A stretch of DNA of 64,000 nt, taken from Verrucomicrobiia bacterium. Its GTDB lineage: Bacteria; Verrucomicrobiota; Verrucomicrobiia; Limisphaerales; CAIMTB01. This document shows positions 1-64,000 of the stretch, piece after piece. The translations under genes and the position numbers were made by a program. Position 1 is the stretch's first letter. Each line of letters opens with the position of its first letter. Where the stretch lies: contig JAHCBA010000023.1 in NCBI GenBank assembly GCA_019634625.1, positions 1 to 64,000 on the forward strand, written 5' to 3'. The notes beneath the pieces are model-generated. The model worked only from the letters and a program-made list of their open reading frames with translations, made no database searches and was not told the DNA's origin.

Positions 1-60
1 ATCGTTCACCCTGCATCCCGGGGTCGTGGGGAGAGGTGCGAACGTCGCGATGCGTCGCCT

Positions 61-169
61 CGGAGGGCCGGGTTCCACGAGGCCGCAATCGTGTGGAGCG
101 TTGGCTTGTGGACTCGCGGAGCTCGTCCCTCCGATTCGCGGCCTCCTCACCCACAACTCCTGGACGCAC
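61..169 (-). repeat. Dispersed palindromic element, family A, copy 1
   Basis: Two imperfectly complementary 24-base arms lie at 61-84 and 110-133. The first begins CGGAGGGCCGGG and the second ends CTCGTCCCTCCG. A 36-base flank follows (134-169, ATTCGCGGCCTCCTCACCC...). The same arms and flank recur near 3.7, 6.2, 13.9, 21.2, 38.8 and 39.2 kb, so this is a repeat family. This copy is in the opposite orientation to most others. It sits directly upstream of the first gene. It encodes nothing recognisable. Confidence 0.8.
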
Positions 170-240
170 CGAGGGTGCGCGATTGCCTGACATCGGTCTT
201 TACAACGCCCGCCATTGTCCGCTTCGCTGGCCCTTCGATC

Positions 241-789
241 ATGAATCTCGCCCTGAACTGCCTCCCCCTCCTTCTGGCAGGAACGCTCCTTGCCGCCCCA
301 ACGGCGACCGCGGCGAGTCGCCCCAACCCGCCGTCCGCCGAGTCGAAAGGCAGGAAGCCCAAACCGGTCAATCAGGTCCGGGTCCATGTCGAGAACCGAC
401 ATGACCTCCCGGAGCGAACCCTGCCCGTCCAGGTGGGCCGCTCGGATCCCATGCATTTCACGGTCGAGAAGCTGCCCATCCTCAACGAAGTCCACATCGA
501 TCGCGCCGCGCTCCTCGAGGAGGGCGGTTTGTTCCGGGTGCAGTTGCGATTCAACCGGATCGGGGCCCGCATCCTCGAAAGCTACAGCTCCGCGGCGGCC
601 GGCCGCCACCTCCTCATCGTTACCGACATCGATGGCGAGTCCCGCTGGCTCGCCGCCCCCGTCATCCGTCAGCGGATCAGCGACGGATCGCTGGCCTTCA
701 CTCCGGACGCCAGCCGGGAGGAGATGGAACGTCTCGTTCGCGGCCTCAACGAGGCGATCGAGAAGCGCCGCAAGCGATGGTTGAACTAG
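241..789 (+). CDS. Secreted protein with a SecD P1-head-like domain
   Basis: The 182-residue product starts MNLALNCLPLLLAGTLLAAP, a typical signal peptide ending near residue 25, so it is probably periplasmic. Residues about 95-175 contain VQLRFNRIGARILESYS, then GRHLLIVTDIDGE, then APVIRQRISDG. This order resembles the P1 head subdomain of SecD/SecDF, which reads roughly ..F..GA..F...T...GR.LAIVLDG....AP.I...I..G. No membrane segments of SecD are present, so it cannot be a translocase itself. The ATG at 241 is preferred because an upstream GTG at 91 would translate the dispersed repeat. The resemblance is by eye and the function is unknown. Confidence 0.65.
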   Translation: MNLALNCLPLLLAGTLLAAPTATAASRPNPPSAESKGRKPKPVNQVRVHVENRHDLPERTLPVQVGRSDPMHFTVEKLPILNEVHIDRAALLEEGGLFRVQLRFNRIGARILESYSSAAAGRHLLIVTDIDGESRWLAAPVIRQRISDGSLAFTPDASREEMERLVRGLNEAIEKRRKRWLN

Positions 790-877
790 TCCTCCCCTAC
801 TGGCACACCCGCTTCGCCATGCCGGGATGCTCCCCGACGCAACCCACGCCTCCCCGTTCCCCCGGCGCCCCGAATCC

Positions 878-1921
878 ATGCCGCCCCGCGCCTCCGGCAC
901 CCTGACAGGTCTCATCGTCGCCGTCCTCCTCGTGTTGCCCCTGGACGGAGGGGCCGACACGGCGCTGGATCGACCGTTCCGCCTGCCCACCGACAACCGG
1001 GCCATCTTCGAACCGGGAGGCGAACCCCGCTTCTACGCTCCGACTCCCGGTCGCACCTGGACGGCGGGGGGATTTGGTTGCGTGCGGTCGGAAGGGATGC
1101 AGATGCACGAGGGAATCGACATCCTGTTCGTCCAGCGCGACCGACGCGGCGAACCCCTGGACGAAGTCCGGGCCTCCGCCCCCGGCCGAATTGCGTACAT
1201 CAGCCGTCAGGCGTCCCTGTCCAACTACGGCATCTACGTGGTGGTCGCCCATCGCATCGAGGGCCTGGAAGTGTTCACGCTGTACGCCCACCTGCGTGAC
1301 GTTCGTCCTGAACTGGCCCCGGGAATGCAGGTCGCCGCCGGTCAGGTGCTGGGGATCATGGGCCGGACCGCCAACACCGCCACGCCCATCGCCCGCGACC
1401 GGGCCCACCTGCACTTCGAAATCAATCTCTTCGTCAACGACGGCTTTGCGGAGTATCTCCAGAAGCATTCCCCCGGCTCGCGCAATGACCATGGCCCCTG
1501 GAACGGCCGCAATCTGGTGGGGCTCGATCCCGCCGCCATCCTTCTGGCCCAGCGAAGGGAAGGCGCTTCCTTCAGCCTGCTGGCGCACGTGCGGAACCAG
1601 GCCGAGTATTGCCGGGTCCTGCTCGCCGCCACCGATTTCCCATGGCTTCGACGATACCCCATGCTCATCCGCCGCAATCCCGCCGCCGAGGCCGAGGGCA
1701 TCGTCGCCTACGAGGCCTCGCTCAATTACAACGGGGTGCCCTTCCGACTGACTCCCCGCGCCCGCAGTGAGATCGAAGGCCCGGTGTCCAACCGGCTCCT
1801 GCGGGTCAACGAGTCCGAGGCCCTGCAGCATCGATGCCGGCAACTGATCTTCAAGAGGGGACAAGCCTGGGTGCTGACGGCGCGTGGAGAGGAATGGCTC
1901 CGGCACCTCGTTCACCGCTGA
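878..1921 (+). CDS. M23-family metallopeptidase (LytM/peptidoglycan DD-endopeptidase type)
   Basis: A 347-residue secreted protein. The ATG at 878 gives an N-terminal hydrophobic segment (GTLTGLIVAVLLVLPL) that fits a signal peptide. The zinc ligands of the M23 fold are visible: HEGID (H-x3-D) near residue 83 and HLHFE (H-x-H) near residue 174, with TLYAHL between them. M23 enzymes cleave peptidoglycan cross-bridges, or act as inactive LytM regulators. Here all ligands look intact, so activity is plausible. About 150 residues after the catalytic domain have no clear family. It lies 88 bases after the SecD-P1-like gene on the same strand and may be co-transcribed with it. Confidence 0.85.
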   Translation: MPPRASGTLTGLIVAVLLVLPLDGGADTALDRPFRLPTDNRAIFEPGGEPRFYAPTPGRTWTAGGFGCVRSEGMQMHEGIDILFVQRDRRGEPLDEVRASAPGRIAYISRQASLSNYGIYVVVAHRIEGLEVFTLYAHLRDVRPELAPGMQVAAGQVLGIMGRTANTATPIARDRAHLHFEINLFVNDGFAEYLQKHSPGSRNDHGPWNGRNLVGLDPAAILLAQRREGASFSLLAHVRNQAEYCRVLLAATDFPWLRRYPMLIRRNPAAEAEGIVAYEASLNYNGVPFRLTPRARSEIEGPVSNRLLRVNESEALQHRCRQLIFKRGQAWVLTARGEEWLRHLVHR

Positions 1922-1995
1922 ACCCGTTGCCGCCGAGCCAAGTGCCGCCGGATGGCGAGTCCGGTCCACCACCCATCCTCGAAAACCCCCACCGC

Positions 1996-2655
1996 CTACT
2001 GAAACTCGCGAACAAAGGCGTCCGCCCGCTCGATCGAGGCATTCATCTCGGCAATCAGCGCGGCGATCTCCGTCTCGATGCTGAGTGCCTCGCCCTTCAG
2101 GGAGGCGATGGCCTGGGCGTTGAGATTGTGCTTCAGAAAAAGCGTGTAATCCCGGAACTGGGCCAGGACCGGTGCCATGCTCGCCTCGGCCCTGACAAGG
2201 GCCGCACTCATCTCGGAATACCGGGCCCGGGTCTGCTCAAGCTGGCTCCGGCTGGACGCCGCCATCGACGGGTTGCCGATCTCGCCAATCTCCCGTTCCC
2301 ACTCCTTGAAGAGGTCCCCCGCCACCGTCTCCATCGACCGGATCCGCCGGCGCACCGCCTCCGCCCGGGCCTGGGCCTTGTCGAACTCCGCCTGCAACTG
2401 GCGGTACGACCGGTCGAGACTGCCCCCCTCGAAGGAGTACACCTCCCTGAGCTTGGTCAGGGCATCCTTGAACTGATCGCTGGCCGCCGCCTGCTCGTTG
2501 CGCGCCTCGACCACCCTCTCCTTGAGGATGTCCCTCTTGTGATACCCCAGTTTCTCCCAGGCCGCATAATAGGAGGAGCGGCACCCCGACACACCCAGGG
2601 CCACGACTGTCAACGCAATCCAACTCACACCGGAAAGGCAACGGAATGGGCTCAT
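1996..2655 (-). CDS. DUF2959-family lipoprotein
   Basis: A 219-residue protein starting MSPFRCLSG, with a lipobox-like LGVSGC giving a predicted lipidated Cys near residue 24. The mature part is almost entirely helical and charged, with YYAAWEKLGYHKRDILKERV and long coiled-coil stretches. This fits the DUF2959 family of bacterial lipoproteins. The family has no established biochemical role. The ATG at 2655 is chosen because it places the lipobox at the N-terminus; a longer frame upstream has no such logic. It follows the DUF481 gene on the same strand by about 100 bases, so the pair may form a small envelope operon. Confidence 0.8.
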   Translation of the reverse strand: MSPFRCLSGVSWIALTVVALGVSGCRSSYYAAWEKLGYHKRDILKERVVEARNEQAAASDQFKDALTKLREVYSFEGGSLDRSYRQLQAEFDKAQARAEAVRRRIRSMETVAGDLFKEWEREIGEIGNPSMAASSRSQLEQTRARYSEMSAALVRAEASMAPVLAQFRDYTLFLKHNLNAQAIASLKGEALSIETEIAALIAEMNASIERADAFVREFQ

Positions 2656-2758
2656 GCTTCGCGATGGGTGGATGGGCTGGACAATTTCCGTGACGGACGG
2701 ACCCGCGGGAGACAGGGCGCCCGTGAGTGTATTCGGAACACGGCACCCGCAGGCGGGC

Positions 2759-3562
2759 CTACTGGAACTTGTACTGGATCCCGGCAATGAGTTTGAGGTC
2801 GTTGTTTTCCCTGCCCGGAGCCGCCTCGCTCACATACCAGTCCTGCAGGACCACACGAAGGGCCATCTGCCGGGTGATGTCCGCCTCCACACCCACCTCC
2901 CCGGTCAGAAAGTAGCTGCCCCAGTCGGTGATCTTCGGCTGATACTCGAAGGACTGCCACAACCGCGCCCGGTCGCTGAATTTATGGCTGAACTTCTGCC
3001 CGAAGCGGATGGTGGCGTAATCCCGCGTGTCATCGCCAACCTTCTCCATCACATAGCCCGGACCCACCTCGGCACTCAGCGTGGTGCGGTCGTTCTTGAT
3101 GAAGTAGTAACCGGCACCCACCGAAACCGGAATGCGATAACGGATGTCGGCGATGGAATCATGCAGCGCCTCGGCGCGAACAAATCCGAACCACCGGTCG
3201 GTCACCAGGTAGTTGTACTGACCGAAGCCCTTCACGTACCCCACATTCTGAGTGCCGTCATTCTCGCCGTACCCGCCGTCCACCCCGGCCATGAACTCGT
3301 TGCGGTTCCACTTGCGCAGGGTCGACACATTCGCGGTGAACAGGAGCGTGTCGCTGTTCCCGTCCGTGACGCTCACCCCAATCCCTGCCGTCGTCTCCCA
3401 CTTCGGCTTCGGAGCCGGAGCTCCCGCGCCGCCCTCATCCGGGGCCTGGGGAACCGGCATGGGTTCGGCCTGTCCCATCTCCTGTCCGATCGCACCGGAC
3501 ATCCCGGCACCCGCAAACAGTGTCGCCGCCGCCAAAGTGATTCGCTGCTTGGTGTTCTTCAT
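2759..3562 (-). CDS. DUF481-type outer-membrane beta-barrel protein
   Basis: A 267-residue protein with an N-terminal signal peptide (MKNTKQRITLAAATLFAGAG). A proline/alanine-rich linker (residues about 30-50) leads into repeated amphipathic beta strands, for example WETTAGIGVSVTDGNSDT, and it ends in IQYKFQ. A C-terminal phenylalanine-aromatic strand is typical of outer-membrane barrels inserted by BamA. The GNSDT motif near the start of the barrel is characteristic of DUF481 (YdiY-like) proteins. Its role is unknown; it is probably a salt- or stress-induced outer-membrane protein by analogy. The upstream gene on this strand is far away, so it likely has its own promoter at about 3.6 kb. Confidence 0.82.
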   Translation of the reverse strand: MKNTKQRITLAAATLFAGAGMSGAIGQEMGQAEPMPVPQAPDEGGAGAPAPKPKWETTAGIGVSVTDGNSDTLLFTANVSTLRKWNRNEFMAGVDGGYGENDGTQNVGYVKGFGQYNYLVTDRWFGFVRAEALHDSIADIRYRIPVSVGAGYYFIKNDRTTLSAEVGPGYVMEKVGDDTRDYATIRFGQKFSHKFSDRARLWQSFEYQPKITDWGSYFLTGEVGVEADITRQMALRVVLQDWYVSEAAPGRENNDLKLIAGIQYKFQ

Positions 3563-3650
3563 TGGGAACCGAAGCCCCTTCGGGCTGCGGAGACGATAGG
3601 GATCGCCCCCCGCTAAGCAAGCTTCCGATGGGCTGCCGACGGTCGCCCGG

Positions 3651-3952
3651 TGCATCCCGGAGTTGCAGGTGAGGAGGCCGTCAATCGGAGGGACGAGCTC
3701 CGCGAGTCCTCAATCCACCGCACCATTCCCCTGCGGCCTCGCAGAGCTCGGCCCTCCGATTTCACCATGGCGCCTCACCCTTCGGAGGGACGAACTCCGC
3801 GAGTCCTCAATCCACCGCTCCACTCCCCTGCGGCCTCGCAGAGCTCGGCCCTCCGATTTCACCACGGTGCCTCACCCTTCGGAGGGACGAGCTCCGCGAG
3901 TCCACAATCCAAAGCACCACCCCCTTGCGGTCTCGTGGAACCTGGCCCTCCG
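3651..3952 (+). repeat. Tandem array of three family A palindromic elements, 97-bp period
   Basis: First arms begin at 3686, 3783 and 3880, each CGGAGGGACGA(G/A)CTCC and on. Matching second arms end at 3758, 3855 and 3952 (..CGGCCCTCCG, or TGGCCCTCCG in the last). The spacing is exactly 97 bases twice. A 35-base leader (3651-3685, TGCATCCCGGAGTTGCAGG...) precedes the first unit, as it does at 6.2 and 39.2 kb. The arms of each unit can pair into a hairpin with about 19 of 24 bases matched. The array fills the gap between the divergent DUF481 and metallo-beta-lactamase genes, so it may also carry their promoters. Confidence 0.88.
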
Positions 3953-4074
3953 AAGGGATGCCTGGCGAAGTTCGCAGCTCACCCAAAACTCCAAAATGCA
4001 CCCGGCGGTCGGTGTCACCCCGAATTGATCCTTTCCAAACCGGAGCCCGTCGCCTAGAGACGGCTCCGCCCGGC

Positions 4075-5043
4075 ATGGACGCCTCCCGTCACCTCCCCGC
4101 TGCCGACTCCGGTGCCGGCGGTCTTTCCATCCGATTCTGGGGGGTGCGGGGTTCCGTCGCCGTGCCCGGCCCCAGCACCGTCTGGTACGGCGGCAACACC
4201 GCCTGCGTCGAGGTCCGCTCCGAACGGGAAATCGTCGTCCTCGACGCCGGAACCGGGATCCGGGAATTGGGCAAGGAGTTGAACCGGGAATTCGCCGGAC
4301 GGGGCGCCCGCCTCTGGATTCTCGTGAGTCACACCCACTGGGATCATATCCAGGGATTCCCCTTCTTCGGCCCCGCTTACGAGGCGCGCCACCGGATCCG
4401 GATTCTGGGATGGCGGGGATCCCATGAGGGACTGAAGCGCACGGTCGCCGCTGCGGTCGAGACGCCGTACTTCCCGGTCGCCCTGCGGGAGATGCCCGGC
4501 AACATCACCGTCGAGGAACTCGATGGGTTTGCCTTCCGTCTCGGTTCGGTTCGGGCCCGGGCGGCACCGCTGAACCACCCGGGCGGAGGCGTCGGGTTTC
4601 GACTCGACACCCGGACGGGCTCCGTGGCGTACGTGCCCGATCATGAGGTGGGTCCCGGGGCGCCCCGCCGTCGGAGTTCGTTGCGCCGCGCCCGCGGGGA
4701 ACGCGCCGGCGCCCCCAGGCCCGTCATGGAACAGTTGATTCAGGGTGTCGATGTCCTGATCCACGATGCGCAATACACGGCCGAAGAATACGCCGGGCGC
4801 ATCGGTTGGGGACACAGTTGCGTCGATGCCGTCGTCGCCCTCGCCGCGCAGGCCGGCGTCCGCCGCCTGGTCCTCTTCCACCACGATCCGGACCGCGACG
4901 ACGGGCAACTGGATGGAATCCTCTCCGCGGCGCGCAGCCAGGCAATGGCCCTTGGCTCCGCCATGATCGTCGATGCCGCCCGCGAAGGGATGGAGATCCG
5001 CCTCCCGGATGGATCGATGGGAGCGATGCCAGCCTCCCGGTGA
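4075..5043 (+). CDS. Metallo-beta-lactamase-fold hydrolase
   Basis: A 322-residue cytosolic protein. It opens with LSIRFWGVRGSVAVPGP and YGGNTACVEV, the signature of the PhnP/RNase Z-like branch that includes CheY-linked or cyclic-phosphodiesterase hydrolases. The metal-binding motif is HTHWDH (near residue 86). Later ligands are visible as PLNHPGGGVGF, YVPDHE, HDAQY and GWGHS, and FHHDP is the final histidine. All ligands look present, so it should be active. The substrate cannot be told from sequence. The ATG at 4075 is chosen over frames running upstream, which would translate the repeat array. It converges on rsgA, with only 19 bases between them. Confidence 0.85.
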   Translation: MDASRHLPAADSGAGGLSIRFWGVRGSVAVPGPSTVWYGGNTACVEVRSEREIVVLDAGTGIRELGKELNREFAGRGARLWILVSHTHWDHIQGFPFFGPAYEARHRIRILGWRGSHEGLKRTVAAAVETPYFPVALREMPGNITVEELDGFAFRLGSVRARAAPLNHPGGGVGFRLDTRTGSVAYVPDHEVGPGAPRRRSSLRRARGERAGAPRPVMEQLIQGVDVLIHDAQYTAEEYAGRIGWGHSCVDAVVALAAQAGVRRLVLFHHDPDRDDGQLDGILSAARSQAMALGSAMIVDAAREGMEIRLPDGSMGAMPASR

Positions 5044-5062
5044 TCCGCTCGGCCCTCCGGGT

Positions 5063-6151
5063 TCACTCATCCGCTCCATCCGGACGGACGAACTCCGCCC
5101 CCCCTTCTTCCCCCCCGCGCCGGATCCGGCCCGCCCGCCGCCGCAACACATACGTGCGGTCCCGCCGTTCGGTCGCCAGATCAGCCAGTTCCCGTTGCAG
5201 CTTCCGGAAGCTGGCGAATCGGGCCTCCGACAACCGCCCCTCCCCAAGCGCCACCCGCACCGCGCACCGCGCCTCCGAGGTATGCGAGCAGGCCCGGAAA
5301 TGGCATCCCAGCGCCAGCTCCGCAATGTCGGGAAACGCCTCGTCCAGGCCCCCCTCCGCCGTCCACATGTGGAACTCCCGCATCCCCGGCGTGTCGATCA
5401 CCAGCCCCCCGTCCGGCAACAGGATCAATTCGCGCCAGGTCGTCGAATGCCGTCCCTTCCCGTCCCATGCCCGCACCTCGAGCGTCGGCTGGATGGCTTC
5501 CCCGTGAAGCCGGTTGATCAGGCTCGATTTCCCAACCCCCGAGGTCCCCACGAACACCGCCGTCCGCCCGGGCGCCACGTGCTTCCGCAATTCCCCCAGC
5601 CCGCGCCGCGTCCGGGCGCTGACCACCAGCACCGGCGTGGCTCCCACCGTCGCCCGCACCTCCGCCAACCGGTCTTCGACCGCCTCCGCCAGATCGGCCT
5701 TGTTCAATACCACCACCCCACGCGCCCCCCCCTCATGCACCATCACCAGGAACCGCTCCAGCCGCCGCAGATTGAAGGTCGCATCCAGCGACTGCACCAC
5801 GAACACCACATCCATGTTCGCCGCCAGCACCTGCGGTGCCGTCTCGCGCCCCGGAACCTTCCTCGCCAGGAATGTCCGCCGCGGCAGGACCTCCTGCACC
5901 ACCGATCGCGTGTCCCCCGCCTTCCGGCTCAACGCCACCCAGTCCCCCACCTTCGGCAACGTCTCCGGCCGCGACCGGTCCTTCAGCAACCGTCCCGCCA
6001 GGCGCGTCCGCACCTCCCCTTCGGCCGTCACCGCCACAAAGGCCTGCTTGTCCTCCAACGCCACCCGCCCCGGTGCCCAGCCCCGATCCCCCAATGCCGC
6101 AAACGCCCGTTCCCACTCCCCATCCCACCCAAGTGCCTCGAGTTCGACCAT
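5063..6151 (-). CDS. rsgA: Ribosome small-subunit-dependent GTPase A
   Basis: A 362-residue circularly permuted GTPase that helps mature the 30S subunit in the cytoplasm. An N-terminal OB-fold (residues about 25-100) precedes the GTPase, whose motifs occur in the permuted order G4 (NKAD), G5-like (VSARTRRG), G1 (GTSGVGKSS), G3 (DTPG). The C-terminal zinc site is formed by C-H-FRAC-SH-TSEARC. The length and all motifs match the family. The start is the ATG at 6151. A short broken copy of its G1-G3 region lies 0.2 kb upstream (see 6335-6480). Confidence 0.96.
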   Translation of the reverse strand: MVELEALGWDGEWERAFAALGDRGWAPGRVALEDKQAFVAVTAEGEVRTRLAGRLLKDRSRPETLPKVGDWVALSRKAGDTRSVVQEVLPRRTFLARKVPGRETAPQVLAANMDVVFVVQSLDATFNLRRLERFLVMVHEGGARGVVVLNKADLAEAVEDRLAEVRATVGATPVLVVSARTRRGLGELRKHVAPGRTAVFVGTSGVGKSSLINRLHGEAIQPTLEVRAWDGKGRHSTTWRELILLPDGGLVIDTPGMREFHMWTAEGGLDEAFPDIAELALGCHFRACSHTSEARCAVRVALGEGRLSEARFASFRKLQRELADLATERRDRTYVLRRRAGRIRRGGEEGGAEFVRPDGADE

Positions 6152-6227
6152 GCCGCAGTAGGCCCGACACCCTAGACCCCCGCCCCGGCCGGGCGAAACA
6201 CCAATTCATCCGACGTCAACGCCCCCC

Positions 6228-6320
6228 GTGCATCCCGTAGTCATGGGTGAGGAGGCAGCGAATCGGAGGGACGAGCTCTGCGAGTCCTCAACCCATCGCT
6301 CCACACCGTTGCGGCTTCTT
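6228..6320 (+). repeat. Family A element, leader plus first arm only
   Basis: The leader GTGCATCCCGTAGTCATGGG... (6228-6263) and the first arm (6264-6287, CGGAGGGACGAGCTCTG...) match the units at 3651 and 39170. The second arm is missing. The similarity fades after about 6315, where the rsgA-like fragment begins. This suggests a rearrangement joined the two at or near the element. Confidence 0.75.
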
Positions 6321-6334
6321 TGATGGGCACCTTT

Positions 6335-6480
6335 TGGAACGCCCGGATGCACTGCATGTCGACAACCTACCCCCCCGTCCGGCAATGGAATCAATTCGCG
6401 CCAGGTCATTGAACCAAGGGCCGACGATCGCCATGGGCGGACGGTCATGAGTTCAAATGCGTCCCCATCAGGGCGCCGAC
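6335..6480 (-). pseudogene. Fragment of an rsgA-like gene
   Basis: The DNA at 6335-6413 lines up with 5372-5450 inside rsgA. The longest shared run is AATCAATTCGCGCCAGGTC, preceded by CCCCCCGTCCGGCAA in both. Translated on the minus strand, this stretch reads TWRELIPLPDGG, against TWRELILLPDGG in the intact gene. Weaker agreement (GDAF..VRPW against GEAI..VRAW) continues to about 6480. The following DTPG motif is destroyed, with VGCRHAVHPGVPK in place of the intact G3 region. No start codon or GTPase core exists, so it is a decayed partial copy, either duplicated locally or acquired. Confidence 0.75.
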
Positions 6481-6613
6481 CCCGCCCCGATCTCCGTCCT
6501 CGACCGTCCGCAATCGGCCCGGTTCCAGACAGAGCCAGGGACATCCCACGCCGCAGACGGCCAACCTTCCCTTGCCAGATGCGTGCAGTCATCTTATGCT
6601 GAGGCCACGTTAT

Positions 6614-7672
6614 ATGAAGCGTACCTTATCACAGGCATTCTGCCGTTTCAGTCCCCACACCGGTTTCCGCCTGACCGTCGGATCGCTCGTCCTGCTGCTC
6701 GCCGTCCCGTTCGTCCAGGCCGGGCATTCCCTTGATCCCAAGGAACTTCGGGCGCGGGCCCTCGATTTCCTGGCCCCCATCCCGGACCGCATGCCGGGGG
6801 CGGAAGACGACACCCCGGCCCGGATCGAACTGGGCCGGAAGCTCTACTTCGAGACGGCGCTCTCCGAGAACCGCACCCAGTCCTGCAACACCTGCCACCG
6901 CGTGGATGAGTTCCGTGGCGGAGTGGACAATGAAGCCACCTCCCCGGGAGCGTTCGGCAAGCGGGGCGGTCGCAATTCCCCCACGGTCCTCAACGCCGGA
7001 TTCCAGTTCGTCCAGTTCTGGGACGGCCGGGCCGAGGACCTGGTGGAACAGGCCAAGGGCCCCGTTCTCAACCCCATCGAAATGGCCATGCCGAGCGAGG
7101 CGGTCGTCATCGAACGTCTGCAATCGAAGCCGCACTATGTGGAGGCGTTCGCCCAGGCCTTTCCCGGCGTCGAATCGTCCCTCTCCTACGGGAACGTCGC
7201 CCGCGCCATCGCCGCCTTCGAGCGCACCCTCGTCACGCGCGACCGCTTCGACGATTTCCTCAACGGCGACGACCAGGCCCTGACGGCGGTGGAACGGCGC
7301 GGTCTCGATGACTTCCTCACCCTGGGCTGCACGACGTGTCATTACGGGCCCGTCCTCGGCGGCCAGTCGTTCATGAAGGTCGGCCTCATCCATTCGTTCC
7401 CCACCGACGACAAGGGACGGTTCGACGTCACCCAGGAAGAGGACGACGAGTACCGTTTCAAGGTCCCCATGCTCCGGAACATCGAATTGACCCACCCCTA
7501 CTTTCACAAGGGCCAGATCGCCACGCTCGAGGAATCGGTCCGCAAGATGGGGTGGCACCAGCTCGGCCTCGAACTCTCCGAGGAGCAGGTGGGCTCGCTG
7601 GTGGCGTTCCTGCGCACCCTCACCGACAAGGAACGCCGCGCCGGAGCCCAGGCCGCCGCCGCCAGCCGGTGA
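6614..7672 (+). CDS. Dihaem cytochrome-c peroxidase (MauG/CcpA family)
   Basis: A 352-residue exported protein. The ATG at 6614 yields MKRTLSQAF... with a hydrophobic stretch LTVGSLVLLLAVPFVQAG. Two CXXCH haem-binding motifs are present: CNTCH (near residue 92) and CTTCH (near residue 239). Conserved elements GRKLYF and RNSPTVLNA surround the first haem, and MLRNIELTHPYFHKG contains the distal ligand region of the second. Periplasmic family members reduce hydrogen peroxide with electrons from cytochromes; MauG-like members modify proteins. The length fits the peroxidase group. There is no obvious partner gene nearby. Confidence 0.9.
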   Translation: MKRTLSQAFCRFSPHTGFRLTVGSLVLLLAVPFVQAGHSLDPKELRARALDFLAPIPDRMPGAEDDTPARIELGRKLYFETALSENRTQSCNTCHRVDEFRGGVDNEATSPGAFGKRGGRNSPTVLNAGFQFVQFWDGRAEDLVEQAKGPVLNPIEMAMPSEAVVIERLQSKPHYVEAFAQAFPGVESSLSYGNVARAIAAFERTLVTRDRFDDFLNGDDQALTAVERRGLDDFLTLGCTTCHYGPVLGGQSFMKVGLIHSFPTDDKGRFDVTQEEDDEYRFKVPMLRNIELTHPYFHKGQIATLEESVRKMGWHQLGLELSEEQVGSLVAFLRTLTDKERRAGAQAAAASR

Positions 7673-7688
7673 CGCATCTCCCCGGCTC

Positions 7689-7724
7689 AGAGCCTTTCTG
7701 AAAACTGGATTTCAGACAGGCTCT
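7689..7724. terminator. Inverted repeat between convergent genes
   Basis: AGAGCCT-T-TCTGAAA (7689-7703) is mirrored by TTTCAGA-C-AGGCTCT (7110-frame equivalent at 7710-7724), giving two perfect 7-bp stems with a single mismatch between them and a 6-base loop. It lies between the peroxidase stop (7672) and the stop codon of the minus-strand Hsp70 gene, whose first base it overlaps. It may end transcription from both sides. There is no U-tract on either strand, so a mobile palindrome is an alternative. Confidence 0.55.
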
Positions 7725-10567
7725 CAGGCCTCCAACCCCAGCGGCAGGGTATCGCCCAACGCCCGCGCGGCGTCCGCCCGCTCCAACTCCGCCACTTCCG
7801 CCACCAGGCGTCGCCACGACGGCGGCGCCTGGTTCGCTTCCAGCAGCGCCAGGACCCTTGCCCGGATCCCGTCGTCCACATCCCGCGCCCGGTCCCCGGT
7901 TCGCCGGGCAAGTTGCACCGCAGCAAACAAGGCCCCCTCCACCGGACGTTCGCGCCCGTCGATCAGCCGGAGGATCCATTCGACCGCGATCTCCGGCGGC
8001 ACCACCCGGTGCACGCTGCCCCTGACCGGCATTCGCGCCCCCAACCGGCCCAGCACCCAGGCCCAGGGACCTCCCGCACCCGCGGGCTCATCGAGGTGGG
8101 CCGCCACCCAACCGCCGCACTCGGCCTTCTCCTCCGCGGGCAACTGCTCGAGCGCCGCCGCCAGCCGGACCATCTCATGGAGCCCCTCGGGCTGCGGGCC
8201 CTTCGGTCGCGCCACCTGCTTGCGAACCCGTGCCGAGAGCCGGTAGGCAAGGTGCGGCTTCAACCCCGCCCAGATCTCCAACTGCCGCTCCGTGCTCAAT
8301 CCCGCCGCCAGCCGACGCCACATCACCCACCACTCGATCCAGACCGCCTTTTCGCCACCGGCCTGCACGCCTTCCGCGAACAGCCGCGCCGACTGCTCGC
8401 AACGCCACTCGTCCAGCGGATACCCGAATCCCGGCCGCAGGGCGTATCCCAGCAACTGCCAATACGTCCGCTCGTGATCCGCGCTCCGCCTCCGCCGCCC
8501 GGCCCCCGCGTGCAGCGCCCCCCACAACTCCCGAAGCGCCGGCAACCGCCACTCCGCGCGCGGTCCCAACCGCCTCTCAAGTGCGCCCCACAACGCTTTC
8601 GCCGGCACCGCTGCAGCCCCTCCGTCCCCCCTTCCGCGCCCTTTCCCTCCTGCCCCAAACACCCTGTCGATCTCTTCCCGCGCCTCTGCCAGCCGGACCG
8701 GCACCGACTCGATCGCCGTCCCTTCCTCCGGCGCCGCCCCGCTGCGCACCTCGAATTCGAGCCGCCACCGCTCGCCGCCCTCCTCCGCCACACACCACAA
8801 CTCCAGCGTCCCGATCTCCGTCAACCCAGCCTGCAAATGCACCGGCACCCGGCCCGTCCGCCCCTGCCGGCTCTCGATCAACGTGTGAATCGGCGGCAAC
8901 GACCTCAACGCCTCCCCCACCGGCACCACCGTTCCCGCCGCCTCCGCCCCTTCCGAAGTCGAGGTGAACAGCGGAAATCGTACCGGCCGCCCCAGGGTCA
9001 ACTGGAAGACCCGCTCCCCCAGGTCCACCACGGTCCCTTCCTCCTGTCCCCGCGGAATCACGCACAACGCCTCGGGCGGCCCTTCCCCCCCGGTTCCCAA
9101 TCCCACAAAAAACGCATGCGCCGTCCCGCCCCCGATTCGCGGTCCCCAACCGCGCCGCGCCAGCCCGTGCCGCACCGCTCCCCGCGCCACCGCCGCATCC
9201 AGCGAATCGTGTTCCAGCAACCGGATCGGAGGCGCCTCGGGCCACCACGAGGACACCACCTCCACCAGTCGCGCCGCCATCCGGGCCGACCGGAAGACAC
9301 CCCCGTTCAACAGGATTGCATCCGGGCGCGGCAGCGTCCCATCGGCTCTTCCCGCCCCAGCGGCCGGCTCCCCCAACGCCCGCCACCCGTCCCCGGCGTG
9401 CGCTGCCAGAAACGCCGCCAGGTGCCGCGTGATGCCGGCCTCCCGGGCATACGGCAGCCCCACTTCCCGCAACCCCATCCGCGGCCCCGGCGCCAACCCT
9501 TCCCCCGGCCGGCAATGCGGAAAGAAACCGTCCAGCAACAGCCCCTCCACCTCGTCCCGTCGGACCTCGGTCGCCAGGGTGCCTCCCACCAACCGGCTGC
9601 CCTCGCCCGCCACCGCGACCCGCTGGCTCCCGGCGGCCCCTTCCCCCAGCAACGCCTCCTTGGCCGCCCGCGAGGCCTGCACCAACTGACCCCACTGCCC
9701 CGCGCTCAACGCCCGCCCTCCGGCCGTCAACCGCGCCTCCACATGCCTTCCCAGCGCGGCGTCCATGTTGTCCCCACCCAGCATCAGGTGGTCCCCCACC
9801 GCCACCCGGCGCAGTCCCGGTTCCCCCTCTCCGACCGGCCAGGCCACCTGGACCAGCGTGAAGTCCGTCGTGCCCCCGCCCACATCCACCACCAGCACCA
9901 GGCGCACCCCCTCCAGTATCCCCGCCATCCGGCCCCGATGCCGCCCCGCGAAATGCCCGAAGGCCGCCTGCGGTTCCTCGACCAGGGTCAACCGCTCCAA
10001 CCCGGCCTGCCGCGCCGCCGCCACCGTCAGCGCCCGCGCCGCCTCGTCGAACGACGCCGGCACGGTCAGTACCACATCCTGCCGCCCCAACGGCGCCTCC
10101 GGATGCGCCGCCTCCCAGCCCGCCCCCAGGTGACCCAGCAACCGCGCCGAAGCCTCCACCGGCGAGAGCTTCGAAACGTCCGCCGCCGCCCCCCACGGCA
10201 GAATCGCCGCCGTCCGGTCCACCGCCGGATGACACAACCAGCTCTTGGCCGACGCCACCAGCCGTCCAGGCACCCGTGTCCCCTGCCACCGCGCCAACTC
10301 CCCGATCACCTCCCGCCGCGGATTGCCCCAAGGCAGACGGATCGACTCATCCGGCAGTTCCGGCCCGGCGGGCAGGTACAGGCACGACGGCAGCAACCCC
10401 CGCTCCGCCACCTCCCCCGGACCGACCAGTTGCGGAATGGCGAAGTCCTCGACCCGCGCCGCCTCCCCGGCCCCGAGAACGGCAAACGCCATCGCGCAGT
10501 TCGTGGTGCCCAGGTCGATCCCAACCACGAACCGCGCCCCATCCGTTGCCGCGGTCCGGCCGCTCAC
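7724..10567 (-). CDS. Hsp70-family protein with C-terminal DUF3731 region
   Basis: A 947-residue protein. Residues about 12-600 form an Hsp70-type ATPase: phosphate loop GIDLGTTNCA, then VVLTVPASFDEAAR and LVEEPQAAFGHF, then VDVGGGTTDFTLV, then NGGVFRSARM. About 330 further residues, rich in Arg, Trp and Ala, match what is known as DUF3731, a domain found attached to such Hsp70s. The canonical Hsp70 substrate-binding domain is replaced by a short beta region. The GTG start at 10567 overlaps the stop of the upstream Hsp70 gene by four bases (GTGA), indicating translational coupling. It is the last gene of a three-gene cassette. Substrate and partner proteins are unknown. Confidence 0.88.
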   Translation of the reverse strand: MSGRTAATDGARFVVGIDLGTTNCAMAFAVLGAGEAARVEDFAIPQLVGPGEVAERGLLPSCLYLPAGPELPDESIRLPWGNPRREVIGELARWQGTRVPGRLVASAKSWLCHPAVDRTAAILPWGAAADVSKLSPVEASARLLGHLGAGWEAAHPEAPLGRQDVVLTVPASFDEAARALTVAAARQAGLERLTLVEEPQAAFGHFAGRHRGRMAGILEGVRLVLVVDVGGGTTDFTLVQVAWPVGEGEPGLRRVAVGDHLMLGGDNMDAALGRHVEARLTAGGRALSAGQWGQLVQASRAAKEALLGEGAAGSQRVAVAGEGSRLVGGTLATEVRRDEVEGLLLDGFFPHCRPGEGLAPGPRMGLREVGLPYAREAGITRHLAAFLAAHAGDGWRALGEPAAGAGRADGTLPRPDAILLNGGVFRSARMAARLVEVVSSWWPEAPPIRLLEHDSLDAAVARGAVRHGLARRGWGPRIGGGTAHAFFVGLGTGGEGPPEALCVIPRGQEEGTVVDLGERVFQLTLGRPVRFPLFTSTSEGAEAAGTVVPVGEALRSLPPIHTLIESRQGRTGRVPVHLQAGLTEIGTLELWCVAEEGGERWRLEFEVRSGAAPEEGTAIESVPVRLAEAREEIDRVFGAGGKGRGRGDGGAAAVPAKALWGALERRLGPRAEWRLPALRELWGALHAGAGRRRRSADHERTYWQLLGYALRPGFGYPLDEWRCEQSARLFAEGVQAGGEKAVWIEWWVMWRRLAAGLSTERQLEIWAGLKPHLAYRLSARVRKQVARPKGPQPEGLHEMVRLAAALEQLPAEEKAECGGWVAAHLDEPAGAGGPWAWVLGRLGARMPVRGSVHRVVPPEIAVEWILRLIDGRERPVEGALFAAVQLARRTGDRARDVDDGIRARVLALLEANQAPPSWRRLVAEVAELERADAARALGDTLPLGLEA

Positions 10568-12399
10568 GCGTCACCCTTCAGGCGCACGTTCAACTCGAAC
10601 CGCCAACGTCCGGCGCCTCCGTCCTCCAGACACTCCAGCTCCAGCGTGCCCACCTCCGTCACCGCCGCCCGCAAATGCACCGGCACCAACTGTCCTTCCC
10701 GCCCCGGCTCCGCCGGCAGCCGCGTCTCGATCGGTGCCAGTTCCTCGAATGTCTCGTCCCCCGCCGCATCCTCGATCAAATCCCCCACCCGATCCTCACG
10801 CCGCACCGACGATGCAAAGAACCGGAATTGCGTCGGTTCCCCCACCACCAGGGCGAACGCCTGCGGCGGCACGTCCGCCCGCGTCCCTTCCTCCATCCCG
10901 AACGGCGCCACACACAACGCCTTCACCGGCGGCTCGTAGCCCGGCACCGCGGGCATCGGCGACTCCACCCCCACGTAGTACGCCCGCGCCGTCCCGCCCC
11001 GGATCCGGATCCCGTTCCCCTGCCGGACCCATCCGTAATACGCGGCCCCCCGCGCCACCGCGAGGTCCAGGTCGGCGCCTTCCAATTCCTTCGCCGGCGC
11101 CCCGCCGTCGGCCTCCAGCCACCCGTTCAACACCTCCAGCAACCGCGCCTTCAACACCCCTGCCCGGAACACCCCGCCATTGAACAGCACCGCGGTCGGA
11201 TGCACGAATCGCCGTCCCTCCACCCGGACCGGCGTGTCGGCCGCCCCCTCCAACGCCCGCCGCTGACGCGTCAGAAACGATGCCAGATGCCGGGTGATCC
11301 CCGCGTCCTGCGCGTAGGGCAGGCCCACCTGTGTCAACCCGCTCCGCCGTGCCGTCTGCGGCCCCTCGTCCACCGGCACCGCCGGAAAGAAACCCTCGAT
11401 CAGCGTCCGCTCCAATTGCTCCCGCGTCAGCTCGGCCTTCACCGTCGCCCCCATCAGCGCCGACCCACGCCCCGGAATGGCGATCGGCGCCCGATCAAGC
11501 CCTGCCTCCGCAAACAGCCGCTCCTTTGCCTCCCGGGCTCCATGCGTCAGCGAGGTGAACTGCCACGCATCGAGCTTCCGCCCCGCCGCCGTCAACCCGC
11601 GCTGCACCTCGTGCGCCAGCGCCAGATCCATGTTGTCGCCCCCGAGCAGAATGTGGTCTCCCACCGCGATCCGGGTCAGTTCCAGCACCCCCTCCCGGTC
11701 GGTCGCCGCCATCAGCGAGAAGTCCGTCGTCCCGCCCCCGACGTCCACCACCAGCACCGTGTCTCCCGGGCGCAGCACCTTCCGAAATCCATCCCCCGTC
11801 CGCTCCAGCCACGCGTACAACGCCGCCTGCGGTTCCTCGAGCAGCGTCACCCGCTCCAACCCCGCTTCCCGGGCCGCCTGCAACGTCAGTTCCCGGGCCG
11901 CCGCATCGAACGACGCCGGCACGGTCAGCACCACCTCCACCTCGTCCCAGTTCCCACCGACATCGCCCCCATGCCGCGCCGCCGACACCAGGTGGCGCAG
12001 GTAACGCGCCGAAGCCGCCACCGGCGACACCCGCTCCACATCCGGCGGCGCCTGCCACGGCAGCAGCGGCCCGGTTCGGTCCACCCCCGCATGACACAAC
12101 CAGCTCTTCGCCGACGCCACCAGCCGCGTCGGCGTCCCCACCCCCTGCCGCCGCGCCAGTTCTCCCACCGCCTCCCGTTCCTCCCCATCCCAGGGCAAGG
12201 CCAGCCCCCCGGGCGGAAACTCCCCCTTCGCCGGCAGGTACAGGAACGACGGCAGCAGCGGCCTCGCCGCCACCGTCCCCACCGCCGTCAATTGCGGGAT
12301 CGCCACCACCCGCCCTTCGCCGTCCGCCGCTTCCGGCGACCGGACCGCCAGGGCGCCGTTCGTCGTCCCCAGATCCATTCCGATCACGTGTCGCATCAT
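10564..12399 (-). CDS. Hsp70-family protein, shorter paralogue
   Basis: A 611-residue Hsp70-type ATPase, clearly paralogous to its downstream neighbour. Shared elements are GMDLGTTNGA, VASAKSWLCH, VLTVPASFDAAARELT, LLEEPQAALYAW, VDVGGGTTDFSLM, LLGGDNMD and NGGVFRAGVL. It ends soon after the HLRAAVTEVGTLELE beta segment and lacks the DUF3731 tail. The start is uncertain: two consecutive ATGs (12399, 12396) follow a GTG at 12429. The ATG at 12399 is preferred because it places the phosphate loop a few residues from the N-terminus, as in its paralogue. It lies 49 bases after the DUF2760 gene. Confidence 0.88.
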   Translation of the reverse strand: MMRHVIGMDLGTTNGALAVRSPEAADGEGRVVAIPQLTAVGTVAARPLLPSFLYLPAKGEFPPGGLALPWDGEEREAVGELARRQGVGTPTRLVASAKSWLCHAGVDRTGPLLPWQAPPDVERVSPVAASARYLRHLVSAARHGGDVGGNWDEVEVVLTVPASFDAAARELTLQAAREAGLERVTLLEEPQAALYAWLERTGDGFRKVLRPGDTVLVVDVGGGTTDFSLMAATDREGVLELTRIAVGDHILLGGDNMDLALAHEVQRGLTAAGRKLDAWQFTSLTHGAREAKERLFAEAGLDRAPIAIPGRGSALMGATVKAELTREQLERTLIEGFFPAVPVDEGPQTARRSGLTQVGLPYAQDAGITRHLASFLTRQRRALEGAADTPVRVEGRRFVHPTAVLFNGGVFRAGVLKARLLEVLNGWLEADGGAPAKELEGADLDLAVARGAAYYGWVRQGNGIRIRGGTARAYYVGVESPMPAVPGYEPPVKALCVAPFGMEEGTRADVPPQAFALVVGEPTQFRFFASSVRREDRVGDLIEDAAGDETFEELAPIETRLPAEPGREGQLVPVHLRAAVTEVGTLELECLEDGGAGRWRFELNVRLKGDA

Positions 12400-12448
12400 G
12401 GGAAATCCAACCTGCACCTCCGCTTCCACCAGCCGGCAGGTTCAGCCC

Positions 12449-12985
12449 TCACCCCTTTGCCCCCACCTCAACCTCCGCCGGCGCCAGCACCCGCGGATCC
12501 AGCGCCCGGTTCACCTCCGGAAACCGCACCGCGGTGGCCACCCAGCCGTGATGCCGCAGCACCCCGGAATACGGCGCCCCGCCCGACACCTCGCCCGTCA
12601 ACCGGACCCGCTGCGCGTCGAACCCGGGACCCACCCGCACCGACTCGCCCTCCGCCCCGGGCCACGCCGTTCCCAGTTCGAGGCATTGCTGCAGGACCTT
12701 CCGACACCCGCTGTGGACCACCCGCGCCGCCGCCCCCACCTCCTCGTCCCCGAACCCCGCCACGTCCTGCTGCAGGAAATCCACCAGACGCCCCTCCCGC
12801 TGCAATGCCGCCAGCAGATGCAGTGCCGGCGCATGAACCCGTTCCGGCGGCGGCGTCTCCTCCTTCTCCCCGCCTCCCACCGGCGGCGCCAACAAGCGAC
12901 GCGCCCAGTCCGCATCCCACAACACCTTCCAGGCCAGTCCCAGCCGCCCCCAAAAACCCGCATCCCCGCTCGTGCTCCGTTCCAT
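12449..12985 (-). CDS. DUF2760-family protein
   Basis: A 178-residue soluble protein starting MERSTSGDAGFWGRLGLAWK. The visible pattern is an N-terminal amphipathic helix (FWGRLGLAWKVLWD), then ALHLLAALQREGRLVDFLQQD, VHSGCRKVLQ and GWVATAVRFPEV. This is the order of DUF2760, a family regularly encoded immediately upstream of paired Hsp70 genes. It is the promoter-proximal gene of the cassette, so the three proteins are likely made together. A role as co-chaperone or targeting subunit is inferred from context only. Confidence 0.82.
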   Translation of the reverse strand: MERSTSGDAGFWGRLGLAWKVLWDADWARRLLAPPVGGGEKEETPPPERVHAPALHLLAALQREGRLVDFLQQDVAGFGDEEVGAAARVVHSGCRKVLQQCLELGTAWPGAEGESVRVGPGFDAQRVRLTGEVSGGAPYSGVLRHHGWVATAVRFPEVNRALDPRVLAPAEVEVGAKG

Positions 12986-13037
12986 GCCGCCCAGCCTATC
13001 GCAGCAGCCGGCGCTTCCAAGCCGGACCGAGCAGCCC

Positions 13038-13067
13038 CGGGGTCACATCTCTGAATTTGACAATTCC
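13038..13067 (-). other. Short dispersed-type motif in the gap before the DUF2760 gene
   Basis: On the minus strand it contains TTGTCAAATTCAGAGATGTG followed by ACCCC, an AT-leaning stretch inside otherwise very GC-rich DNA. From memory, near-identical short sequences turn up in many unrelated bacterial genomes, but only one copy was seen here. The function is unknown. The gap (12986-13089) must also hold the promoter of the chaperone cassette unless it is read through from the lipoprotein gene. Confidence 0.35.
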
Positions 13068-13089
13068 CCGACCGATGTCTGCGCCCCAC

Positions 13090-13782
13090 CTATTCCGGAG
13101 CTTCCTCCCCTCCCGCGGTCAGGGCGGCCTGACGCAACCGCCGCCACACCCTCGGGTCCAGCTCGGGAATGTCCGTCTGCCGCCAGTGGATGAGACTCAA
13201 CACCCGGTAGTAGTGGAACTGGGCCACCCCCACCATGGAACCCGACGAATGCACGTGGTCGCCCGATTCCCGCTCATAGGCCAGCAGCGCGAACTTCCCG
13301 AGGGAATCCGCCTTCTCGGACTTGAAGATGGAGATCTCCGGGGTCGTGACCGTGCCCGCAAACGGAATGGGAAACGGAATCGAGGGAACGCCAAACAACG
13401 TCTCGCGCGTGTCGATCCCCAGCGCCCCGCTCCGCGGTTCGACCACGATGTCCGCCCTGTCCACCGACGACACCAGGTAGGCGCCGTTGGTCGAAATCAG
13501 TTCCCGGATCGTTCCGATGACATAGGGCTTGTCCACGCTGTCGAAATACCGGTCGTCCACGAACACGCGCTTCTCCCGCAACACGGACAGATCCACGCCC
13601 TCGACCGACCGGTCCGCCGCCGTGCTGAGCAGCAACTGCTCGGCCATGGTGCGCTTGGGCTTGGTGACCTCCACGGAATGACAACCCGCCAGAAGGAAGG
13701 CCAGCACCCCGGCGGCAACCGTTGTCAAAAGGCGCCTGGGCAGACCGCGAAACATGGCAGGATGGAAGTTGATTGGGTTCAT
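13090..13782 (-). CDS. Lipoprotein of unknown function (possibly DUF6655-like)
   Basis: A 230-residue protein. After a positively charged start and a hydrophobic stretch (LLTTVAAGVLAFLLAGC) comes a lipobox Cys near residue 34. The mature part contains TMAEQLLLSTAADRSVEGVD and KRVFVDDRYFD, then a region with VPSIPFPIPFAG. This resembles small planctomycete/verrucomicrobial lipoproteins grouped as DUF6655, but that assignment is from memory. The ATG at 13782 is used; a GTG at 13800 and an ATG at 13755 are alternatives. Being on the same strand and about 100 bases upstream, it may precede the chaperone cassette in one transcript. Confidence 0.75.
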   Translation of the reverse strand: MNPINFHPAMFRGLPRRLLTTVAAGVLAFLLAGCHSVEVTKPKRTMAEQLLLSTAADRSVEGVDLSVLREKRVFVDDRYFDSVDKPYVIGTIRELISTNGAYLVSSVDRADIVVEPRSGALGIDTRETLFGVPSIPFPIPFAGTVTTPEISIFKSEKADSLGKFALLAYERESGDHVHSSGSMVGVAQFHYYRVLSLIHWRQTDIPELDPRVWRRLRQAALTAGGEEAPE

Positions 13783-13900
13783 GCGTGACGTCCCGTCCAC
13801 GTCCGGATCGCCTCCGAATCGCCAGCCAGGACCGCTTCAGCGCACCACGCAGTTCCGGAATCCGTCAAGCCCACGCACGATCACCGCCCAACTTCACCCT

Positions 13901-14037
13901 TCGGAGGGCCACCCTTCGGAGGGACCAGCTCCGCGAGTCCTCAATCCATCGCACCCCTCCCCTGCGGCCTCGTGGAACTCGGCCCTCCGATCTCACCACC
14001 CCGCTTCACCCTTCGGAGGGACGAGCTCCGCGAGTCC
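13901..14037 (+). repeat. Family A elements, one full and one half copy
   Basis: A complete unit has arms at 13917-13940 and 13966-13989. Another first arm starts at 14014, again exactly 97 bases after the previous one, but its second arm is absent. The oxidase gene follows about 70 bases later. A short duplicate of the arm start (TCGGAGGGCC) sits at 13901. The region between 13783 and 14109 holds nothing else recognisable, and it must contain the promoters of the divergent lipoprotein and oxidase genes. Confidence 0.85.
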
Positions 14038-14109
14038 CCAATCCATCGTGGCGATCCGGAAGACAGCAACGCCATTGCCAGACCGGCTGGGAGCCGTTTC
14101 GATCTGCCG

Positions 14110-15273
14110 GTGCCGACATGGGATGTGATCGTCTTGGGGCTGGGCGGAATGGGGAGCGCGGCGGCGTGTCATCTGGCCCGGCGCGGCCTGCGCGTCCTGG
14201 GTCTCGACGCCTACGATCCGCCCCACGACCGCGGATCGAGTCACGGCGCGACACGGGTGATCCGGCAGGCGTACTTCGAGCATCCGTCCTACGTCCCGCT
14301 GCTCCTCCGCGCCTACGAGCTTTGGCATGAACTCGAACAGTCCACCCAGTCGAACCTGCTGTGCCTGCCGGGTGGCCTGATGATGGGAAACCCGGATTCC
14401 GAGGTGGTCGCCGGCAGCCTCCGAAGTGCCCGGCAATTCGACCTTCCCCATGAACTGCTCGAGACCGCCGACCTCCGGAAGCGGTTTCCCCTGTTTCAGG
14501 TGCCGGAAGGAACCGTGGCCCTGTTCGAGCCCTCCGCCGGTCTGGTCTATTGCGACCGCGCGGTCGCCGCCCATCTCCGCGCAGCCATCCGTCATGGCGC
14601 GGAGATTCGCGTCAACAGTCCGGTGCTCACCTGGGAGACCACCGCCGGAGGGGTTGAAGTGCGGACCAGTCGCGACCGGTTTCAGGCGGGCCAGCTCGTC
14701 GTCACCCCGGGACCCTGGGCGCCGGATATTCTCCAGCGCCTTCGATTGCCCCTGCGGATCGAGCGCCAGGTCCTCTTCTGGTTCAAGCCCCCGGGCGGGA
14801 TCGGTCCGTTCCTTCCCGAACAGTTCCCCGTTTATGTCTGGGAGCACGATGACGGCGATCTGCCCTACGGGTTCCCGTCCGTCGATGGACCGGACGGCGG
14901 CGTCAAGTTCGCCCTCTACCGCTCGCCGTGCGTCGAGTTCTGCACTCCGGGCACCGTGGACAGGCGGATCCGCCCGGACGACGAGGTTCCGCTTCGGCGG
15001 CTGCTCCGCCGGTTTCTGCCCGCCCTGGACGGTCCGGTGGTGCGGGCCATGACCTGCATGTACACCCTGACCCCCGACCTCCATTTCGTGATCGACCGCC
15101 CGCCTGGCCAGCCGAGAGTCGCCGTCGCCGCCGGCTTCTCCGGACACGGCTTCAAGTTCTGCCCCGTCGTGGGCGAGATCCTCGCGGATCTGGTGACGGA
15201 TCAGACCCCGCGGTTCGACCTGTCGCTGTTCGGCATGTCACGATTCCCAAGGAATCCCCCGGGAAGAGATTGA
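14110..15273 (+). CDS. FAD-dependent amine oxidase, N-methyltryptophan/sarcosine oxidase family
   Basis: A 387-residue cytosolic flavoprotein. The dinucleotide-binding motif is VIVLGLGGMGSAAACHLARR, followed by GSSHGATRVIRQAYFEHP, a signature of monomeric sarcosine oxidase/SolA. Near the C-terminus, TCMYTLTPDLHFVID contains the Cys that carries covalent FAD in this family, and GFSGHGFKFCPVVGE closes the FAD site. The reaction is oxidative demethylation of an N-methyl amino acid, giving formaldehyde and hydrogen peroxide; the exact substrate is unknown. The GTG at 14110 is chosen because it places the FAD motif near the N-terminus; longer frames would translate the repeat. Confidence 0.88.
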   Translation: MPTWDVIVLGLGGMGSAAACHLARRGLRVLGLDAYDPPHDRGSSHGATRVIRQAYFEHPSYVPLLLRAYELWHELEQSTQSNLLCLPGGLMMGNPDSEVVAGSLRSARQFDLPHELLETADLRKRFPLFQVPEGTVALFEPSAGLVYCDRAVAAHLRAAIRHGAEIRVNSPVLTWETTAGGVEVRTSRDRFQAGQLVVTPGPWAPDILQRLRLPLRIERQVLFWFKPPGGIGPFLPEQFPVYVWEHDDGDLPYGFPSVDGPDGGVKFALYRSPCVEFCTPGTVDRRIRPDDEVPLRRLLRRFLPALDGPVVRAMTCMYTLTPDLHFVIDRPPGQPRVAVAAGFSGHGFKFCPVVGEILADLVTDQTPRFDLSLFGMSRFPRNPPGRD

Positions 15274-15308
15274 GATCCGTGGAGCGGCGACGGCCTGGAA
15301 ACCCGGTC

Positions 15309-15848
15309 TCAACCCCGGCCCCGGAACAACGCGGGCCACAGGCACCAGCGCCGCCCGCCGGCACCCAGCAGCCAGGCGGAACACAGCATCAGCACCGCGT
15401 TCTCCGCCAGCTTGTGGCAGATGGCCACCTCCCCCGCCCCGCACCCGCAGTCGAAACGGATCCCGCAGAACGGCCCGCCCAGCGATTCGTGCAGGCCCCG
15501 CGCCCGATCCCACACCACCAGCGAAAACGGCATGAGCATGCCCAGGGACACAACCGCCGTACCCCGCACCGCCACCCCGGCCAGCAGGAGCACCCCGCAG
15601 AACAACTCGAACCACGGCAACACCACCGCGATCAGGTTCAGCCCCACCGAAGCCTCGATCAGTTCGTACTGCCGGACGAGCTTCAGGAAGTCCACCGGGT
15701 CCAGTGCCTTGCTCAAACCCATCGCCACAAACAACCCTCCCACCACGCATCGCGCCGACACGCTCAACCCGTCCGCGGTCAGACCCGCCATTCGTCCCGG
15801 ACCGCCGCTCCGGCCCCCCCCTTCCAGCATGGACATCGCATCACTCAT
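15309..15848 (-). CDS. MauE/DoxX-like redox-associated membrane protein
   Basis: A 179-residue inner-membrane protein with four predicted membrane segments, for example VVGGLFVAMGLSKAL, IAVVLPWFELFCGVLLLAG and VVSLGMLMPFSLVVW. A Cys-rich loop, CGIRFDCGCGAGEVAIC, faces the space after the third segment. This arrangement is typical of MauE-like proteins that accompany rhodanese and DUF1573 genes and are thought to move reducing equivalents across the membrane. It is the last gene of the DUF1573-rhodanese-MauE cassette, after a gap of 120 bases. The electron partner is unknown. Confidence 0.82.
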   Translation of the reverse strand: MSDAMSMLEGGGRSGGPGRMAGLTADGLSVSARCVVGGLFVAMGLSKALDPVDFLKLVRQYELIEASVGLNLIAVVLPWFELFCGVLLLAGVAVRGTAVVSLGMLMPFSLVVWDRARGLHESLGGPFCGIRFDCGCGAGEVAICHKLAENAVLMLCSAWLLGAGGRRWCLWPALFRGRG

Positions 15849-15968
15849 GGCACCGTAACCACTTCTTCAATCCCCGGTTTCGCTCCCGCACACGCCTCAC
15901 TCGCCTCACTCGGATTCCCGATTCGCCAGTCGCCATTCCCCACCCGCCATTCCCCATCCGCTCCCCAT

Positions 15969-16619
15969 TCATCGTAGCTCCCCGCTGTGTCGCGGTCCGG
16001 TCTCCACAGGCAATCCATGGGCCGACCATTCCTCGATCCCGCCCAGGTACACCCGCAATCGTTCCCCGGGAACGCCCATTTCCCGCAGCAAGACCGCCGC
16101 AAATTCGCTGTCCTCGCACTCGCCCCCGGAGCAGTACACCACCACGATCTCGGCGAACTGGCACGCGGGCAGGACCTCCGGCAGGTACGGTTCCGGTCGA
16201 TAGTGATCGAACAGATACGCGCCGGGAATGTGGCCCGCCCGGTAGGCGCCTTCCCGCCGGGCATCGAGGAACACGATCCCCTCGCTGAGGTACCGCGGAT
16301 CTTCAAACCATTGCCGCACCTGCTCCCGGTCCGCCGACTCCAACCCCCGCTGCCGTAATCGCGCCTCGAGCCGGCCGACCGATCCCCTGCCCTGTTCGTG
16401 GCTCCCGTCGGCCACCGCCAGCGTCGCCGGAACCGCCGCGGTGACCGGAGGAAAATAGTCCCGCCTCAGGTCCAGTCCCTTCGGCGACCCGTAATTGGCC
16501 AGCAATGCGAATCCAATCCCCAGCGCTCCGACCGCCAGACCCTCCGCCAGCACCCGGCGCACCTCGTTGCCACGCATCGACCCGGCCCCGACCGGGCGCC
16601 TCGCCACGTCACCGCTCAT
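15969..16619 (-). CDS. Membrane-anchored rhodanese-like protein
   Basis: A 216-residue protein. An N-terminal membrane anchor (LAVGALGIGFALLANYG) is followed by a linker and a rhodanese domain (residues about 100-210). Visible rhodanese elements are GIVFLDARREGAYRAGHIPGA and the active-site loop VVVYCSGGECEDS, with catalytic Cys in CSGGEC. Such proteins transfer sulfane sulfur or sense persulfides. The ATG at 16619 overlaps the stop of the DUF1573 gene by four bases (ATGA), showing translational coupling. The second Cys in the loop may allow a disulfide relay. Confidence 0.88.
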   Translation of the reverse strand: MSGDVARRPVGAGSMRGNEVRRVLAEGLAVGALGIGFALLANYGSPKGLDLRRDYFPPVTAAVPATLAVADGSHEQGRGSVGRLEARLRQRGLESADREQVRQWFEDPRYLSEGIVFLDARREGAYRAGHIPGAYLFDHYRPEPYLPEVLPACQFAEIVVVYCSGGECEDSEFAAVLLREMGVPGERLRVYLGGIEEWSAHGLPVETGPRHSGELR

Positions 16620-17794
16620 CGGTAGGTCGGACCGAGCGGAGCGCCCGGCGGTGGCGGCGGTGGCGTCACCGGCCGGAGGGGCGGCCGGAGGGTCGTGGTG
16701 GTGGCCGGACGCGGCGCCTGGACCACCGGCACGGTGATCTCGGGGTAGCTCGGGTGACTGGTCTTCACCTTCACCTCCCAGCGTTCTCCGGGTCGCAACG
16801 CCGCCCCCGCGGGGATCTGCAGCATCAGGCGGAACAACCGGCCCGGCTGCAACTCGTTCACCTGAACCGTGGCCCCCTCGACGTTGAGAGTCGGGTCGGT
16901 CAGGACCAGCGGCTGACTGCCGGTGTTGCGGAGGGTCACCGCCGGAGCCACCCCGCCCGGCACCCAGTTGGCCGGCAACGTCAGGGTCGCCGGCATCACC
17001 GTCACCACCGGCTGCACCATCGCCGTCGCCGGTACCGTGAGCACCGGCACCTCCGGCGACGAGGTCTTGATGGTGATGGGCGCGTGAACATAGGAGGTCG
17101 GCAGGGGCAGGACGGTGGTCACTTCCAGTTCGTATTCCCGGCCGGGTTGGACCGTCTTCAAGTGGGTGCGGAAGGCCGCGCTCTCGGTCTCCGGCTCCTC
17201 CAGGGTGAGCGGCCCGTCCAGATTGCTCACCAACCGCACCGTCCGCACCTGGTTGGTCGGCGATTCCCCCGTGAGATTGAAATACACCGAGGCCGGTTGG
17301 AGGGTCACCGGAGTCCACACATCCGCCGAGATCTGCAGGAACAGACTGGGCCGCTGCGGATCATTGCAGCGCACCGAGATGCTCTTCGAGGTGCGCCCGC
17401 TGAATCCTCCCGAATTGAACTGGATCGGAATCCGCCCGGTCCTCCCCGGCTCCACCTCCGAATCCCAGGTCCCGGAGGTGGTGCAGCCGCATCCGGGACG
17501 CACCTCGGTCAACACCAGCGTCGCATTCCCGGTGTTCGTGAACACGAAGTCGTGCTTCACCACCTGCCCGGCCCCCACCCGCCCAAAATCGTAGTTCGGC
17601 GTCGCAAACTCGATCCGCGGTGCCCGCCCCACAGCGGTCGCCGCGGTCTCCGCCACCGCAGGCGGTGCCGGAGATTGCGCCGCGCTCAGCACAGCCGTCC
17701 CGGCCAGCGAACCGGCCACCAGCACGACGGCCCAGCGGGGGAAGGAGGCGACCTTCGCAGGTCTTCGGAGAATTCGGAACAAGAGGCGTTTCAC
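16616..17794 (-). CDS. DUF1573-domain exported protein
   Basis: A 392-residue protein with a signal peptide/anchor near residues 20-40 (WAVVLVAGSLAGTAVLSAAQ). The DUF1573 (immunoglobulin-like, HYDIN/ASH-type) domain spans about residues 60-160, with FGRVGAGQVVKHDFVFTNTG and the Cys motif PGCGCTTSG. Two further similar beta-sandwich modules follow. The last 35 residues are Pro/Thr-rich. The start codon is GTG at 17794. It is the first gene of a coupled DUF1573-rhodanese-MauE group, a combination that points to periplasmic sulfur or thiol redox work; the exact task is not known. Confidence 0.88.
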   Translation of the reverse strand: MKRLLFRILRRPAKVASFPRWAVVLVAGSLAGTAVLSAAQSPAPPAVAETAATAVGRAPRIEFATPNYDFGRVGAGQVVKHDFVFTNTGNATLVLTEVRPGCGCTTSGTWDSEVEPGRTGRIPIQFNSGGFSGRTSKSISVRCNDPQRPSLFLQISADVWTPVTLQPASVYFNLTGESPTNQVRTVRLVSNLDGPLTLEEPETESAAFRTHLKTVQPGREYELEVTTVLPLPTSYVHAPITIKTSSPEVPVLTVPATAMVQPVVTVMPATLTLPANWVPGGVAPAVTLRNTGSQPLVLTDPTLNVEGATVQVNELQPGRLFRLMLQIPAGAALRPGERWEVKVKTSHPSYPEITVPVVQAPRPATTTTLRPPLRPVTPPPPPPGAPLGPTYR

Positions 17795-17878
17795 GATGGG
17801 CTTTCGGCTGGAGGGATCCGGTGATCGAGATTTGCAGGGGATTATCCGCCGACGTTGGCTCGCGGCAAGGCGGATATG

Positions 17879-17906
17879 AAAAAGGGACCGGATTGAATCC
17901 GGTCCC
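17879..17906 (-). terminator. Rho-independent terminator of the 1007-residue protein gene
   Basis: On the minus strand GGGACCGGATT (17906-17896) pairs perfectly with AATCCGGTCCC (17894-17884), closing on a very short loop. It is followed immediately by TTTTT (17883-17879). It lies 53 bases after the stop of the minus-strand gene ending at 17960. This is the clearest intrinsic terminator on that strand in the window. Confidence 0.88.
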
Positions 17907-17959
17907 TCGAAGCCATCTCAGCCGTCCCGCCCACATGCGGACAGCAGGAAGCAGGCCGC

Positions 17960-20900
17960 CTAACGACGGGCGCGCAGAAACACCGCCGGCTCCGTTCCGA
18001 TCGGCACCGTGACCGGCGAGTTCGCTCCAACCTGGGGCGCCCACGGACCGTTCACCGTCGGCCCCAGTTCGAGGACGAAGCCCGCCGGCAGCGGCTGCGG
18101 CTCCGACGTCACCGTCACGCTGCCGCCCGCACGGGTCACGCTCAGACGCGGCACCACGTCCCCGCCGCCCGCGGGCGGGGTGGGATCGTCCTTGGGATCC
18201 GGGTGCGAGATCACGGTGTAGAAGTTGATCTCGCGCGGCGAGTTCGCCCCCTGGGCCGGCTGGTTCTGCAGGTTGATCTCCCCCTTGGCCGCCACCAGGA
18301 TCTGCCGGGTGGTCAGAGCCACGCTCATCTGGATGGTCCGGATGGCGCCCGCCTGGGACTCGTTGATGAACGGCAGAAAGCTCGCCGTCAGCGGCCGGAA
18401 GCTCTTCGCCGTCCCATCCAGCTCAAGCACCCGCGCCGCCACCTGGTTCTGCTCGTAACCCTCGGGCCGGGCCACCCACGACACCACCACCCGGTTCAAC
18501 GCATCTGAAGCCACCACCGCCCGGTCGAAGTCACCTCGGAACCCGCCCTCGCTGACATCTGCCACGGCCACGAAGGACCGGTCCCGGGCGTCCCAGGCGG
18601 CCACCCGCACCACCGGGGCATCCGTCACCTTGCCGGTCAGGAAGACATACGGGCTGTTGATGTGCGCCGCGATGCGGGTGCCGTCGCCCCGGCCGCGATC
18701 GAAGCTGTGTCCCGAGGTGTTCTGATCCACCGGATCGCCCTGCGAATTCCCGGCGTTGTCGAAGAAGTGCAGCATGCCGTTGGCCCGGATGGCGAACCCG
18801 CCCTGGTAGGCCGCCACGTTGGCCCAGATCTGGCCCGGCGCGACCGCGAAGCTCTCCTTCACCACGGCCCCTTCGGGCGTGAAGACGGTGGCCACCATGG
18901 TGGCCCCTTCGCCGAGGTTCCCCGACCGGTCGTCCACGACGGACAACACATTGCCGTTGCTCAAAAAGGCCACGTCACCCCCAAACCGGCTGATCTCGGG
19001 CCCCGGCGCGAAGCCCGAAGTCACCCGCCCGCTGGCGGAGTCGAGCGCCAGTGTCACCGGCGTCGGTTCGAGTGTCGCCGTGTCCAGTCGGAAGGTCTGA
19101 ATGGTCGCGTACCGCCCATTGTCCAGCCGGTCGAATCCGCCGGCCCAGCGGTTGCCCGATTGGAAAGGTTCCAGGGTGTGCACGGAAGTCTCGCCGCCAA
19201 CGACGTAATGCACGCCACCGGGACGTCGATCGCCCGCCACCCGACCGGGATTGCCGTTCTGCCGCGAGGCGTTGATCGCGTCCGCGAAAGGCGTCCCGTT
19301 GTCGGCATAGAACCCTTCCACCGTCCGCATCGCCCCTCCGGCCGCCGGCTGCAACGCCACCACGTACCGCTGCTGATCCGACGTGTCGCGGGCGAAGGCG
19401 TTCCCCTCGACCAGGAAGGTGCTGGTCCCCAGCACCGAAACGTACGGCTCCCAATTCCCCAGCGCGTCCAGATCCTGGTTGATGATCACAGTGTCCGGCA
19501 CAATGCGGGTCAGGCCGACCGATTCGATGCTGCCGGGCTTCACCGGCACCACGAACATCCGGGCCGCCACGACGCGCGTGCCGGGTTCGATGTTCTCGCT
19601 CTCCCAGGTCACGGCCACCGTGTCATTGCGGAACGCCACCCGCGGATTCCGCGACACCAGTGTCACCGGATCCGGCATCTCGAGCTCGCTGACATAGAAC
19701 GTCCCGCCCAGCGGGGCACCGTCGGCCGCAAACAACCGCCCGTAAACCACCGACGGCGAATCCGCAGTCAGCAAGGTCCCGTTGTACACCACCACCACCC
19801 GGCCCTGCCCGTCGATCCCCACGTCGCACCGCCCGACTGTCCCGAGTTCCACGTCGTCCGAGACATCCCGGGTCCAGCGCCGCGTCCCGTCCGCGTTGAT
19901 CACCGTCACCCACACCCGACGTCGCTCCTCGGCATCGACCCCGGTGGCCACCGCCGCATAGGCGTCCTCGCCATTGCCATGGAACCCGACGCCATCGCCA
20001 CGACCTCCCGTCCCGGCAATGGGCTCCTCGGCGAGTTCACCCAGGTTGATGTTGTCGCCCACCGGCGTGCCGTCGTTGTTGAAGAGCCGGATCACCCCCG
20101 CCCCGTTGTCCGAGAACCGCACCGCAAACCCGTTGCGGGTCACCGCCAGCCCATGCCACATCTCCCCGCGTGCCGAGGAATCCGAACTGGCCAGTTGCGT
20201 CGCCCGCACCTCCTCGCCCGTTGGCGACACCACCCGCACGATGACATGCCGGTTCGGTGCCGGCCCGCCGAACACCGCCTCCAGATCGGCATCCTGCCGG
20301 CTCTCCCCGGCAATCACGATGTTGCCGTTGGCCAGGTAGTGCCAGTCGCCGATCCGAATCCCGCCGTCACGCTGATGGTAGGCCGCCGGAACGCCCGTAA
20401 GGACCCCCAGGGGCTCCCCCGCATTGTTCAGGAGCTGCACATACGGCGAATCCTGCCGCAGCCCCGCGTCGAACGCCTCCAGTTCGTGAATCTCATCCGC
20501 CACCGCCCATCCCGTCACCCCCATGCCGAAGCCGTCCCCGAATGGATTGGCCTTGATCTTCGGACCCCACATCCCGGTCCCAGGAGTCGGCGAACCGTCC
20601 GGCCGGAAAAAGGAAAGAAACCGCCGATACGCCGTCGCTCCCGCATAGTCGGGATGCCGCGCCACAATCTCGGTCTCCGGGGTCACCCATTCCCCAAGCG
20701 TGTCGATCAGCGTCCACGTCGCCCCAAGATGATCCATCGGGGCATCCGCCGGCGTCGGGGAATCGTCCTCCCAACCGACCACCACATGCGCGCCGCTGGT
20801 GATGGCAATGCCCAGACTCTCGGTGCGCCCGTTGTTCAGGATGTCCGAGGTGTTGATGTAAACCGTGGTGGACACCGGTTGCAGTCCGTTTTCCTCGGGA

Positions 20901-20983
20901 GCCCCCGGCAACCCGTCCTGCGCCGACGCACTCGCCACGGCCAGCGCCGTCCCCCAGCAAAGGAGCATTCTTCGGATAGTCAT
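17960..20983 (-). CDS. Large secreted protein with repeated beta-propeller-like segments
   Basis: A 1007-residue protein with a signal peptide (MTIRRMLLCWGTALAVASASA). The mature part is made of repeated units in which short strand patterns such as LANGNIVIAGESR, DGQGRVVVVYN and LSNGNVLSVVDD alternate. This suggests beta-propeller or Kelch-like blades, though no family was recognised. It ends with LELGPTVNGPWAPQ and FLRARR, a C-terminal module also common at the end of big verrucomicrobial exoproteins. The ATG at 20983 is well placed for the signal peptide. It stands alone, with its own terminator downstream. The function is unknown. Confidence 0.8.
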   Translation of the reverse strand: MTIRRMLLCWGTALAVASASAQDGLPGAPEENGLQPVSTTVYINTSDILNNGRTESLGIAITSGAHVVVGWEDDSPTPADAPMDHLGATWTLIDTLGEWVTPETEIVARHPDYAGATAYRRFLSFFRPDGSPTPGTGMWGPKIKANPFGDGFGMGVTGWAVADEIHELEAFDAGLRQDSPYVQLLNNAGEPLGVLTGVPAAYHQRDGGIRIGDWHYLANGNIVIAGESRQDADLEAVFGGPAPNRHVIVRVVSPTGEEVRATQLASSDSSARGEMWHGLAVTRNGFAVRFSDNGAGVIRLFNNDGTPVGDNINLGELAEEPIAGTGGRGDGVGFHGNGEDAYAAVATGVDAEERRRVWVTVINADGTRRWTRDVSDDVELGTVGRCDVGIDGQGRVVVVYNGTLLTADSPSVVYGRLFAADGAPLGGTFYVSELEMPDPVTLVSRNPRVAFRNDTVAVTWESENIEPGTRVVAARMFVVPVKPGSIESVGLTRIVPDTVIINQDLDALGNWEPYVSVLGTSTFLVEGNAFARDTSDQQRYVVALQPAAGGAMRTVEGFYADNGTPFADAINASRQNGNPGRVAGDRRPGGVHYVVGGETSVHTLEPFQSGNRWAGGFDRLDNGRYATIQTFRLDTATLEPTPVTLALDSASGRVTSGFAPGPEISRFGGDVAFLSNGNVLSVVDDRSGNLGEGATMVATVFTPEGAVVKESFAVAPGQIWANVAAYQGGFAIRANGMLHFFDNAGNSQGDPVDQNTSGHSFDRGRGDGTRIAAHINSPYVFLTGKVTDAPVVRVAAWDARDRSFVAVADVSEGGFRGDFDRAVVASDALNRVVVSWVARPEGYEQNQVAARVLELDGTAKSFRPLTASFLPFINESQAGAIRTIQMSVALTTRQILVAAKGEINLQNQPAQGANSPREINFYTVISHPDPKDDPTPPAGGGDVVPRLSVTRAGGSVTVTSEPQPLPAGFVLELGPTVNGPWAPQVGANSPVTVPIGTEPAVFLRARR

Positions 20984-21221
20984 ATCGTGGATGTTTCGAT
21001 GGTTTGTTGTTCCCCCCGCCCCGAGCCTGCGCCCCGCGCCAGACCAGGCATGGGCCCCCGACGCCTAACGCGACTGCAACGCCCATGCAGAACTCAGGAA
21101 AAGGAACAACCCCTGCGTACGCGGCAGACTTCACGGACGCAATCCCATTTCTTGCCGGAATTCGTCACACACGGCCGCCACGCGTTGCCGGTCAAGGTGC
21201 GGGCTCCGCGAAGCCAGCCGT

Positions 21222-21294
21222 CGGAGGGCCCAGTTCCACGAGGCCGCGAAGGACTGGTGCGTTGGGATGAAGCCCCGCGGTGCTCATCCCTCCG
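21222..21294 (-). repeat. Family A palindromic element, diverged copy
   Basis: The arm CGGAGGGCCCAGTTCCACG... (21222-21245) and the arm ending TGCTCATCCCTCCG (21271-21294) match copy 1 in orientation and spacing, with several substitutions in the second arm. The rest of the gap 20984-21342 holds no gene or hairpin that could be recognised. Confidence 0.7.
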
Positions 21295-21342
21295 AATCGA
21301 TGCCTCCCTACCGACGACGCGCGGAGGCACTGTTCCCCCCGC

Positions 21343-22074
21343 CTACCGCGCCGGCTTCGCAAACTCCGACTCTTCCATCGGCACGTTGTGATGCACCTCC
21401 TCGATGGCGATCCGGAATCCCACATCCGCCGGCCTCGGCATCCGCATCGAGAACGGCACCTGCACCCCGTCCACCACCCGGTAATCGCCCAGATCCACCT
21501 GGAAGGTCATCTCCCCCACCAGCGTCTTCACCGTCGTCTCCTCCCGTACCAGCAACCCCGTCGCCCGGTCGAAGTACAACCGGTCCGGCTTGCCCTCCGC
21601 CGGGTGCCCCTCCAGCAGCCAGGCCGGCTTGCCCCCCACATCCACCGCCCCCTTCACCTCCAACCGCCGGTACGCCTTCCCCAGACTCAGTTCCCTTGGA
21701 AACCCGGTCGAACGTTGCACGCGCGCCAGTTCCTCCTTCTCCTTCACCCGCAACCCCTGCAAGGGCACCACCGCCCACGCCACCGTCCCGTCGTACCCTT
21801 CCCGCAACGTTCCGAACACCGGGAACTCGATCTTCGACACCTGCCGGTCCGGCGCCTTCGACCGGATCTCGAACGCGCCGGTCGCCCCCAGGGCCGTCAC
21901 CTCGATCTGTCCCCGCATCACCCGGCTCCGCAACCGCTCCAGGGCATCCCGCCCTCCCGCCGCCTCGATGTACCGTTCGATCACCTGCCCGGCCGTCGGC
22001 GCCGTCTCGGCACGGGCCGAAACCAACGCCGCACCCGCCGCCAGCAGATAGATCCACACGCGCACCCGCTTCAT
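21343..22074 (-). CDS. Outer-membrane lipoprotein-sorting-like exported protein
   Basis: A 243-residue protein with a signal peptide (MKRVRVWIYLLAAGAALVSA). Residues 30-60 read GQVIERYIEAAGGRDALERL, the typical opening of LolA-like 'outer membrane lipoprotein-sorting' family members in this phylum. They continue with a beta-rich incomplete barrel (EGYDGTVAWAVVP, LEGHPAEGKPDRLYFD, VDLGDYRVVDGVQVPF). No true LolA function can be assumed; these proteins are widespread and mostly uncharacterised. The ATG at 22074 gives the signal peptide. It follows the CbiX gene by 81 bases on the same strand and could be co-transcribed. Confidence 0.8.
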   Translation of the reverse strand: MKRVRVWIYLLAAGAALVSARAETAPTAGQVIERYIEAAGGRDALERLRSRVMRGQIEVTALGATGAFEIRSKAPDRQVSKIEFPVFGTLREGYDGTVAWAVVPLQGLRVKEKEELARVQRSTGFPRELSLGKAYRRLEVKGAVDVGGKPAWLLEGHPAEGKPDRLYFDRATGLLVREETTVKTLVGEMTFQVDLGDYRVVDGVQVPFSMRMPRPADVGFRIAIEEVHHNVPMEESEFAKPAR

Positions 22075-22155
22075 GACGCCGACCCTGCCGAACCCGGTTC
22101 CCCAACGCAACCACCACACCACCCTGCTGCTCCCCCTCGTCAGAACCCGCTTCCG

Positions 22156-23010
22156 TTAGACCCCTCCGGCTGCCGCCACTTCCCGCGCGCGTTCCAGAAT
22201 CACCTCCGCCAGCAGCGGCTCGGTCCCCAGGGCCCGCGCCAGCCAGAGTCTCTTGCCGGATCGTTCGGTTGGATTGCGCCAACCCGACACCCCGGCCTCC
22301 CGCCTCTCCGACACCCGCTCCGCAGATTCGCCCAGCATCACCGGGATGTCCTCCGCCACATGCAACCCGTCGCTGATGAAGAACGGCACCAGCACAATGT
22401 CCTTCGTTTGCACCACGTCCCACACCTCCCCCACCAGGGGCGCCTCCTCGATGAAGACCGCATGAACCTCCGCGTATTCCCCCGCCCGCCGCAACAGCGT
22501 CACCTGCTGCTCGATGGCCTCCCTCGATGCCGGACTGTACGAGGTCCCGTGTCCCGCCACCACCAGAGCCGTCGCCGAGGGTTCCGGCGCCCTCGGCATG
22601 GGATGCCGCGCCACCACCTCCCGGGCCCGGGCGCGCAGCACCTCGGTCATGGCCGGGTGCGAACCCACCGCCCGCGCGTAGTGCACCCGCCGCCCTCCCA
22701 TCCCCACCACCCGCTCCCACGTCTGGGCTTCGGGCGCCCGCAACCCCATCTCCACCGGCACCACCACCTCGGTGAACCATCCGTCCGCCACGAACAACGG
22801 CACCACAAACACCCGCGGCGAAAAGACCCGTCGCAACGCCCCCGTCACCGAAGGCTCCTGCTGCACAAACGCCTCGATCACCTCCGCAAACACCCCCCTC
22901 CGCCGCAGCGTCTCCCCCTGCAAATAAGCCGGCCCGCACGAATCGCCATCCTTGGTCGATCCGTGCGCCACCAGGATCAGCGCCGCATCCTGAAACGTGG
23001 TGTCTTCCAT
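22156..23010 (-). CDS. Two-domain CbiX/SirB-type chelatase-like protein
   Basis: A 284-residue cytosolic protein with two tandem CbiX domains. The first begins LILVAHGSTKDGD, the second ALVVAGHGTSYSPASREAIE. Each has the HG(S/T) metal-site start, and later strands read VFVVPLFVADGWFTEV and IVLVPFFISDGLHVAEDIP. Family members insert cobalt or iron into sirohydrochlorin for cobalamin or sirohaem synthesis. No other tetrapyrrole gene lies nearby, so the metal cannot be decided. The ATG at 23010 is preferred because the first domain begins right after it. Confidence 0.85.
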   Translation of the reverse strand: MEDTTFQDAALILVAHGSTKDGDSCGPAYLQGETLRRRGVFAEVIEAFVQQEPSVTGALRRVFSPRVFVVPLFVADGWFTEVVVPVEMGLRAPEAQTWERVVGMGGRRVHYARAVGSHPAMTEVLRARAREVVARHPMPRAPEPSATALVVAGHGTSYSPASREAIEQQVTLLRRAGEYAEVHAVFIEEAPLVGEVWDVVQTKDIVLVPFFISDGLHVAEDIPVMLGESAERVSERREAGVSGWRNPTERSGKRLWLARALGTEPLLAEVILERAREVAAAGGV

Positions 23011-23279
23011 GGTCTGCAAGGCTGCGTGCCCGGCTCGGGCGGACAAGGGAACTCGATCAACGACCCGACACCGGCAGGCACCCACACCCCGTCATCCACG
23101 CCCCTTCCCCCTCCCCGCCCGGGTCGCTCAAGCCGTGACGGCATCGTTCCTATCAGCCGCCGCCGCCGCCAGCTATCCGTTCAGGAAGAAAACAGCGGCA
23201 TCTTTGGGCCATTGGGCCATCCCCTGCACCCACCCCCCTCCGTCTGGCCATTTCCAGCACAGAGCCCAGAGCCAAAAAC

Positions 23280-23630
23280 AATAGGACCGACACTGTATTG
23301 TTGACTGCATTTAAATATCCATTCCTTTATATATTGACATCCCAAGAAGCAACCCAGTAAGTTAAAGTCAGTTAATGAGCCAGACATTTTATTTTGACTT
23401 TGCATCATTGGTTGTTGACTCCACTTAAATAACCAATCCTTTATATATTGACTCACGCGCGACGCGTTCCACCTTCGCGGTCATCGCGGTCAACCAAGGA
23501 TTCAAAACGGCCCCTACCGACGCGGAATCGGGTGTCAAAGCAATGAGACCGACATTGTATTATTGACGATCATGGAAGACCCGACTCCGACTCGACTGGC
23601 AATTCTGACTGACTCATGATTGTTGACCCA
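23280..23630. repeat. AT-rich island with degenerate repeats
   Basis: In a genome near 68-70% GC, this stretch is AT-rich. Two 41-base copies, 23298-23338 and 23412-23452, agree at 37 positions. Both start TTGTTGACT and end CCTTTATATATTGAC, and their starts are 114 bases apart. A further shorter match, GACCGACACTGTATTGTTGA at 23285 against GACCGACATTGTATTATTGA at 23547, agrees at 18 of 20 positions. The core TTGAC appears about seven times. No gene was found in 23011-23888 apart from this block and the hairpin at 23656. Confidence 0.8.
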
Positions 23631-23655
23631 ATCCGATGTGGGTAGGAGCAAAGAA

Positions 23656-23678
23656 GGACCCACTGTGGCTGTGGGTCC
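23656..23678. other. Perfect 8-bp hairpin in the intergenic gap
   Basis: GGACCCAC (23656-23663) is followed by a 7-base loop and GTGGGTCC (23671-23678). It is not followed by a T-run on either strand, so it is not a classical terminator. It lies about 210 bases downstream of the minus-strand beta-helix gene. Its role is unclear. Confidence 0.5.
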
Positions 23679-23888
23679 GGGATTCCCCTCCTCGTTCGGT
23701 GTCCCGGCTTCAGCCGGCCGCTGCCATGTCAACAAATAGGGCCCGCATTTTTGTTTGTTTTGTTTGCGCCCTTTTTCGTTTCGTTGGGCGAGCCGGCCTT
23801 CCGGGCCGTAACCGGCAGGTCGAAGCCCTACCTCGCCAAAATGTCGCGTCCGTGTTCGCCGCTTGAGCCGCTTGGGCGTCCACCCCCT

Positions 23889-26294
23889 TCACCGCTCTTC
23901 GGCCTCCTCCCGGCTCACCTCCACCCGCAGCACGGCGTACCCGTCGATCTCGAAATGCTCGACCTCCAGCTCGATCTCCCCGTCCTGCTCCTGCCGGTAC
24001 ACCCCGGTGTCCGTGGTCGGACCATGCCACGTCCAGTTTTCCACCACCGTGCTCCCGCCGGCCCGCACCCGAACGCCGTCGTCACTGAGCACGGTGAAAC
24101 GCCAGCGTCCCGCGGGCAGCCGTAACCGCGTCCGCGCCCGCATCCCGAACCGATCCCCGCCGGGAGCCCGGCTCCGCGTCTCGTCGTTCAACACCCGCAA
24201 ATCGCGCGGCCCGCCCCACCCGTACGCAAAGTCCAACGCTCCCAGGCGGGCCGTCACCGCCCCCGGTCCCCCGGCTTCCGCCCGCCAGCCTTCGATGTCT
24301 TCGCGAGGGTCCACCGACCACGGGAAGAACACTGCCTCCCACTCGGCCGCAACAATCGTCCCTTCCAGGCGCCGATCCAGACCCGGGGCCCGCACGCGCA
24401 GATCGAACGGCGTCACGCCATCCCCCGCCTCGACCACCACCTCCCAGACATCCTCGTCCCCGCGCCGAACCCGGCTGGTCCATCCGGCTCCCGTCGCCTC
24501 GATCCGCGGTTCGGTCGTCACACCGCGCACCTCCCAGGTCCGCTGGCGTCCCCGGCCCGGCAAGGCGCGGACCAGGGGGCGTTCGTGATCCCACGGACCC
24601 CATTCATCCATGACGATCCGATGACGCCCCCGCAGCGCCGCGCGCGCGCCGACCGGCCGGGTGGTCCCCACGGGCTCGACCGTTGGCAGCGCAACCTCGG
24701 GAACCGGCCCGTCGGACTCCGGCTCGCAACCGGCACAGACCTCGAACTCGCGGGCCTGCGGATGATCCAACCGGACGACGTTCCCCGTGTAGCGGTTCCC
24801 GCGGACATTCCCGTCCCCATCGTCGCGCAAGTGCAGGACCAGCAGGCGTTCCTCGGCGCGCAAGGTGCCAAACGGAGGCGCCTTCGTGATCTCGAAGGTG
24901 TTCCCGGCAATGACGTTCTCCGTCACCCCGCGGTCGTTCCCCAGCACCCCGGGCAACCGGCGCAGGGCAAGGTCGGGATCCCACCACAGATGAATGGCGC
25001 ACCGGTTGTCGCGAAAGGTGTTGCCGAGAATCCGCAGCCGCGAGGCGTGCTCCGCATTGATCCCGCCCCGCTCGAGCCCGTAAGCCATGCCGCCATTGCC
25101 CGCGATCTCGTTGCCGGTGATCCAGGTGTCCGAGGCGTATCCCGCCCAGATCCCGCAGATGGCATTTCCGACCAGCCGGTTGCCGGCGAAGATGTTCCCC
25201 TCGCTGAAGGTCATCTCGATTCCGTGCGCCGACGCATACGAGAAATCGTTTCCGATCAGTACATTGCCGTTGCAGCCCAGGGCACTGAACTTCGCCGCCA
25301 CCCCGGCCGGCACCCGGATCCGGTCATCCACTTCGCGTTCGCCCGTCTCCCGCCGCAACCGGGCCCTCTCCTCCTCCATCCAGTGCTCCCCCAGGGCCTC
25401 CCGCCCGGCAAACCCGAAGAACCCGTCGCCCCCATGTGTCGCCGAGTTCTCGACGAACACGTTCTCATGGCTCTGCTCGAAACAGAGAATCCCGGCCGAG
25501 TCCTGCCCGCGGTTGTACACGCCCTCGACGTGACCCCGGATGCAGAAGTCGAAGGCGTTCCTGGAAACCAGGTTCCGGCTGCTCCGCCACATCGCCAGCC
25601 CCCAGCCCGACAGGAACGACGCATCGTTGTCGTACACCCGCCCCCCCTCCACCCGGTCCAGCAATATCCCGTTCTGCCAGTCCCGAACCCGCACACCCCG
25701 GATCGTCACCCCGGCCGACGCTTCGACGCAGACCGCCCCGCCGTACTCGTCCCGCCACTTCCGCTCATCGTTCCGGTGCGGGAACAACCAGTCGGACCCA
25801 TCCTCCGCCTCGGGCGTCGAACGGAGCCGCTGACGGTACCCATCCGCAAACTCGCCGCCGTCCACCACCAATCCGGGCGCCCGGAGCGCCACCAGTCCGT
25901 TGCGGTATCCCTCCACCCGTGCCCCTTCGATCCGCACCCCGCGGCGGCCTTCGACCCGGATGCCGATCCCGCCCATGGCGTCCCCCGCCGTCCCGGCCGG
26001 GGCCCCGCGCAACACGCTTCCCGCCGCGAACCGGATCGTGATGTCGTCCGCCTCCACCCGCAGCACCCCGTCCCCATTCGCATCCCGGATCACCGTCCCC
26101 GCAGGAATCGCCACCTCACACGATTCCCGCACCACCGTGTCATCCTCCGTGAGCACCAGCGTCGGCAGGGACTCGACCGCCATCAACCCCGCCGCCATCC
26201 CCACCCAAAGCAGCACCGCCACCAGGCCGTCCCCGGCGGAACGCCTGCGTCGCCCGACAACCGCCCCCCATCGGTCCACGTGACACCGTTTCAT
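23889..26294 (-). CDS. Secreted right-handed beta-helix protein (NosD-like)
   Basis: An 801-residue exported protein; hydrophobic signal region GLVAVLLWVGMAAGLMAVES. Residues about 40-480 are parallel beta-helix coils marked by repeated N-x-(I/V/F) ladders such as NIFAGNRLVGNAICGIW, TWITGNEIAGNGG and RLRILGNTFRDN. This is the pattern of the NosD/pectate-lyase-3 superfamily that binds or cleaves carbohydrates. After a linker, the last 150 residues contain FTVLSDDGVRVRAGGSTVVE, which resembles a PA14-type carbohydrate-binding module. The ATG at 26294 is used; the frame extends further upstream without a better start. It is divergent from the giant CotH gene with 104 bases between. Confidence 0.82.
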   Translation of the reverse strand: MKRCHVDRWGAVVGRRRRSAGDGLVAVLLWVGMAAGLMAVESLPTLVLTEDDTVVRESCEVAIPAGTVIRDANGDGVLRVEADDITIRFAAGSVLRGAPAGTAGDAMGGIGIRVEGRRGVRIEGARVEGYRNGLVALRAPGLVVDGGEFADGYRQRLRSTPEAEDGSDWLFPHRNDERKWRDEYGGAVCVEASAGVTIRGVRVRDWQNGILLDRVEGGRVYDNDASFLSGWGLAMWRSSRNLVSRNAFDFCIRGHVEGVYNRGQDSAGILCFEQSHENVFVENSATHGGDGFFGFAGREALGEHWMEEERARLRRETGEREVDDRIRVPAGVAAKFSALGCNGNVLIGNDFSYASAHGIEMTFSEGNIFAGNRLVGNAICGIWAGYASDTWITGNEIAGNGGMAYGLERGGINAEHASRLRILGNTFRDNRCAIHLWWDPDLALRRLPGVLGNDRGVTENVIAGNTFEITKAPPFGTLRAEERLLVLHLRDDGDGNVRGNRYTGNVVRLDHPQAREFEVCAGCEPESDGPVPEVALPTVEPVGTTRPVGARAALRGRHRIVMDEWGPWDHERPLVRALPGRGRQRTWEVRGVTTEPRIEATGAGWTSRVRRGDEDVWEVVVEAGDGVTPFDLRVRAPGLDRRLEGTIVAAEWEAVFFPWSVDPREDIEGWRAEAGGPGAVTARLGALDFAYGWGGPRDLRVLNDETRSRAPGGDRFGMRARTRLRLPAGRWRFTVLSDDGVRVRAGGSTVVENWTWHGPTTDTGVYRQEQDGEIELEVEHFEIDGYAVLRVEVSREEAEER

Positions 26295-26398
26295 GCAACG
26301 CCATCCCAATTCGCCGCCCGCCCAAGGGTCAATCCTCAACCTCGCCAACCGCCTTCCAAGGCTTGTCATTCGGTCCCAATGAGGGACCTTGCCCGCGC

Positions 26399-29300
26399 AT
26401 GCCGCCAGGTTCGTTCGTCTTCCGCGCTCTCGCCGCAGGTCTCATCCTCGCCTCCACGCTCCAGCCCCACCGCGCCGCCGCCCAGACGGCCGGCCTCCTG
26501 CGCGAGGTCTGGCAAAACATCCCCGGCGCCTCGGTTTCGGACCTCACCAGTCACCCCGACTTCCCCGATCGCCCAACCTCCTCCAACTACGTCACCGACT
26601 TCTTTGAGGCGCCCACCGACGTCCTCGACAACTACGGCCAGCGGATGCACGGGTACATCGTCCCGCCGCTCACCGGGGACTACACCTTCTGGATTGCCTC
26701 GGACGATGGCGGAGCCCTCTTTCTCGGCACCGACGAGAACCCCGCGACCAGCACCCGCATCGCCCGCGTGGATTCGTGGACCTCGTCGCGCGAATGGGGC
26801 AAGGAGCCCAACCAGCAGTCGGCCCCCATCCGCCTCACCGCCGGCCGCGCCTACTACGTCGCGGCGCTCATGAAGGAGGCCGGGGGCGGCGACAACCTCG
26901 CCGTCCGCTGGCGCATGCCGGACGGCACCGACCAGGCCCCGATCGTCGCCACCAACCTCCTGCCCTGGGGCGTTTCCTTCACCCCGCCGACCATCGCCAT
27001 TCCCCCCGCCCCCACCACCGCGGTCGAAGGCGGCTACGCCCGCTTCGAAGTCACCCTCGGCACCGTGGGCCCCGCCAGCTACCAGTGGCGCCGCAACGGC
27101 ATCCCCCTCCCGGGCGCCGCCGACCGCGAACTCCTCTTCGGCCCCGTTGCCCTCGCCGACCATGGCGCCCGTTTCAGCGTGGTGGTCACCAACCGCCTCG
27201 GCTCCGCAACCAGCGCCGACGCCACCCTCTCGGTCACGCCCGACGTCACCCCGCCAACGGTGGCCGACGTGCTCAACATCGGCACCACCCTCCTCCGCGT
27301 GACCTTCTCCGAGCCGGTGTCCGAATCGACCGCGCTCCAGGCCGCCAACTACGGCCTGACCCCGTCCCGCGCCATCTCGGCAGCCCGCTTCGGCGCGACG
27401 ACCGCGATCGTGGAACTGACCGTCGAACCCCTCACCTACGGCGCGGACTACGTCCTCTCCATCGCCAGCGTCCGCGACCGCGCCCAGACCCCGAACCCCA
27501 TCGCCCCCAACACCCGCGTCAACTTCGTCGCCGTCGAATACGCCCCCGCCGCCGTCGGCACCCCGCCCCTCGCAGGCCAGGTCCACCCCATCCCCGGCGG
27601 CACCCAGGTCCAGGGCAGCGGCACCCTGGGCGACTCCGCCGACGCCTTCCAGTTCGCCTACCAACCCGTCACCGGCGACTTCGACCGTCGCGTGCGCGTC
27701 GCCTCGTTCACGCCGTCCGACCCGTTCGCGCTGGCCGGCCTGATGGCCCGCGTCAGCCTCGAACCCGGCAGCCCCTTCGCCGCCGCCCTCACCACCCCGG
27801 GCCTGGTCGGCTCGCTCTTCCTCTCCCGCACCAGCCCGGCTTCCGAGGCCGTCCGGACGGGCTCCGCCCCTTCCAATTATCCCGACACCTGGCTCCGCCT
27901 CATCCGCGTCGGGGGCAGTCTCCGCGGTTACGCCAGCCTCGATGGCCAACACTGGCTCGAACTCGGCCGCGCCAACCTCTCCCTCCCCGCCACCGTCCTG
28001 GTCGGCTTCGCCGTGTCCAGCCGTGACGATTCCCAAACCGCCACCGCCCGGTTCCTCGATGCCGCCGACACCCCCGGCGGCGCCTTCGTCACCGAACTCC
28101 CGCGTCCCCCGGAACGTCACGGCCCCTCCAGCCGTGTCACCCCGCTGGCCATCACCGAAATCCTCTTTCACCCCCGCCCCCATCCCACCATTCGCCGCGC
28201 CGAGTTCATCGAACTCCACAATGCCGACCTCATCCCCCAGGACCTCACCGGACATCGCCTCGACGGTTCGATCCGCTACCTGTTCCCCGACGGCTACCGG
28301 ATCCCCGCCGGCGGCCTCGCCGTGATCGCCCGTGTTCCCGCCGACCTCGAAGCCCTCCATGGCCTCTCCGGGGTGCTCGGCCCGTTCCTCGACGATGGCA
28401 ACCTCCCCAACGACGCCGGCACCGTCCAGCTCCTCAGCCCGCAGGGTTCCGTCCTCCTCGAAGTCCAGTACAACACCCGACCTCCCTGGCCCGCCGCCAC
28501 CTCGGGCGGAGCCGGCCATTCGCTGGTGCTGGCCCGCCCCTCCTACGGCGAGGCCGATCCCCGCGCCTGGGCGGCCAGCCGCCGCATCGGCGGTTCCCCG
28601 GGCTTCCTCGAACCCTTCCTCACAGACCCCCGCGACGCCGTCCTCATTAACGAAATCCTCGCCCATACCGACCTGCCCCAGCTCGACTTCATCGAACTCC
28701 ACAACCGCGGCAACCAGCCCGTCGATCTCTCCGGCTGCGTCCTCACCGACGACGCCGCCAACCCCAGGTTCCGCATCCCCGACGGCACCATCATCACCCC
28801 GCGCGGTTTCCTCGCCTTCGACGAATCCACCCTCGGCTTCCGCCTCAGCGCCGCCGGCGAAACGGTCTTTCTCTTCAACCCCGATCTCACCCGCGTCCTC
28901 GATGCCGTCCGCTTCGGTCCCCAGGAAAACGGCGTCTCCAGCGGCCGGTTCCCCGACGGCACCCCCGAATGGCGCCGGCTCCAATCCCCAACCCCGGCAA
29001 ACGAAAACGCCCCCCTCCTCCTCGCCGGGGTGGTCATCAACGAACTCCTCTTCGACCCGATCTCGGGCGATCAGGACGACGAGTTCGTCGAACTCTACAA
29101 CCGCACCCAACACCCCGTGGACCTCGCCGGCTGGAGCTTCTCCGATGGCATCAGCTTCCGCTTCCCCCATGGCACCCTCATGCCCCCCGGCGCCCATTTC
29201 GTCGTGGCCCGCAACCGGGACCGGCTCCTCGCCCATCACCCCGGCCTCGATCCGTCCGTGGTCTTCGGCAACTACTCCGGCAACCTCCGCAACGGCGGCG

Positions 29301-32300
29301 AACGACTGGCCCTCGCCCGCCCCGACTTCCTCGTCACCACCAACGCCTTCGGTTTCGCCGAAACCAACCGCATCGACATCGAGGTCTGCGAGGTCACCTA
29401 CCTGCCCGGCGGACGTTGGGGCGCCTGGAGCGGCGGCCTCGGCAGCAGCCTCGAACTGATCGATCCCCACTCCGATCTGCTCCAGCCCTCGAACTGGGCC
29501 GACAGCGACGAATCGGCCAAGGCCCCCTGGACCCTCATCGAGTTCACCGGCCGCGTGGACAACGTCGCCGACGGCGTCCCCACCGACCGCCTTCACCTTC
29601 TCACCCAGGGCCCCGGCGAATACCTCATCGACCGCATCGAGGTCCTCACCGCCGACGGCTCCAGCCGGCTGGCCAACGGCGACTTCGCCAACGGCCTGAC
29701 CGGCTGGACCGCCCAGGGTAACCATCGAAATTCGCGTCTCGCCGAAGGCCGGGGACTCGATGGCGGCAACGCCCTGCACATCATCGCCTCCGGCCGTGGC
29801 GACACCGCCGTCAACAGGATCCGCGCCCCCATCAGTCCCTCCATCGCCCCCAACACCACCGTGACCGTCCGCGCCCACGTGCGCTGGCTGCGCGGCTGGC
29901 CCGAGTTCCTCCTCCGCACCCGCGGCAGCGGCATCGAGGCCTTCGGCCGGCTGGACATCCCCGGCAACCTCGGCACCCCGGGCGCCCGCAACAGCCGCGC
30001 CGTCCCCAATGCCGGCCCCGCCATCGACAACGTCCGCCACGACCCCCCGGTTCCCCGCGCCAACCAGCCCGTCGTCGTCTCCGCCCGGGTCTCCGACCCC
30101 GATGGCATCGGTTCCGTCTCCCTCCGCTTCCGCATCGACCCCAACAACACCCTCTCCACCCTGCCCATGCGCGACGACGGGCAGGGCGGCGATGCGGTGG
30201 CCGGCGATGGCGTCTATTCCGCCACCATCTCCGGCCGCTCCGCCGGCACCCTGGTCGCCTTCCGCATCGAGGCCGACGATCGCCATCCCCAACCCGCCCT
30301 CGCCCGGTTCCCCGACGACGCCCCGGTTCGCGAAGCCCTCATCCGCTGGGGCGAGGAAACGCCCTTCGGCAACCTCGGCACCTACCGCTTCTGGCAGCGC
30401 CGCGCCGACTTCGACCGCCTCCGCTCCCGCGAAAGCCTCGCCAACGACAACCTCGACTGCACGTTCGTGTACGGCGACGACCGCGTGATCTACAACGCCG
30501 GGATGCGCGCCAAAGGCAGCCCCTGGCACGGCGGCTCCGTCGGAGGCGACTACCTCTTCGCCTTCCCCAACGACGACCGCCTCCTCGGTGCCCGCGACGT
30601 GGCGGTGGTGACCCTCGGCAATCTCGGCAGCGACCCCAGCGGCCAGCGCGAACAGGCCGCCTTCTGGATCGGCCGCCAGCTCGGCGCCCCGGCCCTCCAC
30701 CGCCGTCACGTCCGCTTCTACGAAAACGGCTCCTTCAAGGGCCTCTACGAGGACACCGAGGAACCCAACGGTCACTACGTGGACCGCCGATTCCCCGACG
30801 GACAGGATGGCACCCTCCTCAAGGTCGAGGACTGGTTCGAGTTCACCGATCAGGGAAACAGCTTCGTCTTCTCCCGCGACGCCACCCTCCAGCGCTTCAC
30901 CACCCTCAACAACCAGCTCAAACTCGCCCGCTACCGCTGGGCCTGGCGCAAACGCGCCGTCGCCGATTCCGCCAATGACTACACCCACTTCTTCAACCTC
31001 GTCGAGGCCGTCAATGGCACCGGACCCGACTTCGTCGCCCGCGTCGAAAGCCAGGTCGATATCGACACCTGGATGCGCGTCATCGCCCTCCAGAGAATCG
31101 TCGGGAACTGGGACGCCTACGGCTATAACCGCGGCAAGAACGCCTACATCTACCTCCCCATCGGCGGACGCTGGCAGATGATCCCCTGGGACATCGACTT
31201 CGTCCTCGGCTCCGGCAGTGACGGCCCGGTCGGCGATCCCTTCGGCACCCACGACCCCACCATCCGCCGTCTCTGGGATACCCCGGCCTTCCGCCGCGTC
31301 TATTGGCGCGCCTTCCAGGATGCCGTCCACGGACCCCTCCGCGCCGATGCCATCGGCCCCGTCCTCGACGGTCGCTACCGCGCGCTTTCGGACAACGGCT
31401 TCCGCCTCGAAGGCACCGAAGCGATCAAGAACTACGTCGCCCAGCGCCGTCAGGATCTCATTCAACGCCTCGCCGCCGTCGATGCCCCAGCCTTCGCCGT
31501 CACCACCCCGTCCGCCACCACCACCACCACCGACCGCAATCTCGCCACCCTCTCCGGCACCGCCCCCATCGCCATCGACCGGATCGCCGTCAATGGCATG
31601 CCGTTCCCGGTCACCTGGACGTCCCTCACCGCCTGGACCCTCTCGCTGCCCCTCGCCGCCGCCACCAATCAACTCGAACTGGTCGGACTCGACCGCCTGG
31701 GCCAACCCGTCCCCGGCGCGACCGCCACGCGCACCGTCCGCTACACCGGGCCCCTCCCGAGTCCGGAGGGGTTGATCGTCCTCAACGAAATCCAGTACGC
31801 CCCGCCCGGCAACGACGCCGAGTTCCTCGAACTCCATAACGTCTCGCCCACCGCCGCCTTCGACCTCTCGGGCTGGCGGATCACCGGCACAGGATTCACC
31901 TTCCCGCCCGGTTCCCTCATCCAGCCAGGCGCCTTCCTCATCCTGGTCTCCGACGCCGCCGCCTTCCGCGCCACCTATGGCAATGCCGTCGTCCCCGCCG
32001 GGGTCTTCCCCAGCCGGCTCGACAACAGCGGCGAACGCCTCCGCCTCATCCAACCCGGTCCCACCCCCGACCTCGACCGGGTCATCGACGAGGTGCGCTA
32101 CAGCGACCGGCCCCCGTGGCCCACCCAGGCCCGCGGCCAGGGTCCCTCGCTCCAGTTGATCGATCCCCTCCAGGACAACCGCCTCCCCGCCAACTGGGCC
32201 GCCGCCGCCCCCACCGATGCCACCCTCGCCACCCCCGGCCGCGCCAATTCCGTTCGCGCCACCCTCGAGCCCTTCCCCACCGTCCGCCTCAATGAACTCC

Positions 32301-35300
32301 TCGCCGAATCAGCCCCCGGCCAGCCCCCGACCGATCCGCCCGCCCCCTGGGTCGAACTTCACAACTTCGGCACCCAGTCGGTCGATCTCTCCAGCCTCCA
32401 TCTCGCGTCCTCCTACTCGAACCTGACCGAGTGGTCCTTCCCCCCGGGAACCACACTCGCCCCGGGCGGATTCCTCGTCGTCCGCTGCGACGGTCAGTCC
32501 GCCGCTTCCACACCCGCTCAACCCCGCACCTCCTTCCACCTCCCGCCCAACCGCGGTTCCATCGCCCTGGTCCGCCTCCAGAACGGCAACCCGGCCGTCC
32601 TCGATCACCTCGACTATTCCGACCTGCCTCCCGGGATGTCCTGGGGCTCGTTCCCCGACGGCGATCCCCTCGGGCACCGCCTCTTCCACCGCCCCACCCC
32701 GGGCGCCCCCAACACCCTCGGCGCCCCCGCCACCGGGGTCTTCATCAATGAGTGGCTGGCCTCCAACCAGGGCGCCTTCCTCGATCCCGCCGACGGCCAG
32801 GCCGACGACTGGTTCGAACTCTACAACGCGGGCGTCACCCCCGCCGATCTCTCCGCCTACACCCTCACCGACAACCTCGCCAACCCAACCCGCTTCCGCA
32901 TCCCCAACGGCACCGTCATCCCGCCCGGCGGCTTCCTCCTCGTCTGGGCCGACGGTCAACCCGAACAAACCGTCCCCGGCCAGCTCCACGTCAACTTCAG
33001 CCTGGCCGCCGACGGCGAAGCCATCGGCCTCTTCGCCCCCGACGGTTCCCCCGTCGATGCAGTCACCTTCGGCCCCCAGTCCCCCAACGTCTCCCAGGGC
33101 CGCTTCCCCGATGGCGCCCCGCCCCCGTTCGTCTTCATGGACTTCCCCACCCCGGGCGGCCTCAACGCCTTCGCCACCGCCAATCAACCGCCCATCCTCC
33201 AACCCGTCCCCGACCAAACGGCCAGCGAAGGAACCCGCATCGCCTTCCAGCTCGTCGCTTCCGACCCCGACGCCGGTCAGCAGCTCCGCTTCTCCATGGT
33301 TGGCGCCCCGCCGGGTGCCACGCTGGATCCCGTGACCGGCGCCTTCGACTGGCTCACCACCGAGGCCGACGGACCCGGCCTCTACACCTTCTCGTTCCGG
33401 GTCACCGACAACGGTCTGCCCCCGCGCGCCGCCAGCCGCACCGTCACCCTCACCGTCCTCGAAGTGAACCTGCCGCCCTCGCTGGAACCTCTCCCGGACC
33501 GCACCGTCGATGAACGCACCACCCTCGCCTTCGAGGTCCTCGCGTCCGATCCCGATCTCCCACCCCAGGGCCTCACCTTCACCCTCGATCCCGGAGCCCC
33601 GGAGGGCGCCTCGATCCATCCCCAACTCGGCGCCTTCCTCTGGACCCCCACCGAAGCCCAGGGCCCCGGCACCTACCCCATCACCGTCCGCGTCACCGAC
33701 TCCGGCATACCCCCACTCTCCGCCACCCGGACGTTCCAGGTGACGGTGAACGAGGTGGACGATGCCCCCGAGTTCGAACCCGTCGGCCTTCAGTCCGTCC
33801 TCGAAGGCACTCCCTTCACCCTCGTCCTCGTCGCCCGCGACCCGGATACTCCGCCCCGGTCGGTGACCTACCGCCTCGACAGCGGCCCGCCCGGCAGCGC
33901 CCTCGATCCGCTGACCGGCCGCTTCACCTGGACCCCGGCCGAGGCCGATGGACCCGGCCTGTTCTCCATCACCGTCAGTGCCCTCCAGGCCGGCGGCGGC
34001 CCGGTGGGGACCCTCACGTTCTCCATCGCCGTCCTCGAGGACAACGAACCTCCCTCCCTCGCAACCCTTCCCGATCTCGAAGCCCTCGAAGGGGACCTCG
34101 TCACCTTCGTCGCCCGCGCCAACGACACCGACCTGCCCCCGCAGCAACTCACCTTCACTCTCGACCCCGGTGCGCCGGACGACGCCTCCATCGACCCGGA
34201 CTCCGGCCGCTTCACCTGGCGCATCCCGGAGGATCACGGCGCCGCCGAACTCACCCTCACCGTGCGGGTCACCGACAACGCCCCAGAGGCCGGCACCGCC
34301 ACCCGCACCTTCACCCTCCGCGTGCACCCCCGCGTCCGGGTCGCCATCAACGAGGTGATGCATGCTCCCGCCGCACCCCGCACCGAGTTCATCGAACTCC
34401 ACAATCCTTCGTCCCTAACGCCATGGCCCCTCGCCGGGTGGCACCTCTCCGGACTCGACTTCACCTTCCCCGCCGGCACCACCCTCGCCACCAACGGCTA
34501 CCTCGTCGTCGCCCGCGATCCCGCCGCCTTCCGTCTGGCCCACGGCCCGCAGGCCACCGTGGTCGGTCCCGCCACCCTCTCCTTCACCGATGCCGGCCCC
34601 CAGTCGGTCCGGCTCCGGCGCCCGATCCCGGGCGGATGGGAAACCGTCGATGAACTGTCCTTCCTCCGAACCGCCCCCTGGCCCGTCGCCGCCAACGCCA
34701 CCGGAGCCTCCCTCCAGCGCCTCGACGCCCGCCAGGACGGTCGCCGCGTCGCCAATTGGGCCGCCCAGATCGGCACCACCACCAACACCCCCGTCGAGAT
34801 CGTCGCCCTCACCAACCTCTGGCGCTACCGCCAGGACGGACCCGCCCCCGCGGCCTGGCGCGAACCGGACTTCGACGACGCGGCCTGGCCCGCCGGCCGC
34901 GCCCTCCTCTACGTCGAGGAATCGCCCCTGCCCGCCCCCAAGAACACGCCCCTCGTCCGCACCGAGGGGCGCATGACCTATTACTTCCGCACCAGCTTCC
35001 CCTTCGCCGGCAATCCCGACGGCGCCCTCCTCCGGTTCTCCTCCATCGTCGATGACGGCTTCGTCCTCCACCTCAACGGCCGGGAACTGTTCCGCCTCGG
35101 CATGCCCGGTGGCACGATCACCGACACCACGCCCGCCAATCGCACCGTGGACAACGCCGTCCTCGAAGGCCCCTTCACCGTCCCCGCCACCGGCCTCGTC
35201 GCCGGCCACAACGTCCTCGCCGTCGAAGTCCACCAGGTCAATGCCACCAGCTCCGACATCGTCTGGGGCGCCAGGGTCGAACTCCTCGAAGTCCGTCGAG

Positions 35301-36316
35301 ACTCCGCCACCCCCGGCTACGCCAATTCCCTCAGGGCCACCCTGCAGCCCTTCCCCGACGTCTGGATCTCCGAGGTCCTCCCCCGCAACACCACCGGCCT
35401 CGCCGATCCCCAGGGCGACCGCGATCCCTGGATCGAACTCCTCAATGCCGGCCCGGAACCCGCCGACCTCGCCGGTTGGTGGCTCACCGATGACCTCTCC
35501 CGCCTCACCCGGTGGGCCTTCCCCACCCCCGCCCCCCTCGAGGCCCGCTCGTTCCGCCTCGTCTGGGCCGATGGCGAACCCTCCGAATCCACGCCCGATT
35601 CCTGGCACGCCTCGTTCACCCCGCCCTACCCCTCCGGCATCATCGCCCTCGTCCGCGAACAACTCGGCGCCCCGGCCGTCGTGGACTTCCTCGACTATTC
35701 CGTGACCGCCGCCGACCGGTCCTTCGGCATCGTCTCCGAATCCGATCCCCTCACCCGCGGCCCCCTCTCCACCCCCACCCCGGGCACCGCCAGCCAACCC
35801 AATCGCGCCCCCACCCTCAATCCCCTCCCCGACCGCGAACTCGCCCTCGGACACACCCTGACCTTCGTCGCGACGGCCACGGATCCCGATCCGGACCAGC
35901 GTCTGGTCTTCGAACTCACGGACACCGCCCCCTTCGGCGCCGTCATCCATCCGGCCACCGGGCAGTTCACCTGGACACCCCTGCCCCACCAGGCCGGTGT
36001 GCACGCCATCACCGTGCTGGTCGCCGACGACGGACTGCCACCCCGCGGCCACCAGCGCAGCTTCACCGTCCGGGTTCTGGCCGGCCCCACACCCACGGTC
36101 CGCATCGACCATCTCCGGCTCGATTCCGACACCCAGTTGACCCTCACTTGGTCCGGCACCCTGGGACGCACCTACCGCGTCCAGGAAAGCGCCTCCATCC
36201 TCGGTCCCTGGGTCGCCTCCCAACCGCCCGTCACCGCCAGCACCCCGACTGTCACCCAATCCCTCCCACGCCTCGGCGCCTCCCGCTTCTACCGCATCCT
36301 CGAACTCGACGAATAA
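26399..36316 (+). CDS. Giant secreted CotH-kinase / lamin-tail-domain protein
   Basis: A 3305-residue exoprotein. The signal peptide is at residues about 5-30. Modules in order, approximate: PA14 (30-190), Ig-like (200-280, SYQWRRNGIPLPG), Big_5-like (285-375), lectin-like (380-555), three lamin-tail domains (585-1030, for example RAEFIELHN and DEFVELYN), carbohydrate-binding-like (1035-1200), CotH kinase (1330-1695), three lamin-tail domains (1790-2250), four cadherin/He_PIG repeats (2265-2645, SDPDAGQQLRFSMVGAPPGA), two more lamin-tail domains and another He_PIG unit. CotH landmarks are AKGSPWHGG, EDTEEPNGHYV, NWDAYGYNRGKNAY and WDIDF. The ATG at 26399 gives the signal peptide. CotH kinases phosphorylate secreted proteins; the target here is unknown. 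Confidence 0.9.
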   Translation: MPPGSFVFRALAAGLILASTLQPHRAAAQTAGLLREVWQNIPGASVSDLTSHPDFPDRPTSSNYVTDFFEAPTDVLDNYGQRMHGYIVPPLTGDYTFWIASDDGGALFLGTDENPATSTRIARVDSWTSSREWGKEPNQQSAPIRLTAGRAYYVAALMKEAGGGDNLAVRWRMPDGTDQAPIVATNLLPWGVSFTPPTIAIPPAPTTAVEGGYARFEVTLGTVGPASYQWRRNGIPLPGAADRELLFGPVALADHGARFSVVVTNRLGSATSADATLSVTPDVTPPTVADVLNIGTTLLRVTFSEPVSESTALQAANYGLTPSRAISAARFGATTAIVELTVEPLTYGADYVLSIASVRDRAQTPNPIAPNTRVNFVAVEYAPAAVGTPPLAGQVHPIPGGTQVQGSGTLGDSADAFQFAYQPVTGDFDRRVRVASFTPSDPFALAGLMARVSLEPGSPFAAALTTPGLVGSLFLSRTSPASEAVRTGSAPSNYPDTWLRLIRVGGSLRGYASLDGQHWLELGRANLSLPATVLVGFAVSSRDDSQTATARFLDAADTPGGAFVTELPRPPERHGPSSRVTPLAITEILFHPRPHPTIRRAEFIELHNADLIPQDLTGHRLDGSIRYLFPDGYRIPAGGLAVIARVPADLEALHGLSGVLGPFLDDGNLPNDAGTVQLLSPQGSVLLEVQYNTRPPWPAATSGGAGHSLVLARPSYGEADPRAWAASRRIGGSPGFLEPFLTDPRDAVLINEILAHTDLPQLDFIELHNRGNQPVDLSGCVLTDDAANPRFRIPDGTIITPRGFLAFDESTLGFRLSAAGETVFLFNPDLTRVLDAVRFGPQENGVSSGRFPDGTPEWRRLQSPTPANENAPLLLAGVVINELLFDPISGDQDDEFVELYNRTQHPVDLAGWSFSDGISFRFPHGTLMPPGAHFVVARNRDRLLAHHPGLDPSVVFGNYSGNLRNGGERLALARPDFLVTTNAFGFAETNRIDIEVCEVTYLPGGRWGAWSGGLGSSLELIDPHSDLLQPSNWADSDESAKAPWTLIEFTGRVDNVADGVPTDRLHLLTQGPGEYLIDRIEVLTADGSSRLANGDFANGLTGWTAQGNHRNSRLAEGRGLDGGNALHIIASGRGDTAVNRIRAPISPSIAPNTTVTVRAHVRWLRGWPEFLLRTRGSGIEAFGRLDIPGNLGTPGARNSRAVPNAGPAIDNVRHDPPVPRANQPVVVSARVSDPDGIGSVSLRFRIDPNNTLSTLPMRDDGQGGDAVAGDGVYSATISGRSAGTLVAFRIEADDRHPQPALARFPDDAPVREALIRWGEETPFGNLGTYRFWQRRADFDRLRSRESLANDNLDCTFVYGDDRVIYNAGMRAKGSPWHGGSVGGDYLFAFPNDDRLLGARDVAVVTLGNLGSDPSGQREQAAFWIGRQLGAPALHRRHVRFYENGSFKGLYEDTEEPNGHYVDRRFPDGQDGTLLKVEDWFEFTDQGNSFVFSRDATLQRFTTLNNQLKLARYRWAWRKRAVADSANDYTHFFNLVEAVNGTGPDFVARVESQVDIDTWMRVIALQRIVGNWDAYGYNRGKNAYIYLPIGGRWQMIPWDIDFVLGSGSDGPVGDPFGTHDPTIRRLWDTPAFRRVYWRAFQDAVHGPLRADAIGPVLDGRYRALSDNGFRLEGTEAIKNYVAQRRQDLIQRLAAVDAPAFAVTTPSATTTTTDRNLATLSGTAPIAIDRIAVNGMPFPVTWTSLTAWTLSLPLAAATNQLELVGLDRLGQPVPGATATRTVRYTGPLPSPEGLIVLNEIQYAPPGNDAEFLELHNVSPTAAFDLSGWRITGTGFTFPPGSLIQPGAFLILVSDAAAFRATYGNAVVPAGVFPSRLDNSGERLRLIQPGPTPDLDRVIDEVRYSDRPPWPTQARGQGPSLQLIDPLQDNRLPANWAAAAPTDATLATPGRANSVRATLEPFPTVRLNELLAESAPGQPPTDPPAPWVELHNFGTQSVDLSSLHLASSYSNLTEWSFPPGTTLAPGGFLVVRCDGQSAASTPAQPRTSFHLPPNRGSIALVRLQNGNPAVLDHLDYSDLPPGMSWGSFPDGDPLGHRLFHRPTPGAPNTLGAPATGVFINEWLASNQGAFLDPADGQADDWFELYNAGVTPADLSAYTLTDNLANPTRFRIPNGTVIPPGGFLLVWADGQPEQTVPGQLHVNFSLAADGEAIGLFAPDGSPVDAVTFGPQSPNVSQGRFPDGAPPPFVFMDFPTPGGLNAFATANQPPILQPVPDQTASEGTRIAFQLVASDPDAGQQLRFSMVGAPPGATLDPVTGAFDWLTTEADGPGLYTFSFRVTDNGLPPRAASRTVTLTVLEVNLPPSLEPLPDRTVDERTTLAFEVLASDPDLPPQGLTFTLDPGAPEGASIHPQLGAFLWTPTEAQGPGTYPITVRVTDSGIPPLSATRTFQVTVNEVDDAPEFEPVGLQSVLEGTPFTLVLVARDPDTPPRSVTYRLDSGPPGSALDPLTGRFTWTPAEADGPGLFSITVSALQAGGGPVGTLTFSIAVLEDNEPPSLATLPDLEALEGDLVTFVARANDTDLPPQQLTFTLDPGAPDDASIDPDSGRFTWRIPEDHGAAELTLTVRVTDNAPEAGTATRTFTLRVHPRVRVAINEVMHAPAAPRTEFIELHNPSSLTPWPLAGWHLSGLDFTFPAGTTLATNGYLVVARDPAAFRLAHGPQATVVGPATLSFTDAGPQSVRLRRPIPGGWETVDELSFLRTAPWPVAANATGASLQRLDARQDGRRVANWAAQIGTTTNTPVEIVALTNLWRYRQDGPAPAAWREPDFDDAAWPAGRALLYVEESPLPAPKNTPLVRTEGRMTYYFRTSFPFAGNPDGALLRFSSIVDDGFVLHLNGRELFRLGMPGGTITDTTPANRTVDNAVLEGPFTVPATGLVAGHNVLAVEVHQVNATSSDIVWGARVELLEVRRDSATPGYANSLRATLQPFPDVWISEVLPRNTTGLADPQGDRDPWIELLNAGPEPADLAGWWLTDDLSRLTRWAFPTPAPLEARSFRLVWADGEPSESTPDSWHASFTPPYPSGIIALVREQLGAPAVVDFLDYSVTAADRSFGIVSESDPLTRGPLSTPTPGTASQPNRAPTLNPLPDRELALGHTLTFVATATDPDPDQRLVFELTDTAPFGAVIHPATGQFTWTPLPHQAGVHAITVLVADDGLPPRGHQRSFTVRVLAGPTPTVRIDHLRLDSDTQLTLTWSGTLGRTYRVQESASILGPWVASQPPVTASTPTVTQSLPRLGASRFYRILELDE

Positions 36317-36460
36317 CTGTCCGCCCGCAGCGCGCACAGCCCCGTCCACCTCATTCACCCAGGAGCGCGGACAGCCCTGTCCGCCTCCTTCCCCCAAAGC
36401 AAGCACAAGCCCCGCTCACCTCATTCACCCAGGAGCGCGGACAGCCCTGTCCGCCTCACT
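36317..36460. repeat. Family B palindromes between convergent genes
   Basis: The 18-base palindrome GCGGACAGCCCTGTCCGC occurs at 36367-36384 and 36437-36454. Each sits inside a longer unit that begins CCTCATTCACCCAGGAGCGC. The two units start 70 bases apart. A degenerate third copy (CGCACAGCCCCGTCC) precedes them. The array separates the convergent CotH and priA genes and could act as a bidirectional transcription stop. Confidence 0.82.
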
Positions 36461-36468
36461 CGCCCCTC

Positions 36469-38784
36469 TCACATCAAATCCACCGGATCGACATCCAGCG
36501 TCAGCCGGATGTCGTCCGGCAGCTCGAACCGCTCGCGGCACGACGGCCACAACGCCGTCAACCGCGCCATCGTGCGCGTCCGCAGCATCACCTGGTACCG
36601 GTAGAACGTCTCCGCCTTGAGCAGCGGCGCCGGCGCCGGACCCGCCACAATCAGGTCCCCAAGATCCGACAACCCCTCGCTCACCACCCGCCCCACCTGC
36701 TCGGCGCACCACCGCACCTTCTCCTCATTCCGGCCCCGCAACGTCAGCAGCGCCGCCCGCGCCACCGGCGGATACCGCAACTGCTCCCGGAACTCGATCT
36801 CCTGCTCGTAGAACCCCACGTAGTCGTGCTGCCGCGCAAACTGGATCGCCGGATGATACGGCGTGAACGCCTGCACGAAGACTTCCCCCTCCACATCCCC
36901 GCGCCCCGCCCGCCCCGCCACCTGCGTCAGCAACTGAAACGTCCGCTCGCCCGCCCGGAAATCCGGCAGATGCAACCCCAGATCCGCATGCACAATCCCC
37001 ACCAGCGTCACATTCGGAAAATGCAGCCCCTTCGCGATCATCTGTGTCCCCACCAGAATATCGATCTTCCCCACCCGAAACGCCGTCAGCACCCGCCGGT
37101 AATCCTCCTTCCGCTTCAACGTGTCCGAATCCATCCGCCCGATCCGCGCCTGCGGAAACGCCCCGGCCAGCGCGTCCTCCAGCCGTTCCGTCCCCAACCC
37201 CGCATACCGGATCGCCGGGTTCCGGCACGCCGCCTCCGGACACGCCTTCGGCGCCTCCTCCTCGTGCCCGCACACATGACAACACAGCCGCTGCCGCTGA
37301 CGGTGGTAGGTCAATGCCACCGAACAATTCGGGCAGCCCGCGACATACCCGCACTTCGGACACTGCAACGAGGTCGAATAGCCGCGCCGGTTCAGGAACA
37401 ACATCACCTGCTCCCGCCGCTCCAGCCGCTGCAGGATCGCCTCGTGCAGCGCATGCGAAAACACCGGCGGCCCCTTCGCCTTCCGTGATTCCGTCCGCAT
37501 GTCCACCACCCGCACCACCGGCATCCGCGCCTCGTCCGCCCGCACCGGCAGCTCCAGCAGCCGGTACTTCCCCCGGCGCGCGTTGTAGTAGCTCTCCATC
37601 GACGGCGTCGCCGATCCCAGCACCACCACCGCCCCCTCCCGACGACCCCGCATCACCGCCACATCCCGCGCATGATACCGCGGCGCCTCCTCCTGCTTGT
37701 ACGAAGGCTCGTGCTCCTCATCCACCACGATCAGCCCCAGCGGTTCCACCGGCGCGAACACCGCCGACCGTGCCCCGATCGCAATCCGCGCCCGCCCGTC
37801 CCGGATCTTGTGCCACTCGTCGTGACGCTCGCCCGCCGACAAATGACTGTGCAGCACCGCCACCAGGGTCCGCTGCGGCCCGTGATGAAACCGCGCCTTG
37901 AACCGTTCCACCGTCTGCGGCGTCAACGCGATCTCCGGCACCAGCACGATCGCCCCCAAACCCCGCTCCAACGCCCGCCCGATCGCCTGCAAATACACCT
38001 CCGTCTTCCCCGAACCCGTCACGCCGTGCAGCAGAAACACCGGTGCCGCCACCCCCCCCGCCGCCGTCTCCCCCCCACCCCCGGCCGGCACCTTCCCGAT
38101 CGCCTCCGCCACCTCCTTCAACGCCCCCTCCTGCCCCGCGTTCAACGCCAGCTCCTGCGTCGGCAGAATCTCCTCCGCCCCGTACGGGTCCCGCTCCGAA
38201 ACCTCGCTCCGGATCTGCACCAGACCCTTGTCCTCCAGCCGCCGCACCGTCTCCGCCGTGGTCTCCGCCAGCCGCAGCAGCTCGCTCAACGGCAGTTCCC
38301 GCCACTCCTCCACCACGCTCAAAATCTCCCGCTGCCGTGCCGTCAATTCCGGAACCGGCCCCGACACCGGCAGCACCCGCACCTGCAACCGCTCCCGCCA
38401 GCCCGGCTCCTCCCGCCGCACCGCCTCCGGCAACACACTCTTCAGCGCCACCTCGAACGGGCAGCAATAGTACTCCGCCATCCAGCGGGCCAGCCCGATG
38501 ACCGACTCCGACATCGCCGCCTGCCGCCCCAGCACCTTCGAAATGGGCCGCAGATTCGTGTGCGGGGACGTCGTCACCAGCGCCACCACACTCCCCAGCA
38601 CCTCCCGATGCCCGAAGGGCACCTTCACCCGGCGCCCCACCTCCACCCGGTCCGCCCACTCCTCCGGCACCACGTAGTCGAACTCCTTCCGCACCGCAAA
38701 ATCCAGGGCAACTCGGGCAATCACTTCCCTATGCAAGGCCCCCGGACGCCGCCAGGAAAAGGCGAATCTCCCCAACCGCTGCAT
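36469..38784 (-). CDS. priA: Primosomal replication protein N' (PriA helicase)
   Basis: A 771-residue replication-restart helicase. The N-terminal DNA-binding part starts VALDFAVRKEFDYVVPEE. The helicase carries Walker A GVTGSGKTEVY, DEEH (Walker B), GSATPSMES, and QVAGRAGRGD. The cysteines of the zinc-binding module appear as CPKCGYVAGCPNCS and CCHVCGHEE...CPEAAC. All match PriA, which reloads the replisome at stalled forks. The start is uncertain: the ATG at 38784 has no clear ribosome-binding site, and a TTG about 18 codons later is possible. It is divergent from nothing nearby; upstream is a 1.2-kb repeat region. Confidence 0.94.
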   Translation of the reverse strand: MQRLGRFAFSWRRPGALHREVIARVALDFAVRKEFDYVVPEEWADRVEVGRRVKVPFGHREVLGSVVALVTTSPHTNLRPISKVLGRQAAMSESVIGLARWMAEYYCCPFEVALKSVLPEAVRREEPGWRERLQVRVLPVSGPVPELTARQREILSVVEEWRELPLSELLRLAETTAETVRRLEDKGLVQIRSEVSERDPYGAEEILPTQELALNAGQEGALKEVAEAIGKVPAGGGGETAAGGVAAPVFLLHGVTGSGKTEVYLQAIGRALERGLGAIVLVPEIALTPQTVERFKARFHHGPQRTLVAVLHSHLSAGERHDEWHKIRDGRARIAIGARSAVFAPVEPLGLIVVDEEHEPSYKQEEAPRYHARDVAVMRGRREGAVVVLGSATPSMESYYNARRGKYRLLELPVRADEARMPVVRVVDMRTESRKAKGPPVFSHALHEAILQRLERREQVMLFLNRRGYSTSLQCPKCGYVAGCPNCSVALTYHRQRQRLCCHVCGHEEEAPKACPEAACRNPAIRYAGLGTERLEDALAGAFPQARIGRMDSDTLKRKEDYRRVLTAFRVGKIDILVGTQMIAKGLHFPNVTLVGIVHADLGLHLPDFRAGERTFQLLTQVAGRAGRGDVEGEVFVQAFTPYHPAIQFARQHDYVGFYEQEIEFREQLRYPPVARAALLTLRGRNEEKVRWCAEQVGRVVSEGLSDLGDLIVAGPAPAPLLKAETFYRYQVMLRTRTMARLTALWPSCRERFELPDDIRLTLDVDPVDLM

Positions 38785-38814
38785 CCCCGATCCGCGGGTA
38801 AAGCCCCCCCCTCC

Positions 38815-39140
38815 CGGAGGGACGAGCTCCGCGAGTCCTCATCCCATGGCTTCCCGCCCCATGCAGGAGCGCGGACAGCCCTGTCCGCTCTTCCCACCTC
38901 CAAACCGCACCCCGCGGACAGGGCTGTCCGCGCCCCGATCACCCCCGCCCGCAATTTCGGAGGTCCTCAACCCATGGCTCCACACCTTTTCTCCCCCCTC
39001 GTTCCTCGTACCCAGCCCGAAGGGCGGTACTCGTCCTCGTCCTCGGTCCTCGACTCGCAGGCACACCATTTCAGCATCGCCTCATGCCGCCCCAATCGGT
39101 TCGATCCTGTTCGGACCTCCCGTTCCGCATGGGAACTGGG
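38815..39140 (+). repeat. Long direct repeat, copy 1
   Basis: It begins with a family A first arm (38815-38838), continues through two family B palindromes (38871-38888 and 38914-38931), then AATTTCGGAGGTCCTCAACC, GAAGGGCGGTACTCGTCCTC and GGTTCGATCCTGTTCGGACC. The same order recurs at 39205-39535, with roughly nine in ten bases alike by eye. It contains no gene. It lies directly upstream of priA. Confidence 0.85.
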
Positions 39141-39169
39141 GGGCCGATTACGAGGTCTGCTGCGAACGG

Positions 39170-39540
39170 TGCATCCCCGAGTTGTGGGTGACGAGGCAGC
39201 GAATCGGAGGGACGAGCTCCGCGAGTCCTCAACCGATTGCTCCCCGCCCCATTGCAGGAGCGCGGACAGCCCTGTCCGCTCTTCCCACCTCCAAACCGCA
39301 CCCCGCGGACATGACTGTCCGCGCCCCGATAACCCCCGCCCGCAATTTCGGAGGTCCTCAATCCATGGCTCCACACCCTTTCTCCCCTCTTCCGTCCTCG
39401 TACTCAGCCCGAAGGGCGGTACTCGTCCTCGTCCTCGGTCCTCGACTCGCAGACACACCGTTTCAGCATCGCCTCATGGCCGCCCCGATGGGTTCGATCC
39501 GGTTCGGACCTCCCATTCCGCATGCGAACGGGTTGGGCGC
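39170..39540 (+). repeat. Long direct repeat, copy 2, with family A leader
   Basis: The family A leader (39170-39204, TGCATCCCCGAGTTGTGGG...) and first arm (39205-39228) are followed by the same 300-base composite as copy 1, including family B palindromes at 39262-39279 and 39305-39322 (the latter GCGGACATGACTGTCCGC). The two copies start 390 bases apart. The unit is therefore a composite of two repeat families that has been duplicated as a block. Confidence 0.85.
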
Positions 39541-39611
39541 ACCATGACGGGTCACCGCGGACCTGCAAGCGATCCCAGAGTTCCTGGGAGCTTCACCTTC
39601 GATCCCGCCCC

Positions 39612-39720
39612 AGAAACCCGGAGGGTTTCCAGAGATTAGCCGGGGGTCGAGCCCGGCTCCGCGGGTTCGACCCCCGGGCAAAAGTCCCACCCCGCACACG
39701 ACCCCGCCAGGGGTCGCAGA
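39612..39720 (+). repeat. Family C element with three hairpins, copy 1
   Basis: It starts AGAAACCCGGAGGGTTTCC and contains three inverted repeats: AAACCC/GGGTTT, then GGGGGTCGAGCCC against GGGTTCGACCCCC, then CGACCCC against GGGGTCG. It ends GGGGTCGCAGA. The same 109-base layout recurs at 44759-44867. The remaining sequence up to 40005 shows no gene. The promoter of the lectin/LamG gene should be in 39721-40005. Confidence 0.85.
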
Positions 39721-40005
39721 TCCCGTCCCTCGACTCGCAAACCCACCGCCCCGACCATTCCCAATCGGGATTTTCCGCTTGGCGCGACCCCGGGGATTCG
39801 ATTAACCAGAGTCACGATTTCCCCAAACGGATCTACTGGCCCAGTCTCCTTCCCTCCACGGACCATGGCCCCTTTGGCCATCCGTGCGGGATGCCTTGGA
39901 ACGTCGGGTCTCCAGGGAAATCGCCCTACCCTCCGCATAGCAACCCAACCAATCCTCTCCACCAATCCCATGCAAATCCCCTCCCACAAACCGCCCGGAT
40001 CGACC

Positions 40006-43000
40006 ATGGATCCGTGCCGACCGAAGACCACGGCGCGATCCGTGGTCGCCTCGGTCGTCACCGGCATCCTGGCCCTCGCCACCCTGCTCGTCCCAGTCCG
40101 GGCCGGCACCCTCACCGCCAATTTCTCCAGTGACCCGGGCGGAACGCCCCTCGGCCGCGCCAAGATCGACAACGGCATCCTCAAGCTCCAGGACCTCCAG
40201 GAACTCATCGACGGAGAGGCCAGCCTCCCGATGCACGGCTCCTACGTCTTCCCCGAGATCGATGGCGGCGCCAAGGTCGCCTCCTTCGTCGCCACCTTCC
40301 GCGCCAGCATCCATGGCGGCACCGAACAGGGCGCCCAGGGCTTCAGCTTTGTCCTGGCCAACGACATCGAGGATCGCACCTCCCCCTTCCGCGAAAGCGG
40401 CGGCGGCAGCCAGGGCCTCGTCATCTCCTTCGATACCATCGACAACCTCGCCGGATTCGAAGCGGAAGGGAACCAGCTCGGCGACGCCCCCGGCATCATC
40501 ATCCGCATCGGAAATCAACGCGTCGCCGCCCAGCGCTTCAACGGCCTCCGCACCGGCTCCCCCAACAACCAGACCCCCACCTTCGTCCCCGTCGAAATCC
40601 GCCTCGATCCCGATGGCACCCTCGATGTGACCTACAACGGGGTGAAGGTGTACGACAACTTCCCCATCCCCTATGCCCCCATCGCCGGAAACTTCGGCTT
40701 CGGCGCCGGCACCGCCGAGCTGACCGCCGCCCTCCGCGACAACCACTGGATCGACGACCTCTCCATCACCACCACCACCGTCAGCGGGGCCCACGTGCTC
40801 TCCGCCCTGCCCCTCGGCGCCACCGTCCGCCCCGATGCCCGGGTCGAAATCCAGCTCCAGGACCTCGCCGGCGCCTCCGTCGCCCTTCAGTTCAACGGCG
40901 CCACCGTCCAGCCCACCGTCGCCACCGCCGGTGCCGTGACCACGGTCACCTACGATCCCCCCGGCACCCTCGCCCCAGGCTCAACCCACGAAGTCCAGCT
41001 CACCTACGGCGACAAAACCCTCCGGTACGCCTTCACCGTGGTCAGCGCCCCCGTGATCCCCGCCGCCTTCGCCGTCCCCGCCGCCACCGTCGCCACCGCC
41101 CAGAGCGGCTTTACCGTCCGCGTTCACCAGCTCGAATCCGCACCCCCGGGCGGCAATACCGCCGACCGCGTCGAACGTCAGCTCGCCGGCGAATACGGCG
41201 AGAATATCGCCGACATCTCCCTCGGCGTCGGGGACGGCAGCTTCCTCGTGGACGTCATCAACTTCGAGCAGGACGGCTTCGACGCCGGCCTCGTCAATAG
41301 TGCCACCGGCCACCCCGACGATTTCATCCCCGGCATCCCCGGGCTCCTGGGCACCTACGACTACATCGCCATGGAGATCATCGGTTACCTCGATCTCGCT
41401 CCCGGCGCCTACACCTTCGGAGCCGTCAGCGATGACAACTTCCGCCTGACGATCGGCGACAATCCCCGCGACGTCACCGCCCTCCGCCTCCTCGATACCC
41501 CCATCGGCACCGTCCGCGGCACCTTCATCATCGAACAGGCCGGCATCTACCCCGTCCGCGGTCTCTGGGGAGAAGGCGTCGGCGGCGCCCACATCGAGTT
41601 CTGGCTCGAAACGCCCACCGGCGAAATCATCCTCATCAACGACCGATCCACCCCCGGTCACGTCCGCTCCTATCGCGCCCGCGCCGCCGGTTACCAGGCC
41701 GCCCCCTACCTCAGCGCGGCCAGCCCCGCCCCCGGCGAGGCCAACGTCAGCACGGCCCCCACCGTCCGGCTCCAACTCACCGAGACCGGCCCCACGGTCA
41801 ACGCCGCTTCCATTCAGGTCGCCCTCAACGGCCAGACCCTCACCCTCCCCGAGGGTGCCGTCTCCAAACAGGGCGCCGTGACCACCATCGAGTTCCGCCC
41901 GGCCACGGCCCTCGAACCGCTCGCCGACCAGACGCTGCGCCTCTCCCTCACCGACAGCGCCGGAACCCCGGTCATCCGTGAGTACACCTTCACCACCGGC
42001 AGGGCCGCCGCCGGCAACCTCGCCAACGCCGTCAAGGGCTACTGGAACTTCTCCCAGGGGAATCTCGCCGCCGTCATTGGCCGCGACCTCCAGTACATCG
42101 ACGCCTCCCTCGCCAGCCGTTACGCCTTCGGCACCACCGCCGCCCTCGGCATTCCCGCCATCGACGGTCAACCCGCCCGCGTCCTCCACATCCCCTACAC
42201 CCCGGGCGAACCCCGCGAGGTCTTCAGCAAAATCGGCCTCCGCATGCAGCACACCATCACCCCCAACGGCGGCGGCCAGAAGGTCAACCAGTGGACCCTC
42301 ATCATGGATGTCCTCTGGGGCCCCGAAGGTCAGGGCTTCGGCGGTCTCCTCCAGACCCACGACTTCGACAACCCCACCGACGGTGACCTCTTCTGGCGCG
42401 CCAGCGACGGCTCCTACGGCAAGGGCTGCTGCTCCATCTACGACGGACTCCCGGCCGAGCGCTCCCATCGCCAGGGCGAATGGGCCCGTGTCGTCTTCGT
42501 CGTCGATCTCACCGCCAACCCCCCGCGCCTCGCCAAATTCATCAACGGCTACAAACACCGCGAAGACCTCACCGGCGACGGCGGCACCCTCGACGGACGC
42601 TACGGTCTGCCCCCAGAGGTCTTCCTCTTCGGCGACGGCGACGACAACGAACGCACCGAGGCCTTCGTCAATGCCATCCAGATCCGCGAAGGCATCATGA
42701 GCGACGAGGAGGTCGCGGCCCTCGGGGGCGCCTCCGCCAACGGCATCCCGATCCCCTATGCCCAGTGGGACTTCGAAGCCGGCAACCTCGCCGCCACCGT
42801 CGGCAACGACCTCGAATACATCGACTCGTCCCTCGCCAATCGCTACGCCTTCGGCACCACCACCGCCCTCGGCATCCCCGACATCGCCGGCCGTCCCGCC
42901 CGCGTCATCCACATCCCCTACACCCCGGGCGAACCCCGCGACGTCTTCAGCAAGATCGGCCTCCGCATGCACCATGGCCTCGGCGCCAACGCCGGCGGTC

Positions 43001-44439
43001 AGAAACTCAATCAGTGGACCCTCGTCATGGATGTCCTCTGGGGTCCCGAAGGTCAGGGCTTCGGCGGTCTCCTCCAGACCCACGACTTCGACAACCCCAC
43101 CGACGGCGACCTCTTCTGGCGCGCCAGCGACGGCTCCTACGGCAAGGGCTGCTGCTCCATCTACGACGGACTCCCCGCCGAACGCTCCCATCGCCAGGGC
43201 GAATGGGCCCGCGTCGTCTTCGTCGCCGACCTCACCGCCAATCCCCCCCGCCTCGCCAAGTTCATCAACGGGTACAAACACCGCGAGGATCTCACCGGCG
43301 ACGGCGGGACCTTCGACGGACGCTACGGCCTGCCCTCCCAGGTCTTCCTCTTCGGCGACGGCGACGACAACGAACGCACCGAGGCCTTCGTCAATTCGAT
43401 CCAGATCCAGGCCCGCGCCCTCTCCGATGACGAAGTCATCGCCCTTGGCGGCCCCAGCGCCTCCGGCATCCCCACGCCCAACCCGGTCAAGGGCGAATGG
43501 AACTTCGACCAGGGCAACCTCGCCGCCACCGTCGGCCGCGACCTGCGCTACATCGACAACGCCCTCGCCAGCCGCTACGCCTTCGGCACCACCACCGCGC
43601 TCGGCATCCCCAACATCAACGGCATGCCCGCCCGCGTGATCCACATCCCCTACACCCCGGGCGAACCCCGCGAGGTCTTCAGCAGGATCGGCCTCCGCAT
43701 GGAACATCTCGTTCCCCCCAACGGCGGCGGTCAGAAGGCCAACCAGTGGACCCTCATCCTCGATCTCCTCTGGGGTCCCGAAGGTCAGGGCTTCGGCGGT
43801 CTCCTCCAGACCCATGACTTCGACAACCCCACCGACGGCGACCTCTTCTGGCGCGCCAGCGACGGTTCCTACGGCAAGGGCTGCTGCTCGATCTACGACG
43901 GCCTCCCAGCCGAACGCTCCCATCGCCAGGGCGAATGGGCCCGCGTCGTCTTCGTCGCCGACATCGCCGCCAACCCGCCCCGCCTCGCCAAGTTCATCAA
44001 CGGGTACAAGCACCGCGAGGACGTCACCGGCGACGGCGGCACCCTCGACGGACGTTACGGACTGCCTCCGGAGATCTTCCTCTTCGGCGACGGCGACGAC
44101 AACGAACGCACCGAGGCCTTCGTCAATGCCATCCAGATCCGCGAAGGCGCCCTGACCGACGACGAGGTGGCCATCCTCGGCGGACCTTCCGCCTTCGGAA
44201 TCCCCTCCGCCGCCTCGGGCAGCGGTGGCGGCAGCACCCCGCCCCCGCCCACCGCCCCGGAAATCGCCCTCACGGTCAACGCCAACGGCACCCTGACCCT
44301 CACCTGGACCGGCAACGGCTTCACCCTCGAATCCACCGGCGCCCTCGGCGGCACCTGGACCCCCGTCGCCGGCGTCACCGGCACCTCGGCCACCCTCACC
44401 CCCACCGGGGCCGGCCAGTTCTACCGGCTCCGACAGTAA
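40006..44439 (+). CDS. Secreted lectin/PA14-like/LamG-repeat protein
   Basis: A 1477-residue exoprotein. Signal peptide residues about 10-35 (VVASVVTGILALATLLVPVR). An L-type-lectin-like domain (about 34-258) contains GAQGFSFVLAND and FDTIDNLAGFE. A PA14-like module (360-562) has YLDLAPGAYTFGAVSDDNF. A Big_5-type Ig domain (565-665) follows, then three tandem LamG-like jelly-roll repeats of 241-244 residues, each with GFGGLLQTHDFDNPTDGD and YGKGCCSIYDGLPAERSHR. The C-terminus is a short beta module ending QFYRLRQ, a feature shared by exoproteins of this lineage. The ATG at 40006 (alternative 39970) gives the best signal peptide. It is followed by a strong terminator. Binding partners are unknown. 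Confidence 0.88.
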   Translation: MDPCRPKTTARSVVASVVTGILALATLLVPVRAGTLTANFSSDPGGTPLGRAKIDNGILKLQDLQELIDGEASLPMHGSYVFPEIDGGAKVASFVATFRASIHGGTEQGAQGFSFVLANDIEDRTSPFRESGGGSQGLVISFDTIDNLAGFEAEGNQLGDAPGIIIRIGNQRVAAQRFNGLRTGSPNNQTPTFVPVEIRLDPDGTLDVTYNGVKVYDNFPIPYAPIAGNFGFGAGTAELTAALRDNHWIDDLSITTTTVSGAHVLSALPLGATVRPDARVEIQLQDLAGASVALQFNGATVQPTVATAGAVTTVTYDPPGTLAPGSTHEVQLTYGDKTLRYAFTVVSAPVIPAAFAVPAATVATAQSGFTVRVHQLESAPPGGNTADRVERQLAGEYGENIADISLGVGDGSFLVDVINFEQDGFDAGLVNSATGHPDDFIPGIPGLLGTYDYIAMEIIGYLDLAPGAYTFGAVSDDNFRLTIGDNPRDVTALRLLDTPIGTVRGTFIIEQAGIYPVRGLWGEGVGGAHIEFWLETPTGEIILINDRSTPGHVRSYRARAAGYQAAPYLSAASPAPGEANVSTAPTVRLQLTETGPTVNAASIQVALNGQTLTLPEGAVSKQGAVTTIEFRPATALEPLADQTLRLSLTDSAGTPVIREYTFTTGRAAAGNLANAVKGYWNFSQGNLAAVIGRDLQYIDASLASRYAFGTTAALGIPAIDGQPARVLHIPYTPGEPREVFSKIGLRMQHTITPNGGGQKVNQWTLIMDVLWGPEGQGFGGLLQTHDFDNPTDGDLFWRASDGSYGKGCCSIYDGLPAERSHRQGEWARVVFVVDLTANPPRLAKFINGYKHREDLTGDGGTLDGRYGLPPEVFLFGDGDDNERTEAFVNAIQIREGIMSDEEVAALGGASANGIPIPYAQWDFEAGNLAATVGNDLEYIDSSLANRYAFGTTTALGIPDIAGRPARVIHIPYTPGEPRDVFSKIGLRMHHGLGANAGGQKLNQWTLVMDVLWGPEGQGFGGLLQTHDFDNPTDGDLFWRASDGSYGKGCCSIYDGLPAERSHRQGEWARVVFVADLTANPPRLAKFINGYKHREDLTGDGGTFDGRYGLPSQVFLFGDGDDNERTEAFVNSIQIQARALSDDEVIALGGPSASGIPTPNPVKGEWNFDQGNLAATVGRDLRYIDNALASRYAFGTTTALGIPNINGMPARVIHIPYTPGEPREVFSRIGLRMEHLVPPNGGGQKANQWTLILDLLWGPEGQGFGGLLQTHDFDNPTDGDLFWRASDGSYGKGCCSIYDGLPAERSHRQGEWARVVFVADIAANPPRLAKFINGYKHREDVTGDGGTLDGRYGLPPEIFLFGDGDDNERTEAFVNAIQIREGALTDDEVAILGGPSAFGIPSAASGSGGGSTPPPPTAPEIALTVNANGTLTLTWTGNGFTLESTGALGGTWTPVAGVTGTSATLTPTGAGQFYRLRQ
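42031..44190 (+). repeat. Three near-identical coding repeats in the LamG region
   Basis: Equivalent Trp codons that open each unit lie at 42043, 42766 and 43498, so the periods are 723 and 732 bases, both in frame. Long blocks are almost unchanged at the DNA level, for example GACTTCGACAACCCCACCGA in all three. Such identity suggests recent duplication or gene conversion. The Cys pair in GKGCCSIYDG is kept in all copies. Confidence 0.9.
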
Positions 44440-44467
44440 CCCGAAGCCGGCTCCGCTTCCCGCGCAC

Positions 44468-44499
44468 GGCGCGGAGGGTTCCCCCCTCCGCGCCGTTTT
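44468..44499 (+). terminator. Rho-independent terminator of the lectin/LamG gene
   Basis: A perfect 11-bp stem, GGCGCGGAGGG (44468-44478) with CCCTCCGCGCC (44484-44494), encloses a 5-base loop and is followed by GTTTT. It lies 29 bases after the stop codon. This is a textbook intrinsic terminator. Confidence 0.92.
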
Positions 44500-44572
44500 C
44501 ATCGTCGGGTTTGAATCCGTAACCGTGCACACCAACCAACACGGACCAACCCTGTGCCCTCATACCCCGCCC

Positions 44573-44720
44573 CGCCCCGCCCGTTCGGTGTACACGCTTC
44601 AGCGTGAGCCTCCCAAACCACCCGCCACGCCAATCCGTGCACACCCAACCCACTCCGACCCGCCCTCTGCCCCCCACCTCCCCGCCCCGCCCCGCCCGTT
44701 CGGTGTCCACGCTTCAGCGT
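44573..44720. repeat. Family D repeat: CACGCTTCAGCGTG hairpin, two copies
   Basis: CCCGTTCGGTGTACACGCTT followed by CAGCGTGA, and CCCGTTCGGTGTCCACGCTT followed by CAGCGTGG, lie about 119 bases apart, each preceded by the same GC-rich CCCCGCCCCG. The core CACGC-TTCA-GCGTG is a small palindrome. No gene was found between 44440 and 45113. Confidence 0.75.
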
Positions 44721-44758
44721 GGAGTCTGGCCATTTCTCCCGCGCGGACGCCGCTCGAA

Positions 44759-44867
44759 GAAACCCGGAGGGTTTCCAGCCATTAGCCGGGGGTCGAACCC
44801 CGCTCCGCGGGTTCGACCCCCGGAACAAATACCCCCCATCGTTCACGACCCCGCCAGGGGTCGCAGA
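44759..44867 (+). repeat. Family C element with three hairpins, copy 2
   Basis: It matches 39612-39720 in length and in all three inverted repeats: AAACCCGGAGGGTTTCC, then GGGGGTCGAACCC against GGGTTCGACCCCC, then CGACCCC against GGGGTCG. Compensating changes (GAGCCC to GAACCC, facing GGGTTC) keep the second stem paired, which supports a structured element. It lies about 250 bases from the end of the Roco gene. Confidence 0.87.
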
Positions 44868-45113
44868 AATTGGGTGGAGTGCTTGTTTTCACTCCCACCC
44901 CTCGGAATCGCCCAAAAACCCCGCGCACAGGCACGCCTCCGATTTCAAGCGAGGTCTCCAAATCCGCGAGTCACCGGCAGACTCGCCCATGCCCGAACCC
45001 GATCCGTCGGACACCAATCCGGGAGCCCTGCTGCTCACCGCTCACCCTCCAAGCACGACTAGCGTCCCCCTCTGACCGCCACCTCCCACCCAGGAGAACA
45101 GTGCCGCTGCGGT

Positions 45114-48095
45114 TCATGCCTTCGGATGCGCCCAGATGCGGCCGAACTTCCCATCATTCCGCGGCCGGAGGCCGCCCCAGGCCGGGTCCTTCCTCTTGAA
45201 CTCCTCGCGCAGAAAACGGATCAGCTTCAAGTCCTCTTCCACCAGTTTGCCAAAGCCCAGGCTGCCTGTGCTCCCGAACATCTCCGGCTGGGTTGCTTCC
45301 AGTGCGCCCTTTCGATCCAGCAGAAGACGCCTGGAGTGGTCCGGGATGGCGGCGGCGACTTCCTTGATGACCCCCCGTTGTCGGGAGACCTCCGCGGCCA
45401 GATTCCTGGCGTCCTGCGGTTCAATCAGGCCGCCGGCGGCTGTCACCAGCCCTCCGATGGCGCCCGCACCGCCAGCAGTCAGAGCCAGCGTGGCCCAACT
45501 GCCCCACGTGAGCGCCCGGCGCACGCCTTGCAGCCACTCGCCCGGGAGTGTGATCGTCTCGCTGCCCTTGAAGCCCCTGCCCTCGTCCTTCTGATCCTTC
45601 AGTTCCCTGAACAGAGGAACCGGCCTTCGGCTCGCCTCGCACCAGACAGTCATGCGGAACGTCATGTGCGTCCACCTTTCCAGGTTCGGCCTCCACCAGA
45701 CTTCTCCCTTCTCACCCGGTACGGGAATCACGCTGAAGAGCCGCGGACCGTCTTTCCATTCGCTGGTGAAGGCGTCCAGGATGCCGTCCCCCTGCATCTG
45801 GATGACCTCCCTCAAGCTGGCAATATCCTCCCGCGTGGCAGCGCCTTCCTCGCGAATGACGGCAGCCAGGTTCGCTTCCATCTCGGCCACTCGCGTGGTC
45901 AACGCTTCCAGGACGGGCGGCACGACGGCGCGCAGACTGAGCAACTCCCGGATCGAGACGTACTTCTTGCACGTTTCGCAGCGGACAGACCGGTTGCCGG
46001 CACGGTCCGCTTCCGCGCAGTCCTCCATTGAAATCAGCCCTGAATCTGGTTTGCCCACCGCGCAAACCCGCCCACACGGCACAAACTCCACTTTCTCCAG
46101 GCCCAGCCCGCTCCAGTACCCATCGCCACGAACGCCGATGCGGTGGACGATGGAGTGCATCAACCCGTCTCCCAGCCGATGACGGACGGTGATGCGTAGC
46201 AGGGGACCATCGAGTTCGATCTTCCCGGCGCTTCCGTAGTCGTCCGTGACCAGCAGGCCGCGCTGCCAGTGCAGCGCCTTGTTGTAGTCGGCCCGGCCCA
46301 GCGAGAACTCCCGCAGCCGGAAAATGAGCAGGTAGATGATGTCCGGCACTTCCTCGTAGCCGATGCTGCCAACCTTGCGAAACGCGATGACTCGCACCGC
46401 CTCGGCTCCGTTCGGAGGGCTGATGTCCGTCCAGGTCGTGTCCACGTCGTGCCTGGGCCTGTCCTCGACCATCTGGGTCACCAGAAGCTGATGCCCCTGG
46501 CCAGTCTTCGCGCCTGCCATCCGGGGGCGATAAGCCAGTTCGTTGATCTCCATGAGTTCGATCAACGCCTCGTACGTGTCCGGTTCGTAACCCGGGGTGT
46601 TGTCGCGTCCTGGCCCACGCCACACACGTTCCAGCTTGAGGATGTCCACCAGGCCGTGGGCCAGCCGGGTGTGCTCGTCGTCCACCAGCCGCGCCACGGC
46701 CCGGCACAGCCAGTCGGGATTCAGGATCACCACGTCTTCGCCAGCGGGAATATCCTCACGCCAAAGCAGGGCGCCAATGTAGTGGCCGGTGCGGATGACT
46801 TGTCGCTGTTCCTGTGCCTCCCCGATCCCGTGCCGCGCGCAGATGTCGCTGATCTGCCGCCAGCGCAGAAAGGCGACGCCCGAGTTCGACAGTTCGTCCA
46901 GCACCTTCGCCCAGCCGGGGAGCCAGGTGTGGGTGCACTTGCTGCGCTTTTCCTGCGCCACCGTGGCCAGCAGTACGCGCATCTCCGGAATGCCCGTCCC
47001 ATCCCTGCTGTCCACGGCCACCATGGCCCGGATCATCTCGCCGTGTCTGGATTGCAGTTCTTGCAGGGTCAGGGCCTTGTCCGGCTGGCAGTCCTTATCG
47101 TTGCAGCGGGTCGAAACCACGATCACCGTGGCGTCGCCGCCCGTCCGGCGCCCGACCAGCTCGATCCATTCGTGGAGCTTTTGAACGCTGGCGCCCTGGC
47201 GCGGCATGGTCACCACCAGGTACAGCGCCGACGGCGTGAAAAACATCTGGTGCGTATGCTGGTAGTGCTCCTGCCCGCCCATGTCCCAGAGCGTGAGGTC
47301 GATCACGTCCATACGCGGCCCGGACTTCCTCGCACGTTCCGCGAGAGTCACGAAATCCCCGGTCAGGCCAAGATGCAGGCGTTCCCGGCTCATGCCGTCC
47401 GTGCTTTCCCCCCCTGCCTGGAACGGTTCGCCCCGTAGCGCGCGTTGCAGACAGGTCTTGCCGTTCTCCTGCGGTCCCACCAGCACCACCTTGCCCACAC
47501 ACTGGGTCACGGAGACTTCTTCCGCTGCGCGTCCCAGGTGTTCTCGAAGGGACTTCCATCCCTCCTCCTTCCACACCGCGCGAAGGTCCGGAGCCAGCGA
47601 CTTCTCATCGAGACCGACGTGTTCCAAGGCCTCCAGCCGGGCCATCGCCGCCGGCAGACTGGCTGTCTCGCAGCCGGTGATGTCCAGTTCCACCAACGAC
47701 CTCAGATCGCCGATGCGGTCCGGCAGTTTCGTCAGTGCGTTCCCGCGCAGGTAAAGCCTTTGGAGGTTCGTCAGGTTCCCGATGGATCCCGGCAACGTCT
47801 CGATCCGGTTGAAATTCAGCCCCAGCCAGACCAGGCCGGTGAAGCCGGTCACACACTCCGGCAGCTCGGTGAGCCGGTTTCCCGTCAGGTCCAGGTAGCG
47901 GAGGTGCGGCAGGCTCGCCAGGCTGATGCCTGCCAGGTCGCGCTCGGGTACCTCGAACGGGGCGGAAAGATCCGCGTCGGTCAAATCGAGGCCGGCGAGG
48001 TTGAGATGGTCGTGCCGCTGGACAAGTTCGCCGTTCTCGACCGCAAGACAGTCGGCGATGATGCGCTGGAAGGGCTTGAGTTCTGAGCCGCTCAT
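45114..48095 (-). CDS. Roco-family protein: LRR - Roc GTPase - COR
   Basis: A 993-residue protein. Leucine-rich repeats occupy residues about 60-165 (LPHLRYLDLTGNRLTELPE and similar 23-residue steps). The Roc GTPase follows: P-loop GPQENGKT (207-214), switch II DMGGQE (271-276), and TRCND (329-333) in place of NKxD. The COR region spans about 400-640. A Cys cluster (CGRVC..., CETC) near 660-700 may bind zinc. Near 850-880 a hydrophobic stretch (ATLALTAGGAGAIGGLVTAAGG) could be a membrane segment. Roco proteins are dimeric nucleotide-driven switches. The ATG at 48095 overlaps the stop of the small gene upstream by four bases, so its translation is coupled to that gene. Signalling output is unknown. 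Confidence 0.9.
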   Translation of the reverse strand: MSGSELKPFQRIIADCLAVENGELVQRHDHLNLAGLDLTDADLSAPFEVPERDLAGISLASLPHLRYLDLTGNRLTELPECVTGFTGLVWLGLNFNRIETLPGSIGNLTNLQRLYLRGNALTKLPDRIGDLRSLVELDITGCETASLPAAMARLEALEHVGLDEKSLAPDLRAVWKEEGWKSLREHLGRAAEEVSVTQCVGKVVLVGPQENGKTCLQRALRGEPFQAGGESTDGMSRERLHLGLTGDFVTLAERARKSGPRMDVIDLTLWDMGGQEHYQHTHQMFFTPSALYLVVTMPRQGASVQKLHEWIELVGRRTGGDATVIVVSTRCNDKDCQPDKALTLQELQSRHGEMIRAMVAVDSRDGTGIPEMRVLLATVAQEKRSKCTHTWLPGWAKVLDELSNSGVAFLRWRQISDICARHGIGEAQEQRQVIRTGHYIGALLWREDIPAGEDVVILNPDWLCRAVARLVDDEHTRLAHGLVDILKLERVWRGPGRDNTPGYEPDTYEALIELMEINELAYRPRMAGAKTGQGHQLLVTQMVEDRPRHDVDTTWTDISPPNGAEAVRVIAFRKVGSIGYEEVPDIIYLLIFRLREFSLGRADYNKALHWQRGLLVTDDYGSAGKIELDGPLLRITVRHRLGDGLMHSIVHRIGVRGDGYWSGLGLEKVEFVPCGRVCAVGKPDSGLISMEDCAEADRAGNRSVRCETCKKYVSIRELLSLRAVVPPVLEALTTRVAEMEANLAAVIREEGAATREDIASLREVIQMQGDGILDAFTSEWKDGPRLFSVIPVPGEKGEVWWRPNLERWTHMTFRMTVWCEASRRPVPLFRELKDQKDEGRGFKGSETITLPGEWLQGVRRALTWGSWATLALTAGGAGAIGGLVTAAGGLIEPQDARNLAAEVSRQRGVIKEVAAAIPDHSRRLLLDRKGALEATQPEMFGSTGSLGFGKLVEEDLKLIRFLREEFKRKDPAWGGLRPRNDGKFGRIWAHPKA

Positions 48096-48316
48096 GATGG
48101 AGCAATTCCAACTTTCGCTGTCCCGCCTCCAGGGAACGGGCCCGTGACGGAGGGACCGTCCAGATACTCCACACAGAAGGCCCAGGAACCTTCCTTGCCC
48201 GCTTCACACCCCTGCCGGGTCACCCGCACCACCCGGTGCGACCGCACAAAGGGGTTCAAGGGCGCGGCCACTTCCGGGCTGGCGTCGGCCGGCACTTGAA
48301 AGAACGCAAAGGCCAT
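48092..48316 (-). CDS. Shortened retroelement-accessory-like protein
   Basis: A 74-residue protein, MAFAFFQVPADASPEVAAPL..., with LNPFVRSHRVV and WAFCVEYLDG. This N-terminal pattern (F..VP..., LN.FLR.HRV, W.FCVEYLDG) is, from memory, that of small accessory proteins encoded beside reverse transcriptases of diversity-generating retroelements; full-length members continue with an HRDC domain. Here the frame stops after GGGTAKVGIAPS, so the HRDC half is missing. The stop overlaps the Roco start (ATGA), and the FGE-like gene ends 20 bases before. It may be a remnant or a domesticated N-domain. The family assignment is unverified. Confidence 0.7.
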   Translation of the reverse strand: MAFAFFQVPADASPEVAAPLNPFVRSHRVVRVTRQGCEAGKEGSWAFCVEYLDGPSVTGPFPGGGTAKVGIAPS

Positions 48317-48336
48317 GTTTTCAGAAATCTTCGCCG

Positions 48337-49065
48337 CTACGCGGCGGAAGCCCGGCCTCCGGCCTCGATCCGGACTGGATTGCCGGTGGAACTGGGGCAG
48401 GGCCGGAAGCCGATGGCACGGTTGCGGTTGATTGGGGCGCTGCCGAAGCGGAAGGCGGATCGCGTGTATCTGCAGTCGAAGAACCAAGAGCCGCCGCGAA
48501 GCACGCGGGCCCCGCCCTCATAGACATCCTCACACCACTCCCAGAGCTGGCCGTGCATGTCGTGCAGACCCCAGGCATTCGGTGGGAAGCTGCCTTCTGT
48601 AATCGTGCGCTCCCGATAAAGCCACTGGAAGGCTTCGCGTCCGCTGCCGCAGGGATGGTTGCCGTCGAAATTCGCCATCTGGCTGTTCAAGCATCGGCCG
48701 GAACCGATGCCGAAGGGCGTGATCGTGCCTGCCCGACAGGCGTATTCCCACCCGGCTTCCGTCGGCAGGCGCAAGCCGGTCTTTTGGCAGAACTCCTGGG
48801 CGTCGTTCCACGAGACTCTGTCCACGGGATGCAGGTCCCTTTTCCCGCGCCGGCCGGGGTTCTCACCCATGACGGCCAGCCATTGCTGCTGGTTGACGGG
48901 ATATTGCGCCAGCCAGAATCCCTCGGAGAACGTCCAGGCGCGCTGTTCTTCATTGGCACCGCGCTCCGGTTCATCCGGCGGACTGCCCATGACGAACGGC
49001 TTGCCGGGCGGTGTGGGCGGGCACCAGCAGAGGACCATCGACACGGGCGGATTGCCCACCCTCAT
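48337..49065 (-). CDS. FGE-sulfatase/SUMF1-domain protein, likely retroelement variable protein
   Basis: A 242-residue protein with a formylglycine-generating-enzyme (C-type-lectin) fold: PFVMGSPPDEPERGANEEQ, FWLAQYPVNQQQW, PVDRVSWNDAQEFCQKTG, LRLPTEAGWEYACRAG, LHDMHGQLWEWCEDVY and RVLRGGSW. The C-terminus, RSAFRFGSAPINRNRAIGFR, is where diversity-generating retroelements place their variable region. It probably lacks sulfatase-activating function and serves as a ligand-binding scaffold. The start is uncertain; ATG 49065 has GGAG four bases before it, while 49155 is an alternative. It is the first gene of a three-gene run with the accessory-like and Roco genes. A 240-base stretch upstream (49092-49331) has no gene. 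Confidence 0.82.
   Translation of the reverse strand: MRVGNPPVSMVLCWCPPTPPGKPFVMGSPPDEPERGANEEQRAWTFSEGFWLAQYPVNQQQWLAVMGENPGRRGKRDLHPVDRVSWNDAQEFCQKTGLRLPTEAGWEYACRAGTITPFGIGSGRCLNSQMANFDGNHPCGSGREAFQWLYRERTITEGSFPPNAWGLHDMHGQLWEWCEDVYEGGARVLRGGSWFFDCRYTRSAFRFGSAPINRNRAIGFRPCPSSTGNPVRIEAGGRASAA
48394..48507 (-). other. Candidate variable region at the 3' end of the FGE-like gene
   Basis: Between RVLRGGSW (48507-48484) and IGFRPC (48414-48397), 23 codons (48483-48415) carry mostly NNC codons, such as TTC, TTC, GAC, TGC, TAC, TTC, GGC, AGC, ATC, AAC. These are the products expected when AAC codons of a template repeat are changed at adenines. The flanking anchors match those of known variable proteins. 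Wobble C is frequent throughout this genome, so codon use alone is weak support. No template repeat was found in the window. Confidence 0.6.
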
Positions 49066-49331
49066 CACGCTCCGCTGGCCGGGGAACTCGCCGGTAAGGC
49101 CGGGCCGCCACTCAACAGCTCTCACAAGACTGCGAGCCCGTGCGGGAGGGTGCATGTCGCGGAGCGTACACACGCCCACCACAGGGTCCAGCCCCGCACG
49201 GTGCATGGCCGGGAAATCGACCGCCCGGCAGACCGAGACGCTCCCAACAACCATGGGGCGGACCGGCTCGCGCCAATCCGCCCCATGCGTCAATCCCCAC
49301 CGGCCTTCACGCGGAAGGCCGAGCAGCGGGC

Positions 49332-52300
49332 TCAATCCCGCCTGGACCGCAGGTATCGCGCCGCGTCGGTCGTGGGCACAACCATCGGACTTTGCGATTC
49401 CTGGGCGATCACCTGCCACGGTCCCTGCACCGTCGCGGCCGCCTCCAACGCCCCGGTCCACACCACCCGCAGACCGCCGGCTTCCCGGCTGATCTGAATC
49501 TCAGGTTGTTCGACACCCGGCGTCAGCAGCGTGCCCGCCCGGTAGGCGCGGATCGCCAACGGATTGGTTGTGTCGTTGAGCAGGTGCAGCCCCCGGTCCC
49601 GCACGGAGAACAGCTCAAGAATCGCACCGGGCTCCTGCCGCCGGTACCGGTGGAACCACAGGACCCGGATCGGATAATACCCGGCCTCGGGGGCGACCAC
49701 GTCGAAGAACTGATTCCGACCGAAGTAGGTGGGAACCCGCGTCGGATCTTCCGAGTTGTCGAACAGGCTCAGCACCGGCCCGGTCGCGCTCAGCCCCGCC
49801 GTCGCCTTGTGCCCGCTCTCGCTGTACAGCCCCAGCTTGTGACTGCCTGCGGACAGTTCGAGATAGGTCAGGATCTCAATGACCCGGCCCTCCGCCGTGG
49901 TGGCGTACTGGTGCGGGAACGGATCGTCGTCCGGGAAGTTCAGACTCGCCGAATCACCCGGCGCCAGTTCGTACCAGTTGATCACCCCCTCGACGACGGT
50001 CGGATCGCCCTTCCACGGGCCTTCCCATTCGAGATTGGCCTCGTTGTAGTACGGACTCCCGCCCTCCGGGGCCAGTTCGCCCCGCAACTGTCGCTCCGCC
50101 AGCTCCGCCACGCCGCCATGCACCTCGCGGGCCCCGTCCGCTGTCTGGTCCGACGAGATCTGTGTGACATACACCACGAACCCGCCATGGGCCGTGTTGA
50201 CGGTGCTCAACCGCCCGGCCGCTGGCAGGACCGTGTACGGCCCGACAAGGAACACAAAGTCGCGCGACTGCACCTCCCCGCCGACCGACGCCGTCAGTCG
50301 CAACGTATGGGTGCTGTTGGCTGGAAGCAGCGTCCCGTGGACGCCCGTGACCCGCGTCAATCCACCCGTCTTGGTCGCCTCCGAGGTGACAGCCGTGCCG
50401 TTCAGCGCCACCTGGACCGATGCCGGATCGAGTTGCCGGGCCCCTTCGTCCTCGAGCCGGATGCTGAATCCGTAGGCGTCCCCTTCGAACACGGTCGCCA
50501 GGTCGATGCCCGAGGCCCCGCCTTCACTGAGGGTCAGTTCCGCCGACTCCATCCAGTCCACCTTCCATCCTTCGGAAGCGCCCTCCTGGAAGGCTGACAC
50601 CGCAATCGTCTGGCCCAGGGAGAGGCCCAGCGCCGCCAGCGGGAGACGCACTTCCATGGTGTCACCGCTATGTTCCACCTCGAACCCGCTCAGGATGACG
50701 GTGTCCTCATCGAGCGGGTCATACACCTGGCGCCCGTCGAAATTCCCGTTGCGCCATCCCACCATCACCACCCGCTCGGTGCCCACGGGCCGGCTCACGC
50801 CGGTCGCGTTGCCTTCATACTCGGCATTGCTCCGGCCCGTCGCCGGATTGTTGTCGGTGTCGAGCAGCCAGTGATAGTAGTGCCGGTTCACCATCCCTTC
50901 GGCCGTGTCCTCCACCGCCGGCAGAATCGTCCCGTACACCGTCATCCGCAGCACCAGCTGCCCGCCCGCCAGGGTCGCCTCGATCCTCTTCAGGTCGCCG
51001 TTGGCATCTCCCATGTCCTCCGGATCCTCCACCACCGCCACCGGGGCCATCGACGCCTCGTCGGAGGTGAGCGTCAGTTCCGCCGATTCGATCCAATCCA
51101 CCGCCCACCCGTCCGATGCCCCCTCCTGGAACGCCGAGACGGACACCGTCTGCCCAAGCGCCACGCCCAGCGCCTCGAGTGGAATCACAGCGGTCAGGGT
51201 GTTGCCGGCCGCATGGTACCGGAACCCGGTCAGAATCGCGGTGCTCTCGTCCAGCGGATCGTACACCTCGATCCCGTTCGGCTTCCCGTCCCTCCAGCCG
51301 ATCATCACCACCCGTTCGGTGCCGACCGGTCGGGAGACCCCCGTCGCATTCCCCTCGTACTCCGCGTTGCTGCGTCCCGTGGCGGGGTTGTTGTCGGTGT
51401 CGATCAGCCAGTGATAGTAATAGCGGTTCGACATCCCTTCGGCGGTGTTCGCCGTGGACGGCGCCGCCACGCCATCCACCGTCATCGACAGGTGCAGCTC
51501 ACCACCCGCCACATGGGCTGTGATGCCCCGGATGTCCCCGCTCGGGTCCGCCATGTCCTTCGGATCCGCCACCGCCGCCACCGGGATGTCCGGGCCGTCG
51601 ATCGTCCACTCCACGGATTCCGCCCAGTCCACCGCCCATCCGTCTGAAGCGCCCTCCTGAAATGCGGACAGCGACACGGTCTGGCCCCGCACCACCCCGA
51701 GCGCCGACATCGGCACCACCGCCACCAGCGAATTGCCGCCCACCTGGAACGGGAACCCCGTCAGAATCGCCGTGTCCTCATCCAACGGATCGTACACCTC
51801 GATCCCGTTCGGACGCCCGTCGCGCCACCCGATCATGATCACCCGCTCGGATCCGATGGCCCGCGTCACCCCGGTGGCATTCCCCTCATACTCGGCGTTG
51901 CTCCGCCCCGTCGCCGGGTTGTTGTCGGTGTCGAGCAGCCAGTGATAGTAGTAACGGTTCGATTTCTCGGCCGGCGTGTTTTCGACCGACGGCGCCGCGA
52001 CGCCGTGAACGCTCATCCACAGGACCACCCGGTCCCCCTGGGCGTACGCCGCGATGCTGCGGATGTCCCCGCTCGGGTCCCCCAGGTCCGCCGGATCCCC
52101 CACCCTCGCCACCGTGCCCGGCGGCCCGTCCGCAGTCAGCACCACGGATTCCGTCCAGTCCACCGCCCAACCGTCCGACGCGCCCTCCTGGAACGCCGCC
52201 AGACCGAACGTCTGTCCCCGCACCAGCCCCAGCGCCGAAAGCGGGACCACTGCCGTCAGACTGTTGCCGCTCGCCAGGAACGGAAAGTCCGCGAGGATCG

Positions 52301-52718
52301 TCGTGCCCTCGTCCAGCGGATCATACACCTCGACGCCATTCGGCCGGCCGTCCCGCCATCCGATCATCACCACCCGCTCCGCGCCGATCGGCTGCGTCAC
52401 GCCCGTCGCGTTTCCCTCATACTCCGCGTTGCTCCGCCCCGTCGCCGGGTTGTTGTCCGTGTCCAGGAGCCAGTGGTAGTAATAGCGGTTCGACATCCCT
52501 TCCGGGGTCTGCCCGACCGACGGCGCCGCCACGCCGTCCACGGTCATGCTGAGGAAGAGCACGTCTCCCCGCACCCGGGCCCCGATGCTGCGGATGTCCC
52601 CGCTGCTGTCGGCCATGTCCTTCGGATCGGTCACCAGCACCTCGCCGCCTGTCGCGCCCGAGGCATTCGCCCCGGCCAGACCCACCGCAAGGGCCATTCC
52701 CAACAGCCATCGACGCAT
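49332..52718 (-). CDS. Secreted protein with four tandem repeats and a PA14-like C-terminal module
   Basis: A 1128-residue exoprotein with signal peptide MRRWLLGMALAVGLAGANA. Four repeats of about 177-180 residues follow (about 25-740), each with NRYYYHWLLDTDNNPATGRS, AEYEGNATGV, YDPLDE and AFQEGASDGWAVDW. Each repeat looks like a beta-sandwich with Asp-rich DTDNN loops that may bind calcium. A linker beta domain is followed by a PA14-like module (about 860-1080: ERQLRGELAPEGG, TYLELSAGSHKLGLYSESGHK), related to that of the lectin/LamG protein at 40006. The ATG at 52718 gives the best signal peptide; ATG 52775 with a GGAG site is an alternative. Function unknown, probably adhesion or polysaccharide binding. 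Confidence 0.85.
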   Translation of the reverse strand: MRRWLLGMALAVGLAGANASGATGGEVLVTDPKDMADSSGDIRSIGARVRGDVLFLSMTVDGVAAPSVGQTPEGMSNRYYYHWLLDTDNNPATGRSNAEYEGNATGVTQPIGAERVVMIGWRDGRPNGVEVYDPLDEGTTILADFPFLASGNSLTAVVPLSALGLVRGQTFGLAAFQEGASDGWAVDWTESVVLTADGPPGTVARVGDPADLGDPSGDIRSIAAYAQGDRVVLWMSVHGVAAPSVENTPAEKSNRYYYHWLLDTDNNPATGRSNAEYEGNATGVTRAIGSERVIMIGWRDGRPNGIEVYDPLDEDTAILTGFPFQVGGNSLVAVVPMSALGVVRGQTVSLSAFQEGASDGWAVDWAESVEWTIDGPDIPVAAVADPKDMADPSGDIRGITAHVAGGELHLSMTVDGVAAPSTANTAEGMSNRYYYHWLIDTDNNPATGRSNAEYEGNATGVSRPVGTERVVMIGWRDGKPNGIEVYDPLDESTAILTGFRYHAAGNTLTAVIPLEALGVALGQTVSVSAFQEGASDGWAVDWIESAELTLTSDEASMAPVAVVEDPEDMGDANGDLKRIEATLAGGQLVLRMTVYGTILPAVEDTAEGMVNRHYYHWLLDTDNNPATGRSNAEYEGNATGVSRPVGTERVVMVGWRNGNFDGRQVYDPLDEDTVILSGFEVEHSGDTMEVRLPLAALGLSLGQTIAVSAFQEGASEGWKVDWMESAELTLSEGGASGIDLATVFEGDAYGFSIRLEDEGARQLDPASVQVALNGTAVTSEATKTGGLTRVTGVHGTLLPANSTHTLRLTASVGGEVQSRDFVFLVGPYTVLPAAGRLSTVNTAHGGFVVYVTQISSDQTADGAREVHGGVAELAERQLRGELAPEGGSPYYNEANLEWEGPWKGDPTVVEGVINWYELAPGDSASLNFPDDDPFPHQYATTAEGRVIEILTYLELSAGSHKLGLYSESGHKATAGLSATGPVLSLFDNSEDPTRVPTYFGRNQFFDVVAPEAGYYPIRVLWFHRYRRQEPGAILELFSVRDRGLHLLNDTTNPLAIRAYRAGTLLTPGVEQPEIQISREAGGLRVVWTGALEAAATVQGPWQVIAQESQSPMVVPTTDAARYLRSRRD

Positions 52719-53144
52719 GCCTGCCCCTGCGCCATCCCCATCCCGGCCTTCCTGGTATTCTGTGTATAGTCTCATATCGGATGCTCCATCCCGCGCGGAC
52801 CACGCGCATGGTCATTCACCGCAATTGTAATCGAGTCACAGGTCCGCCCGAGGTGTTGCGAGGCTAGGAATGCACCCCCTCGCGTCAAGGACTGATTGGT
52901 GCGGACGACCGTCCCCGGAACCGCCGCAACCGCTGGGTGACGATTCATCGATTGGGAGGGTCGATCGTCTCGAACGGCCCGGCCCATGGCCGGCCCATTC
53001 CCGGGCGTCGCACACCTTCAACCTCCGTCTCGTCGCCGCACCCGCCCACCATCCCGTCGGGGGCATGATCGAATCGTCCTAGCCGGCGATTCGCTCGTTC
53101 TAGCCCGCCACACCCCGACATGCTCCCATCCCCACGCTCCTCCC
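52719..53144. other. Divergent intergenic region
   Basis: This 426-base gap separates the four-repeat exoprotein gene (minus) from the pilin-like gene (plus), so promoters for both must lie here. It is less GC-rich near 52755-52840 (TATTCTGTGTATAGTCTCAT). No inverted repeat, small gene or clear sigma-factor site could be picked out by eye. Confidence 0.5.
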
Positions 53145-53987
53145 ATGCATGCCGCCCCGATTCCTCAGCGCCCGGCCCCCGCCCGGCCGGGCTTCACACT
53201 CATCGAACTGCTGGTGGTCATCGCCATCATCGCCATCCTCGCCAGCATGCTCCTGCCCGCTCTCGCCCGGGCCCGCCTTAAGGCCCAGGGCATCGCCTGC
53301 TTGAACAACGCCAGGCAACTGGGCCTCGCCCACGTCCTCTACGCCACCGACTTCAATGACATCGCCCTCGGCCCCGTCGCCAGTGCCTCCGCCCCTGCCT
53401 GGTGCGAAGGCAACGTCCACTCCGTCCCCGATGCCATCAACGACCGCTTCCTCACTAACAGCCCCACCTGGCCCTACCTCTCCAGCCGCGACGTGTTCCG
53501 CTGCCAGGCCGACCGCGCCGGACTCCGCAGCGGCGGCAAGGTCGTCCTCCGCAACCGCAGCTACGCCATGAACGGGTTCATCGGCGACACCCGCACCCCG
53601 TGGGTCAGCCGCCACGCCGACGGCGCCAGCGCCATGTACCTCCGCGCCATCAAGTTCACGGACCTCAGCCACCCCGGCCCCTCCGAGGTATTCACCCTCG
53701 TGGACGAACACGAGAACAGCATCAACGACTCCCACTTCTTTCCCTTCGATGATCTGCGCCAATACAACAACAACCCCTGGCTCGACGCACCGTCCGGCCG
53801 CCACGGCAACGCCGCCGGATTCACCTTCGCCGACGGCCATGCCGAAATCCGCCGGTGGCGCAGCAACCTCGAGGGCTTTCAGCGACGCGGTCTCGAAGTG
53901 ATCCCCAACAACATCGCCTGGCTCCCACGCGCCCACCGCACCGACCACCAGTGGTTCGTCGATCACGTCGCCTCGCGCGCCCGCTAA
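53145..53987 (+). CDS. Type IV pilin-like / H-X9-DG-CTERM protein
   Basis: A 280-residue protein. After a short leader (PAPARPG) comes the prepilin cleavage and helix signature [17 protein letters not shown] at residues about 17-33, processed by a PilD-type peptidase after Gly. The C-terminal part carries [15 protein letters not shown] (H-X9-DG). This pair of features defines a large family of pseudopilin-like proteins in Verrucomicrobia and Planctomycetes with no clear role, commonly present in dozens of copies per genome. The ATG at 53145 gives a leader of the right length. It is monocistronic. Confidence 0.93.
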
Positions 53988-54016
53988 GCCGTATCCATGC
54001 ATTAAGGAGGCAAGCG

Positions 54017-54230
54017 ATGGCGCCGCAGAGGTTCGGGCAGGACGAGGAGTGAGCGAGGCGCGTATCGAAACCGGGATACGGAACGAGCGACCGACGAAGC
54101 GCTTGCCCGAACAGATCAAGCCAGCGCGCCCGACCTTGCTGCATGGCTACGGCGAAGCCCCGGCCCCCAATCCAAAGCGGCGGGAACCGCCGCACTCCAC
54201 AGCCGCAGCGCTGTAGAGTACGCCCCGACG
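54017..54230 (+). other. Structured intergenic element
   Basis: GTTCGGGCA (54031-54039) can pair with TGCCCGAAC (54104-54112), enclosing a smaller hairpin CGTATC (54061-54066) with GATACG (54075-54080). Downstream, GCGGCGG-GAA-CCGCCGC (54178-54194) forms another perfect hairpin. The gap between the pilin-like and glycosyltransferase genes contains no protein gene. The stacked stems suggest a mobile palindromic element or a structured RNA. Only one copy was seen in the window. Confidence 0.55.
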
Positions 54231-54321
54231 AGAGGCTTGGAGAACGGCGGTTGGGTGTCCCATCCAACCCCCGCCTTGCGCCTTCCGAACTCCCCCGGGC
54301 GACACCTATCCTCGACGCCCG

Positions 54322-55536
54322 GTGCGCATCGCCCTCCTCACCCACGAACCCTTCCATCCCCCGTCCGGCGGCGGTTCCGCGGCCGCCGTGTACCTGGTCC
54401 GCCAACTGGTGGCCCGCGGCCATGAGGTCGAGGTCTTCGGACCCGCCCTCCCCGACGCGCCCGACGTCGAAGCCCGCTTCCACATCCGGTTGCGACCCTT
54501 CACCGCCTGGCCCATGGGACGCACCACGCCCCTTCGCACCCCCAAGTACCTCGCCTACCCCGTCGCCCTCTCCCGCCAGATCGCCCGCTTGCTGGCGTCC
54601 GGACTCCACTTCGATGTCGTGGTGGCCCAGCACGCCATTTCCGCCGTCGCCGCCGGACGCCTCGGACGCCGCTTTCAAATCCCCACCGTATTCAACCTGC
54701 TCGACTGCCTCACCGGCTTCCTCGAAACCTGGCCCGCCTGCCTGATGCCCCGCCCCCTCGCCCGGGCCCTCGTCCGCTACGAACTGCACCTGCCCGTCCG
54801 CTTTCAGGCCAGCCGCGTCCTCACCGTCTCCGACAGCCTCCGCGAACGCCTCATCGCCACCGGCTACCCCGCCGACCGCGTCCGGGCAACGTACTACGGC
54901 TACGACTCGACGCTCTTCCGGGTCCCCGCCCAACCGTGCCCCTCCCCGCCGGAACCCCGCGTGGTCATGCACGGCTCCTTCGATCGTCACCACCTCGGCC
55001 CCATCGCCCGTACTGCCGTCATCGAAACCGCCCGCGCCCGCCCGCATGTCCCGTTCCGATTCGTCGGTCCGGCCACCCCTTCCCTCAACGCCTTCCTCCG
55101 AACCGTCCGGGCCGCCGTCCCCGGCATCCTCATCGAACAACCGGGCTTCGTCCCTTACGACCGCATGCCGTCCTCGCTCCTCGATGCCACGGTCGGCATC
55201 ACCCCCTACGAACCGTCCACCGGCACCCACTGCGCGTTCGTCGCCAAGACGGTCGAGTACCTCGCCCTCGGCCTGCCCGTGGTCTGCACCCCCCTCGAAA
55301 GCGCCCTCCGCTACTACAAGGGTCTCGATGGCATCCGCTTCTCGCGCGCCAACGGCCCGGACTTCGCCCGACTCCTCATTGACACCCTCGACTGGTCCTC
55401 GACCCGCCGTGCCGCCGCCGTGGCGCCCGCCCGCCACAAGGTCGCCACCGAACTCGACTGGAACATCATCTGCCGCCGCGCCGCCGATTGGATCGAGGGC
55501 GCAGCCCTGCCCGCTCACTCCCCCCAGGTCCCCTGA
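54322..55536 (+). CDS. Glycosyltransferase family 4-type protein
   Basis: A 404-residue cytosolic GT-B enzyme. The N-terminal domain starts MRIALLTHEPFHPPSGGGSA with GHEVEVFGP, and acceptor-side elements VFNLLDCLTGF and VLTVSDSLRERLIATGYPAD follow. The C-terminal donor domain has RFVGPATPSL and a diverged E-x7-E-like region, TGTHCAFVAKTVEYLALGLP. The family transfers sugars from nucleotide donors to glycans or lipids; substrate unknown. The start codon is GTG at 54322. The 3' end overlaps the convergent beta-helix gene by 22 bases. Confidence 0.86.
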   Translation: MRIALLTHEPFHPPSGGGSAAAVYLVRQLVARGHEVEVFGPALPDAPDVEARFHIRLRPFTAWPMGRTTPLRTPKYLAYPVALSRQIARLLASGLHFDVVVAQHAISAVAAGRLGRRFQIPTVFNLLDCLTGFLETWPACLMPRPLARALVRYELHLPVRFQASRVLTVSDSLRERLIATGYPADRVRATYYGYDSTLFRVPAQPCPSPPEPRVVMHGSFDRHHLGPIARTAVIETARARPHVPFRFVGPATPSLNAFLRTVRAAVPGILIEQPGFVPYDRMPSSLLDATVGITPYEPSTGTHCAFVAKTVEYLALGLPVVCTPLESALRYYKGLDGIRFSRANGPDFARLLIDTLDWSSTRRAAAVAPARHKVATELDWNIICRRAADWIEGAALPAHSPQVP

Positions 55537-56771
55537 AACGCCCTCTCGTCCCCGTCCACACAGGCGACCGCCTGAATCAGCGCCCGCGGGTTGTCCCGCG
55601 TGATCGGCTCCGCCGCCGCATAGTTCCGCATCCGGCACCCGAACAGACTCACGGTCAGCCGCTGATCCCCCCGCACCCACAGAAAATCCTGCGACCGGCC
55701 CAGCGTCGTGAGCGCCGGGTTCCCGCCCGAAAACGCCTCCACCTGGCTCAGACTCGTGTGCCCCCTCCCCTCGATGATGATCGGCCGGATGTCCTCCACC
55801 CGCGCCCCCACGTTCGCAATGATCGACCCCTGCGCGATCTGCCAGTTGCGGTTGAACGGACTGTCCCCCGCCTTGTGAATGCCCACCGTCACGCAGTCCA
55901 GGTTGAAGCTGGTCAACTGCCCGTAGGTCGCCGGCCCGAGATACACCCCGCCGTACGCGCCGAACGTGAACACATCCATCAGCACCGCGTTGTCCGTGTG
56001 CCCGATCCAATAGCTGAACGTCCCCTTCGCCACCACGGCGTCAATCACCGCCCGGCTGTATCCGCCCCGGAAATACCTCAGGTTCGCCGGGTTCACATGG
56101 CAGTGCAGCACCCGCGGCACGTCGTAGCAGAAGTCGATCCGCACAAACTCGCCCCCCAGCGGATACCCGTAGCAATGCTCGATGAGAATCTGCTCGCACG
56201 GAAACTCCCGCCGCGCCTTGAAATCCATCGCCAGGTACTCGCCGTAGAAGGTCAGACACGACAGCGTCACGCCCTGCACCATCCGCTCCTGGGACACCCG
56301 CAGCGTCGCCGGGTACGGCACGATGGCCGCCGGATCGGTGAGCGTCTGGCCCGGATACCAGAACTGCAATCCCCGCACCTGCGTGGACCCTTCCACGGTC
56401 AAAAACGGCGCGTCCGCGTCCATGATTGCAAACACGCTCCCCACCGGTTGCCGGCGGTTCGGATGCCGCGTGCCACGCCCCACCGGCCCATGCACCCCCA
56501 GCAGGGACACGTTCTGCCGCAACACGACCCCCGACGCCACCGGGTAGGGATCCTCGCTCGGCGCCAGCCACAACGCCCCGCCCCGCGGCGCCGCCCAGTC
56601 GATCGCCCGCTGCAACGCCTCCCGGTTCGCCCCCGGCGTGTTCGTGGGCGACAGCCCGAATTCCGCCAGGTCACGCGCCACCGGCACCGCCCCCGAAGCC
56701 GCACCGATCCACCCTCCCAACCCCAGCATCAGCACCAGACATCCCCGCACCCGTCCGTTCGCTCGCATCAT
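55515..56771 (-). CDS. Exported beta-helix (pectate lyase-like / GH28-related) protein
   Basis: A 418-residue protein with signal peptide (VRGCLVLMLGLGGWIGAASG). Residues about 40-75 (NREALQRAIDWAAPRGGALW) are the usual opening of pectate-lyase-3/GH28-like helices, in which a short alpha helix caps a right-handed beta-helix. Further coils include VVLRQNVSLLGVHG and VRGLQFWYPGQTL. No catalytic triad was recognised. Two adjacent ATGs (56771, 56768) are possible. It is in the same direction as rsmE, 65 bases after it, and may follow grpE-dnaJ-rsmE in one transcript. Confidence 0.78.
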   Translation of the reverse strand: MMRANGRVRGCLVLMLGLGGWIGAASGAVPVARDLAEFGLSPTNTPGANREALQRAIDWAAPRGGALWLAPSEDPYPVASGVVLRQNVSLLGVHGPVGRGTRHPNRRQPVGSVFAIMDADAPFLTVEGSTQVRGLQFWYPGQTLTDPAAIVPYPATLRVSQERMVQGVTLSCLTFYGEYLAMDFKARREFPCEQILIEHCYGYPLGGEFVRIDFCYDVPRVLHCHVNPANLRYFRGGYSRAVIDAVVAKGTFSYWIGHTDNAVLMDVFTFGAYGGVYLGPATYGQLTSFNLDCVTVGIHKAGDSPFNRNWQIAQGSIIANVGARVEDIRPIIIEGRGHTSLSQVEAFSGGNPALTTLGRSQDFLWVRGDQRLTVSLFGCRMRNYAAAEPITRDNPRALIQAVACVDGDERAFQGTWGE

Positions 56772-56836
56772 GGCGCCACCGAATCCGATCCCCGCCCCGC
56801 CCGCAACCCAATTGCCGCCGCCACAGCCCCTTCGTC

Positions 56837-57595
56837 TCACCCACCGGCCCGGCGGGCGCGTTCATGCTGCAGCACCGCCAGACCCGCCACCACCGCCGTC
56901 TCCGCCCTCAGCACCAGCGGCCCCAGCGTGATGGGTTGCACCCCGGCGTCGATCAAGGCCCGTTCCTCCTCCGGCGTAAAATCCCCCTCCGGCCCCGTCA
57001 TCAAGGTGACCGGACCCGCCAACACCTCCGCCCCTGCCTCGTCCAGCACCTGTCCCGGCCAACGCGCCTCGCGACGCAGCATCGCCGCCACCCGCAATCC
57101 ATCGCCCGCATCGGACAGGAACCGTGCCAAGGTCCGGGGCGCTTCGAGGCGTGGCATCCAGGCGTTCCCGCATTGCTTGCACGCCTCCCGCGCCGTTCGC
57201 TCCCAGTCCGCCACCCTCGCCACCGCCTCGCCGTCCGGCATCCGGGCCACCGTTCGCGCCGTCACCAGCGGCGTGATCGCCGTCGCGCCCAGTTCGGTCG
57301 CCTTCTGGATCAGGAAATCCATCGCCCGCCCCTTCAACAGCGCCGGCGCCAACGCCACCGGCATCGGCGCCGCCTGACGCCGCGCCATCACCACCTCCAC
57401 CTCCAACGCACGCCGTCCCCCGCCGGTCACCCGACAGGCCAGAATGCCACCCGCGCCGTCCAGCACCTCGATCTCGTCCCCCGGACCCAGACGAAGGACC
57501 CGCGCGGCGTGGTGGCTGTCCTCCGGTCCAAGCGCCCACCGCGACCCCACGGCCGCCCCGCCCTCACCTTCTCGTGCCAGGACGAATCGATGCAC
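56837..57595 (-). CDS. rsmE: 16S rRNA (uracil(1498)-N3)-methyltransferase
   Basis: A 252-residue SPOUT methyltransferase that methylates U1498 of 16S rRNA using S-adenosylmethionine. The N-terminal PUA-like part begins MHRFVL and has SHHAARVLRLGPGDEIEVLD. The knotted domain carries LLKGRAMDFLIQKATELGA, then MTGPEGDFTPEE and LGPLVLRAETAVVAGL, both diagnostic. The GTG at 57595 is the start. It lies 15 bases after dnaJ, in the order grpE-dnaJ-rsmE, a conserved cluster. Confidence 0.95.
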   Translation of the reverse strand: MHRFVLAREGEGGAAVGSRWALGPEDSHHAARVLRLGPGDEIEVLDGAGGILACRVTGGGRRALEVEVVMARRQAAPMPVALAPALLKGRAMDFLIQKATELGATAITPLVTARTVARMPDGEAVARVADWERTAREACKQCGNAWMPRLEAPRTLARFLSDAGDGLRVAAMLRREARWPGQVLDEAGAEVLAGPVTLMTGPEGDFTPEEERALIDAGVQPITLGPLVLRAETAVVAGLAVLQHERARRAGG

Positions 57596-57610
57596 GCACC
57601 CCCCCGGACG

Positions 57611-58756
57611 CTACCGGAAGAACTCCCTGGCCCGCTCGAAGAACGACTTTGCCTGCGGGTAGCTGTTGTTGTCGCACAGCGCCGCGAACTCCTCGATCTT
57701 GGCCCGCTGGGCCGAGGTCAGATGCGTCGGCACCTCCACCGCCACCCGCACCATCAGGTCCCCGTGCCCGAATCCCTGCAGGTTCTTGACCCCCTTCCCC
57801 TTCAATCGAAACTGCGTCCCGGGCTGCGTTCCCGCCGAAATCCGGATCGACGCCCGCCCGTTCAGGGTCGGCACCTCGACATCCCCCCCCAATGCCGCCT
57901 GGGCGAAGCTGATCGGCACCTCGCAGTGCAGATCGTCGCCGTCCCGCTCGAAAATCTCGTGCTCCCGCACATGAAGCACCACATACAGATCGCCCGATGG
58001 CCCGCCCCGCAACCCGCCCTCCCCGTTCCCCATCGACCGCAATCGCGTCCCCGTGTCCACCCCCGCCGGAATGCGGATGGTGATCTTCGAGGTCTTCTCC
58101 CGGCGCCCCGTCCCCCGGCAGCTCCGGCACGGCTTCTCGACGATCCGCCCCGCGCCCTCGCACCGCGGACACGTCTGCGCAAGGCTGAAGATCCCCCGCG
58201 ACGTCACCACCTGCCCCCGGCCCCCGCAGGTCGCACATACCTTCAACGACGACCCCGGTTCGGCACCGCGTCCGTGGCAGTGGTCGCAACTCTCCGGCCG
58301 CGTCAACGTCAGCTCCTTCTCCACCCCCAGCACCGCCTCCTCCAAGGTGATCTGCAGGTCGTACCGGAGATCCGCGCCCCGCGCCGGGGCCGTGGGATCC
58401 GCGGATCGTGCCTCCCCGAAAAGTTCGCTGAAGATCCCGCCCCCGCCGCTTCCAAAAACCTCGCGGAAGATCTCGAACGGATCGTGAAATCCACCCCCGC
58501 CCCCGCGCCCGGCTCCCGCCCGCGACCGCGGATCGAACGCCTGGTGCCCGTATTCGTCGTAGGCCGCCCGCTTCTGCGGGTCCGACAACGCCTCGTAGGC
58601 CTCGCCCAGCTCCTTGAACCGCTCCTCCGCCGCCTTGTCCCCGGGGTTCTTGTCCGGATGAAACTTCACCGCCAGCTTGCGGTACGACTTCTTGATCTCC
58701 TCCGCCGACGCGCCCTTCGACACGCCCAGCACCTCGTAGTAATCGCGCTTGGCCAT
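57611..58756 (-). CDS. dnaJ: Chaperone protein DnaJ
   Basis: A 381-residue Hsp40 co-chaperone. The J domain (1-70) contains [18 protein letters not shown] and the HPD tripeptide (HPDKNPGD). The Gly/Phe-rich region follows ([15 protein letters not shown]). Four zinc-finger repeats of CXXCXGXG type are visible: [32 protein letters not shown]. The C-terminal substrate domains contain [20 protein letters not shown]. It stimulates the ATPase of DnaK and delivers clients. It starts at 58756, 3 bases after the grpE stop. dnaK is not in this window. Confidence 0.97.
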
Positions 58757-58759
58757 GGC

Positions 58760-59401
58760 TCAGCCCTGGAGCGAACGGGCCACCACCACCGAGGCCGGCC
58801 GCAACAACCTCTGATGCAGCCGGTATCCCTTCCGCAACTGCCGCACCACCTGGCCGTCCGGCACCCCGTCGGTCTCCTCCTGCGACACCGCTTCGTGCCA
58901 GGTCGGATCGAACGTCTGCCCCACGGCATCGATCTCCTCCAACCCCGACTCCCGCAACACGCCCCGCAACTGGCTCAACACCATCTCCACCCCGGTCTTC
59001 AAGCCGTCCACCGCCCCCTCCTGCGCCGTGTTCACTGCCGCCAGCGCCATGTCCAGGTTGTCCAACGCAGGCATCAGCTTCTCCAGCAATCCCTGGTTGG
59101 CGAATTGCACCGCCTCCACCCGCTCGCGGGCCGAGCGCTTCCGGAAATTCTCCAGGTCCGCCACCGTCCGCAAATAGCGGTCCCTGAACGTGTCCGCCTC
59201 CCCCGCCTTGCGGCGCAACACCTCCAGATCCTCAAGCTCCCCTACCCCTTCCCCCTCCACCGTCACCCGCACCTCCACGGGTTCGACGGGTTCGACGGGT
59301 TCGACGGGTTCGACGGGTTCGGTCTGCACCTTCGGCTCCACCCCCGACTCCGCCGCTCCGGCGGCGTCCAGGGGCGCTGGGTCCATGGTCCTCTCGCTCA
59401 T
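58760..59401 (-). CDS. grpE: Nucleotide-exchange factor GrpE
   Basis: A 213-residue protein. The acidic, disordered N-terminus contains a run of VEP repeats (residues about 30-43). The coiled-coil region (60-120) has RDRYLRTVADLENFRKRS, the family signature, and the C-terminal beta domain has GQTFDPTWHEAVSQEETDGV and GYRLHQRLLRPASVVVA. GrpE releases ADP from DnaK. The ATG at 59401 is used; ATG 59410 and 59386 are alternatives. No CIRCE-type operator was seen upstream, so heat control, if any, is by another route. Confidence 0.95.
   Translation of the reverse strand: MSERTMDPAPLDAAGAAESGVEPKVQTEPVEPVEPVEPVEPVEVRVTVEGEGVGELEDLEVLRRKAGEADTFRDRYLRTVADLENFRKRSARERVEAVQFANQGLLEKLMPALDNLDMALAAVNTAQEGAVDGLKTGVEMVLSQLRGVLRESGLEEIDAVGQTFDPTWHEAVSQEETDGVPDGQVVRQLRKGYRLHQRLLRPASVVVARSLQG
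59282..59320 (-). repeat. 9-bp tandem repeat coding for VEP in grpE
   Basis: TTCGACGGG repeats four times in a row and partly a fifth time on the plus strand. Read on the minus strand it codes Val-Glu-Pro in frame. Copy number can change without shifting the frame. It sits in the disordered N-terminus of GrpE. Confidence 0.85.
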
Positions 59402-59499
59402 GCCAAACATTCCAAAACGCACAGGACCGGAAGAGTGACACACCCCCTCCCCCCGTGGCAACCCGCGCCTCGTCCCCACTCCATCCCGTCAGAACTTTG

Positions 59500-59871
59500 T
59501 CACGCACCCTCCTGACCCTGTCCCTGCCCCAATGCCGGTTTCCGCGTGGTGATGAGGATGGCATTGCGGGGGGCCGGACACACGTCATGGCAGATGCCAC
59601 ACCCCGTGCATGTCTCCGCCACAATTTTTGGCAGGCCCTCGCCCAACTCGATCGCGCCCGCCACCGGGCAACGCTCGTAGCACACGGTGCAATAGCCGTC
59701 GGTGTACGCCAGACAGAACCGCCCCTGGATCACCGCCACTCGATCCGTCCGTACCCAGGGCGGTATCGCGACCCCGTCACCGGCCAATCCGCCAGGCCCC
59801 TTCACCAGCCCGCCCCCCGCCTTCAGGGGCTTGAACAGGCTCCTTATCAACGCCCGACGCGAAAGGCTCAT
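59500..59871 (-). CDS. 4Fe-4S ferredoxin-type protein (NapF-like)
   Basis: A 123-residue protein starting MSLSRRALIRSLFKPL, an N-terminal arginine-rich segment seen in NapF-like proteins. Two cysteine groups follow: CTVCYERCP (with an extra Cys seven residues before) and CTGCGICHDVCP, consistent with two [4Fe-4S] clusters. It would pass electrons to an oxidoreductase that is not encoded beside it. The ATG at 59871 is preferred over a GTG two codons earlier. It begins 6 bases after the stop of the PEP-CTERM gene, so the two are probably co-transcribed. Confidence 0.82.
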   Translation of the reverse strand: MSLSRRALIRSLFKPLKAGGGLVKGPGGLAGDGVAIPPWVRTDRVAVIQGRFCLAYTDGYCTVCYERCPVAGAIELGEGLPKIVAETCTGCGICHDVCPAPRNAILITTRKPALGQGQGQEGA

Positions 59872-59877
59872 GTCCAC

Positions 59878-60633
59878 TCACCCGACCGCACGCCCGTTAC
59901 CCGCTCGACCGGCCCGCACGCGGCGCCACCCGCCGTACCCCGCCAGCGCCAACCCCGCCATCCAACCCATCGCCCCCGGTTCCGGAACCGCCGCACCCAC
60001 CAGCAGGTTGTCCACCGTGACGTAATGCCCGGTAAACAGCTCGTTCGGATTCACGATCAGCGAGGTGAACGTCTCCGTCCCTTCCGCCACAAAGCCCACA
60101 AACCGCTGGGACGCCGTCGTCTGGCTGTTCACCGAAATCGACGTTCCGTCGCTCAACGTGAGCGTGATGGACCCCGTCCCCCGCGGGTCGCCCGCCTCGT
60201 CGGTCAGAAAGAAATCCCCGCCAATGGCCGTCACGTTGCCGCTGGTGAAGGTGATCCGGATGCCCGTGAAATCGACCAGCGTGCCAAGGGCCCGCGTTCC
60301 CGCGATCTCGTCGCCTTCCGGCGTCTCCCGCGCGGTGACCCAGAGCTGATTCTGGGTCGTCAGCTCGAACGGCTCCTCCTCAACGGTGTAGGTGAACCAT
60401 CCGCCCGGCCCCACAAACGGCACCGCGAAGTCGTCATCCGCCTCCGCCGGCAGCAATCCACGGGCCACCCCCTGGAACGTCTCCTCGTAGTAACCCGGCT
60501 GCACCAGGCCCAGAAACGCGTCCCGTTCCGTGATCACCACCGCCGCCGTCGCCCCAGCCGCCGCCGCCAGGCAACCCGCCACCGCACCCGCTCCGAACCA
60601 ACCGGCATTCCGTCGCTGTCTGATGCTTCTCAT
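59878..60633 (-). CDS. PEP-CTERM sorting-signal protein
   Basis: A 251-residue exported protein with signal peptide (AGAVAGCLAAAAGATAA). The middle is beta-rich (TGIRITFTSGNVTAIGGDFF, GTGSITLTLSDGTSISVNSQ) and has no known domain. The C-terminus VPEPGAMGWMAGLALAGYGG is followed by WRRVRAGR: the PEP motif, a hydrophobic helix and a basic tail that exosortase recognises. It is therefore likely processed and exposed on the cell surface or in the exopolysaccharide matrix. The ATG at 60633 is the start; a TTG three codons earlier is possible. No exosortase gene is in view. Confidence 0.9.
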   Translation of the reverse strand: MRSIRQRRNAGWFGAGAVAGCLAAAAGATAAVVITERDAFLGLVQPGYYEETFQGVARGLLPAEADDDFAVPFVGPGGWFTYTVEEEPFELTTQNQLWVTARETPEGDEIAGTRALGTLVDFTGIRITFTSGNVTAIGGDFFLTDEAGDPRGTGSITLTLSDGTSISVNSQTTASQRFVGFVAEGTETFTSLIVNPNELFTGHYVTVDNLLVGAAVPEPGAMGWMAGLALAGYGGWRRVRAGRAGNGRAVG

Positions 60634-60912
60634 GGTAGGCAAAACCGAGGCCCCAAAACCGCTCCCACGCCGGACCTCTCGTCAGGTCCCGGGTCAGGTC
60701 GCGGCCATCGAGGCTTCATGGGGATAGGAGTTGAGTTAGGAATTCAATTCGGACTCCGTGGAGGAAAGGGTGTTTCCCCCCGGAAGGAAAGCACGAAGCG
60801 GCACCCACCCCATGTGCCCCTTCACCGCAAAAACATGGACATCCCGCCCCCGAATCGTGCGATTCTTGCCCGCAGCCCAATGGCTCTCCAGATCCCAAGA
60901 ACCATCGTTCCC

Positions 60913-62241
60913 ATGAAACGCCGCAACTTCCTCGCCTCCACCGCCACCTTCGGCGCCGGCTGCCTGATCCTCCCCAAACTCAGCCTCTTCGGCGCCAACG
61001 CCCCCAGTAACCGCCTCAACATCGCCCTCATCGGTGTCTGGGGTCGCGCCCTCGCCCACTACAAGGCCATCGAAAACGAAAACATCGTCGCCCTCTGCGA
61101 CATCAACGAACACCACCTCGCCAACGCCGCCAAACGCTTCACCGGCGCCAAAACCTACGTGGACTGGCGCCGCTGCCTCGACCAGAAGGACATCGATGCC
61201 GTGATCTGCAGCACCGCCGATCATCACCACGCCTTCGTCTCCAACTGGGCCCTCAACCGCGGCCAGCATGTCTATTGCGAAAAACCCCTCGCCAACAGCG
61301 TCGAGGAGGCCCGGGTGGTCCGCGCCAATTATCTCAAGAACCGTCATCGCCTCGCCACCCAGGTCGGCACCCAGCGCCACGAATACGAAAACTTCAACCG
61401 CGTCCGCGAACTCGTCCTCGATGGCGCCATCGGCGAACTCCAGGAGGTCAGCGCCTGGGGCAACCGCCAGCTCCCCCGCGACGGATACCTCCCCCCGTCC
61501 GGCAGTCCCCCACCCCACCTCCATTGGGATCTCTGGCTCGGCCCCGCCGGCGATCGCCCCTACAACCCAGGCTACTTCTCCGGCGGGCCCGGCATGAACT
61601 GCCTCCAGTGGAACATGTACTGGGACTTCGGCACCGGGCAGGTCGGCGATATGGGCGCCCATACCATGGACCTCGCCTGGAATGCCATCGATGCCGGCCT
61701 CCCCACCACCGCCGAGGCCACCGGCGATCCCTACCACCCCGAGGTCAGTCCCGTCCGCCTCGAAATGCACTTCCAAAACCCCGCCAACGACTGGCGCCCC
61801 CCCATCAAGGTCTCCTGGTATCAGGGCGGCGCCATGCCCGCCTCCCCCGCCCCCTGGGTGGACCTCAACCGCATCGGCCACGGCGCCCTCTTCGAAGGCA
61901 CCCAGGGCGCCCTCGTCGCCGAGTTCAACGCCCGCCTCCTCATCCCCCTCGGCAATGCCGCCGACCTCACCTACTACCGTCCCCGCACCCCCGACCGCCT
62001 CATCCCGCCCATGGGCAACTTCCAGACCCAATGGATCAATGCCTGCAAAGGCAACCTCAAGACATCCTGCAATTTCGACTACAACGGCACCATGACCGAG
62101 CAGATGATGCTCGGCCTCGTCGCCCATCGCGTCGGCAAGAAACTCGAGTACGACGGCGAACGCGGCCGCGTCACCAACGTCCCCGAGGCCAATCAGTACC
62201 TCAGCCGCCAATACCGCCCCGGCTGGACCCTCGACGGCTGA
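60913..62241 (+). CDS. Gfo/Idh/MocA-family oxidoreductase, Tat-exported
   Basis: A 442-residue protein. The N-terminus MKRRNFLASTATFGAGCLIL is a twin-arginine signal. The Rossmann domain (32-150) has LNIALIGVWGRALAHYKAIE and the Gfo/Idh/MocA signature CEKPLANSVEEA. The C-terminal half has HLHWDLWLGPAGDRPYNPGY and DMGAHTMDLAWNAID, typical of the large secreted family in Verrucomicrobia and Planctomycetes. Such enzymes bind NAD(P) and act on sugars or cyclitols; the substrate is unknown. The ATG at 60913 is at the Tat motif, and frames running upstream lack any domain. It converges with the amidohydrolase, 19 bases apart. Confidence 0.92.
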   Translation: MKRRNFLASTATFGAGCLILPKLSLFGANAPSNRLNIALIGVWGRALAHYKAIENENIVALCDINEHHLANAAKRFTGAKTYVDWRRCLDQKDIDAVICSTADHHHAFVSNWALNRGQHVYCEKPLANSVEEARVVRANYLKNRHRLATQVGTQRHEYENFNRVRELVLDGAIGELQEVSAWGNRQLPRDGYLPPSGSPPPHLHWDLWLGPAGDRPYNPGYFSGGPGMNCLQWNMYWDFGTGQVGDMGAHTMDLAWNAIDAGLPTTAEATGDPYHPEVSPVRLEMHFQNPANDWRPPIKVSWYQGGAMPASPAPWVDLNRIGHGALFEGTQGALVAEFNARLLIPLGNAADLTYYRPRTPDRLIPPMGNFQTQWINACKGNLKTSCNFDYNGTMTEQMMLGLVAHRVGKKLEYDGERGRVTNVPEANQYLSRQYRPGWTLDG

Positions 62242-62260
62242 AACCCGGCCCGCATCCCCG

Positions 62261-63142
62261 TCAGCCCTCACCCCCGCCCGCCGCGACCCCTCCCCCGTCC
62301 GGCGGCCCCCCCCGCGACGCAAGCCCGTACACCCGGGCTGCGTTCCCCCCGAACAGCGCCGCCCGCTGGCGACCGTCCCAGGTCGCCACGAATTCCTCCA
62401 CCACCTCCACCACCCGCTCGTACCCCGCCGCCAGCAGACACACCGGCCAGTCGCTCCCGAACATCAGCCGCTCCGGCCCAAACGCCTCGGCCACCACGTC
62501 CAGATACGGCCGGAGTTCCCCCGGACGCCACGTTCGAGGGTCCGCCTCGGTGACCAGCCCGCTCACCTTGCAGCTCACGTTGGTGTGCCGCCCCAACTCC
62601 CGCATCTGCGAGGCCCACGGCTCCATCGTCCCCTCCCGGATGCAAGGCTTCGCCGCATGGTCCAGAACGAACGCCTGCTCCGGCAACCGCCCCACCAGCT
62701 CAAGGGCCGCCGGCAATTGCCGCGGATAAATCAGGATCTCATACACCAGGCCCCGCTCCCGCAACCCGCTCACCCCGCGCACGAAATCCTCCCCCACCAG
62801 AAACCGGTCGTCCGGCTCGTCCTGCGCCACGTGCCGCACCCCCACCCAGCGCGGATGCCGCCCCAGCCGCTCCAGTTCCTCCCCCACCCGTTCGCTCCGC
62901 AAATCCACCCAGCCCACCACCCCGAGAATCCGCGGGTCGGCCTCCGCCAACCCCAGCAGCCATTCCGATTCCTCCACCGACTGACGCGCCTGCACCGCGA
63001 TGGATCCATCGAAACCCAGGGGTCCCTGCACCGCCGCCAGATCCGACGGCAACCAGTCGCGTTCCAGCGCCGAACCGGCGGCAATCCACGGATACTCCAC
63101 CGCGTCGTACCGCCAGAAATGCTGGTGCGCATCGATCTTCAT
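62261..63142 (-). CDS. Amidohydrolase family 2 protein (fuconolactonase-like)
   Basis: A 293-residue TIM-barrel hydrolase. It begins MKIDAHQHFWRYDAVEYPWI, with the HxH metal-site motif, continues with GFDGSIAVQARQSVEESEWL and GVRHVAQDEPDDRFL, has FVLDHAAKPCIREG in the middle, and ends the barrel with RLMFGSDWPVCLL. This matches the L-fuconolactone hydrolase-like branch of amidohydrolase 2. The natural substrate is not established. The ATG at 63142 places the HxH motif at the N-terminus, as usual. The gap to the next gene contains a decayed family A arm. Confidence 0.9.
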   Translation of the reverse strand: MKIDAHQHFWRYDAVEYPWIAAGSALERDWLPSDLAAVQGPLGFDGSIAVQARQSVEESEWLLGLAEADPRILGVVGWVDLRSERVGEELERLGRHPRWVGVRHVAQDEPDDRFLVGEDFVRGVSGLRERGLVYEILIYPRQLPAALELVGRLPEQAFVLDHAAKPCIREGTMEPWASQMRELGRHTNVSCKVSGLVTEADPRTWRPGELRPYLDVVAEAFGPERLMFGSDWPVCLLAAGYERVVEVVEEFVATWDGRQRAALFGGNAARVYGLASRGGPPDGGGVAAGGGEG

Positions 63143-63205
63143 CGCCGCCAAGAATGCGCCCCCCACCCGAATCCGAAATCGAAATCGCCCCCCCATCTCT
63201 CTCCG

Positions 63206-63230
63206 TTCGGAGGGCCGAACTCCGCAAGGC
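63206..63230 (+). repeat. Decayed family A arm
   Basis: CGGAGGGCCGAACTCCGCAA lies at 63206-63225, followed by GGCCA. It matches the family A arm with several changes. No partner arm is visible, so this is a relic. Confidence 0.5.
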
Positions 63231-63247
63231 CAGGCCCGCCAGAACCC

Positions 63248-63652
63248 CTACCCCATCAGCCCCGCGCAGGGAGGCTCCATCGTCCCCGGAATGACATACT
63301 CCTGCACCACCCGCCCCCCGATAAGATGCTCGTCCACGATCCTGTCCAGCACCTCGGAGGTGCACGAGTGGTACCAGACCCCCTCCGGATACACGACCGC
63401 CACCGGTCCATGACTGCAGATCCGCAGACACCCGGCCTTGGTCCGTTGCAGCACGCCTCCCCCGGCCCTGTTCCCGATCGCTTTCAGCCGGCCCTTCAGA
63501 TGCTCCCACGCCGCCTGACCCACCGATCGGTCACAGCACTTCGCTTCCGCCGGATCGACACACAGGAAGATGTGGCGCCCCGCCCGCCCCGCCCCCACGG
63601 CACACGCCGCACGACGAAGCTGCTCCTCCCCTTCCGGATCCAGTTGGCTCAT
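63248..63652 (-). CDS. [2Fe-2S] thioredoxin-like ferredoxin
   Basis: A 134-residue protein starting [20 protein letters not shown]. The cluster ligands are in [15 protein letters not shown] (Cys-x8-Cys spacing) and [20 protein letters not shown] (Cys-x3-Cys), which is the thioredoxin-like [2Fe-2S] ferredoxin pattern. It likely shuttles electrons in the cytoplasm; no partner enzyme is adjacent. The ATG at 63652 is used; the frame continues upstream without a better start. It is divergent from the partial membrane-protein gene, with 144 bases between them. Confidence 0.85.
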
Positions 63653-63796
63653 CCCGCTCGTGCTCTCCACCCCGCCGATCCGACCTGATCCGCCCGTCCC
63701 CGCGCAAGGCGCGACACGGGGAAGCCCCGATGAACGGTGCATTCCCCCATCTCCGCCATTGGACCCATTCGCCGACTCTGCCAAAGTCGATTTCCG

Positions 63797-64000
63797 ATGC
63801 CCGTGGAGGCCCATCGCACAACTCCTTCCCGCACCCCACGGGCCCCCAACCCCGCCCCCGCGCCGAAATCGGGATGGCGTGAACTCTTCCGGACCGCCCC
63901 GTTCACCAACGCCGCCGTCGTGCTGGCCATCGTCATCGGCTTCTTTCACGGGTGGTTGAAACTCAAGATCCGGCACCCGGTCGCCACCTTCCTCTTCGAC
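63797..64000 (+). CDS. N-terminal part of a membrane protein, cut by the window edge
   Basis: An open frame from ATG 63797 runs without a stop to the last base (68 codons). A Pro/Ala-rich start ([16 protein letters not shown]) is followed by a membrane-like segment ([19 protein letters not shown]) and [14 protein letters not shown], where the next helix seems to begin. It resembles the start of a polytopic protein, possibly of the O-antigen ligase type, but this cannot be decided from the fragment. Confidence 0.6.

Follow-up and report, generated by a model that had tools for sequence, protein, structure and literature searches.

The FGE-like gene near the centre of this report is very probably a former target of a diversity-generating retroelement (DGR) of the HRDC type. 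It lies in a contig of a Verrucomicrobiia bacterium, in the stretch of 64,000 nucleotides that was analysed as a whole and is called the window here. Comparison with related loci suggests that a deletion took the HRDC part of the accessory gene together with the reverse transcriptase (RT) gene and the template repeat (TR), leaving the variable region (VR) of the target frozen, and that the target gene has been kept together with a gene for a Roco protein. Three genes run in one direction on the minus strand, namely the FGE/C-type-lectin gene, a 74-aa open reading frame (ORF) and the gene for the 993-aa Roco protein. The features of the locus, followed by the arrangement in its closest fully intact relative, are these:

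48337..49155, minus strand: gene for an FGE-like/C-type-lectin protein of the variable type (272 aa; Pfam PF03781, 6.5e-38)
48403..48507, minus strand: VR, from RVLRGGSW to IGFR, with the variable core codons at about 48412-48483 (gapless alignment to the TRs of intact relatives)
48092..48316, minus strand: truncated DGR accessory gene (74 aa), with the N-terminal domain only (model positions 2-60 of ~150) and the HRDC domain missing (alignment and profile)
48092..48095, minus strand: ATGA in which the accessory stop overlaps the Roco start (window sequence)
45114..48095, minus strand: gene for the Roco protein, partner of the FGE gene (993 aa; LRR, Roc GTPase, COR-A and COR-B by Pfam)
L041, the locus with the G190 order: FGE 7133-7900, accessory 7950-8402, RT from 8399, TR 9400-9513, Roco match from 9736

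The reading frame, the FGE fold and the anchors RVLRGGSW and IGFRPC lie where an earlier note, made from the letters of the window alone, had placed them. The C-type-lectin/FGE fold is recognised by the PF03781 profile, and at the C-terminal end of the protein fixed anchors flank the VR, a layout that comparison establishes as that of a DGR target protein. Its sequence matches in the PDB are SUMF1, SUMF2 and the variable protein 1 of Treponema denticola (2y3c, 1e-11), which is itself a DGR target. The gene probably starts at 49155 rather than at 49065, which is an internal ATG, because the extra 30 N-terminal codons (AVEWRPGLTGEFPGQ...) align with relatives. GGS[YF]xCxxxxC is the active-site motif of FGE and, with its two cysteine positions taken as the reference, the alignment with SUMF1 puts F and T of the window protein at the two active-site cysteine places, so that the product does not have the residues of a catalytic FGE. 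When compared with the related gene of genome G713, the body of the gene has a dN/dS of 0.18, with silent sites near saturation, and on this measure it is under purifying selection. Large ORFs flank the locus at 39865-44439 (plus strand) and 49332-52775 (minus strand), and these contain long internal repeats of ~200-260 aa, in three and four copies respectively, whose function was not recognised.

The closest fully intact relative belongs to G190, a genome of the same class, where the order is FGE, HRDC accessory, RT, TR and Roco. The TR and VR of this locus have 16 mismatches, all of which fall at adenines of the TR. In 15 TR/VR pairs from related loci, mismatches fall at 207 of the 398 A of the TRs, none of 467 C, one of 400 G and none of 175 T, a base count that illustrates adenine-specific change and does not prove it, the pairs having been picked for an A fraction above 0.75. 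Set against G190, the window has lost the HRDC half, the RT and the TR that stood between the accessory and Roco genes, and the contig is continuous there. At the level of sequence, then, the comparison establishes both the DGR history of the gene and the local loss of the machinery. The earlier note's reading of the product as a DGR-type variable protein is accordingly borne out by relatives of both the gene and its neighbour, which are DGR targets with an RT, an HRDC accessory and a TR, and by a VR in which differences between species are far more frequent at the columns of TR adenines than at the others.

The adenine sites marked by the TR of G190 provide a yardstick that is independent of the window. 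Between the window and G713, 16 of the 26 TR-adenine sites differ versus 14 of the 79 other sites (p=4.6e-5), and for G558 the corresponding counts are 19 of 26 and 26 of 79 (p=3.7e-4); a further between-species test with the same TR gave p=0.0064. When six loci are taken together (the window, G713, G558, L187, L192 and G190), there are 3.0 distinct bases per TR-adenine site and 1.9 elsewhere (p=3e-7). At the level of protein, the window and G713 share 73% identity in the body, whereas only 5 of 17 residues agree at the TR-adenine codons. Within the VR core the same two genes have a pN of 0.37 and a pS of 0.28, as against 0.16 and 0.54 in the gene body, and this excess of replacements with reduced silent divergence fits TR-templated rewriting, by which silent bases are reset from the template.

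The predominance of NNC codons, which had been offered earlier as a sign of a DGR, is weak as a sole argument and was set aside in that form, since C ends 42% of body codons; a test by TR column was used in its place, and there the sign holds. The G190 TR has AAC at nine columns, where the window codons end in C in nine cases out of nine (~4e-4 at a background of 0.42), and over the six divergent loci 52 of 54 such codons end in C, the frequency in gene bodies being ~0.34-0.42, with free variation at the first and second bases. These tests of the VR pattern involve small counts and related sequences, with a contribution from codon bias, and it is the combined pattern that could hardly be accounted for without a DGR history.

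The machinery itself was sought throughout the genome. No RT was found by RVT_1 or by a profile built from seven DGR RTs of relatives, and no RT remnant was found in the 64-kb window. A blastn search for a TR as a near-copy of the VR returned only short chance matches and FGE paralogues. The G-G-x-W-N pattern occurs at 52 places, compared with 25 in a control, and none of the places that were read, namely all but ~20 of the 52 and two of these ~20, has a TR-like, asparagine-rich context. With 97% completeness in 88 contigs, the assembly makes the absence of RT and TR strong although not absolute. An active DGR in cis is ruled out, as the window has no RT, no TR and no whole accessory gene of either the Avd or the HRDC kind. 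The proposal that the cell makes a hypervariable protein now is thus wrong or at least unsupported. The earlier note had held that its reading would fail if the genome contained no template and the VR codons were strictly conserved across strains: no near-copy differing only at adenines was found in this assembly, and the VR codons are not conserved across relatives. The genome also contains three more FGE genes with DGR-type VRs, one on contig 24 (L040, 3632) and two on the reverse strand of contig 26 (L037, 7064 and 8358). They share their fixed, non-adenine bases almost perfectly, third positions included, their differences lie at AAC-type columns and no RT was found for them; to judge from these sequences, a single DGR of another type, either lost or unassembled, would seem to have had all of them as targets.

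The short ORF downstream is recognised through its relatives. Accessory relatives in the phylum have 150-205 aa, with the same N-terminal domain followed by an HRDC domain (PF00570, 3e-19), and an RT adjoins the accessory relative in 12 of 13 other genomes of the phylum, the thirteenth being a weak match with an in-frame stop. Within the order such relatives occur in 21 of 320 genomes, mostly with an RT ~200-500 bases downstream, whilst no accessory match was found in the plasmid collection. The N-terminal domain of ~60 aa (48092-48316; L041-L056, L103, L109-L130) is conserved among HRDC-type accessory proteins and has no Pfam match, and would thus appear to be undescribed as far as the libraries used go. 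The accessory relative stands without an RT at L110, L111, L112, L117 and L128, and with an RT fragment only at L116 and L127. Decayed DGR loci are seen in several forms in the same order: the accessory gene continues in frame into an RT tail at L127 (7056-7814) and into a 1665-aa ORF at L111 (5363-10360), and the RT is absent or fragmentary at L116, L110, L117 and L128. The accessory remnants of G713 and G558 are cut at residues 37-40 and continue into filler, the window remnant being cut at ~60. After the cut this filler (L139 ~7030-7200; L112, reversed, ~6300-6720) is repeat-like and partly palindromic, and may be a trace of the process that produced the deletions.

The partner gene encodes a Roco protein, with a Roc GTPase followed by COR (PF08477, PF16095 and PF25497, all over the cut-off). 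Compared with G713, its dN/dS is 0.19, with silent sites near saturation, which places it likewise under purifying selection by sequence comparison. The pairing with the FGE gene is established by orthologues that adjoin a VR-type FGE gene or its DGR in G713 (68%), G558 (57%), L187, L192 and G190. Five DGR-less FGE-Roco pairs were found (window, G713, G558, L187 and L192), and in L187 and L192 the pair is kept with no accessory gene. A search of the genome contigs for Roco returned nothing with a single-protein query and seven with an alignment query; the gene was not found in four genomes of the same genus. In the Roco tree G190 stands outside a group of the window, G713, L187 and G558, and the placement of L192 is unsure owing to long branches. 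That the Roco gene simply inserted into a DGR can be ruled out, since G190 already has this gene downstream of its TR and other genomes carry orthologous pairs. PADLOC gave no match for the FGE or the Roco protein, and no effector domain was recognised in the latter. Upstream of another Roco relative, FGE-like stretches that are out of frame (L190, ~230-1990) are perhaps a broken FGE gene.

Other readings of the locus have to be weighed against a frozen former target. That the gene is an ordinary member of the FGE-sulfatase family, with a C-terminal loop that varies by normal evolution and that was never a DGR target, is very improbable. All of the family shares the anchors RVLRGGSW...GFR, and its members are plentiful in the order (72 of 146 genomes), but normal evolution does not account for variation that tracks TR adenines and spares third bases, nor for the accessory remnant directly downstream, the intact homologous DGR locus of G190, or the F and T at the catalytic cysteine places. 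Somewhat less improbable, though still unlikely, is that the window target is diversified in trans by an RT and a TR in sequence that is absent from the assembly. Some 3% of the genome is missing and an RT-TR cassette could sit in a gap between the 88 contigs; moreover, the genomes G454 and G484 of the same genus carry RTs with TRs, and the at least three other DGR-type VRs on contigs 26 and 24 leave room for an RT that was active until recently or is unassembled. However, an assembly gap would need to hide RT and TR alike, the other VRs are of a different type with no blastn match to the window VR, and the cognate TR of G190 sits between RT and Roco, in precisely the interval that is gone here on a continuous contig.

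A further alternative concerns only the accessory remnant, which might be a working small protein that links the FGE protein with Roco rather than a relic. Its intact ORF and ATGA overlap with the Roco gene would suit such a role, as would a dN/dS of 0.19 versus G713 over its first 35 codons, but only ~27 silent sites underlie this value, and the loss may have come after much of the divergence. Since the ORF breaks early and runs into filler in G713 and G558, and since the pair persists in L187 and L192 with no accessory at all, a working protein is unlikely.

The preferred reading, that of a former target frozen by deletion, can be set out as a sequence of events. In the ancestors, as homology and the substitution pattern suggest, the RT would have copied the TR between the RT and Roco genes with its adenines randomised, and the mutated copy would have homed into the 3' end of the FGE gene. 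A deletion in this genome is then likely to have eliminated the RT gene and the TR along with the HRDC-encoding half of the accessory gene, so that Roco came to abut the accessory remnant and the VR would have been frozen. The mutator was probably lost more than once, as the differing cut points and the VR silent bases, which are less diverged than those of the body, suggest losses that were partly independent and later than the splits. The FGE protein has probably been kept as a fixed ligand-binding sensor, with the Roco GTPase as its switch, in a putative conflict (immune-like) system, a role proposed because the gene pair is conserved and under purifying selection and because FGE-NTPase systems have been published. 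What remains of the receptor or adhesin of the earlier note is the narrower proposal of a putative receptor with a Roco GTPase as its partner. Tentatively, FGE and Roco might form a two-gene receptor module that sheds its hypermutation machinery time and again after a useful VR has been found, the diversified receptor thereby being fixed in the genome.

The loss of a DGR appears here to be caught at stages: in one locus the DGR is intact, in others its accessory gene is truncated, and in yet others nothing of it remains, the receptor-GTPase pair being constant throughout. Such staged loci make it testable whether hypermutated bacterial receptors become locked in and kept for function. They also tie HRDC-type DGRs to Roco GTPases, and they call for caution, as FGE genes with DGR-type ends may be invariant today.

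HRDC-type DGRs, systems of DGR, FGS or FGE and GTPase, and DGR remnants are each already known, whereas no description was found in the open literature of a DGR-less FGE-Roco unit with half an accessory gene beside an intact form from the same taxonomic class. An HRDC accessory gene has already been described for the DGR of T. denticola (PMC4891356; TvpA structure 2y3c), in which target genes of isolates without RT and TR are believed to be remnants. That system shares with the present one an FGE/C-type-lectin target and an HRDC accessory gene that, in intact relatives, overlaps the RT; its targets include putative lipoproteins, whereas the window target is paired with Roco and its accessory gene is halved by deletion. 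DGR-diversified antigen sensors have been described in Thiohalocapsa PB-PSB1 by Dore et al. (PMC10907252), where an FGE/CLec variable domain likewise adjoins a signalling NTPase and a sensor role is proposed, although those are NACHT, nSTAND1 or MoxR systems with active DGRs and the text is without HRDC, Roco or GTPase. Kaur et al. 2021 (PMC8195603) have described FGS domains with NTPases, including AP-GTPases (Roc), and with DGRs, as conflict systems. As here, FGS (PF03781) is combined with an NTPase or Roc-type GTPase, often with a DGR, but those systems are mainly fusions with effector-associated domains and have a four-helix Avd accessory, whereas in the window FGE and LRR-Roco are encoded by two neighbouring genes, the accessory is of the HRDC type and the DGR has been lost.
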